Origin: Candidatus Levybacteria bacterium RIFCSPLOWO2_02_FULL_37_18
Lineage (GTDB): Bacteria > Patescibacteriota > Microgenomatia > Levybacterales > UBA12049
Assembly: GCA_001784115.1 (NCBI GenBank)
Contig: MFPD01000025.1
Coordinates: 1 to 40,155, forward strand
Direction of reading: 5' to 3'
Length of the DNA: 40,155 nt
Notes under the pieces: model-generated
Databases searched by the model: none
The model's input: only the letters and a program-made list of their open reading frames with translations
What the model was told of the DNA's origin: nothing
In this document: positions 1-40,155 of the stretch, piece after piece
Layout: each line of letters starts with the position of its first letter
Numbering within the stretch: position 1 is the first letter of the stretch
Program-made: the position numbers and the translations under genes

Positions 1-1
1 C

Positions 2-292
2 ATTTTAAAACTATATTTAACAGGGACTGAATTTATGGCAAAACTCTGTACTGATTACTTAGAAGGAAAAGGAACCAAAATATCAGTATCTGACAAAGCC
101 TCATCCTGGCAGAATGGTTATCAGGAATCATTCTTTGGTAAGTTTAAGGATGAGATTGGGAATTTAGACAGATTTGAAACAGTTGGACAATTCATTGAAG
201 CAATTTACCAGCAAATTCACTACTACAACTATGAAAGGATCCACACAGCTTTAAAGATGCCACCTGCCATTTATGCTAAACAGTTCTCATAG
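2..292 (+). pseudogene. IS3-like transposase, C-terminal fragment cut by window edge
   Basis: This is the end of a DDE (rve-fold) transposase of IS3 type, open to the left edge of the window. The frame reads TGTEFMAKLC, then KISVSDKASSWQNGYQESFF, then a tail with YNYERIHTALKMPPA. The Glu of QESFF is in the place of the third catalytic acid, and the YN-RIH-AL-PP tail is typical of IS3 transposases. In the family the GTEF motif is usually preceded by Ser-Asp, which carries the second catalytic Asp. Here the in-frame residues are Leu-Thr, so the copy may be inactive, or the start of the fragment may contain an error. The ATG at 35 is internal to the family and is not the real start. Family assignment is confident; whether the full element is intact cannot be seen. 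Confidence 0.8.
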
Positions 293-320
293 AAACTTGT
301 CGGAGAAAAAGGGTACTTGA

Positions 321-509
321 CACGTCGATGGCTTGGCCTCATGGACACAGACAATGGAAGAAACGCTGGCTTTCGCCACGAACGTCACTAAAATTTTCAA
401 TAGAGACGATCCTGTGGTTAAACGCATGGCACTAAGGATACTTGGCTCGAACCTAAGAAAGACCCGATATCAGGCTCTTATCTCGTATTTTCTGCAAACG
501 ACTCCGATA
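321..509 (+). pseudogene. Possible C-terminal remnant of a large serine recombinase
   Basis: After a stop at 318-320 the frame reads DGLASWTQTMEETLAFATNV, then KIFNRDDPVVKRMALRILGSNL. This resembles the extreme C-terminus of large serine recombinases (T-E-FA...F...KR--L--LGSNL), seen by eye only. The reading then continues into the complement of tRNA-Gly, which shows that the downstream part is not a real protein end. No catalytic domain is present. It lies between the transposase fragment and a tRNA gene, a common place for integrated elements. It could also be chance coding potential, so confidence is low. Confidence 0.33.
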
Positions 510-584
510 TGGAGCGGTGGAGGAGATTCGAACTCCCGACCTTCTCCTTGGGAAGGAGACATTCTACCGCTGAACTACCACCGC
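510..584 (-). tRNA. tRNA-Gly (anticodon CCC), with encoded CCA
   Basis: Read on the minus strand, a full cloverleaf forms. The acceptor stem is GCGGTGG/CCACCGC, the D arm is GTTC/GAAT, and the anticodon stem TCTCC/GGAGA encloses loop TTCCCAA, giving anticodon CCC. The T stem is GGGAG/CTCCT around TTCGAAT. The discriminator T is followed by a genomic CCA (510-512), unlike the other two tRNAs of the window. It lies about 40 bases downstream of the LysM gene on the same strand and may be transcribed with it. An apparent plus-strand reading frame across this gene is only its complement. Confidence 0.95.
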
Positions 585-623
585 GTTCATGCGATTTATA
601 AGTTATATTATAGTTATACCACA

Positions 624-1289
624 TTAGCGAGGAAGCTTGAAGACGTTGCCTGCAAATATTAAATCGGGATTTGCAAGATTATTTGCCAAAGCAATATCAT
701 GCCACCTGAATCCATCTCCATATGCCCTTACTGCAATGTCCCACAACGTATCTCCAGGCACAACTGTATACGAATCTTGTACAATTTTTCCGGTTTCTAC
801 TGGTTGAGTTTGCTGATCGGTGGGTTTACTCATATTTGCAGACGGAGTCGACGTAACCTGCTGTTCGTCTTTATATTTTGGAGACATTTTTTGTTCGTTT
901 TTGGGTATGTCTAGCTTGTCTCCTTCTTTTAAAACAGTAGGATCCGTAATTTTATTTGCCTGAGCAATCACATCCCATTTTTCTCCTGCGTTATATTTTT
1001 TTTCGGCTATGCTCCATAAAGTATCCCCCGAAGCTACTGTATACTTTTCTTGTTCATTATTTTGTTTTTGTTCGGTTATTACCTCTGGAATTTCTTCTGT
1101 TTTTACCGAACTTGTGTCTTGTGTCCTTTTGCCTCCGACAAAGATCACCAGAAATGAAACAATCACACCAACCACGATAATACCCAAGAAAAGACTTACA
1201 TATGACTCGCCGACTCGAAGTCTTTGCAAAGAATTTTTGAAGGTGTTTTTTTTACTGCCCAGTCTATATTCTTGAAATAACTTTTCCAT
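624..1289 (-). CDS. Membrane-anchored protein with two LysM domains
   Basis: This 221-residue protein has a short cytoplasmic basic N-terminus, one hydrophobic segment (about residues 30-52), a Glu/Gln/Thr-rich linker, and two LysM domains (about 83-129 and 174-220). Each LysM begins with YTV-x-GDTLW-IA and has the later asparagine-rich turn (QANKITDP, LANNLANP). LysM domains bind N-acetylglucosamine-containing glycans, so it probably holds peptidoglycan outside the membrane. No catalytic domain is present. The start is supported by a strong ribosome site (AAAGGAGGAG) ending one base before the ATG, which is unusually close. tRNA-Asp lies 34 bases upstream on the same strand and tRNA-Gly about 40 bases downstream. 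The domains are clear; the exact role is unknown. Confidence 0.9.
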   Translation of the reverse strand: MEKLFQEYRLGSKKNTFKNSLQRLRVGESYVSLFLGIIVVGVIVSFLVIFVGGKRTQDTSSVKTEEIPEVITEQKQNNEQEKYTVASGDTLWSIAEKKYNAGEKWDVIAQANKITDPTVLKEGDKLDIPKNEQKMSPKYKDEQQVTSTPSANMSKPTDQQTQPVETGKIVQDSYTVVPGDTLWDIAVRAYGDGFRWHDIALANNLANPDLIFAGNVFKLPR

Positions 1290-1323
1290 ACTCCTCCTTT
1301 CCGGGCAGAAAATCTAAACGAAG

Positions 1324-1397
1324 CGGGCTCGACCGGATTCGAACCGGCGATCTTCTCCGTGACAGGGAGACGTGATAGGCCACTTCACTACGAGCCC
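1324..1397 (-). tRNA. tRNA-Asp (anticodon GTC), CCA not encoded
   Basis: The minus strand gives acceptor stem GGGCTCG/CGAGCCC, an anticodon arm TCTCC-CTGTCAC-GGAGA (anticodon GTC), and T arm GCCGG-TTCGAAT-CCGGT. The discriminator base is G, and the next genomic bases are not CCA, so CCA must be added after transcription. It has its own good promoter (1409-1437), and the LysM gene follows 34 bases downstream on the same strand. Confidence 0.95.
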
Positions 1398-1408
1398 AAA
1401 CCTGACAC

Positions 1409-1437
1409 ATACTAACAAATTATTGCAATCTAGTCAA
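1409..1437 (-). promoter_or_regulatory. Promoter of tRNA-Asp (and possibly the LysM gene)
   Basis: On the minus strand a -35 box TTGACT (1432-1437) and a -10 box TAGTAT (1409-1414) are exactly 17 bases apart. The -10 ends 11 bases before the first tRNA base. It interlocks with the plus-strand promoter of polX (1422-1451), so the two genes may compete for RNA polymerase. Box matches are seen directly; activity is inferred. Confidence 0.65.
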
Positions 1438-1451
1438 TCCTTCGATATACT
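1422..1451 (+). promoter_or_regulatory. Promoter of polX, probable leaderless start
   Basis: A -35 box TTGCAA (1422-1427) and a -10 box TATACT (1446-1451) are 18 bases apart. The -10 ends only 7 bases before the polX ATG at 1459, so transcription would begin at or next to the start codon and leave no room for a Shine-Dalgarno site. It overlaps the opposing tRNA-Asp promoter. Confidence 0.55.
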
Positions 1452-1458
1452 ACTTTAA

Positions 1459-3231
1459 ATGACCAACATCGAAATTGCTCGACTTCTTCGAAATGTAGCA
1501 GCTTCCTATGCAATTAAAAATGAACAAAAATTCAGGTTCCAGATGCTTGCATACCTTAAAGCTTCCAATGCAATCGAACATTTTCCTTCTGAAGTTAAAG
1601 ACTTAATAAAAGAAGAAAAACTCGAGTCAATTCCGGGGGTTGGTCCTTCGATTAAATCCCATCTTAAAGAACTCATAAAAACAGGCAAGGTAAAACACTT
1701 TGATTCAATTTTAAACGATATCCCTCCTTCTGTTTTTCCGCTTTTGGATGTCCCTTCTTTTGGCCCGAAAAAGGCATTTCATTTAGTAACAGAATTTAAG
1801 CTAAACGATTCAAAGACTGTAATCGAAGACATAAAAGACCTTGCAGAAAAAGGTAAAATTTCTCCACTGGAAGGATTCGGAGAAAAATCAGAAAAAGATA
1901 TTTTGCAAGCAATTGAAGAATATAAAAAAGGCAAAACCAAAAGCAAGCGCATGACTCTTCCTTTTGCTTCCGAAACCGCAGAATTACTTCTTTCTTATCT
2001 TAAAAAACATAAAGATGTATTAGTTGTCGAACCGCTTGGAAGTTTACGAAGAAAACTTTCGACTATTGGAGATATAGACTTTGCTGTTTCGACAAATAAT
2101 CCAAAAGACGTAATTAAATATTTTGTTTTGTACCCTTATAAAAGTAGGGTTATAGAACAAGGAGAAACAGGCGCTTCGATTATTACTTCTTCTGGTGTAC
2201 AAATTGACCTGCTGACTCAACCTCCCCAAAGTTTTGGTTCGCTTTTACAACATTTTACCGGAAGCAAAAATCACAATATTCGCTTGCGTGAATATGCTCT
2301 TAAAAAAGGTTTGTCGCTTTCGGAAAAAGGGATAAAAAAGCACATGGCACATGACACATGGCACATGGCACATTTTGATACAGAGGAGAAATTTTACAAC
2401 TCGCTTGGCTTAGACTGGATTCCGCCTGAAATTCGGGAAGATCATCTAGAAGTAGAACATGCTCGATTGCATACGCTTCCTAAGCTTGTCGAACTAAAAG
2501 ACATAAAAGCAGATTTTCATCTTCATTCGAACTTCCCCATCGAACCAAGCCATGACATGGGCAGGGATTCTATGGAAACCATGATTAAAACGGCTTTAAA
2601 ACTTGGCTATGATTATATAGGCTTTTCCGAACATAACCCAAGTGTATCAAAACATACATCCGAACAAATTCTCAATATTCTAAAAAAACGGAAGGAAAAA
2701 ATTGAACACATAAATTCGAGTAATAAAAATATTCGGGTAATAAGTTTACTTGAAATTGATATTTTAACCAATGGCTGTCTAGCTATAGCTAATAAAGCTT
2801 TATCACTCTTAGATGCGACTGTTGTTTCTATTCATAGTTCATTTGGTATGAATAAAGAGGTCATGACACAACGAGTATTAAAAGGTCTTTCTCATCCTAA
2901 AGCTAAAATTCTTGCTCATCCAACCGGAAGACTTATAAACCAACGCAATGGATACGAATTAGATTGGCCGCAGGTCTTTGATTTTTGCAAAAAACATAAT
3001 AAAGCCCTAGAAATAAACTCCTGGCCGCTTCGACTTGACTTACCTGATATACTGGTAAGAGAAGCAGTAAGAAGAGACATAAAAATGGTTATTGATACAG
3101 ACAGCCACCAAGCTTCACAGATGAACTTAATGCAATATGGCGTTTCGATCGCCCGCCGTGGCTGGGCGGAGAAGAAAGATATTCTCAATACGTTATCATA
3201 CGAACAATTTATGAAATGGCTAAAAAGTTAA
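1459..3231 (+). CDS. polX: DNA polymerase/3'-5' exonuclease, PolX family
   Basis: PolX is a gap-filling repair polymerase with a C-terminal PHP exonuclease domain. The 590 residues are of normal length. An N-terminal helix-hairpin-helix region includes IPGVGPSIKSHLKEL. The nucleotidyltransferase domain carries GSLRRKLSTIGDIDFAV (about 193-211), with its two metal-binding Asp, and VQIDLL with the third. The PHP domain starts at ADFHLHSNF (about residue 350) and keeps the later ligands in FSEHNP, EIDIL, SIHSSF, AHPTG and DTDSH. An odd stretch HMAHDTWHMAH (about 294-305) is encoded by four 7-base tandem repeats and interrupts the linker before LGLDWIPPEIRE. The leaderless-type promoter supports the ATG at 1459. 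It is the first gene of a plus-strand block. Confidence 0.95.
   Translation: MTNIEIARLLRNVAASYAIKNEQKFRFQMLAYLKASNAIEHFPSEVKDLIKEEKLESIPGVGPSIKSHLKELIKTGKVKHFDSILNDIPPSVFPLLDVPSFGPKKAFHLVTEFKLNDSKTVIEDIKDLAEKGKISPLEGFGEKSEKDILQAIEEYKKGKTKSKRMTLPFASETAELLLSYLKKHKDVLVVEPLGSLRRKLSTIGDIDFAVSTNNPKDVIKYFVLYPYKSRVIEQGETGASIITSSGVQIDLLTQPPQSFGSLLQHFTGSKNHNIRLREYALKKGLSLSEKGIKKHMAHDTWHMAHFDTEEKFYNSLGLDWIPPEIREDHLEVEHARLHTLPKLVELKDIKADFHLHSNFPIEPSHDMGRDSMETMIKTALKLGYDYIGFSEHNPSVSKHTSEQILNILKKRKEKIEHINSSNKNIRVISLLEIDILTNGCLAIANKALSLLDATVVSIHSSFGMNKEVMTQRVLKGLSHPKAKILAHPTGRLINQRNGYELDWPQVFDFCKKHNKALEINSWPLRLDLPDILVREAVRRDIKMVIDTDSHQASQMNLMQYGVSIARRGWAEKKDILNTLSYEQFMKWLKS
2341..2372 (+). repeat. Heptanucleotide tandem repeat inside polX
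   Basis: Four copies of a 7-base unit, CACATGG / CACATGA / CACATGG / CACATGG, followed by CACAT. They encode HMAHDTWHMAH in the loop between the polymerase and PHP domains. Four units are 28 bases, not a multiple of three, yet the frame is kept, so flanking bases must have compensated. The unit length and copy number match the repeats at 9797 and 10354. Confidence 0.85.
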
Positions 3232-3274
3232 CTCAAATTATCATGCTGAACAAAAGAATGGAGGTGAATACATT

Positions 3275-3829
3275 ATGGAAATAGGAACACTAATTATTAT
3301 AGGAGTAGTTGTAGTTATAGTTTTATACGTCTGGTCTGCTTACAACAGCCTGGCAACCGATGGAGTCAGAATAAAAGAGGCTCTCAGCGGAATAGATGTT
3401 CAATTAAAAAGACGGATAGACTTAATTCCCAACTTAATTGAAACAGTAAAGGGATATGCAAAACATGAAAAGCAATTACTGGAAGAATTAACCAATGCCC
3501 GAACAAGCCTTATCAACGCAAAAACGCCTCATGAGAAAGCAGAGTCGGATAATGTGTTTAGCGGGGCTTTAAAATCGCTTTTCGCAGTCTCGGAAAACTA
3601 TCCCAACCTAAAAGCAAGTGATAACTTTAAACAATTACAAGACGAGTTGTCTGATACCGAAAATAAGATCGCATATTCAAGACAGTTTTACAACACAAAT
3701 GTCAGGGATTATAACGCGATTCTTGTCAATTTTCCAAGCGGGGCAATAGGACGATTCTTTGGGTTTAAAGATATGGAGTTTTTTGAAGCAAGCGATGAAG
3801 AACGTAAGTCTATAAAAGTGTCATTCTGA
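3275..3829 (+). CDS. lemA: LemA family membrane protein
   Basis: 184 residues with an N-terminal hydrophobic segment (about 4-24), then a helical body with the family motif LKRRIDLIPNLIETVKGYAKHEKQLLEELTNAR. It also has the conserved YSRQFYNTNVRDYNAILVNFPS and the C-terminal FEA...KVSF ending. LemA proteins are membrane-anchored helical bundles whose molecular role is not settled; they often sit beside the HtpX protease, as here. A strong ribosome site (GGAGGTGA) precedes the ATG. The last codons and the TGA stop overlap the start of a repeat remnant at 3820. Confidence 0.92.
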   Translation: MEIGTLIIIGVVVVIVLYVWSAYNSLATDGVRIKEALSGIDVQLKRRIDLIPNLIETVKGYAKHEKQLLEELTNARTSLINAKTPHEKAESDNVFSGALKSLFAVSENYPNLKASDNFKQLQDELSDTENKIAYSRQFYNTNVRDYNAILVNFPSGAIGRFFGFKDMEFFEASDEERKSIKVSF

Positions 3830-3845
3830 ACTTAATTCAGAATCT
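3820..3845. repeat. Short palindromic repeat remnant at the lemA stop codon
   Basis: GTCATTCTGAA followed by TTCAGAATC forms an imperfect hairpin. The first half matches the left end of the palindrome inside gatD (7109). The lemA stop codon TGA lies in it. It may be half of a larger element. Confidence 0.55.
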
Positions 3846-3879
3846 TTAGTTTTGACATTTGAGCTTTGCGTTTTGAGTT
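3845..3879 (-). repeat. Degenerate heptanucleotide tandem repeat between lemA and htpX
   Basis: Five 7-base units on the plus strand: TTTAGTT, TTGACAT, TTGAGCT, TTGCGTT, TTGAGTT. Read on the minus strand the last unit is AACTCAA, the unit of the repeat inside gatB at 9797. The array fills the lemA-htpX gap and ends 6 bases before the htpX ATG, where no Shine-Dalgarno site is seen. Confidence 0.7.
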
Positions 3880-3885
3880 GTATTT

Positions 3886-4788
3886 ATGAATATTTATTCT
3901 CAAATCAGCTCCAATAAATACAAAACCTACCTTATTATGGTTTTGTTTATGGCATTTATAACAACTGCTGCTTTTATTTATGGCAAAGCCCAAGGAAGCG
4001 GTTTTTCTTTTGCAGGCATTGCGTTAATTATTTCCGGCTTAACGAGTTTTTTGAGCTATTATTTTTCCGACAAAGTAATTTTATCAATGTCAGGAGCTTC
4101 CGAAATTAAAAAATCGGATAACCCGACTCTATTTCGAATTGTGGAAAATCTCTGTATTGCAGACGGCCTTCCCATGCCAAAAATATACGTAATTCGTGAT
4201 TCTGCATCCAATGCATTTGCAACGGGCAGAGATCCAAAACACGCGGTCGTTTGTGCCACGACCGGAATCTTAGAAAAGTTAAACAGAGCAGAACTCGAAG
4301 GAGTAATCGCCCACGAATTATCCCATGTCAAAAATTATGACATAAGACTTATGAGTATTGTGGTAATTCTGGTTGGCATGATTACCCTTTTGGCTGATTT
4401 TTTTATGCGAAGCTTATGGTGGGGAGACAGGAGAAGAGATAATCGGGAAGGCAATAGTAATATTCAGGCAATTTTTTTAATAATTGGCATTATCTTTGCC
4501 ATTCTATCTCCTATTATTGCCACACTTATACAACTTGCAATCTCCAGAAAGCGGGAATTTTTAGCCGATGCGACCGGTGCGCTTTTGACAAGATACCCGG
4601 AGGGACTTGCTTCTGCTTTGGAAAAAATTGCTAAAGACAAAGAACCCCTAGAAGCTGCTAATAACGCAACTGCTCATTTATATATTGCCAACCCTTTTAA
4701 GGACAAAAATGCTCAATCCTGGTTTGCCAATCTTTTTAATACTCACCCACCAATTGAAGAACGCATTAAAATATTGAGAGCTATGTGA
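3886..4788 (+). CDS. htpX: HtpX-like zinc metalloprotease (M48)
   Basis: 300 residues, the usual HtpX length. It has two N-terminal membrane segments, the zinc site HELSH (about 141-145) and two further membrane segments around VVILVGMITLLADFF and IFLIIGIIFAILSPIIATLI. The third ligand region REFLADATGALL (about 222-233) follows, with a C-terminal THPPIEERI motif. HtpX degrades damaged membrane proteins at the cytoplasmic face. Its pairing with lemA is a common arrangement. No ribosome site is visible, because the preceding bases are a heptamer repeat, so translation may be weak or coupled to lemA. Confidence 0.95.
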   Translation: MNIYSQISSNKYKTYLIMVLFMAFITTAAFIYGKAQGSGFSFAGIALIISGLTSFLSYYFSDKVILSMSGASEIKKSDNPTLFRIVENLCIADGLPMPKIYVIRDSASNAFATGRDPKHAVVCATTGILEKLNRAELEGVIAHELSHVKNYDIRLMSIVVILVGMITLLADFFMRSLWWGDRRRDNREGNSNIQAIFLIIGIIFAILSPIIATLIQLAISRKREFLADATGALLTRYPEGLASALEKIAKDKEPLEAANNATAHLYIANPFKDKNAQSWFANLFNTHPPIEERIKILRAM

Positions 4789-4800
4789 CAGCATACGCCT

Positions 4801-5145
4801 ATGACACAAACACGAGAAGCTGAACCACCAGTTCACGGACCTTTTTTCAAAATAACAAGACTTCCACCAAGTTTAGTTAGAAGAGAACATGGTGTGGTAA
4901 AAGATCATGTTGTTTATTTTCATGCGGGTGATGAAACCATGCAATTCGCTTGGCGTATTCCTGATACATTTGCAGGATATTTAGCGGGAAAAATGGCAGG
5001 ACTTGTGAGTAATCCTCAACTAATTGACGGTCTTGAACAGCGATTAAATGATCCTGATCTTACGCCAGAAGCACAGATATTATTTACCGCTATGGTCAAA
5101 ACAGCTAGAAGAATAAGAACAAACTCAAATCCTCCAAGCCGCTAA
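4801..5145 (+). CDS. Small soluble protein of unknown function
   Basis: I do not recognise this 114-residue protein. It begins MTQTREAEPPVHGPFFKITR and has a short beta-rich part (VVKDHVVYFHAGDETMQFAWRIP). A helical part follows (FAGYLAGKMAGLVSNPQLIDGLEQRL), then a basic tail. No signal peptide, membrane segment or cysteine is present. It starts 12 bases after htpX on the same strand and ends 39 bases before murT, so it is probably in the lemA-htpX transcript. The codon pattern looks coding, but the function is open. Confidence 0.6.
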   Translation: MTQTREAEPPVHGPFFKITRLPPSLVRREHGVVKDHVVYFHAGDETMQFAWRIPDTFAGYLAGKMAGLVSNPQLIDGLEQRLNDPDLTPEAQILFTAMVKTARRIRTNSNPPSR

Positions 5146-5169
5146 GTTTCAAGATTTTACAAACTACGA

Positions 5170-5175
5170 TATAAT
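5170..5175 (+). promoter_or_regulatory. -10 box of murT
   Basis: A perfect TATAAT ends 9 bases before the murT ATG (5185). The best upstream hexamer at 17 bases is TTTCAA, a weak -35. The spacing suggests a leaderless or nearly leaderless mRNA. Confidence 0.4.
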
Positions 5176-5184
5176 AATAGAGCG

Positions 5185-6582
5185 ATGAATTCATTGCTCA
5201 TTTTAATTGGTAAAACTGTTTCTCTTATTAGTAAATCTCTTAACAAAGGTCATGGTTCTACATGGCCCGGGCATATTGCGCTGAGTCTCAACAAGAACTT
5301 TATAAAAGATGTTCTTGCGAAAAATCCTAATCTAAAAATTATTCTTATTGCTGGCACAAACGGCAAAACCACCACTTCCAAACTAATCAGAACAATTCTC
5401 GAACACGCCAAAATCCGCGTAGTCCACAACGAAAGCGGTGCGAATTTATTAAATGGCATTGCCTCTGTTTTTATAAACTTCGCTACTATTAGCACCTATT
5501 TAAACTATAACTATGCTGTCTTTGAGGTGGATGAAAATAGCCTTCCGCTTGTTCTTAATGAACTTATTCCACATTATGTAATACTTCTTAACTTATTTCG
5601 AGATCAATTGGATAGATATGGTGAGGTAAATACCGTTGCATCCAAATGGCAGAAAGCAATAGAACAATTGGGTCACAAAACAATTGTAATTCTCAATGCC
5701 GACGACCCACAGATTGCCTGGCTCGGTTTGTCATTGCGAGCGAAGCGTGGCAATCTATTACAAGAAGAGATTGCTTCGTCATACTTCGACAAGCTCAGTA
5801 TTCCTCGCAATGACAGCACAAGAAGTAATTTGTTGTACTTTGGTCTGAATGAAAAAACAAAATCAAAAATTCCTCAACATGCTTCTGACTCAACCTATTG
5901 TCCAAACTGCAATACAAAACTTTCCTATAAATCAATTTCCTTCTCACACCTTGGCAACTGGCACTGTCCAAACTGTAAAGACAAACGTCCCAAACTTTCT
6001 ATCTCCTCTGTTACAACCTACCCTCTTCCAGGAATGTATAACCGCTACAATACCCTTGCGGCTGTTCTACTTTGTAGAAGTCTAAACATAGAGCTTAAAG
6101 TAATAGATTCTGCCCTGCAGGATTTTGAGCCTGCATTTGGAAGACAAGAAATTATAAATGTTAATAGTAAAAAAGTTCAGCTATTCTTATCAAAAAACCC
6201 AACCAGCTTTAATCAGTCACTGCAAACCATTTATGAACTCAATGCAAAAAACATTCTTATGGTTCTCAATGATAAAATCCCAGACGGAAGAGATGTTTCT
6301 TGGATTTGGGATGTAGACTTTGAGGAATATTTAGACCCACAGACCAATATTGCAATCAGTGGGGATCGCTGTTTTGATATGGGCGTAAGAATTAAGTATT
6401 CAATGGAAATTAAAAATTGCTCACCTCGCGAAGCGGGTAAATTGAAAATTGAGGAAGATTTAAAGAAAGCAATAAACATGGCTCTTTACGAAACTCCAAG
6501 AACAGAGATTTTATATATTTTACCAACTTATTCTGCCATGCTTGAAGTACGAAAAATCCTAACAGGAAAAAAGATACTGTAA
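5185..6582 (+). CDS. murT: Lipid II isoglutaminyl synthase subunit MurT
   Basis: MurT is the Mur-ligase-like, ATP-using half of the MurT-GatD complex, which amidates the alpha-carboxyl of D-Glu in lipid II. It has the P-loop GTNGKTT (about 57-63), LLNLFRDQLDRYGEV, ILNADDP, and a Cys4 zinc ribbon (Cys239, 242, 261, 264). The MurT C-terminal motif DGRDVSWIWD is also present. About residues 182-210 are an in-frame insertion encoded by a palindromic repeat (5730-5814), located between ADDP and the conserved YFGL. It is 465 residues, slightly long because of this insert. gatD follows after 100 bases that contain another repeat. Confidence 0.95.
   Translation: MNSLLILIGKTVSLISKSLNKGHGSTWPGHIALSLNKNFIKDVLAKNPNLKIILIAGTNGKTTTSKLIRTILEHAKIRVVHNESGANLLNGIASVFINFATISTYLNYNYAVFEVDENSLPLVLNELIPHYVILLNLFRDQLDRYGEVNTVASKWQKAIEQLGHKTIVILNADDPQIAWLGLSLRAKRGNLLQEEIASSYFDKLSIPRNDSTRSNLLYFGLNEKTKSKIPQHASDSTYCPNCNTKLSYKSISFSHLGNWHCPNCKDKRPKLSISSVTTYPLPGMYNRYNTLAAVLLCRSLNIELKVIDSALQDFEPAFGRQEIINVNSKKVQLFLSKNPTSFNQSLQTIYELNAKNILMVLNDKIPDGRDVSWIWDVDFEEYLDPQTNIAISGDRCFDMGVRIKYSMEIKNCSPREAGKLKIEEDLKKAINMALYETPRTEILYILPTYSAMLEVRKILTGKKIL
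5730..5814. repeat. Palindromic element, family A, copy 1, inside murT
   Basis: Perfect 11-base terminal inverted repeats, GTCATTGCGAG and CTCGCAATGAC, enclose 63 bases with an inner CAATCT...AGATTG inverted pair. The whole 85-base element is read through in frame as part of MurT (SLRAKRGN...IPRNDS). Two more copies are in gatB. Confidence 0.92.
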
Positions 6583-6590
6583 CTTACAAT

Positions 6591-6646
6591 GTCATTCCGG
6601 GCTTGACCCGGAATCCATATGGATGCTGAATCAAGTTCGGCATGAC
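6591..6646. repeat. Palindromic element between murT and gatD
   Basis: The 56 bases run from GTCATTCCGG to CGGCATGAC, with an inner CCGGGCTTGACCCGG hairpin and a GGAT near the centre. The ends are inverted with one mismatch. The left end shares GTCATTC with the gatD and lemA elements. It occupies most of the murT-gatD gap; no promoter role can be assigned. Confidence 0.75.
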
Positions 6647-6682
6647 GTGAAAAGTGCTTAGGATGATATAACGTATGACATT

Positions 6683-7486
6683 ATGAACTTAACCATCGGT
6701 TGGTTATATCCGGATTTAATGAGTACCTACGGCGATAGGGGTAATATTATTGTGTTTGAGAAAAGATGCCAGTGGAGAAAAATAGATATTGAAGTAAAAA
6801 AACTAGACGTTGGTTTTTCTATGTACGAACTTGAGAGATGCGACTTACTCTTTATGGGAGGCGCTCAAGACAGACAACAAACAATTATAGCAAAAGACCT
6901 TAAAGATAAGACACATGTTTTTAAAGATATTATCAATCGCAATATGCCGGGGCTGTATATTTGCGGTGCATACCAGTTTTTGGGCAATTATTATAAAGAA
7001 GCTGACGGAGCAATAATTCCGGGGCTTGAAATTTTAGATTTGTACACCGAAAACCCCGGCCCCAACCACCCCAGACTTATTGGGAATATTTTGATTGAAC
7101 TTGATCCCGTCATTCTGGGGACTCAAAACGCAGCGCAGAGGACTCCAGAATCTGATTCTAGACAAGTCAGAATGACGACCCTCGTTGGCTTTGAAAACCA
7201 CGGAGGACGAACCTATCTTGGATTAGGGGTTAAACCCCTAGGTAAAGTAAAGGTTGGTTTTGGAAATAATGGAAAAGACGGTACAGAAGGAGCTGTGTAT
7301 AAAAATAGCTTTGGAACTTATTTACACGGCCCAATTCTTCCCAAAAACCCTCATTTTGCAGACATGCTTATTAAAATAGCTTTAGAAAGAAAATACAAAA
7401 AACCTATCGACCTCTCCCCTCTTGAAGATGCACTAGAACTAAATGCTCATGAAACAGTTGTAAAAAAGCTTAGAATCCATATATAA
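6683..7486 (+). CDS. gatD: Lipid II isoglutaminyl synthase, glutamine amidotransferase subunit GatD
   Basis: GatD hydrolyses glutamine and passes ammonia to MurT. The 267-residue class I amidotransferase fold shows the nucleophile in LYICGAYQFLG (Cys94, the same number as in Staphylococcus aureus GatD). It also shows FENHGGRTYLG and the catalytic His in GTYLHGPILPKNP (His215). Residues about 142-165 are an insertion from a palindromic repeat (7109-7176); without it the His would be near 190, as in the family. The ATG at 6683 gives the expected MNLTIGWLYPDLMSTYGDRGN start. gatC follows after 7 bases. Confidence 0.95.
   Translation: MNLTIGWLYPDLMSTYGDRGNIIVFEKRCQWRKIDIEVKKLDVGFSMYELERCDLLFMGGAQDRQQTIIAKDLKDKTHVFKDIINRNMPGLYICGAYQFLGNYYKEADGAIIPGLEILDLYTENPGPNHPRLIGNILIELDPVILGTQNAAQRTPESDSRQVRMTTLVGFENHGGRTYLGLGVKPLGKVKVGFGNNGKDGTEGAVYKNSFGTYLHGPILPKNPHFADMLIKIALERKYKKPIDLSPLEDALELNAHETVVKKLRIHI
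7109..7176. repeat. Palindromic element, family B, inside gatD
   Basis: Perfect 9-base inverted ends GTCATTCTG and CAGAATGAC lie 50 bases apart, with an inner AGAATC/GATTCT pair. It is translated in frame as VILGTQNAAQRTPESDSRQVR just before the conserved VGFENHGG of GatD. Related ends occur at 3820 and 6591. Confidence 0.88.
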
Positions 7487-7487
7487 T
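7458..7487 (+). promoter_or_regulatory. Promoter of gatC, probable leaderless start
   Basis: TTGTAA (7458-7463) and a perfect TATAAT (7482-7487) are 18 bases apart, inside the end of gatD. The -10 ends 6 bases before the gatC ATG, so the RNA would start at the start codon. This would uncouple gatCAB from murT-gatD. Confidence 0.55.
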
Positions 7488-7493
7488 AGATCG

Positions 7494-7775
7494 ATGAAAA
7501 TTAATGTATCTCATGTGGCGAAGTTGGCAAATTTACCTCTCACCGACGAAGAAAAAAAGAAGTTCGAAAACCAGCTTTCTTCAGTTCTTAAATATGTTGA
7601 AAAATTAAGAGAAGTAGATACTTCAAAAGTTGAGGAAACTTCTCAGGTCACAGGTCTTGAAAATGTTTTAAGAGAAGACCAAGCAGCTCCCTCTTTATCT
7701 CAAGGCGATGCTTTAAAAAACGCCAAATCAAAACACAACGGATTATTTAAGGTCCCAGCAATATTAGACGAATGA
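7494..7775 (+). CDS. gatC: Aspartyl/glutamyl-tRNA amidotransferase subunit C
   Basis: GatC is the small, chaperone-like subunit that wraps round GatA and links it to GatB. The 93 residues show the family pattern: VSHVAKLANLPLTDEEKKKFENQLSSVLKYVEKLREVDTS, then LREDQAAPSL and a final KVPAILD. The length is normal. It is first of the gatC-gatA-gatB set and starts just behind a strong -10 box. The stop codon TGA is followed by a palindromic repeat. Confidence 0.95.
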   Translation: MKINVSHVAKLANLPLTDEEKKKFENQLSSVLKYVEKLREVDTSKVEETSQVTGLENVLREDQAAPSLSQGDALKNAKSKHNGLFKVPAILDE

Positions 7776-7778
7776 AAA

Positions 7779-7832
7779 CCCTAGATGCTAGGGATAATAC
7801 ACCTGGGAGGTGTCCTAGATAGGACACCTAGG
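7779..7832. repeat. Palindromic element, family C, between gatC and gatA
   Basis: A compound hairpin: CCCTAG/CTAGGG (7779-7793), CACCT-GGG-AGGTG, and then AGGTGTCCTA-GA-TAGGACACCT, a perfect inverted repeat with a 2-base loop. The 17-base core ATACACCTGGGAGGTGT is identical to the repeat inside pyrF (21675). An open frame runs through it into gatA and can be mistaken for a GatA extension. Confidence 0.88.
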
Positions 7833-7841
7833 AAAAATGTT

Positions 7842-9278
7842 ATGAAATTAAACGAACTGACAATTACTCAAGCAAGAGAAGGGTTACAACAAAAAAAATT
7901 TTCTTCGGTCGAACTTACGAAAGCGTGTTTGGATAGAATTAAACAGGTTGACGGAAAAATAAATGCATTTGTTACGGTTACCGAAGAAGAAGCGCTTGAA
8001 CATGCAAAACATGCAGATAAACTTCTTAACAATATAACAATAGAACAATATAACAATTATCCTTTACTTGGTATCCCTATCGGTCTAAAAGATATGTATA
8101 TGACAAAAGGAATCCGAACAACAGCAGCTTCAAAAGTTCTTGAAAATTACATCCCACAATATGATGCAACAGTGGTCACAAAGTTAAAAAATGCGGGAGC
8201 AATTATTATCGGTAAAACCAATTGTGACGCATGGGCACATGGCAGTAGTGGAGAAAATTCGGATTTTGGCCCAACAAAAAATCCCTGGAATATAGAATAT
8301 GTCCCAGGAGGATCTAGCAGCGGATCAGCAGCTGCGATTGCGGCAGACATGTGTATTGCATCCACAGGAACTGACACAGGAGGATCAATTCGCCTCCCAG
8401 CAAATTTTTGCAATGTCGTTGGCCTTAAACCAACCTATGGCAGGGTAAGCCGTTACGGAATTATTGCTATGGCCTCATCCCTAGATTCTATCGGCCATTT
8501 TACTAAAACAGTAGAAGACTGCGCTCTTATTCTCAATATTACGGCAGGAAACGACTCCTGTGATGCAACCACTCCAAAAAAAAACAAACCAGACTATACA
8601 GAAAGCCTAAAAAAATCAGTGAATGGGTTAAAAATTGGAATTCCAAAAGAGTATTTTGAAATAGGCTTGGACAAAGAAATAAAAGAAAAAACGCTAAAAG
8701 CAGCACAGATTCTAGAGAGTCTCGGCGCTAAAACAGTTGAGGCGTCACTTCCTCATACAGAATATGCTCTTGCCTGCTATTACATTATTGTGCCTTCGGA
8801 AATATCTTCAAACCTCGCAAGGTATGATGGGATTCGGTATGGCATGGAAAGAACAAACTTTGGAGATGAAGCAAAACGAAGAATTATGCTGGGAACCTAC
8901 ACCCTTTCTGCAGGATATTATGACGCGTACTACAAAAAAGCAATGCAGATACGAACTCTTCTTAAACAGGATTTTGATCGAGCATTTGAGAAAGTGGATG
9001 TAATTATTTCCCCAGTTTCTCCAACACCCCCATGGAAACTAGGAGAAAAAGTTAACGATCCGCTTAAAATGTACCTATCGGATATTTATACAATAACAAT
9101 AAATCTTGTAGGAATTCCAGGTCTTTGTGTTCCAATAGGATTTACCAAAAATGAGCTTCCACTAGGAATGCAAATACTCGGTCCGCATTTTTCCGAAGAA
9201 ACACTATTCCAAATTGGTAATGCATTCGAAGAAGTAACAAAAAACGAAGGGTGGAGAAAAAAGAAACCAGTACTATAG
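7842..9278 (+). CDS. gatA: Aspartyl/glutamyl-tRNA amidotransferase subunit A
   Basis: GatA releases ammonia from glutamine for transamidation of misacylated Glu-tRNA(Gln) and/or Asp-tRNA(Asn). It is an amidase-signature enzyme of 478 residues. The triad is visible as Lys83 (IGLKDMY), cis-Ser158 (GGSSSGSAAA) and nucleophile Ser182 (GTDTGGSIR). Each is four residues later than the K79-S154-S178 of S. aureus GatA, which supports the start at 7842 (MKLNELT). An upstream in-frame ATG at 7785 would add 19 residues encoded by the palindromic repeat and is unlikely to be used. The gap to gatB contains a perfect palindrome. Confidence 0.96.
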   Translation: MKLNELTITQAREGLQQKKFSSVELTKACLDRIKQVDGKINAFVTVTEEEALEHAKHADKLLNNITIEQYNNYPLLGIPIGLKDMYMTKGIRTTAASKVLENYIPQYDATVVTKLKNAGAIIIGKTNCDAWAHGSSGENSDFGPTKNPWNIEYVPGGSSSGSAAAIAADMCIASTGTDTGGSIRLPANFCNVVGLKPTYGRVSRYGIIAMASSLDSIGHFTKTVEDCALILNITAGNDSCDATTPKKNKPDYTESLKKSVNGLKIGIPKEYFEIGLDKEIKEKTLKAAQILESLGAKTVEASLPHTEYALACYYIIVPSEISSNLARYDGIRYGMERTNFGDEAKRRIMLGTYTLSAGYYDAYYKKAMQIRTLLKQDFDRAFEKVDVIISPVSPTPPWKLGEKVNDPLKMYLSDIYTITINLVGIPGLCVPIGFTKNELPLGMQILGPHFSEETLFQIGNAFEEVTKNEGWRKKKPVL

Positions 9279-9279
9279 A

Positions 9280-9307
9280 CACTATAATAATACGTATTAT
9301 TATAGTG
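9280..9307. repeat. Perfect 28-base palindrome between gatA and gatB
   Basis: CACTATAATAATAC is followed at once by its reverse complement. It lies 1 base after the gatA stop and 16 bases before the gatB start. There is no T run after it, so a classical terminator is unlikely. It could be an operator, a processing hairpin or another mobile repeat. It contains a TATAAT on both strands. Confidence 0.8.
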
Positions 9308-9323
9308 AATAAAAAGAAATATT

Positions 9324-10823
9324 GTGCAAAATTATAAATATCAACCAGTTATAGGTTTAGAAGTTCATGTTGAGCTTAAAACAAAATCAAAAATGTTCTG
9401 CAGATGCTCTGCAGAACATTTTGGTCAAGAACCAAACACGCACACATGTCCAGTCTGCTTAGGTCTTCCAGGCGCTTTACCTGTACCGAATAAAACCGCA
9501 ATTGAGTGGTGTGTGATGATTGGGTTAGCACTAAGCTGTGAGATACCGCTTTTTTCTAAGTTTGATCGAAAAAATTATTTTTATCCTGATCTTGCCAAAG
9601 GCTACCAAATTTCCCAATACGACCAACCATTCGCGATCAATGGAAAAGTTGTCATTGCGAGGAACGAAGCGACGAAGCAATCCCTTAAAAAAGAGATTGC
9701 TACGACTCCTTCTGTGTCTCGCAATGACGCTAAGGTAATCAGGATTCGAAGGGTTCATATGGAAGAAGACACAGCCAAATTGATGCATCAATTTGGAACT
9801 CAAAACTCAAATATCAAAACTCAAAATGAGGAAAAATATTCCTTAATAGATTTTAATCGCTCTGGTGTTCCATTGGTTGAAATAGTAACAGAACCTGATT
9901 TTTCATCAGCAGATGAGGTTACAGAATATCTAAAAAAACTCCAGCAGATAGTTCGCTACTTAGACGTCTCCAACGCAGACATGGAAAAAGGCGACATGCG
10001 CCTCGAGCCGAATATTTCTTTAAAAAAAGTGTCATTGCGAGGAATGGTGAGCGAAGTCGAACCAGACAGAGCAATCTCTAGAGATCGCCACGCTAACGCT
10101 CGCGATGACAATAAAGAACTCCCAAAGTATAAAGTTGAAGTGAAGAATATCAATTCTTTTCGATTCGTAGATAAAGCAATACGGTTTGAACTGAAACGAC
10201 AAGCAGAACTACTAGACAAAAGAGAAACCCCTGCTCAGGAAACCAGAGGTTGGGATGAGAAAAAAGGGGCAACTGTTTCTCAAAGAAGTAAAGAAGAAGC
10301 GCACGATTATCGCTATTTTCCCGAACCGGATATACCACCAGTCCGTTGGACGGAATCTCAAATCTCAAATCTCAAATCTCAAATGTGCGAATTACCTGAT
10401 ACGAAGTTCAATCGGTTTCAAAAGGAATATAAACTAAACGAATACGATGCGGAGATACTTACCAGAGAACAAGAATTGGCAGATTATTTTGAAGAAGCTG
10501 TAAAAGTCGGAAAAGAACACAATATTACTTCAAAATCTATCGCAAATACTATTATTAATAGAAAAATAAACACCGAACAAGTTTTGCCTGCAGAATTAAT
10601 AAAAAACATTATCCAAATATCCCAAACTTTCCAAATAAACCCAGATGAACTAGAAAAAATAGTTGAGCAAGTTCTTTCAGAAAACCAAAAGGCAGTCGAC
10701 GACTACAAAAAAGGGGAAACTCAGATCATGGGATTTTTAATAGGAAGAATAAAACAGCATTTTCCTTCAAGCGATACGAATCAAATAAAAAAAGCTCTTG
10801 AAACATCCATACTAAATACTTAA
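9324..10823 (+). CDS. gatB: Aspartyl/glutamyl-tRNA amidotransferase subunit B
   Basis: GatB binds the misacylated tRNA and performs the kinase/transamidation step. Family motifs include GLEVHVELKTKSKMFC with C...CPVCLGLPG (zinc site), FYPDLAKGYQISQYD, RRVHMEEDTAKL, FNRSGVPLVEIVTEPD, VEVKNINSFRFV and DYRYFPEPDIPP. The C-terminal YqeY-like helical tail ends MGFLIGRIKQHFP. Four insertions interrupt conserved blocks at about residues 109-135, 158-169, 236-262 and 343-353. Two come from palindromic repeats and two from heptamer arrays, which explains the 499-residue length. The start is GTG; the reading fits the family start QPVIGLEVHVEL, and no clear ribosome site is seen. Confidence 0.96.
   Translation: MQNYKYQPVIGLEVHVELKTKSKMFCRCSAEHFGQEPNTHTCPVCLGLPGALPVPNKTAIEWCVMIGLALSCEIPLFSKFDRKNYFYPDLAKGYQISQYDQPFAINGKVVIARNEATKQSLKKEIATTPSVSRNDAKVIRIRRVHMEEDTAKLMHQFGTQNSNIKTQNEEKYSLIDFNRSGVPLVEIVTEPDFSSADEVTEYLKKLQQIVRYLDVSNADMEKGDMRLEPNISLKKVSLRGMVSEVEPDRAISRDRHANARDDNKELPKYKVEVKNINSFRFVDKAIRFELKRQAELLDKRETPAQETRGWDEKKGATVSQRSKEEAHDYRYFPEPDIPPVRWTESQISNLKSQMCELPDTKFNRFQKEYKLNEYDAEILTREQELADYFEEAVKVGKEHNITSKSIANTIINRKINTEQVLPAELIKNIIQISQTFQINPDELEKIVEQVLSENQKAVDDYKKGETQIMGFLIGRIKQHFPSSDTNQIKKALETSILNT
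9651..9728. repeat. Palindromic element, family A, copy 2, inside gatB
   Basis: 78 bases with perfect 11-base inverted ends identical to copy 1 (GTCATTGCGAG / CTCGCAATGAC). It is translated as VIARNEATKQS...SRND between ISQYDQPFAINGK and IRIRRVHMEED of GatB. The reading frame at the left end differs from copies 1 and 3, while the right end is read in the same frame in all three. Confidence 0.92.
9797..9830 (+). repeat. Heptanucleotide tandem repeat inside gatB, array 1
   Basis: Units AACTCAA, AACTCAA, ATATCAA, AACTCAA, then AATG. They encode TQNSNIKTQN between the conserved HMEEDTAKL and the SLIDFNRSGVPL blocks of GatB. The unit is the same as in the lemA-htpX array, there on the other strand. 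Confidence 0.83.
10031..10109. repeat. Palindromic element, family A, copy 3, inside gatB
   Basis: 79 bases from GTCATTGCGAG to CTCGCGATGAC, with one mismatch between the inverted ends. The inner part (CAATCTCTAGAGATCGCC) is more degenerate than in copies 1 and 2. It is translated as SLRGMVSEVEPDRA...ARDDN just before YKVEVKNINSFRF of GatB. Confidence 0.88.
10354..10381 (+). repeat. Heptanucleotide tandem repeat inside gatB, array 2
   Basis: Four exact copies of AATCTCA. They encode ESQISNLKSQ between the conserved PEPDIPPVRW and the LPDTKFNRFQ block of GatB. Exact copies suggest a recent event. Confidence 0.87.
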
Positions 10824-10834
10824 TACTGTATACT

Positions 10835-10840
10835 TATAAT
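10835..10840 (+). promoter_or_regulatory. -10 box of dnaE
   Basis: A perfect TATAAT ends 6 bases before the dnaE ATG (10847), the same spacing as in gatC. An overlapping TATACT lies at 10829-10834. No convincing -35 is visible. A leaderless dnaE mRNA is the simplest reading. Confidence 0.42.
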
Positions 10841-10846
10841 ACTTGT

Positions 10847-13800
10847 ATGATAGATTTTGTACACCTGCATAACCACAGCGAATATTCATTGCTAGACGGC
10901 TTATCTAAAATAAACGATATGATAGACCGCGTAAGCAATCTTGGTATGAAAGCTGTGGCTATAACAGATCACGGTAATCTTTATGGAACAGTTACATTTT
11001 ATAAAGCATGTCTGGAAAAAGGAATAAAACCGATTATTGGCTGTGAAATCTACATGGCAAAACGAACAAGACACGATAAAGAAGCAGGCATTGATAATGA
11101 CTACAACCATCTAATCCTTCTTGCAAAAAATAATGCCGGCTATAAAAACCTCATGAAGATTATCTCTATTTCTCACCTGGAAGGTTTTTACTACAAACCC
11201 AGGGCAGACATTGAGCTTTTGGAAAAATATCACGAGGGCATCATCTGTCTTTCTGCGTGTGTAAATGGATACATTTCTGATCCGTTATTGAATGATCAAG
11301 AAGAGGAAGCAGTAAAACGGATGAAGAAATTATCCGGTATTTTCGGCCCAGAACGATTTTACTTAGAAATTCAAAAACATATCAATGTCCCTCCGCAAGA
11401 AAGACTAAATCCAAAATTAATTGAACTTTCCAGAAAACACGGAATTCCCCTTGTTGCAACCAACGACAATCATTATACAAAAAAAGAAGACGCCGAGGCT
11501 CAAGAAATATTACTGTGTATCCAAACACAAACCACAATCGAAACCAAAGATAGAAAACTTTCTATGATAGATTCTCCTGACTTTTATATAAAATCTCCCG
11601 AAGAAATGATTTCCCTTTTTGCCGAGGTACCAGAAGCTGTTTTAAACACTGCAAAAATTGCAGACATGTGTAACGTAGAAATTCAACTTGGAAAATGGAT
11701 TATGCCTGTTTTTGCAGTCCCAGGTAATTTGAATGAAATTGAATATTTTAAACAACAAATTGAGGAGGGTTTGCAATTTAGATACAATGAAATTACTCAA
11801 GAAATACGAAATAGAGTAGACTACGAATTATCAATAATTTTAAAAAAAGGATATCAAACATATATTTTAATTGTTGCTGATTTTGTAAATTGGGCAAAAA
11901 ATCATGGCATTACTGTGGGTCCAGGCAGAGGAAGTAATGCGGGATCAATCATTTCTTACGCACTAAAAATATCTGACATAGATCCTTTATTTTTTAAGCT
12001 TCCTTTTGAGCGCTTCTTAAATCCTATGCGTCCCTCTCCCCCTGATATTGATCTTGATTTTGCCGATGACAGGCGTGATGAAGTAATTGAATATGTTACA
12101 CAAAAGTATGGAAGTGATAAGGTAGCACAAATTATAACCTTTGGTACCATGGAGGCCAGGGGTGCGGTCAGAGATGCTGGGAGAGCCCTAGGGATGCCCT
12201 ATTCAGGACCGGACAGAATTTCTAAAATGATTCCACCCGGATGGCAGGGACATGCCATGACAATAGATAAGGCTTTAGAGCAAAGCCCTGATCTAAAAAA
12301 AGCGTACATTACTGAATCTGACACAAGACGCCTTCTTGACGTGGCAAAAAAACTTGAAGGCGTGGCAAGACACGCCTCGGTACACGCTGCAGGAGTAGTG
12401 ATTGCAGATAAAGATCTAACCGAATACACTCCGCTTCAAAAAGAAACAAACGGAGACAAAATTGTCACCCAATATGATATGTACACTGTCGGAGAAGATG
12501 GTGTAGGACTGTTAAAAATTGACTTTTTGGGTCTGAGAAATTTAACCATCATCCAGGAAGCGCTGCAGTTTATAGAAAAAAATCAAGGAAAAAAAATCGA
12601 TTTTTCAGAAATTGCTTTTGATGATACAAAAACATATCAACTATTAGCCTCCGGTGAAACAACAGGAATATTCCAGCTTGAATCTGCTGGCATGAGACGA
12701 TATATAAAAGAATTAAAACCAACGACAATTTTTGACCTCCAGGCTATGGTTGCTTTATACAGACCTGGGCCAATGGCAAATATTCCGGAATTTGTAAAAA
12801 GAAAACGCAATTCAAAGCTTATTTCTTACCCAGCTCCAAAGTTGGAAGAAGTTCTCAAAGAGTCTTATGGGATTATTACCTACCAAGACGATTTACTTTT
12901 AACCGCAATTCAAGTCGCTGGATACTCATGGCTTGAGGCAGATAAACTAAGAAAAGCCGTAGGCAAAAAAATTCCTTCTGAAATGAAGAAGCAACATGAT
13001 AAATTCATTAATGGTTGCGTTATGAATGGTTTAAAAAAGCAGAATGCGGAAAACTTATGGATACTTTTTGAGCCATTTGCAGGATATGGATTCGGAAAAG
13101 CCCACGCAGCGTGTTATGCAACGATTGCCTTTAGAACTGCGTATTTAAAAGCTCACTATCCGGTTGAATTTATGACAGCCCTTTTAACCGCTGAATCAAG
13201 AGGTACAACAGGACCAGCAAAAAACGAAAAAATAGCCCAGGCCGTAGCAGAATGTAAAAGACTTTCTATTCCAGTGCTTGCTCCTGATATTAATAAATCA
13301 ACTTCTGAATTCGTAATTGAAAATAAAACCTCAATTAGGTTTGGTCTGTCTGCTATTAAGAACGTAGGCCAAGCTGCCATAGAAATAATACTTTCAAGTC
13401 GAAGTAATGGTCCATTTATTAGCTTGGAAGATTTTTGTGCCCGAGTCGACATATCTAAGGTAAATAAGAAAACTCTTGAAAGCCTTATTAAAGCAGGAGC
13501 AATGGATGTATTCGGTAACCGGGCAAATCTCTTAATTGCTCTTCCTGGAATTTTGGAACAATCACACAGGCTTAGAAAACAAGCAACGGGCGGCCAGGAA
13601 TCGTTATTTGGAAATGATGATTTGCCAAAAGAAGCTTTCCCACATGTTACCTCTATTGAAGATTTTTCCGAACCAGAAAAACTAGCCTTCGAAAAAGAAT
13701 TTTTAGGTATTTATCTTTCTTCTCATCCCCAAATGGAAACATTATCAACGATTCGCACTATGATCACTCATGAACTAGAAGTTTTGTTGGAGGAAAAAGA

Positions 13801-14074
13801 GGGCACACAAATTAAAACTGGAGGAATAATTGAATCAAGCAGAAAAATCTTTACGAAAAAAAATAACTCAGAAATGGCATTTTTGGTACTGGCCGACGAA
13901 AAAGGACTATTTGTCGAATGCATTGTGTTTCCAAAAGTATACGAAGAGTACAAGAGCTTTTTAATAAAAAATACGGTAATTATGATTGATGGAAAAGTAG
14001 ACACAAAAAACGACAGACCCATGATAATCGTTGAAAAAGTATACATAACCAAACAAAAACCCCAATATTCTTAA
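10847..14074 (+). CDS. dnaE: DNA polymerase III alpha subunit
   Basis: The replicative polymerase of the DnaE1 type, 1075 residues. The N-terminal PHP domain keeps FVHLHNHSEYSLLDG, ITDHGNLYG and IGCEIYMA. The palm carries GPGRGSNAGSIISYAL and the catalytic PPDIDLDFADDRR (about 395-407). The fingers region includes ATGGQESLFG nearby and the family stretches LYRPGPMANIPEFV and EPFAGYGFGKAHAACYA. The C-terminal OB domain reads GGIIESSRKIFTKKN and is followed by a short end; the tau-binding tail of E. coli DnaE appears to be missing. No intein or repeat insertion is seen. It is preceded by a TATAAT 6 bases before the ATG. Confidence 0.96.
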   Translation: MIDFVHLHNHSEYSLLDGLSKINDMIDRVSNLGMKAVAITDHGNLYGTVTFYKACLEKGIKPIIGCEIYMAKRTRHDKEAGIDNDYNHLILLAKNNAGYKNLMKIISISHLEGFYYKPRADIELLEKYHEGIICLSACVNGYISDPLLNDQEEEAVKRMKKLSGIFGPERFYLEIQKHINVPPQERLNPKLIELSRKHGIPLVATNDNHYTKKEDAEAQEILLCIQTQTTIETKDRKLSMIDSPDFYIKSPEEMISLFAEVPEAVLNTAKIADMCNVEIQLGKWIMPVFAVPGNLNEIEYFKQQIEEGLQFRYNEITQEIRNRVDYELSIILKKGYQTYILIVADFVNWAKNHGITVGPGRGSNAGSIISYALKISDIDPLFFKLPFERFLNPMRPSPPDIDLDFADDRRDEVIEYVTQKYGSDKVAQIITFGTMEARGAVRDAGRALGMPYSGPDRISKMIPPGWQGHAMTIDKALEQSPDLKKAYITESDTRRLLDVAKKLEGVARHASVHAAGVVIADKDLTEYTPLQKETNGDKIVTQYDMYTVGEDGVGLLKIDFLGLRNLTIIQEALQFIEKNQGKKIDFSEIAFDDTKTYQLLASGETTGIFQLESAGMRRYIKELKPTTIFDLQAMVALYRPGPMANIPEFVKRKRNSKLISYPAPKLEEVLKESYGIITYQDDLLLTAIQVAGYSWLEADKLRKAVGKKIPSEMKKQHDKFINGCVMNGLKKQNAENLWILFEPFAGYGFGKAHAACYATIAFRTAYLKAHYPVEFMTALLTAESRGTTGPAKNEKIAQAVAECKRLSIPVLAPDINKSTSEFVIENKTSIRFGLSAIKNVGQAAIEIILSSRSNGPFISLEDFCARVDISKVNKKTLESLIKAGAMDVFGNRANLLIALPGILEQSHRLRKQATGGQESLFGNDDLPKEAFPHVTSIEDFSEPEKLAFEKEFLGIYLSSHPQMETLSTIRTMITHELEVLLEEKEGTQIKTGGIIESSRKIFTKKNNSEMAFLVLADEKGLFVECIVFPKVYEEYKSFLIKNTVIMIDGKVDTKNDRPMIIVEKVYITKQKPQYS

Positions 14075-14111
14075 AATTGCCTCTTTATTCCCTCATAAAA
14101 ATATGGTATCG

Positions 14112-14136
14112 TATAGACTTAATAGTCTATAGACTT
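14112..14136. promoter_or_regulatory. Repeat and palindrome upstream of atpB
   Basis: The sequence TATAGACTT occurs twice (14112-14120 and 14128-14136), and the second copy is part of a perfect 12-base palindrome, AGTCTATAGACT (14124-14135). It lies in the 73-base gap between dnaE and atpB. It could be an operator or part of the promoter of the ATP synthase operon. Candidate boxes (TTGCCT at 14077, TATGGT at 14102) are 19 bases apart, so the promoter itself is uncertain. Confidence 0.4.
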
Positions 14137-14147
14137 TATTCGTATAT

Positions 14148-15103
<956 letters not shown>

Positions 15104-15159
15104 CACGAAAGACCACAAATAAAAACATTAAACACCACAAAAGTTAGTGGTTACGTTTT

Positions 15160-15672
15160 ATGGAGTTTTTAAAAAACTTTGGATTTGATCCAATATTACT
15201 TTTGGCACAGGTTGTTAATTTTTTAATAGTACTGTGGGTATTAAAACGGTTTTTATACAAACCCGTGCTTACCATGCTTACGAAAAGACACCTTGCGATC
15301 GAAGAAGGTCTAAAAAATGCAGCCGAAGCAGAAAAACGTCTTAATGATGCGCTAAATCATCAAAAAAAAATTCTTAAAGAAGCGCAGACGGAAGCAAAAA
15401 AAATAATTGAAGATGCAAAAAGCCATTCAGCTGAACTTATTAAAAATGCAGAAGAGGGAGCTACAATAGCTGCAGAAAAATTATTACAAGAAGCAAGAAA
15501 TCAAATCGATGTACAAACCCAAAAAGCAGAAGAAAGACTCATGAGCAATATTTCAGATTTGGCAATAGGATTCTTGCAGAAAGCGTCTGAGCATTTATTC
15601 GAGCAAAAGGACCAAGAAAAAATTATGAGTAAAGCGATTAAACAATTACAATATGACAAAAAAAGAAATTAA
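15160..15672 (+). CDS. atpF: F1Fo ATP synthase subunit b
   Basis: The 170-residue peripheral stalk subunit has one N-terminal membrane helix (LLLAQVVNFLIVLWVLKRFLY) and then a long charged coiled coil rich in Ala, Lys, Glu and Gln. The sequence FLYKPVLTML after the membrane segment is typical. Its end overlaps atpH by 20 bases, so translation is likely coupled. The 56-base gap before it has no strong ribosome site. Confidence 0.93.
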   Translation: MEFLKNFGFDPILLLAQVVNFLIVLWVLKRFLYKPVLTMLTKRHLAIEEGLKNAAEAEKRLNDALNHQKKILKEAQTEAKKIIEDAKSHSAELIKNAEEGATIAAEKLLQEARNQIDVQTQKAEERLMSNISDLAIGFLQKASEHLFEQKDQEKIMSKAIKQLQYDKKRN

Positions 15673-16006
15673 AAAACTTGCCTTGGCGAGTTACAAAGGG
15701 AAGAATTTGGATAAAAAAACCGTAAGCAGAATCGTACCCTTGCTTTCGCGAAAAGATATAAAAACATATATTAACATGATAAAATTACTGGAAAAGAAAA
15801 AAACTATTATAATATCTGTACCCTGCAAAAACATCAAAGCAACAAAACAATTTCAAAAACTGTATCCAGACAAAAAAATAGTGTATGAATTCGATCCTGC
15901 TCTGATTGCCGGAATTAAAATCACTGATAATGATATATTATATGAACTAAATCTTAAACACACATTAGACAACATTAAACAATACGCAAGTGAACAAGTA
16001 TTATGA
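15653..16006 (+). CDS. atpH: F1Fo ATP synthase subunit delta, short form
   Basis: Subunit delta joins the b stalk to the top of alpha3-beta3. This copy has only 117 residues against about 175-180 in most bacteria. The C-terminal part is recognisable (DPALIAGIKITDNDILYELNLKHTLDNIKQY, the family DPxLIGG...). The N-terminal helical bundle is reduced to about 50 residues (KKLALASYKGKNLDKKTVSRIVPLLSRKD). It begins inside atpF and ends 4 bases into atpA. The call relies on position in the operon together with the C-terminal motif. Confidence 0.85.
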   Translation: MTKKEIKKLALASYKGKNLDKKTVSRIVPLLSRKDIKTYINMIKLLEKKKTIIISVPCKNIKATKQFQKLYPDKKIVYEFDPALIAGIKITDNDILYELNLKHTLDNIKQYASEQVL

Positions 16007-17520
16007 TTGAAAGTAACACAATTATCGAACAACTGGAAAAACGGTTAAAAACATTTCGAGATAGTCCCAAACTACAAAATGTCGGCACAGTCCAAACCAA
16101 CACTGACGGAGTTATTGCCGCCTCAGGTCTTTCCCAAGTCAAAATGGGTGAGCTAGTCGAATTTGATAATGGCAGTATAGGTGTAGCTTTACATCTGGAC
16201 GAAGACAGTGTTTCGATAATTCTACTCGGCAAAGGTGAAGACCTCAAGGAAGGAAATAAGGTAAAAACGACGGGAAAATTACTTTCCATTCCTGTTTCAG
16301 AAAGTTTCTTAGGCCGGGTAATAAACCCGCTGGGTGAACCCTTAGACGGAGGAGTAAAACTTTCTAAAGGAAAGGCCATGCCGCTTGAAAGAGTTGCAGC
16401 CGGAGTTGTAGAAAGAACTCCAGTTGACACTCCTTTAAAAACAGGAATCAAGGCAATTGACGCAATGATTCCCATCGGACGAGGTCAAAGAGAGCTTATT
16501 ATCGGAGACCGGGGCCTTGGCAAAACCGCAATCGCTATTGACACAATTATTAATCAACGAAACCAAGAAGGCAAAAAACAAATAATTTGTATTTACGTTG
16601 CCATCGGTCAAAAACAAAGTACTATTGCCCAAATTATAGCCAGGCTTAAAGAAGAAAAAGCTTTTGACTATACAGTTGTGGTAGTAGCTGCTGCATCTGA
16701 AAAGGCATCCTTGCAATATGTAGCACCCTACGCGGGATCTGCAATCGCAGAATATTTTATGGAAAAAGGAGAAGACGTGTTGGTTGTGTATGATGATTTA
16801 AGTAAGCACGCATGGGCATACAGACAATTATCGCTTGTTTTAAGAAGACCTGCGGGAAGAGAAGCATATCCGGGTGATATTTTTTACCTGCACAGCAGAT
16901 TGCTTGAGCGGGCGGTAAAATTAAATAAAGAAAACGGCGGTGGCTCAATTACTGCCTTACCCATTATCGAAACTCAAGCAGGGGACATCTCGGCATATAT
17001 TCCAACCAATGTTATTTCTATTACCGACGGACAAATTTTTTTAGAAGCAGGATTATTTAACAGCGGCATTAAACCCGCAATCAACGCGGGAAACTCGGTT
17101 TCCAGGGTAGGAGGTGCTGCTCAATCTGCCACCATGAAGTCCATTGCCGGAAAAATGAGACTGGAACTTGCTCAATTTAGAGAACTTGCTGCGTTTGCGC
17201 AATTCGGAAGCGAGCTTGACCCGGCAACTGTTGCTCAACTAGAAAGAGGAAAACGAACAACCGAAATTTTAAAACAACCCCAATATAAACCTCTTCCCGA
17301 ATCATTGGAAATAATGAGTATATGGGCTGTAACAAACGGCCTAATGGATGATATCCCGGTTGAGACAATTCAAAGATTTGAAGAAGAACTCCATGAATAT
17401 TTACTGTCTTCTCAAAAACAACTCTTAACAACGCTTTCAAGCGGAGAAAAACCAAATGAAACAACGCTTAGACACATGAGAAAAGCAGTAGAAGATTTTA
17501 AGAAAGGATTTAACGCGTAA
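16003..17520 (+). CDS. atpA: F1Fo ATP synthase subunit alpha
   Basis: The 505-residue non-catalytic nucleotide-binding subunit has the P-loop GDRGLGKTAIA (usual form GDRQTGKT), IGQKQSTIAQI, VVYDDLSKHAWAYRQLSLVLRRPAGREAYPGD, and SITALPIIETQAGDISAYIPTNVISITDGQ. The arginine-finger region follows in INAGNSVSRVGGAAQ. It overlaps atpH by 4 bases (ATGA) and is followed by atpG after 1 base. It appears full length and intact. Confidence 0.97.
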   Translation: MIESNTIIEQLEKRLKTFRDSPKLQNVGTVQTNTDGVIAASGLSQVKMGELVEFDNGSIGVALHLDEDSVSIILLGKGEDLKEGNKVKTTGKLLSIPVSESFLGRVINPLGEPLDGGVKLSKGKAMPLERVAAGVVERTPVDTPLKTGIKAIDAMIPIGRGQRELIIGDRGLGKTAIAIDTIINQRNQEGKKQIICIYVAIGQKQSTIAQIIARLKEEKAFDYTVVVVAAASEKASLQYVAPYAGSAIAEYFMEKGEDVLVVYDDLSKHAWAYRQLSLVLRRPAGREAYPGDIFYLHSRLLERAVKLNKENGGGSITALPIIETQAGDISAYIPTNVISITDGQIFLEAGLFNSGIKPAINAGNSVSRVGGAAQSATMKSIAGKMRLELAQFRELAAFAQFGSELDPATVAQLERGKRTTEILKQPQYKPLPESLEIMSIWAVTNGLMDDIPVETIQRFEEELHEYLLSSQKQLLTTLSSGEKPNETTLRHMRKAVEDFKKGFNA

Positions 17521-17521
17521 T

Positions 17522-20205
<2,684 letters not shown>

Positions 20206-20209
<4 letters not shown>

Positions 20210-21141
20210 TTGACATTAGTACCACCATTGCCGGAATAAAACTAGATTCTTGTATATTTAATGCCTCTGGTCCTAACGATGAAACACTTCCACAACTAGA
20301 AATTATCGGAAAATCAAAATCACCGGCAATTACCATGAAATCATGCACAATCGCCTTTAGAGAAGGCAATCCTGGCCCAAGATATGCTGATTTGCCTGCT
20401 AACTCTTCAATTAATTCAATGGGATTACCAAATCTTGGATACAAAGAATACATCAAGTTTACTAAAATTTTAAAAAAGAAATACGAAAAACCTGTTGTCG
20501 CAAGTATTTGCGGTATGACGTTAGAAGATAATGTTGAAATGTTTAAAGCTTTTAATAATTCAGACGTAGATATTATTGAATTTAATCCAGGATCGCCAAA
20601 TACCATTGGCAAACCAATTGTAGGATATAACCCCATTGAAATGGATAGACTACTTGCTGCGGTTTCTAAAATTTGTAAAAAACCCTGGGGAGTAAAACTC
20701 CCTCCGTATTTTGATTTTGTACATTACGAACAGATTGCCAAAGTTTTAAAACAATATCCAGTTAAATTTGTTACATCTATTAATTCAGTAGGTAATGGTT
20801 TGGTTATTGACCCGGAAAAAGAAGCGCCGGCCATAAAACCCAAAGGAGGATTTGGAGGCATTGGGGGAAGACTCATTAAAAATATTGCTTTGGCTAATGT
20901 GAGAAAATTTTACTTGCTTTTTGAAGATAAAATTCAAGTAATTGGCGTTGGTGGAGCTGCAACAGGTATTGATGTTTTTGAGTTTATTTTAGCCGGAGCA
21001 TCTGCTGTTCAAATAGCTACTACATTTATGCAAGAAGGTACTCCTGCATTTCCGCGTCTTCAAAAAGAACTCAAGGATTATATGAAAAAAAAGGGCTACA
21101 AAACAATTGAAGATTTTCGAGGAAAGCTAAGGGTCGAATGA
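20206..21141 (+). CDS. pyrD: Dihydroorotate dehydrogenase, class 1A-like
   Basis: Oxidises dihydroorotate to orotate with FMN. Its 311 residues are the same length as Lactococcus lactis PyrDA, with the matching REGNPGPRY, SINSMGLPNLG, WGVKLPPYFDFVHYEQIA, INSVGNGLVIDPE, KGGFGGIGG and ALANVR blocks and the flavin lysine in MKSCT. Class 1A enzymes are soluble and use fumarate. The expected catalytic Cys130 (SCPN in the family) is Ser130 here (GSPN, codon TCG at 20593-20595). It is tied to the ATP synthase operon by an ATGA overlap with atpC. Family call is strong; the active-site change is unusual. Confidence 0.93.
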
Positions 21142-21165
21142 AAAATAAAAACTTTAATTCTAAGC

Positions 21166-21191
21166 ACTTTAATGATATATATCATTAAAGT
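21166..21191. repeat. Perfect 26-base palindrome between pyrD and pyrF
   Basis: ACTTTAATGATAT is followed directly by its reverse complement and ends 5 bases before the pyrF ATG. It is AT-rich with no T run after it. It could regulate pyrF translation or transcription, or be a repeat element. Its placement resembles that of the 9280 palindrome before gatB. Confidence 0.8.
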
Positions 21192-21196
21192 ATATA

Positions 21197-22054
21197 ATGA
21201 ACTTTCAACAAAAATTACAAGAAATAGTTAAGAAGAATAATTCTCTCCTCTGTGTAGGTCTTGATCCGGATCTTTCTAAGCTTCCCCCTCATATTTTAAA
21301 ATTAGATGAACCTTTATTTGAGTTTAATAAAGCAATTATTGACGAGACAAAGGATTTAGTTTGTGCATTCAAGGCCAATAGCGCATTCTACGAAGCAGAA
21401 GGTGTAAGGGGAATCGAGCAGCTCAAAAAAACTATTCAATATGTTCAAAAACAATATCCGGAAATTCCGGTAATTCTTGATGCAAAACGGGCAGACATTG
21501 GAAATACTTCAGAGCAGTACGCAAAATATGCATTTTATTTTTTAGGTGTCGATGCAATAACAGTAAATCCATATCTTGGATTCGATTCAATCGAGCCTTT
21601 TTTAAAAAGAAAAGATAAGGGCATAATAATTCTCTGCAAAACTTCCAACCCAGGATCTTCCGATTTTCAAGACATACACCTGGGAGGTGTATCAGGTAGG
21701 ATACCTAGAGAAATATCTTCTCCTGAACCTCTTTATATGTTTGTTGCAAAAAAAAATATTGAGTGGAACACTATCTATGGTAATTGTCTTATGGTTGTTG
21801 GCGCAACATATCCGGAGGAACTAAAAAAAATTCGTGAACTTACACCTGATATGACATTTCTTGTTCCAGGCATTGGATCACAAGGAGGAAATCTTGAACA
21901 AACGCTCAAGTTTGGATTAACAGAAGAAAAATCAGGGTTGATAATAAATGTGGGTCGTGCAATAATCTATGCATCAAATGGAAATGATTTTAGCCAAAAA
22001 GCAAAAGAAGAAGCAATAAAACTAAGAGACCTAATTAACCAATTTAGAAATTAG
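21197..22054 (+). CDS. pyrF: Orotidine 5'-phosphate decarboxylase, type 2
   Basis: Makes UMP from OMP. The 285 residues show SLLCVGLDPDLSKLP, FKANSAFYEA, the catalytic VILDAKRADIGNTSEQYA, AITVNPYLGFDSI and LVPGIGSQGG. About residues 159-174 (IHLGGVSGRIPREIS) are encoded by a palindromic repeat inserted between the conserved CKTSNPGSSDFQD and EPLYMFVAKK. The catalytic residues are untouched. Start ATG 21197 follows a palindrome with no ribosome site. It abuts pyrE directly, with its stop codon next to the pyrE ATG. Confidence 0.95.
   Translation: MNFQQKLQEIVKKNNSLLCVGLDPDLSKLPPHILKLDEPLFEFNKAIIDETKDLVCAFKANSAFYEAEGVRGIEQLKKTIQYVQKQYPEIPVILDAKRADIGNTSEQYAKYAFYFLGVDAITVNPYLGFDSIEPFLKRKDKGIIILCKTSNPGSSDFQDIHLGGVSGRIPREISSPEPLYMFVAKKNIEWNTIYGNCLMVVGATYPEELKKIRELTPDMTFLVPGIGSQGGNLEQTLKFGLTEEKSGLIINVGRAIIYASNGNDFSQKAKEEAIKLRDLINQFRN
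21675..21712. repeat. Palindromic element, family C, inside pyrF
   Basis: Shares the 17-base ATACACCTGGGAGGTGT with the gatC-gatA element, then diverges (ATCAGGTAGGATACCTAG) but keeps an imperfect inverted pair. It is translated in the same frame (IHLGGV-GR-PR) as the open frame through the gatA-side copy. Confidence 0.86.
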
Positions 22055-22693
22055 ATGGAAGTAGTAGAGATATTAAAAACACTTGGCGCAATAATTACAG
22101 ATGATCATTTTGTGTATACATCAGGAAAACATGGAAGTGTATATATTAGAAAAGATCTGCTGTATCCGCATACGCAAGAGGTGTCGAAAGTTGGAGAACT
22201 GTTTGCCCGAAAGTTTAAAGATAAAAATATAGAAGTTGTTGTGGGTCCCGCTTTAGGAGGGACTATTCTTTCTCAATGGACCGCGTATCATTTATCAAAG
22301 CTATCAAGCAAAGATGTGTTAAGTTTATTTACGGAAAAAGTTTCTGATCCCAATCAATTATTTAATAAAAATCAAGAATTTAAAAGAGGATATGACCAGT
22401 TAGTTAAGGGAAAAAATGTTTTGATTGTCGAAGACTTAACAACAACAGGTGGATCCATAAAACGTGTTGGAAAAGCAGTAGAATATGCTGAAGGTAACAT
22501 TGTTTCGCTATGTGTCATGATCAATAGGGATCCAAAAAGGGTAAACGCTGAATCAATTGGATTCCCTTTTACCCAACTCGGGATGCTTAAAGCGGAAGCA
22601 TTTGATGAAGAAGATTGCCTCTATTGCAAAGAAAAAAAACCAATAAATACAACAGTCGGTCATGGAAAAGAATTCCTCTCAAGTAAAAAATAA
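22055..22693 (+). CDS. pyrE: Orotate phosphoribosyltransferase
   Basis: Joins orotate to PRPP to give OMP. The 212 residues show HFVYTSGKHGSVYIRKDLLYPH, VVVGPALGGTILSQW and the PRPP-binding motif VLIVEDLTTTGGSIKRV, with a C-terminal CLYCKEKKPINTTVGHGKEFL end. It follows pyrF with no gap. pyrB, pyrC, carA and carB are not in the window, so only the last three steps to UMP are linked to the ATP synthase here. Confidence 0.94.
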   Translation: MEVVEILKTLGAIITDDHFVYTSGKHGSVYIRKDLLYPHTQEVSKVGELFARKFKDKNIEVVVGPALGGTILSQWTAYHLSKLSSKDVLSLFTEKVSDPNQLFNKNQEFKRGYDQLVKGKNVLIVEDLTTTGGSIKRVGKAVEYAEGNIVSLCVMINRDPKRVNAESIGFPFTQLGMLKAEAFDEEDCLYCKEKKPINTTVGHGKEFLSSKK

Positions 22694-22717
22694 TCTTGTC
22701 CTGAGCAAGTCGAAGGA

Positions 22718-22746
22718 TTGCCTTAATGTATTAAATTTCATAGAAT
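22718..22746 (+). promoter_or_regulatory. Promoter of tRNA-Thr
   Basis: TTGCCT (22718-22723) and TAGAAT (22741-22746) are 17 bases apart, and the -10 ends 9 bases before the first tRNA base. The -35 lies in a repeat-like remnant (CTGAGCAAGTCGAAGGATTG). The Ig-like gene starts 9 bases after the tRNA and may share this promoter. Confidence 0.5.
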
Positions 22747-22755
22747 ATCCTTATT

Positions 22756-22827
22756 GCCGATGTGGCTCAGTGGTAGAGCAAGTGTTTCGTAAACACTAGG
22801 TCGTGAGTTCGATTCTCACCATCGGCT
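22756..22827 (+). tRNA. tRNA-Thr (anticodon CGT), CCA not encoded
   Basis: Acceptor stem GCCGATG/CATCGGC, D arm GCTC-AGTGGTA-GAGC, anticodon arm AGTGT-TTCGTAA-ACACT (anticodon CGT), variable AGGTC, T arm GTGAG-TTCGATT-CTCAC, discriminator T. The next bases are CCC, so CCA is not encoded. It stands between pyrE and the Ig-like gene. Confidence 0.95.
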
Positions 22828-22836
22828 CCCGAAATT

Positions 22837-23553
22837 ATGAAAACACGCTCAAGACTTTCCAGAAGAACCGAACAACGCACTAGGAAAAATATTATTTTTA
22901 CCTCAGTAGCAACAATGGTTCTAATTTTTATTATTTTAAAATACGGACTTCCCTTCTTAGTCCAAACCAGCCTTCTTGTTGCCGGAATAAAAAACAAACC
23001 GGAAACTTCTTCAAGCAATTCATCAATATCTTTCGTTTCTCCTCCAGTTTTAGATCCCCTGCCATCTGCTACAAATAGTGCTCAAATTCAAGTCTTGGGT
23101 AATGCATTAAATGCAGAGTCAGTAAATCTTTATGTAAATGGTGATTTGGTTGATAAACAAAAAGTTAAAGAAGACAATACGTTTCGATTTGAAGATGTAC
23201 AAATTAAAAAAGGAGATAATTCTATTGGCGTAAAATCAAAAACCAAAGAAGGAAAAGAAAGTGATTTTGCAAATCTCTCAATTAATTATAAAGATTCTCA
23301 ACCGACACTTTCTATAGATACACCTTCAGATAATCAAACATTTTCTAAAGACCAAAACTCAGTTCAAGTTACCGGAAAAACAGATATAGGAGTAAAAGTA
23401 ACAGTCAATGATTATTGGGCAATTGTTGAAGAAAACGGTAAATTTTCTTATACATTAGCACTAAAAGACGGAGAAAATAAGATTAAAATTACAGCAACAG
23501 ATGACGCAGGCAATAAAACCGAATTACAAAGAACTGTAAAATTCAACCCATAA
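22837..23553 (+). CDS. Membrane-anchored protein with Ig-like beta-sandwich domains
   Basis: 238 residues: a basic N-terminus (MKTRSRLSRRTEQRTRKN), one membrane segment (about 19-46), a Ser/Pro linker, then two tandem Ig-like domains. Both have the pattern V-G--N-----V-V-----V----G-F---L-L--G-N-I-V-A-D--GN, as in LNAESVNLYVNGDLVDKQKV and DIGVKVTVNDYWAIVEENGKFSY. Such domains usually act as extracytoplasmic spacers or adhesion modules. No enzyme domain is present. It starts 9 bases after tRNA-Thr, without a ribosome site, and its end overlaps the opposing O-antigen-ligase-like gene by 11 bases. Confidence 0.82.
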   Translation: MKTRSRLSRRTEQRTRKNIIFTSVATMVLIFIILKYGLPFLVQTSLLVAGIKNKPETSSSNSSISFVSPPVLDPLPSATNSAQIQVLGNALNAESVNLYVNGDLVDKQKVKEDNTFRFEDVQIKKGDNSIGVKSKTKEGKESDFANLSINYKDSQPTLSIDTPSDNQTFSKDQNSVQVTGKTDIGVKVTVNDYWAIVEENGKFSYTLALKDGENKIKITATDDAGNKTELQRTVKFNP

Positions 23554-24745
23554 TTCCAATCAAAATCCACATCCAGAGCATAAGGGGCGGAAAAAACAGA
23601 CTATTCACAAACAAACTGTCAATAAAAATAGCTATAATTGAACATAAAACTAGAATCGATTCAACACTGTGTGTTTTTTTGAATAAATTGAGAAATTTCT
23701 TAATAATTCTATTCCAAAGGTTTAAATAAGCGATCAAACCGATAACACCTATCGTAGCAAACACAAATAAAAAACTATTATCTGTTCCGGCATCTGCATG
23801 ACTTACCAAAGCTCCTATTCCTTTTCTAAAACCGTATTTAATTTGTACATATCTGTATGTATTAAATCCCACTCCTAAAATTGGGTAATCTTTAATAATC
23901 GTCAAAGCATTATTCATCGATTCTATACGAGCCATGCCTGAAGCAGTTCGGAATATATTAATATTTTCGATATAAAAGAATGGAGATAAAGCAACAAAAA
24001 TAAAAACAACTAGAACAAAAGACAACAATAGTAACTTTTTTTTACGAATTAAAACAAAAAATATCGAAGTGCTTACCAATAAAGAAATCATTGCACTCCT
24101 TGAATATGTTAAAACTATGGCAATGCCAGTAATCATTTCTATTGCCGAAAATAGCGTAATTTTTTTTCTATCTTTTTTTCTTATATCTTCAAAAACAAAT
24201 CCTAATACAAATAAGAAATACAGCACATAAAAGGATCCTGCGTAATTGGGATCAAAAAAACTCGAAAATAATCGGTACAAATGATCATCCCAACCTAAAT
24301 AAAATAAATTCCTTAAATTTTGATAAAAAAAATATTGAATAAATCCTATCAAAACAATTATTCCTCCAGAAAGCAAAAGCAGTTTTTTAATTATAGTTTT
24401 AAATTCTGTATTAAAATACATAATTATAAATAATACGCAACTATATAAAATCCACCGTAGAAGGTATAACGATGAAACAAAAAGTTCGTATTGCGTAAAT
24501 AAAGAATAGTTGATAAAAAGTGATAAGATTGCAGTGCCTACAAAAATAAAAACAGGTCTATACAATAGTGAACTCCTTGCTTTCATTTTCTTTAAAGCAA
24601 TAAAAGCAATCCAATTGAGCACCAACACTCCAACAAGTATGTCTATTAATGTAAAAGCTATTGAATTCCCAATTGAAAATCTGGTTACCTCTCCCAAAGG
24701 AAAAAATAATAGCAACAAAACTGTCAAAAATTTCAATACATCCAT
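23543..24745 (-). CDS. O-antigen ligase/polymerase-like membrane protein
   Basis: 400 residues with about 10-12 membrane segments. The long loop near FFDPNYAGSFYVLYF and the later PILGVGFNTYRYVQIKYGFRKG...HADAGTDNSFLFVFATIGVIGLIAY match the Wzy_C/O-antigen ligase family, with the periplasmic-type loop carrying conserved Arg and His. Members ligate or polymerise lipid-linked glycans at the outer face of the membrane. It overlaps the upstream GT-C gene by 13 bases and is the last gene of the minus-strand glycan operon. The substrate is not predictable. Confidence 0.8.
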   Translation of the reverse strand: MDVLKFLTVLLLLFFPLGEVTRFSIGNSIAFTLIDILVGVLVLNWIAFIALKKMKARSSLLYRPVFIFVGTAILSLFINYSLFTQYELFVSSLYLLRWILYSCVLFIIMYFNTEFKTIIKKLLLLSGGIIVLIGFIQYFFYQNLRNLFYLGWDDHLYRLFSSFFDPNYAGSFYVLYFLFVLGFVFEDIRKKDRKKITLFSAIEMITGIAIVLTYSRSAMISLLVSTSIFFVLIRKKKLLLLSFVLVVFIFVALSPFFYIENINIFRTASGMARIESMNNALTIIKDYPILGVGFNTYRYVQIKYGFRKGIGALVSHADAGTDNSFLFVFATIGVIGLIAYLNLWNRIIKKFLNLFKKTHSVESILVLCSIIAIFIDSLFVNSLFFPPLMLWMWILIGIMG

Positions 24746-26316
24746 TCTTGTCCTCCTAAACTATATAGCTTTACAAGAGTTTTCGGATTAGAGTAAATAA
24801 GATTCCAGTATTCAAATCTACCTGGAATTCCCGAATTTTGAGTTGCAATATAATTAAATCTATCTCCCCTTTTTACCCAAGTTGAATCTATAAAAGGAAA
24901 GTCAACATAATAGAGATTATGGAATTCGTATAATAAAACCCTGTCTGTTGGCTTAATCGTCATTTTGAAATATTCGTCTATATCATAGAAATCTCCATAC
25001 GAAAAATTAAGATGTTTGGACAAAAAATCTGATTTAGTTTGTAGCCCTAATAAAACAGGAATATATTTGCTGTTTGCGCCAAACCTATAGACTACTGAAA
25101 ATAAAGAGAAAAAAATGATCAGACCGACAAAAACTTTTTTTAGATTTTTTTTTGTTTGAGCTAGAACTGCAATTGAAAGTAAAGAAAAAACTGGCAAATA
25201 TGGTAAAAGAAATCTTCCTCCACCTGTTCTTGGTGTAACATACCAAACAATCATAGCAAGAAAGCAATATTGCGCAATAATTTTAATTTCTTTTGTAAAC
25301 TGTTTATATAAAAACACTCCTAAAGGTAAAAATAATAAATAAAGAGGATTGATAGGATCTGCGCTTTTGGCTAGAACAATCCATACATCTTGCAGAAACC
25401 TAACAGGATTTATGAGTTCAATTGCAAGCCCAACAGGATATGTTTTTGTGAAGAACGGGTAAACTGGATTATTGTTATAAACGTAAGAAAAAATAAACCA
25501 AGGTAAAGGAATGAGTAATGAAGTTACAATCAACATTAATGAATCTCTAATTTTTTCCTTACTTACTAGAGCTATTAACATTAGGAATATAATAATTGAA
25601 CCAATAGCAAGAAGTTTTGTTGAAATTGCTAAACCAAGTAGACAACCGGATTCAATAAGCCATTTACTTTCCTTTTTTTCCAGCCAGTTTAAAAAAGCCC
25701 AAAAAGATAACAATTCAAAAAAAGTTCGTGTTAAATCAATGTATGCTGTAACTGACATCCATCCCACAACTAGATTTGAATAAAAAATAATAACTGCTAA
25801 GAAGGATAGTTTTTTACTAAAAAATTTTCTTGAAATTTTATATAACGATATAAGAGTTAGTACTCCGAAAGAAAAGTGACTTAATTTTGCAAAGATTTCA
25901 CTTCCCATTGAAAGATTAAGCACATACATCATTTCTGCAAGCTTTGGCATGTCAGAATAATAGAGAAGAGAACCTGGAATATGAAAGATTTTATGGTGTA
26001 AGAGATATATCTTTGGTAAGGTAAGATGATACCATAGTCCGTCAAAACTAAGTTCTGGACCCAATGTTCCCAGTAAGTTAGTTCCTGCTTGTAAAAGAAC
26101 AAGAAAAAACAATAACCGTAACCCCTTTGGTAATGATTTTATGAATGTGATACATTGAATGGAAGAAGAATAAATATTATTCTGTTCAACGTAAATGATA
26201 GCAGAGACATAAAGTAAACTTACACTTAGAACAATTGGAACATGTAAAATATTTAAAAGGCCTAAAGAGAACATCAGATATGAAAATATCCCAATGTAAA
26301 ATGCTATAGAAAACAT
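24733..26316 (-). CDS. Polytopic GT-C-type glycosyltransferase (GT39/ArnT-like)
   Basis: 527 residues, about a dozen membrane segments. The first large loop holds LGPELSFDGLWYHLTLPKIYLLHHKIFHIPG, with the acidic residue expected for lipid-phosphate-sugar-using GT-C enzymes (DGLWYH). A short soluble C-terminal part follows (FPFIDSTWVKRGDRFNYI). Such enzymes move a sugar from a polyprenyl-phosphate carrier to an acceptor outside the membrane. It lies 3 bases after the GT2 gene upstream and overlaps the O-antigen-ligase-like gene. Family level only; the exact CAZy family is unsure. Confidence 0.72.
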   Translation of the reverse strand: MFSIAFYIGIFSYLMFSLGLLNILHVPIVLSVSLLYVSAIIYVEQNNIYSSSIQCITFIKSLPKGLRLLFFLVLLQAGTNLLGTLGPELSFDGLWYHLTLPKIYLLHHKIFHIPGSLLYYSDMPKLAEMMYVLNLSMGSEIFAKLSHFSFGVLTLISLYKISRKFFSKKLSFLAVIIFYSNLVVGWMSVTAYIDLTRTFFELLSFWAFLNWLEKKESKWLIESGCLLGLAISTKLLAIGSIIIFLMLIALVSKEKIRDSLMLIVTSLLIPLPWFIFSYVYNNNPVYPFFTKTYPVGLAIELINPVRFLQDVWIVLAKSADPINPLYLLFLPLGVFLYKQFTKEIKIIAQYCFLAMIVWYVTPRTGGGRFLLPYLPVFSLLSIAVLAQTKKNLKKVFVGLIIFFSLFSVVYRFGANSKYIPVLLGLQTKSDFLSKHLNFSYGDFYDIDEYFKMTIKPTDRVLLYEFHNLYYVDFPFIDSTWVKRGDRFNYIATQNSGIPGRFEYWNLIYSNPKTLVKLYSLGGQEWMY

Positions 26317-26319
26317 ATT

Positions 26320-27090
26320 TTAGCTTTTATTTTGGAGCTGCCAAAGCTTACCTCGTACTAAAAATGAATGAAAAGACATAATAATCGCAACAATTAAACC
26401 AGGAATTCCATCTAAAAAACCAAGTTTAAAGAAATAGTTTAAAATAAATTTGCCTATTGGGTATAACAAAATATCGTACCAACTAACTGTAATTGAACTT
26501 TTATGCAGTTCACTGGCTCTAATGGTAGTGTAATAGTTAATTTCTTTTAAAAATTCAGATACATTTTCGTGGGGATAATGCAAGATGGCATTTTTCAAAC
26601 TTCCCATTTTTCCATTAATGTTCCATGTTTCATGAACTTTACCTTCCCACCTTCCAAAATCTTTTCTCGCCAATCGTAATAATTTTATATTTCCAACCTC
26701 CCCGTGCTCAAGTTTTTTACCCCACAAAACGTCTTGTCTCATTAAAAAGTATCCATTTACTTTTATATCGCGGCCACTTGATGAAATTAAGGATGTAATT
26801 TCTTTTTTAAGATTTTCTGGTATTCTTTCATCCGCATCAACAAATAATACCCATTCACAAGAAGATTTTGAAAGCCCAAAATTTCTTTGCTCTGAAAAAT
26901 CATTATTCAAAGAATGAGCAAAAGATTTGAGTCCCATTTTTTTTGCTATTTCTACTGTCCTATCTTGGGAATTATCATCGATAACAATAATTTCATCACA
27001 AAAAGAAATGCTTTCCAAGCAATCAACAATATGTTTTTCTTCGTCTTTAGTTAGTACTACTGCACTAAGTATTATTTTATCCTTTATCAT
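26320..27090 (-). CDS. GT2 family glycosyltransferase (WaaE-like)
   Basis: 256 residues with a GT-A fold: LSAVVLTKDEEKHIVDCLESISFCDEIIVIDDNSQDRT, the metal-binding WVLFVDADERIPENL (DAD), and then ARKDFGRWEGKVHE. A hydrophobic C-terminus (ILLYPIGKFILNYFFKLGFLDGIPGLIVAIIMSF) may hold it at the membrane. The layout resembles the WaaE/KdtX group that adds a sugar in the inner part of surface glycans. It overlaps the previous gene by 14 bases. Confidence 0.86.
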   Translation of the reverse strand: MIKDKIILSAVVLTKDEEKHIVDCLESISFCDEIIVIDDNSQDRTVEIAKKMGLKSFAHSLNNDFSEQRNFGLSKSSCEWVLFVDADERIPENLKKEITSLISSSGRDIKVNGYFLMRQDVLWGKKLEHGEVGNIKLLRLARKDFGRWEGKVHETWNINGKMGSLKNAILHYPHENVSEFLKEINYYTTIRASELHKSSITVSWYDILLYPIGKFILNYFFKLGFLDGIPGLIVAIIMSFHSFLVRGKLWQLQNKS

Positions 27091-28384
27091 AGTGGGTTAA
27101 AGCGACAGCAAAAACAGCAAGTGGTGCAACATGGATAAATAATCTATCGACAATATTTTTAACATGGACAACTGGATCTATCGGGCTTATCATAAATACT
27201 ATTATATATAGCAATAGTTGGACTAAAACAAAAATATAAAAAATACTAGTTTTTCTCTTAAAGAGAGAATACGTCAAGGAAAAAAAGAATACTATCCAAA
27301 GTATATTCCAATTCTGGAAATTAATAAACTCTTTTGAGAATTCAAAAATTATGGAAAAAAACGTATCTAAGTGAACGTGATTTTGTAAATTAACTAACAG
27401 AAAATTTTGGGGAACATTGTACAAATATTTGAATATATTCCAATCAATAATAGGTGTTATCCAAAAAAGCATTACCGGAAGTAAATTCGTCTTTTTTGTT
27501 TTAAAAATAAAATAAAGAACAAATAGCTCTGCTAGTATAGAAAAAAACAAACCTTCGTTTTTTATTAGCGCTGTTATTCCTAAAAAAATTTGTAGAAGAA
27601 TAAACGTCATTATTTCTTTTTGCTTAACAAATTGATAAAGTAAGGCACTGCTTAAAAACATATAAAGAGCCAAAGGAATATCTGCATACCCTGCTTCGAA
27701 TCTACCACCATGTCGAATAAGATTTTGCAAAGATAAGAGTAAAAATGTAAATAATAATGCGTTTGTTGTTCCAATTCTTCTTTTTAACTGTGTAAATAAA
27801 CCAATTCCAAGCATTGTGTAGCATCCAAAAAAATAAAGTAATACTGCTGTATCATTTACTTTTCCGAAAACAATATATATAAAAGTTCCAATCAAGCTGA
27901 CAAGCAAAGGATAGTCTGATTGACTATACTGAATTGAACTAGCTTTAATTGATCCGTCGATATAAAACATCTTTGATTTAAAAAGCCAAGACGCCCATCC
28001 GTCCCACGCGGAAAGAGGCCGTAAAGCAGATTCAAAGCCTACAAATCCAATAAGTATAAAAATAAAAAATATTAGTACATAATCTTTTAATCGTAGTTTC
28101 TTATTGAACTTTCTAATGCGAAATATTAAAAGTTCTTTCTTTAATATAAAAATAGCTACGAAAAATAATAACCAAGGAGTAACTACATATAATACAACCC
28201 AGTGAATATTCAATCTTGAATAAAGATAAAGTTGAAACGCACAAACCGCCGAACCCAAAGCAAAAGAGAAAGGTATGGTATCTAAGTCTGAAAAATCATT
28301 TAAAAAACCAAATACCCTTATAACTATTTTTCCAATATAAGTGAAAAAAATAAGTATAAAAATTACTAGTAAGAATTCATTCAT
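27077..28384 (-). CDS. Polytopic GT-C-type membrane protein
   Basis: 435 residues, mostly membrane segments. The loop LRPLSAWDGWASWLFKSKMFYIDGS carries the D-x-W-...-K pattern of many bacterial GT-C proteins, and a second loop reads RHGGRFEAGYADIPLALYMF. It lacks a long soluble C-terminal domain. It overlaps genes on both sides (ATGA with the 154-residue gene upstream). It is probably a polyprenyl-phosphate-sugar-dependent glycosyltransferase, inferred from membrane layout and neighbours. Confidence 0.65.
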   Translation of the reverse strand: MNEFLLVIFILIFFTYIGKIVIRVFGFLNDFSDLDTIPFSFALGSAVCAFQLYLYSRLNIHWVVLYVVTPWLLFFVAIFILKKELLIFRIRKFNKKLRLKDYVLIFFIFILIGFVGFESALRPLSAWDGWASWLFKSKMFYIDGSIKASSIQYSQSDYPLLVSLIGTFIYIVFGKVNDTAVLLYFFGCYTMLGIGLFTQLKRRIGTTNALLFTFLLLSLQNLIRHGGRFEAGYADIPLALYMFLSSALLYQFVKQKEIMTFILLQIFLGITALIKNEGLFFSILAELFVLYFIFKTKKTNLLPVMLFWITPIIDWNIFKYLYNVPQNFLLVNLQNHVHLDTFFSIIFEFSKEFINFQNWNILWIVFFFSLTYSLFKRKTSIFYIFVLVQLLLYIIVFMISPIDPVVHVKNIVDRLFIHVAPLAVFAVALTHYDKG

Positions 28385-28845
28385 AGCTTATATAGTCTTG
28401 CAACATTGTTAAAATCATTTTTTGAAGAATATTGCGCGACTATTTTTCCTTGTACCGAAGGCCAGCTAAATGATTTGTTTTTATTGTGTGTTGAATCATT
28501 CGTTTGATATATTAAAAGGTATGAACATGAACAATTTTTTAAAACAGCTGATATTTTTTTTTGACTAGCAACATACATTAATTTTCTTGGATATAAATAA
28601 TATCTGCCTAGGTAATGTGCTTTTCCACCTGAAGAAAGAAATAATATTGAACTATTTTGCGGTGTATTTTTTTCAACGAATTTTAAAAATGGATGTAGGT
28701 CTCCAAAAATCTTTTCTCGTTTCCGATCTTCTGTTATGAATATCCAATCTTTTTCCTCGGTAACTATTTTAGAAACATTGTATATTGTTCTTATTATTGA
28801 TATACAAACCCAAGTAACAATAACAAAATATAAAAGCTTCTTCAT
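28381..28845 (-). CDS. Small membrane-anchored protein, like a detached GT-C soluble domain
   Basis: 154 residues. One N-terminal membrane segment (about 4-22) is followed by a soluble region with HPFLKFVEKNTPQNSSILFLSSGGKAHYLGRYYLYPRKLMYV. The YYLYPR motif and the 'time in a fixed state' layout (FLKFVEKNTPQNS) recall the soluble C-terminal part of polytopic GT-C proteins. It overlaps both neighbouring GT-C genes by 4 bases (ATGA). It may be the split soluble half of the protein encoded by one of them. The function is unknown. Confidence 0.55.
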   Translation of the reverse strand: MKKLLYFVIVTWVCISIIRTIYNVSKIVTEEKDWIFITEDRKREKIFGDLHPFLKFVEKNTPQNSSILFLSSGGKAHYLGRYYLYPRKLMYVASQKKISAVLKNCSCSYLLIYQTNDSTHNKNKSFSWPSVQGKIVAQYSSKNDFNNVARLYKL

Positions 28846-30371
28846 AACTGTGTAATTTTATCTTTTTTATATAAAAAATTATCGTATTCTTTTACTTTCA
28901 TTATAGTAAGGATTGCGTTTCCTTTTAAAACTACTTTTTTTATTTTTGTATTTATTTTCCAATCATTTGATTCATCGTCAATAAAAATTAAATACCGAAA
29001 TCCCAGCGGGATATGGAATGATAAATTTTTGTTTATTTTCTCTTCAAAACTCCATTTTTTTGAAACTCGCAAAATATGTTTAAATTTCTTATTTTCAGAT
29101 GTTATTCCAGGAATATCATAAATTAAAAATTCTGGTAAATAATACATTATCGGTCTCCAAAGATTTGAAGAAGTGACCAATAAAGTTTCTTTCGGTTGAA
29201 AATTGCTCATTATATATTTAATTTTAGCTGAAAGTCTAATGTCATTTTTCCTTATCTCCGAGTAATGAAAAGATGTGGGTATATAAGATTTTTTAAGTTG
29301 AGGATCTCTATCTCTAAAAAAAGTAAACAAGTTAAATAGCATAAGAACTATAACTACAAAAGAAAAATAATATCTATTACATAGTACCTTCCATACTGCA
29401 TAAGTGACTAACAATAATATCCCGGAAAGGTATGTCATTTGATGACCGGCATGATCGCTTCTTATAAAGAGATTGAACAACAATGACGGAACAATCCACA
29501 GAATAAATAGAATCACTATTTTATTTTTTAGCAATTGAATAACATGAACTCTATTCTTATTATTCTTTAAAGTAAAAACGTAATATGGTAAGAATAATGT
29601 TCCCAAACCAAAAGATAAAAACAAACCCTTTACCAACATCATATAATCATTCAGACCTCTAAATGCCGTGGGATATGGAAACGCACCTTTCTTAGCAAAT
29701 TCACTTGTGATTCTAATATACTCAAATGTTCCTCCGGATGCGGAGATTAATGGAATAAACCAAATAAAAACAAAAACTACAAACGAAATACCTGCGATGC
29801 GTCTTTGTTTTTGTGATAAGTAATATAATGCGTAAAAAAATAATGGAAAGAGAAAAATAAATTCTTGTGGCCGTATTCCGAGTATATATGCAAATAAAAT
29901 TCCTAAAATACTTCCCCATTGTTTATGATCAATCGTTATATAGTAAACAATTAATCCAAATAAAATTGAATTAACTACTAAAAGACCATATGGATATGCT
30001 GTTAATCCGAAAAAATAAAAAGTGGGACCGGAAAGGTAAAGCAATGAACTTATTAACCCAACAGTCTTGTTAAAAACAATTTTCCCTGCAACATAGAATA
30101 AACTTGCGGCTACCGCGCTAGATAGCACGCTTATCCAAATTAATGAACTATGCGGATCATCATGAATAATGTAGTTTATAACTTTTCCTAAAGCAATATA
30201 CAATGGATATCCAGGAGGTGCGGGAGTTTCTTGAATTAAAGAATATCTGATTATTCCGATGCTCCACTGTGGACCATCCCAGTGTGACTGCATTCTTTCA
30301 ACGAAAGGAAATCTCGTTACTATCCCTATCACGAATAAAAATAAAATTATTATATAATCTCGCTTGTCCAT
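28842..30371 (-). CDS. Polytopic GT-C-type glycosyltransferase, first gene of operon
   Basis: 509 residues. It starts MDKRDYIIILFLFVIGIVTRFPFVERMQSHWDGPQWSIGIIRY; the first loop has the acidic HWDGPQW and an ETPAPPGYPLYIALGK stretch typical of bacterial GT39/GT83-like proteins. A soluble C-terminal region follows (YLPEFLIYDIPGI...). The start at 30371 is preferred over 30419, since a perfect -10 box lies at 30399-30404, downstream of that upper start, and AGAGAAAAGG precedes this ATG. It is the first gene of a seven-gene minus-strand operon down to 23543. Confidence 0.72.
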   Translation of the reverse strand: MDKRDYIIILFLFVIGIVTRFPFVERMQSHWDGPQWSIGIIRYSLIQETPAPPGYPLYIALGKVINYIIHDDPHSSLIWISVLSSAVAASLFYVAGKIVFNKTVGLISSLLYLSGPTFYFFGLTAYPYGLLVVNSILFGLIVYYITIDHKQWGSILGILFAYILGIRPQEFIFLFPLFFYALYYLSQKQRRIAGISFVVFVFIWFIPLISASGGTFEYIRITSEFAKKGAFPYPTAFRGLNDYMMLVKGLFLSFGLGTLFLPYYVFTLKNNKNRVHVIQLLKNKIVILFILWIVPSLLFNLFIRSDHAGHQMTYLSGILLLVTYAVWKVLCNRYYFSFVVIVLMLFNLFTFFRDRDPQLKKSYIPTSFHYSEIRKNDIRLSAKIKYIMSNFQPKETLLVTSSNLWRPIMYYLPEFLIYDIPGITSENKKFKHILRVSKKWSFEEKINKNLSFHIPLGFRYLIFIDDESNDWKINTKIKKVVLKGNAILTIMKVKEYDNFLYKKDKITQL

Positions 30372-30398
30372 GCCTTTTCTCTTTGTTACAATACCATA

Positions 30399-30427
30399 AT
30401 TATACAGCAATGAAACCAAGTTCTAAA
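30399..30427 (-). promoter_or_regulatory. Promoter of the minus-strand glycan operon
   Basis: On the minus strand TTTAGA (30422-30427) and a perfect TATAAT (30399-30404) are 17 bases apart. The -10 ends 27 bases before the ATG at 30371, leaving room for a leader with a purine-rich ribosome site. It overlaps the start of the plus-strand GT2 gene (30410). Confidence 0.5.
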
Positions 30428-31114
30428 AAACCTAAGATATCTATTCTTATTCCCGCACTAAATGAAGAAAAAAATATCGCTAAAATTGTCAAAGACTGTT
30501 TACGATTAAAGCAATACGAGTTGCAAGTTCTTGTTGCTGTAGATGGAAAAACATCCGATAATACTGAAGTTGTTGCGAAAAAAGCCGGAGCATCTGTTGT
30601 AAGAATTAAAAAAACAGGAGGAAAAGGAATGACATTTAAGCATGCAATTCCCCATTTAAAAGGTGATTATATTGTTCAAATTGATGCTGATTATCAGTTT
30701 CTCCCTAAAGAAATTCCTAAGCTTATAACTCCTCTTTTGTTAGGTTATGATCTAGCGTTAGGTACACGCTACCAAAAAGGTTCAAGAGTTGAAAAAAATT
30801 CTGTTTCTTTTTTGAAGCTGATTGGAAGTCATGTACTTTCTTTTCTAACTTCCTATTTTTCTCATCAAAGAATCACAGATGTAATGGCTGGTTTTAAAAC
30901 AATTAATCGAATTGTATTAAATGACATACATATTCAGACCCCGCATTTTGGATACGAAGCAGAATTAGTTATCAAAGCCGCAAGAAAGAAATATAAAATT
31001 ATTAATGTCCCCATTACTTACAAAAAGAGAATTACAGGAGCATCAAATGTGCAAATTATTAAACATGGTATATTAACCTTCTTAAGTATTTTAAAGTTTG
31101 GATTTTATTACTAA
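30410..31114 (+). CDS. GT2 family glycosyltransferase, polyprenyl-phosphate sugar synthase type
   Basis: 234 residues with GT-A fold: ISILIPALNEEKNIAKIVKDC, VLVAVDGKTSDNTEVVAKKAGA, the metal site VQIDADYQF and ADVMAGFKTINR. No C-terminal membrane pair, so it is of the DPM1/UgpP-like soluble type. It would load a sugar on polyprenyl phosphate for the GT-C enzymes nearby. ATG 30410 (MKPSSKKPKISI) is preferred; an upstream in-frame extension to 30269 runs through the opposing gene. It is the only plus-strand gene in the glycan locus and converges on the GT2 at 31128. Confidence 0.85.
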   Translation: MKPSSKKPKISILIPALNEEKNIAKIVKDCLRLKQYELQVLVAVDGKTSDNTEVVAKKAGASVVRIKKTGGKGMTFKHAIPHLKGDYIVQIDADYQFLPKEIPKLITPLLLGYDLALGTRYQKGSRVEKNSVSFLKLIGSHVLSFLTSYFSHQRITDVMAGFKTINRIVLNDIHIQTPHFGYEAELVIKAARKKYKIINVPITYKKRITGASNVQIIKHGILTFLSILKFGFYY

Positions 31115-31127
31115 CAAAACTACCTCA

Positions 31128-31823
31128 TTAAAACCACGAACTCCTTATTCCAAATATATACCACCTTAAATAATATGGCAAGAGTTTAAATAATTTAAAT
31201 TTTGACTTTCCTTTTTTTCTTTCTTTCCATGTTGTTGGTATTTCTGCAATTTTATAACCTAAGCTATGTGCTTTCACTGTTAATTCTAAAGGAAGCTCAA
31301 AACCAGCTTTACTTTCTATTTTTATTTCTTTTAACAATCTCCTCCTAAAACACTTAAATGCGTTTGTGGCATCATTTGTGGGAATTCCTGTAAAAAGCCT
31401 TAAAGTTTTACAGGCAAGAAAAGATAGAATACCTTTTATTATCGGTCCCTCTTCTCTTTTTCCATCTTTACTGTATCTTGATGCACATACAAAATCATAA
31501 CCTTTTTCTATTAATCCCACCATTTCATCTATATCTTTCGGATCGTCAGATAGGTCTGCCATCATAATGCAAATTATTTCTCCTCTAGCTTGCTCAAATC
31601 CTGTTTTTAGTGCTTCAACCACACCTACACCATATTTACTTTTAACTAGTTTAAAACAAAATGTTTTATCGTTTATCTTTTTTATTTCTACTAACGTCGG
31701 GTCCTTACTGTCTTGATGCACAAGACTCACTCTATGTGATGTTTTAACGAATCTTTCTATTCCTTTTAGCACGTCTTTTATGTTTTCCTTTTCGTAGTAA
31801 ACTGGGAGAATTATATCCAGCAT
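31128..31823 (-). CDS. GT2 family glycosyltransferase, DPM1-like
   Basis: 231 residues with DIILPVYYEKENIKDVLKGIERF, the metal site CIMMADLSDDPKDI, and ATNAFKCFRRRLLKEIKIESKAGFELPLELTVKAHSLGYKIAEIPTTW. This matches dolichyl/polyprenyl-phosphate sugar synthases without membrane domains. Such an enzyme supplies the lipid-linked donor to GT-C proteins, several of which flank it. A TATAAT lies 8 bases before the start codon. It is 21 bases downstream of the previous minus-strand gene. Confidence 0.87.
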   Translation of the reverse strand: MLDIILPVYYEKENIKDVLKGIERFVKTSHRVSLVHQDSKDPTLVEIKKINDKTFCFKLVKSKYGVGVVEALKTGFEQARGEIICIMMADLSDDPKDIDEMVGLIEKGYDFVCASRYSKDGKREEGPIIKGILSFLACKTLRLFTGIPTNDATNAFKCFRRRLLKEIKIESKAGFELPLELTVKAHSLGYKIAEIPTTWKERKKGKSKFKLFKLLPYYLRWYIFGIRSSWF

Positions 31824-31831
31824 AAAACAAG

Positions 31832-31837
31832 ATTATA
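31832..31837 (-). promoter_or_regulatory. -10 box of the DPM1-like GT2 gene
   Basis: A perfect TATAAT on the minus strand ends 8 bases before the ATG at 31823. No -35 match is seen at 17 bases. The spacing again fits a leaderless or nearly leaderless RNA. Confidence 0.38.
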
Positions 31838-31844
31838 CTAGATT

Positions 31845-33407
31845 TTATTCTTTAATTCGATACACAAAAATACTGTTTGTTAAGTATTCTTTAGTATAAA
31901 ATGTATCCAATAAGTTTTTTATCTCTGGAATCCTCTTAAAATTATCTACATCATCCACAACCCATGCGTTATTGTTATAGAAAATAAATTTAGGTTTATT
32001 TTTTTGTAAATCGTAAATAAGCTCATATCTTTTTTCTATAATATTTGCCATAAATGGAAGATCATAGCGTGTAGGATTAATTTTATTTGTTAACATATAC
32101 ATCATTGGTTCGTCACTTAAGAAAAAAATTAAATCTGCTTTTGTGGTATTGGTATTCACAAATTTTTGTACGTCACGAATGTAATTTCTTTGATTAGGGG
32201 TTATTTCAATGTATCCAACGCGAAACGGATTAGTAAACTCCCTAAACAAAACGAAAGGCGTAAAGGATGCTTTAACAAAATTTTGTCTGAAGATAAGAAG
32301 CAGTCTGAAGTAAAATATGCATAAAAAAGTAAGAAATACTACTGTAAAAAACTTCTCTCTTTTTCCATTACTTTCTACCTTGGTAAGTAATTTTGTAATA
32401 AATAAAATACTTATTATAATTACAGGGTGAATTACAAAAAAGATATGTCCAGGCCTGCCAATTACAACAACATACAATACGATCCCATACAAAAATAATA
32501 AACTTATAATCTTATCTTGCTCGGATAATAAACGTAATATAAATCGGATAAGCAAATAAAAGAATGCTCCTAGGTACACAATCAACATCCAATACAAAAA
32601 TCCGTCTTTTGAGATAACAAACGAGATTACATTTGGAACAGGAAAATTTTTACCGTTAGGACTATTTATCCCCGAAAAAGATATCAATGCATCTGCTGTG
32701 GTATACATATACGAGTTAAACCATCCTTCATGTGATGACCAAAGAAAAAAAATACTTGAAACCAAAACAATACCTATTAAAAAATAGAATAAATTCAATA
32801 TCTCAGATTTTATTTTTTTTGAAAAAAGTAATCGTAAAAAAATTATTCCAGTACAAACCAATATCGAAAATAAACCAATATCAGGACTAATAAGAAATGA
32901 AACTATGCTAAAAATTCCTGTTAAAAAATAAAAAGATTTTTTCTTGTAAAAAAGTAATAGAGCAATAAAAAGCAATACTAAAAATCCACCCCCTTGTCTA
33001 AAACTTAAACCGGGAATTAAAATTAAAAATAATAGAATTACTCTTCTTTCTATCGTTCTTACCTTGGAAACATAAAGTAAAATATTAATTGTTGCTATCG
33101 ATATAACTGTTCCTATCGTCATGTATATTCTTATCAAGGAAGCTGACGGGCTAAATAACTTAAATAGAACAAAAAGAGGATACACGTATAACGGACCATA
33201 AGGGATGTATACATCTTCATACATGTGTTTACCCAATAACATATGATTTACCCAAGCTCCAAGTTGTCCTTCGTCTATAAAATTAAGATCACCATAGAAA
33301 GGCGAAATAAATAATAAAGAACCAAACGCCAAAGCAACCAAGGCAATCAATACACTTTCTATTACAAACGACCTTACTATTTTCTTTTTTGAATCCATAT
33401 AAACCAT
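31845..33407 (-). CDS. Polytopic GT-C-type membrane protein
   Basis: 520 residues with about a dozen membrane segments. The first loop reads YGDLNFIDEGQLGAWVNHMLLGKHMYEDVYIPYGPLYVYPLF: an acidic pair DEG, then a D-x-Y-x-P-Y-G-P motif seen in many bacterial GT39-like proteins. The soluble C-terminal part includes ITPNQRNYIRDVQKFVNTNTTKADLIFFLSDEPMMYMLTNKINPTRYDLPF, a common layout. The start could also be 33398 (MDSKKK). The gene overlaps the YfhO-like gene upstream by 31 bases. Confidence 0.68.
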   Translation of the reverse strand: MVYMDSKKKIVRSFVIESVLIALVALAFGSLLFISPFYGDLNFIDEGQLGAWVNHMLLGKHMYEDVYIPYGPLYVYPLFVLFKLFSPSASLIRIYMTIGTVISIATINILLYVSKVRTIERRVILLFLILIPGLSFRQGGGFLVLLFIALLLFYKKKSFYFLTGIFSIVSFLISPDIGLFSILVCTGIIFLRLLFSKKIKSEILNLFYFLIGIVLVSSIFFLWSSHEGWFNSYMYTTADALISFSGINSPNGKNFPVPNVISFVISKDGFLYWMLIVYLGAFFYLLIRFILRLLSEQDKIISLLFLYGIVLYVVVIGRPGHIFFVIHPVIIISILFITKLLTKVESNGKREKFFTVVFLTFLCIFYFRLLLIFRQNFVKASFTPFVLFREFTNPFRVGYIEITPNQRNYIRDVQKFVNTNTTKADLIFFLSDEPMMYMLTNKINPTRYDLPFMANIIEKRYELIYDLQKNKPKFIFYNNNAWVVDDVDNFKRIPEIKNLLDTFYTKEYLTNSIFVYRIKE

Positions 33408-36169
33408 ACAAAAGAACTAAAGATTATAATAACTAATATTCCGACGATGATATAAAAATAGTCTTGCTGTTTTGGATAATTGTGAACTGTCAACCAATTA
33501 ATAGCTGATGTTTGTGGCATTTTAAAATATATCTTTGTAATCTTAGACACTATTAAGATTATGCCTATTGAACCTATAGCCCCTAAAAAAAATACCCAGA
33601 CGTGCTCCCACCACTTAACCCGCTTGTTAATATTAAACGCCCATCTGTTCCACTTCTGACTAAAATTCATAAACCTGCTCGTATTTTTTTCCTTTCTTAA
33701 AACATAAATAATAACACTCAACCACGAAATAAAACTAATCAAAATTCCAATATAAAAAGAGTACGGGTTATAAGAAATAGAAATAATATGTTTTCCTGAA
33801 GGAACAAGTAGCGATATGAATGGGTTTTCGTTTTCTATTAAAACTGGTATTCCATCAACCGTCCCCCGCCATCCTGGAAAAAACGTCTGGTTAATAACTA
33901 CTTTTTCAAAATTGATAGAATCTGTTTCGAATGTTATATGTTCTGGTGTTATTGAAGGGTTTTGATAACTTCCCTTCATGTTAATAATATTTACGTCTGG
34001 AACTTTAAATACACGTACGTTTTTCTCACCAAATAGGTGCACAAACTTTTTTTCTGAATTAGGAACGTCATACAAAAACTCTAGATAAGGAATACCTTTA
34101 GAATTCGTCCACAATCCAATCCTATTTAATTCAGAGGAATTATTTGAGTCGAATAGTAATTCGTATTCATTATTTCTATCTAAATTTACGGGAAGATCAA
34201 ACGTGTAATACATAAAATCTCTGACTTCGTTACATGAAAAAGTTGTTTGCGAAATAACTTCTGTTGAGCGTAATGAAACACGAACAGCACACGTGTTTAT
34301 TCTGTTAAAATTGGCTGTTAGTATTCTTATTTGTTTTAAAGAATTAAACTGAGGTTTAAAACGAACAACATATTCTTTATCTCTAGTAATCGACAATATT
34401 TTTTGGTAGAAAGACTGGTAGGGAACTTTTATAAGATTTAAATCATAATCAGAAATAACATATGTTACTCCTAATTTTTTAAGATTTTCTAATTTCACCT
34501 CATTGGGATTTCCCCACTGATTTATATTAGGAAAAAGGGAGTCAAACTTTTTTTTATACCAATCAACTTCTAATGCATCATAATTTTGTACATGAGGTAT
34601 GTGATACGCAATATTAATATCCTCCGGAAAATTAGGATTCCCTACCTCTAAAATTGTTCCACGCGGTAAACTTTTAAGGTTTGTAAAAAACGAATTATCC
34701 GGATAATATTGTGAGGATGAAGGATTGTACGCGTACAATAAAAAACCTGTTTGAAAGTATAGAGGAATAAGTAAAATTAAAAAAAATCTTTTAAATCTTT
34801 TTTGCAATATCAACAATAAAATTAAAAAAAATACCCATGAACTAAGAAAGATTACACCTAAGTGAAGCTGTAAAAAAACAAGAAAATTTTTCACTTGTAT
34901 TTGTTGATTCAATGAATATAAACGTATACTAATATACATTAGCATTGATACAATAATTGAAATAAAAGTAAAGAGTGTAAAATGTATTTTCTTAATCTTT
35001 ACCTTTGTTATAAATAGTTGCTCAAGGGTAATCGAAGACAATACTGCTAATCCAAATGCAGCAACTCCAACAAATCTGTTATTTGCATTTTTGTTTAAAA
35101 CCGGTAAGAAGGTGACCAACCAAAAAGGCCAAATTTTGTATGCTAGCGCCCAGCATAATAGAACAATTACACCCCATATTCTAAACAATGGTTCTCTATA
35201 AAATTTAAACACGCCCCAAAGTGACAAGGCTAAGGTAACCGGTCCTACGTATCCTCCAATTGCTTCTTGAAAATTCACACCAAATATTGGCTTATAAAAC
35301 TGCTGATGAGGAGCACCAAAGATAAAAGGAATAAAATTTATTACAAAAGATTTTAAAGGCAAAAAATTTCCTTCAATTCTTTCATTTAATGAGCTGCTGT
35401 TAAAAAGATACTCAAGAAATGGAATCATCTGTACAGATGACAGAATAAACCCAAGAAGTACGGATAAAAATACATATCTTAAAGTTTTTAAAAATCTAAG
35501 TCTTAGGATTGAATACAAACTGTGGGCTATAAAAACTATAAAAAGTGTTTCCGGATGGCCACCAAAAAATCCTATGCAATAACTAATTGATACAAGAAGA
35601 AAAAGGTAATTTTTTTTAGATTTATCTTTTTTTATTTTTTCAGTAAAATAAAAAAATAGAGGCAGTAAAATAAAAACATTTGTATGAGGCCACAACAACC
35701 ACACAATTGAAAATGCTGAGGAAATACCAACGAACGCACCGAATAAACTAATTTTTCCCGAACAGTTAATTATTTTCAGATACAAAAATATAAACCAGAA
35801 ATAGAAATATAGTTTTAATACAGGAATCAAAAATAACGCAGCTTTAGTTGGTAAAAAATAATAAAAAATCTGTAGTGGATATAATACTGCTGATTGAGAA
35901 TTAGCTAAAAATGGTGATCCCATTCCATTTAAGTTATTCCATAAGGGAAATTCACCTTTTTGGATTCTTTCTTTTGCGTATAATCTCCAAGGTTCAAATT
36001 GGAAAACAGGATCTGCAAGTAAAGAATTCTTTGATTTTTGCCAATTTCCTTGATTAAATGTAGGAAAATTGTTCAAAATATCTATTGGCAAGAAATAGAA
36101 ATTAATAAAAAGTGAAGAAATAAAAATTAGCAGAAGTCCAATAAAAAAGAGCAATTTACTGTTTTTCAT
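33377..36169 (-). CDS. YfhO-family large membrane protein
   Basis: 930 residues. It opens with a membrane segment and the loop DPVFQFEPWRLYAKERIQKGEFPLWNNLNGMGSPFLANSQSAVLYPLQIFY, the best-conserved stretch of YfhO proteins, followed by about 12 membrane segments. A large extracytoplasmic C-terminal domain follows (about 470-780) with YNALEVDWYKK-like and FFPGWRGTVDG motifs, then further membrane segments. In Bacillus and Listeria, YfhO-type proteins act with a GT2 in extracellular teichoic acid glycosylation. Here it stands beside DPM1-like GT2 genes. It overlaps its neighbours on both sides. The C-terminal WNRWAFNIN tail is unusual. Confidence 0.85.
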   Translation of the reverse strand: MKNSKLLFFIGLLLIFISSLFINFYFLPIDILNNFPTFNQGNWQKSKNSLLADPVFQFEPWRLYAKERIQKGEFPLWNNLNGMGSPFLANSQSAVLYPLQIFYYFLPTKAALFLIPVLKLYFYFWFIFLYLKIINCSGKISLFGAFVGISSAFSIVWLLWPHTNVFILLPLFFYFTEKIKKDKSKKNYLFLLVSISYCIGFFGGHPETLFIVFIAHSLYSILRLRFLKTLRYVFLSVLLGFILSSVQMIPFLEYLFNSSSLNERIEGNFLPLKSFVINFIPFIFGAPHQQFYKPIFGVNFQEAIGGYVGPVTLALSLWGVFKFYREPLFRIWGVIVLLCWALAYKIWPFWLVTFLPVLNKNANNRFVGVAAFGLAVLSSITLEQLFITKVKIKKIHFTLFTFISIIVSMLMYISIRLYSLNQQIQVKNFLVFLQLHLGVIFLSSWVFFLILLLILQKRFKRFFLILLIPLYFQTGFLLYAYNPSSSQYYPDNSFFTNLKSLPRGTILEVGNPNFPEDINIAYHIPHVQNYDALEVDWYKKKFDSLFPNINQWGNPNEVKLENLKKLGVTYVISDYDLNLIKVPYQSFYQKILSITRDKEYVVRFKPQFNSLKQIRILTANFNRINTCAVRVSLRSTEVISQTTFSCNEVRDFMYYTFDLPVNLDRNNEYELLFDSNNSSELNRIGLWTNSKGIPYLEFLYDVPNSEKKFVHLFGEKNVRVFKVPDVNIINMKGSYQNPSITPEHITFETDSINFEKVVINQTFFPGWRGTVDGIPVLIENENPFISLLVPSGKHIISISYNPYSFYIGILISFISWLSVIIYVLRKEKNTSRFMNFSQKWNRWAFNINKRVKWWEHVWVFFLGAIGSIGIILIVSKITKIYFKMPQTSAINWLTVHNYPKQQDYFYIIVGILVIIIFSSFVWFIWIQKRK

Positions 36170-38402
36170 CTTTGACTACAAAATAGACAGTATTTGAGAA
36201 TTCAACCTTTTTGTTTTTAGGTACTTCATTTATTTCTTGATAAATTGTATAAATGCTGTTTGCAGAATTATCTGGATTTCCGCCCATCCACCAGGTTAAG
36301 TATTTAAAATTATCAACAGAAGTTTCAAATCGTACTATTGATCCACCTGGATTTATCCGGAAACTTCTGTCATAGGAATTATTAACTATAAATCGTGCGA
36401 TTTCTTTTTGAACATCTAAATTATATCCAAGACTATATAAATCTGGAGGAAGTAGGTGTTTTGATGTTTTCGAACTTAGAAAATATTCATTTTTAATTGT
36501 AAAATACCCATTATATATAATAAATAACAAAAAAATGATGATAAATAATTTATTTTTTTTTATAAAAAAATACATTGTATAGCCAATTACCAATGCAATA
36601 GCTGGATAGAGAAGTGGAAAATATGCTGGACCAGGTGTAGTGTGAATGATAAATCCAAAAAGTGGAATAGTAATCCAAAGCATAGTTATTAAAAGTGAAC
36701 TCTGATTCACATTTTTGGAATATAAATAATTTCTCGAAAACACATACGTTCCAACAATTAACAATACAATTACTACAAATAGAGACCAAGGGAATATTAC
36801 TCCGGCAAATTGTTGCCTGGTAATTAAAAGTGCACCCGGAAGATGTGCAGTTGTAGAATTATGAGATATTGTTAAACCAAAAAATAATCTAATTCTATTG
36901 ATAATCCATAGTGGAAATCCTAAGGTCTGTCCAAATCGATGTGTAAAATCGTAAATAATAAATGGCAAGATTCCTAATAAAAATCCTATTATTGAAAATA
37001 CACCTTTTGCAATAGTAATTAAACGTCTATATAAATAGCACAATATTAAAAGTATAAAAAAAACTACTGCATTTGAAAGTTCAACTTGTAGTAGTAAGCC
37101 TAGAGAAAAAAATAACCAAAAAAAGTTTTTACGATTGTTCTGTATAGCATCTTGTAAAAGAAGAAAAAAAATACATGCAAAAAATGGAATAAGTGACGTG
37201 TGATATGGCATTCGTGCATTAACTACTGATAGCGGTGACGTGGCATAAAATAAAGAACTTAGTATTCCTACATGTTTGTTAAAATATTTTCTTCCAATAA
37301 CATAGACTAAGGAAGTCGTTATCACACCTATGAGTCCATATAAAATTGCAGGAGCAACTGGATTAAATTTTCCAATTATAAATGCTAATCCGATAAGGTA
37401 AATAGAAAGTGGTCCTTGATGAAGCCATTTCACAGATGAAGGAATTCCAACTAACGGAATTTCTTTATTAAAGATCATATCCCGTGCAGCTAAATAGTCT
37501 CTGCCAAAATCTCCAAAAAACATCATATCCGAATTTATTTTATAAAGATTCATAAAAAGAGAGATTGAAAGTGTTAGAAACACTAAAATATTTGTTGGTG
37601 TAAATGTTCTTAAAAATAGTTCACCCAATATAGCAGGTATTAAGCCATGATATTTTTGAAAAAACTTAAAGCGACTCGATTCAAAGGTTTTTTTGAGCAT
37701 TGCTGTATCCGAAGAACTTCTGCTAACATAATGAATAATTTTAGATTTTGGATAATATAAAACTTTATATCCTGTCTGAGAAACTCTATAACAAAAATCA
37801 GCTTCTTCAAAATACATAAAAAATCTTTTATCAAACCCACCTACTTTTTTAAACACTTCTTTCCTTATTAACATGCATGCACCACCAATCGCAGGAACAT
37901 ATTTTTCCATTTTTAAGTCTAAATTTAATAAGTGATAATTTTTGTAAATTATATTAAACGGCCATAGTTTGGATAAAAAAGAAAATACTACCAAAGAGTG
38001 AGGTAAAAAAGGAATACGACTCACAGTTCGTAGGATTGTTTTTTTTGAGCTTAAAATTTGTGGACCAATTACGCCAATTTTTCTTCTTTTTTGTATTTCT
38101 AAAACCATACTTTTAATTGCGTTTTTTCCAAACAAAATATCGCTATTGCAAAACAGGAGATACGTTCCTCTTGCTAATGTTGCTGCCCGGTTTAATGCCT
38201 TTCCATATCCAATGTTTTGCGTATTGCGAATTATGGTTATATATTCTTTCTTTTTAATTTTAAGCGGAAGATCCGATGCATTATCGATAATTAACACCTC
38301 ATAAGATATATTTTGTACGCTTTCAGACAAACTCTCTAAAGCATTTAAAATTTCTTTAGGTGTATTAAAATATATGAAAATAACTGAAACAATCACCTTC
38401 AT
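36156..38402 (-). CDS. Fusion of a GT2 glycosyltransferase and a polytopic GT-C domain
   Basis: 748 residues. Residues about 1-240 are a GT2 rhamnosyltransferase-like domain (VSVIFIYFNTPKEILNALES, IIDNASDLP, the metal site FCNSDILFG, IGGACMLIRKEVFKKVGGFDKRFFMYFEEADFCYRV). After a membrane segment comes a GT-C-type domain starting MMFFGDFGRDYLAARDMIFNKEIPLVG and WLHQGPLSIYLIGL, with about ten membrane segments. No frameshift joins them; the frame is continuous. ATG 38402 overlaps the GT4 stop (ATGA), preferred over 38417. Fusion of a cytoplasmic and a membrane transferase suggests sequential steps on one glycan. Confidence 0.82.
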   Translation of the reverse strand: MKVIVSVIFIYFNTPKEILNALESLSESVQNISYEVLIIDNASDLPLKIKKKEYITIIRNTQNIGYGKALNRAATLARGTYLLFCNSDILFGKNAIKSMVLEIQKRRKIGVIGPQILSSKKTILRTVSRIPFLPHSLVVFSFLSKLWPFNIIYKNYHLLNLDLKMEKYVPAIGGACMLIRKEVFKKVGGFDKRFFMYFEEADFCYRVSQTGYKVLYYPKSKIIHYVSRSSSDTAMLKKTFESSRFKFFQKYHGLIPAILGELFLRTFTPTNILVFLTLSISLFMNLYKINSDMMFFGDFGRDYLAARDMIFNKEIPLVGIPSSVKWLHQGPLSIYLIGLAFIIGKFNPVAPAILYGLIGVITTSLVYVIGRKYFNKHVGILSSLFYATSPLSVVNARMPYHTSLIPFFACIFFLLLQDAIQNNRKNFFWLFFSLGLLLQVELSNAVVFFILLILCYLYRRLITIAKGVFSIIGFLLGILPFIIYDFTHRFGQTLGFPLWIINRIRLFFGLTISHNSTTAHLPGALLITRQQFAGVIFPWSLFVVIVLLIVGTYVFSRNYLYSKNVNQSSLLITMLWITIPLFGFIIHTTPGPAYFPLLYPAIALVIGYTMYFFIKKNKLFIIIFLLFIIYNGYFTIKNEYFLSSKTSKHLLPPDLYSLGYNLDVQKEIARFIVNNSYDRSFRINPGGSIVRFETSVDNFKYLTWWMGGNPDNSANSIYTIYQEINEVPKNKKVEFSNTVYFVVKDEKQ

Positions 38403-39520
38403 TTCTTCTCTATCCATTTTTTAAGAATCAACTCTAATTCCAAAACCCTTTTTTCCCACGTCCACTCTTTTTGTACATGAGCCTGAGCTTTCTGTCCCAT
38501 CTGAAAAGCCAAATCTGGATTTTTTATTAACTCCATTATTTTATGGGCGATTTCCGTTGGTTCAAAATCAACAAGAAATCCAGTTTTCCCCGATATTATC
38601 GTTTCACGATGTCCACTAACATTTGTTGCTATAACTGGAATACCACATGCCATTGACTCAAGCGGCACAAGGCCAAAAGTCTCTAGCCTACCAAGACATA
38701 AGCTTAGCACTGATTCATTATAAAGGCGGACTAACTCTGTCTCTGAAAGTCGATGTTTTTTATTTTTCTTCCATGAAACAATAATTACAGATGGCCGTAT
38801 ATGAAGAGGAATTATTTCTATTGATCTTTGAAGAAGATCATACCCGTCTGTTGCAACATCTTTATTTCCAATAAAAAGGATTTGCTTTCTCTTTTTTACT
38901 TTCAGAGGTTGAAATTTAAAAGTATCAATACCAGGATACGAAACTTTAGGAAATACCTCATAAGACTCTATCATTCTTTCGCGAATATGTAGACAACTTG
39001 CAAGGTGATAACGCGCAAGACGTGTATTCTCTCTATCTATTTTTTTTCTTATATATCTCGTGGATGCTTCGTAAAGCTTATTTAAAAAAGATACATCATC
39101 TTTAAATCTTAATGCGTGATCATATACTATTCTAAGCGGTTCCTCGCAATAATAGACGGATGGTGTTTGTAAATATTTTAAAATAAACGGCGCTTGAGTA
39201 TCTCTATCTGGATGAACCAATACTATATCGTATCTTTTTTTATCGATTATGTTTGCTATCTTTTTATGTAAAAATTGAAGAAAATAAAATACCCCTATGT
39301 CTTTCCATAATCTTTTAAAAATTGGGGAATTGTAATGATTGTTTTCCGGTTTAAATTTAAAAAAAGAATCTGAAACTTTTGAAAAATCAAATAAATCTTC
39401 TCTCCCATCTGTGGTGTATACATCGACAATATGTCCTCTATTTTTTAATCCTTTTACATGTTCAAATACCACTCGCTTTGCCCCTCCAAAAAATAGATTG
39501 TAAAAAACCGCAATTCTCAT
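38399..39520 (-). CDS. GT4 family glycosyltransferase
   Basis: 373 residues with a GT-B fold: N-terminal AVFYNLFFGGAKRVVFEHVKGLKNRGHIVDVYT and the C-terminal nucleotide-sugar site LGRLETFGLVPLESMACGIPVIATNVSGHRETIISGKTGFLVDFEP, with the E-x7-E pattern. The C-terminus WEKRVLELELILKKW is also usual. The enzyme transfers a sugar from a nucleotide donor in the cytoplasm; donor unknown. It is the first gene of the second minus-strand glycan run, down to 31128. A TAAAAT lies 14 bases before the ATG. Confidence 0.93.
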   Translation of the reverse strand: MRIAVFYNLFFGGAKRVVFEHVKGLKNRGHIVDVYTTDGREDLFDFSKVSDSFFKFKPENNHYNSPIFKRLWKDIGVFYFLQFLHKKIANIIDKKRYDIVLVHPDRDTQAPFILKYLQTPSVYYCEEPLRIVYDHALRFKDDVSFLNKLYEASTRYIRKKIDRENTRLARYHLASCLHIRERMIESYEVFPKVSYPGIDTFKFQPLKVKKRKQILFIGNKDVATDGYDLLQRSIEIIPLHIRPSVIIVSWKKNKKHRLSETELVRLYNESVLSLCLGRLETFGLVPLESMACGIPVIATNVSGHRETIISGKTGFLVDFEPTEIAHKIMELIKNPDLAFQMGQKAQAHVQKEWTWEKRVLELELILKKWIEKK

Positions 39521-39571
39521 AAGAATTGTTGAAATTTTAGCACATTTATACTTAAAATACTTACTACAGTC

Positions 39572-39629
39572 TTACCTAATGCTAAATGGTACTGTAGAAA
39601 AGCCTTTACCTAATCGAATAATGGTATTG
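39572..39629 (+). repeat. Imperfect direct repeat upstream of the decayed transposase
   Basis: TTACCTAATGCTAAATGGTACTG (split as TTACCTAAT and ATGGTACTG) at 39572-39593 recurs as TTACCTAAT...ATGGTATTG at 39606-39629, with a 34-base offset. It lies in the 140-base gap between the GT4 start and the transposase remnant and may be near the element end. No gene is visible in this gap. Confidence 0.4.
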
Positions 39630-39661
39630 AAAATAATCGAGTAAAAGGGTCAGGTCTTTTA

Positions 39662-40155
39662 AAAAGAAGGAAAAGAGACTGGTCATTAATTATATAAGAA
39701 AAATCACAGGCAGGATATAAACATACACAACTTTTTAGACTTGTTAAAAAAGCAGAGATTGAAAAATTAATAAGACAACTTTACCAAATGACAAAGGCTC
39801 ATAAAATATATACAACTATGGATATTAAACTTTTAGAAAAAACAGATGAGTTGCATTTAAGAATGTCGGAGAAAGCAACTCTGGAAATATTAAGACGGGA
39901 GAATGAAATCTTTGGTCATCGGGAGTATCAAACAATTTCAGGAGTTTCCCCATTCCCATTCAACAAACCTTCGACATTCTCCGATTTACAAAAGTGGTTG
40001 GATAAATCATACAAAGGCTCGACAAATTCAAATAGGAATTACTCAAAAACCAGAAAATTATGGCCATCCAGGCTCAATTAGAGTAGATTCTGTTAGTCAA
40101 AAGGATGTCTACTACATTAATGCAGTTGATGAAATAACTCAATGGGAAATAGTCT
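39662..40155 (+). pseudogene. Decayed DDE transposase/integrase, cut by window edge
   Basis: A frame reading DWSLII is stopped by TAA at 39695-39697 and resumes EKSQAGYKHTQLFRLVKKAEI, then AHKIYTTMDI..., EKATLEILRRENEIFGHREY and LDKSYKG. From about 40017 the homologous reading moves to another frame: PENYGHPGSIRVDSVSQK, then DVYYINAVDEITQWEIV up to the window end. The HPG-IRVD--V and YHINAVDE-TQ-E-V pattern is that of an rve-type integrase core with the first catalytic Asp. At least one stop and one frameshift are present, so this copy is inactive. The family differs from the one at the left edge. The rest lies outside the window. Confidence 0.75.

Follow-up and report, generated by a model that had tools for sequence, protein, structure and literature searches.

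Many copies of CGTC-tagged paired hairpins in a Microgenomates genome, some of them in frame in conserved genes

Results

Palindromic elements and their host genes in the window

The window, i.e. the whole stretch of 40,155 nucleotides that was analysed, is one contig (C25) of a genome of 1,110,745 bases in 31 contigs. It carries murT (5185..6582, 465 aa; PDB sequence matches 6fqb, 7q8e and 6gs2) and gatD (6683..7486, 267 aa; PDB sequence matches 5n9m, 6gs2, 9sq9 and 6fqb), which encodes the glutaminase subunit of lipid II isoglutaminyl synthase, together with a gene of 184 aa at 3275..3829 that we take to be lemA and one of 499 aa at 9324..10823 that, from its sequence features, is presumably gatB. 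These four genes and the palindromic elements in and between them are on the + strand. What we assume to be an integrase-like (IS3-like) fragment occupies 35-292, where the window starts at the contig end, and an inverted repeat (CCTAGATGCTAGGG...GGACACCTAGG) lies at 7785-7835, at the start of the ORF after gatC. The closest GatD in a named collection comes from Levybacteria or Levyibacteriota MAGs (65% identical at best), and the nearest one among the relatives compared below is ~70% identical; judged from sequence, the host belongs to the Microgenomates and is of Levybacteria type.

A preliminary description of this DNA had pointed to three related palindromic sites, one coding, one intergenic and one on a stop codon, and all three are present in these positions. 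The coding one is a CTGG-type palindromic pair in gatD (7109..7176), which encodes 23 residues of GatD at about 142-165 (VILGTQNAAQRTPESDSRQVRMT) and whose outer 10-nt arms are perfectly complementary once 7108 and 7177 are counted in. Between murT and gatD (6591..6646) lies a head-to-head hairpin pair with CCGGG/CCGAA arms, consisting of an 8-bp stem with a 5-nt loop and a second hairpin. The third element, a lone CTGAA-type hairpin (3820..3843; 8-bp stem, 5-nt loop), starts on the final codons and the TGA stop of lemA. It begins with GTG TCA TTC TGA, the usual VSF-stop: in relatives LemA ends in V-[SKTQAN]-F or ISF, with the stop codon immediately after in 28 of 30. Since the start of the element spells this customary ending, the LemA protein is left unchanged. 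Similar units were seen by eye at most ~20 bases past the lemA stop in three other genomes (G003, G008, G012).

The most prominent coding copies nearby had been overlooked and are of another, TTGCGAG type. One palindromic pair of this type lies in murT (5730..5814, residues 182-210) and two lie in gatB (9651..9728, residues 110-135; 10031..10109, residues 236-262), lengthening the respective proteins by 26-29 residues per insert. Folding each copy, as had been proposed, gave a mixed outcome. The DNA folds of the murT-gatD element (z -3.6; as good in 0 of 200 shuffles) and of the lemA hairpin (z -3.1) stand out, as do those of the MurT insert (z -5.8) and the GatB inserts (z -6.4 for 9651-9728, z -3.1 for 10031-10109), whereas for the gatD copy on its own the fold is not significant (z -1.45 vs shuffles).

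In the proteins, the inserts extend turns. The expected surplus of about 23 residues in GatD was borne out, the beta-hairpin turn having 23 residues in comparison to 2 in S. aureus GatD; the corresponding MurT turn has 33 residues vs 4 in S. aureus MurT. In the AlphaFold model of GatD (mean pLDDT 88) the insert lies between strands 134-140 and 166-171. Residues 148-157 have pLDDT values below 50, and the insert is predicted to be a disordered loop. Outside the insert the model matches 6h5e_A (239 aligned residues, Z 31.2, rmsd 2.1).

Copy number and types in the genome

Counts were made for the whole genome and for a sample that totals 373,614 bases, or 34% of it, and comprises the window and 20 further stretches; the sample is non-random, as contig starts were taken and one stretch was picked for a hit. 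In the sample, paired elements of the form GTCAT...ATGAC were found 45 times (44 distinct, two overlapping L016 rows being merged as one) vs 0 in the reversed control, and GTCAT followed by a perfect hairpin 38 times vs 1. In the whole genome there are 94 sites of GTCATTGCGAG vs 1 in the control, 32 CTGAA-type pairs vs 0, and 5 places with the CTGG/CCAGAATCAGATTCTGG core vs 0. The GTCATTC 7-mer by itself is not enriched in the window (5 found, 4.35 expected). The significance of the sites therefore lies in the genome-wide counts and the structure, and not in the 7-mer ends within the window. GTAG-tagged hairpins are not enriched in the sample (8 vs 10 in the control), which speaks against GTAG REPs, and Rfam gave no match to 3700-10300 at E up to 1.

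Three types can be distinguished. Type A, CTGAA-like, has an 8-bp stem and a 5-nt loop, is mostly paired and mostly intergenic, and includes the single lemA hairpin and the murT-gatD element. Type B, CTGG, is rare; apart from the gatD copy it has few members. Type C, TTGCGAG, includes the MurT insert and both GatB inserts. A (C/T)GTCAT tag, the mark of one superfamily, is common to all three. The earlier assignment of the three noted sites to one family thus holds at the level of this tag and not at the level of type, the gatD copy being CTGG and the other two CTGAA-like. The ends recur far beyond their controls, one noted copy is coding and the others are intergenic or on a stop, so that the unrelated hairpins that the preliminary description had named as the alternative do not account for them. 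The analysis confirms the three sites, which form part of a population of GTCAT...ATGAC palindromes dispersed over the whole genome.

Coding copies

An element was counted as coding if a spanning ORF had at least 40 codons on each side of it. By this measure the coding elements of the sample are 10 of 18 in type C, 1 of 5 in type B, 1 of 18 in type A and 2 of 3 among the others; type C is coding more often than type A (p 0.003). These fractions are rough, since the spanning-ORF test selects open elements and is partly circular. Non-coding TTGCGAG copies do not have fewer stops than expected (1.75 open frames of 6 vs 1.69 in shuffled sequence), so there is no sign of the TTGCGAG element being built for coding, and the idea that it is stop-free by design is unsupported.

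All eight in-frame host ORFs that were scanned have a Pfam family: FolD, F420 ligase-like, TsaD, RecX, ribosomal protein L1, methyltransferase and two TMEM260-like proteins. MurT, GatD and GatB are further in-frame hosts. In GatD, MurT and GatB of the window and its relatives, 15 of 15 retained elements lie within a single tblastn alignment, i.e. the frame is kept on both sides.

A TMEM260-like protein of 979 aa (L019:14159-17098) has three in-frame palindromes and the adjoining TMEM260-like paralogue (L019:7141-9567) has one. In ribosomal protein L1 (L019:4740-5588) an in-frame TTGCGAG palindrome lies close to the N terminus.

Flanks, arms and carrier elements

No target duplication was found in 42 elements, the longest duplicate being 4 bases (p 0.27 vs re-paired flanks). 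GTCAT is preceded by T in 34 of the 42 paired elements and by C in 6; beyond this T/C and the mirror A/G, the flanks have no target in common. Within CTGAA-type pairs, left and right arms are alike at the sixth base in only 1 of 19 (6.0 expected, p 0.007), a comparison that excludes 13 more copies of one subtype because these are related by descent.

One subtype of CTGAA pair sits in the middle of a MITE of ~124 bases with the inverted ends GTAACTGTTCAC / GTGACCTGTTAC, which have 32 matches in the genome vs 0 in the control. Copies carrying the pair include L007:10432-10555, L018:15162-15285, L021:11970-12093 and L022:6625-6748, and at some copies of the MITE clear 8-base target duplications are seen. 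Hitch-hiking is thus a real route of spread, for this CTGAA subset only.

Three further arrangements were noted. The L018 copy of the MITE is inserted within a TTGCGAG palindrome (duplication CGCAATGA). At L003:1068-1149 a TTGCGAG-type palindrome lies between the flanks of the ~124-base MITE, as if the core palindrome had been exchanged. The CTGAA-type pairs at L011:5214-5294 and L020:19140-19220 have identical outer flanks (gacataaat...aatgtgaattatgt) and perhaps belong to a second carrier element.

The same turns in relatives

We compared 57 distinct GatD, 56 MurT and 51 GatB ORFs from 98 loci. A scan with a looser tag, for which reversed controls in the genes gave 11 (GatD), 15 (MurT) and 3 (GatB) rows, was reduced to 15 elements in which the inner repeats are true ones; duplicate entries from the same genome were merged. 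The strict scan had 2, 3 and 0 rows in the respective controls; four of its rows were left out as ordinary conserved sequence (L086 in GatD; L108, L110 and the second L089 row in MurT), as was one of two overlapping L079 rows. L174, with decayed ends, was included by eye.

As the proposed comparison of GatD with CPR relatives had sought, the turn that is filled in the window was also found filled in others: palindromes occupy this one GatD turn in the window, L065, L070, L079, L153 and L171, and in decayed form in L174. Those of L065 and L070 are near-identical (63 of 68 bases) and may stem from one insertion, so that six different palindromes are counted at the turn. In MurT, four different palindromes lie at residues 181-183 in the window, L149, L155 and L174 (decayed), in a turn that is 4 residues long in most relatives. 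Other MurT sites are 126-131, common to L084 and L089, and 408-420, where L149 has an extra element. In GatB, different palindromes directly follow residue 235 in the window and in L071/L207. The recurrence in the MurT 181-183 and GatB 235 turns is within two residues.

If elements were placed uniformly, 5 of 5 would fall in the GatD turn with p 1e-5; for 6 of 6 or 7 of 7, such clustering did not arise once in 300,000 and 200,000 trials. For the cluster in MurT, p is 5e-5 to 8e-5, or 0.002 without the decayed L174 and one of L084/L089, and for the GatB pair at 235 it is 0.02. In trees built without the loop columns, MurT needs 4 changes for 4 inserts, all 4 forced by well-supported branches, and GatD needs 7 changes for 7 inserts, at least 4 of them forced. 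Both trees thus favour repeated insertion over one insertion that diverged; the argument from GatD is weaker, owing to the poorer resolution of its tree.

Even where they hold no palindrome, the hot turns differ in length (2 residues in S. aureus and 11-26 in others). In L067, L072, L074, L086 and L092 the GatD turn holds tandem 7-mer-like AT-rich repeats and no GTCAT palindromes. At the GatB residue 110 turn, the site of the first insert in the window, long repeat-like inserts are also present in L065 and L205.

Discussion

Our analysis shows that the dispersed paired hairpins belong to the CGTC-tagged REP superfamily, with many copies in this Microgenomates genome, some of them in frame in conserved genes. 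We consider it likely that they are mobile CGTC-tagged hairpins which insert nearly at random and are then filtered by what the host proteins tolerate. On this view the palindromes would be mobile but non-autonomous; they would spread in the form of folded single-stranded DNA, create no target duplication and land at close to random positions. That they move at all we infer from sequence comparison. An insertion within a gene would persist only if the frame is kept, no stop is present and the turn can be extended, and a surviving insert would simply be translated into a disordered surface loop. The turns filled recurrently, before GFENHG in GatD, after NADDPxxxxLG in MurT and after EPNISL in GatB, would be such places. 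Since only a few turns might tolerate inserts, unrelated insertions could come to lie at the same residues in different species.

Bringing together a coding, an intergenic and a stop-codon copy had been thought useful for working out how the family spreads. The question has only been narrowed, there being no target duplication and no Y1 gene flanked by the units. Our likeliest guess for the mover is an enzyme of the TnpA-REP/Y1 kind that acts in trans. For GTAG REPs, TnpA-REP is the presumed mover, and IS200/IS605 chemistry involves a hairpin with a guide tetranucleotide and no target duplication, which the elements described here fit. This genome has seven Y1_Tnp matches, and Y1 genes are present in 26 of 28 class genomes with at least 10 GTCATTGCGAG sites vs 110 of 159 others (p 0.01, from hand-entered counts). 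However, none of 36 Y1 loci, 7 from this genome and 29 from relatives (the latter mostly the best-scoring IS200-like ones), is flanked by CGTC units, the seven own loci having one hairpin ~1 kb off, and the repeat-rich genomes G001 and G170 have no Y1 match. The same lack of a linked transposase is described for other phyla in the published account of CGTC-tagged REPs drawn on here (PMC3733652). That a host Y1 (RAYT-like) transposase moves the pairs is therefore possible, though rather doubtful.

An integration hotspot, at which the mobilising enzyme chooses DNA targets, e.g. local sequence or hairpins, irrespective of protein tolerance, appears unlikely. The recurrence within two residues at MurT 181-183 and GatB 235 is sharper than tolerance alone might need. 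Against this, apart from the T/C that precedes GTCAT and the mirrored A/G, the flanks of the 42 elements have no common or duplicated target, the hot turns differ in length even where no palindrome is present, and the same GatD turn has taken up 7-mer-like repeats in five relatives. A still bolder version, an active palindrome system with a non-RAYT, target-choosing enzyme that rebuilds the loops of MurT, GatD and GatB lineage after lineage and so supplies new protein segments, we regard as quite unlikely.

It is very unlikely that each site goes back to one ancestral insertion and that its palindrome diverged afterwards or had others written over it, as has been proposed in Rickettsia for RPE-4, RPE-6 and RPE-7 by Matsutani and co-workers in the part of their study considered here (PMC3767692). 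L065 and L070 may indeed share one insertion of the same palindrome, and L084 and L089 adjoin in the MurT tree. However, relatives with the short 4-residue MurT turn are interspersed among the filled ones, and the separate changes needed by the MurT tree disfavour a single origin for this protein. Highly improbable is domestication, i.e. that selection keeps the additional loop because it is of use to the enzyme. The loop is intact in a conserved enzyme pair, and MurT and GatD both bear inserts in this genome and in G004 (L174), but the sequence, length and reading frame of the loop differ from species to species, it is absent from most relatives and it is predicted to be disordered. Unrelated chance hairpins or ordinary terminators, as the chance-level 7-mer ends in the window could suggest, are rejected by the counts against reversed controls (38 vs 1, 45 vs 0 and 94 vs 1), and their probability is practically nil.

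If the hairpins are mobile and filtered by protein tolerance, the insert-bearing loops would be a natural map of where these enzymes accept extra sequence. Peptides such as VIARNEATKQS or CHPELVSGS in predicted proteins of such genomes should be read as translated repeats and not as new domains.

Among known systems, bacterial MITEs are short, non-coding and present in many copies. The palindromes resemble them in size and number and differ in having no target duplication; only the carrier of the one CTGAA subset is a true MITE with 8-base duplications. As paired hairpins acting as a non-autonomous unit, the elements also resemble REPINs and GTAG REPs with RAYT, as far as these are covered by the reports used here (PMC3116915, PMC8266576), but no RAYT gene is flanked by units in our case.

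The closest match is with the CGTC-tagged REPs surveyed by Di Nocera, De Gregorio and Rocco in 2013 (PMC3733652), a superfamily that takes in the Rickettsia elements RPE-4 and RPE-6. According to the portion of the survey used here, they occur in 5 phyla, mostly in alpha-Proteobacteria, and have a CGTC or TGTC tag, 8-9 bp stems starting with AT and loops of 4-5; they form mostly head-to-head pairs, with unlike arms preferred in some families, some lie within genes, and no linked transposase is described. The Levybacteria elements are alike in tag, stem, loop, head-to-head pairing and the absence of a linked transposase (PMC3733652). Most hairpins listed here have an 8-bp stem and a 5-nt loop and few differ; their tails, seen by eye and uncounted, are CTA, CTT, CTC or CCA, where the CGTC REP tail, short and unpaired, is often CCA. 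In contrast to the CGTC-tagged REPs, the TTGCGAG and CTGG types are longer, branched pairs in which only the stem start is kept. The survey predates common Microgenomates genomes (PMC3733652). A literature search found nothing related for the 11-mer GTCATTGCGAG, nothing for the peptide CHPELVSGS and, among the search listings, no such elements in Microgenomates or CPR, a result that argues only weakly for their absence. Within the reach of these searches, the kind of element is known, and the host group and the separate filling of the same enzyme turns are new; protein-coding palindromes are thereby extended to the Candidate Phyla Radiation.

RPE-4, RPE-6 and RPE-7 offer the nearest parallel for the coding copies. 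In the account of Matsutani and co-workers (2013) that we rely on, different groups of these elements occupy one place in orthologues, and the choice between a hotspot and one diverged insertion is left undecided (PMC3767692). Likened by description, both sets have ATGAC-rich ends, lie in frame in conserved genes and place different groups at the same site (PMC3767692). As our host is outside Rickettsia and Wolbachia, we file its elements as CGTC REPs and not as RPEs. That account deals with Rickettsia only (PMC3767692). In the present case relatives with an empty site separate the filled ones, and same-site insertions with empty relatives between them bear directly on the Rickettsia question of a hotspot or one old insertion.
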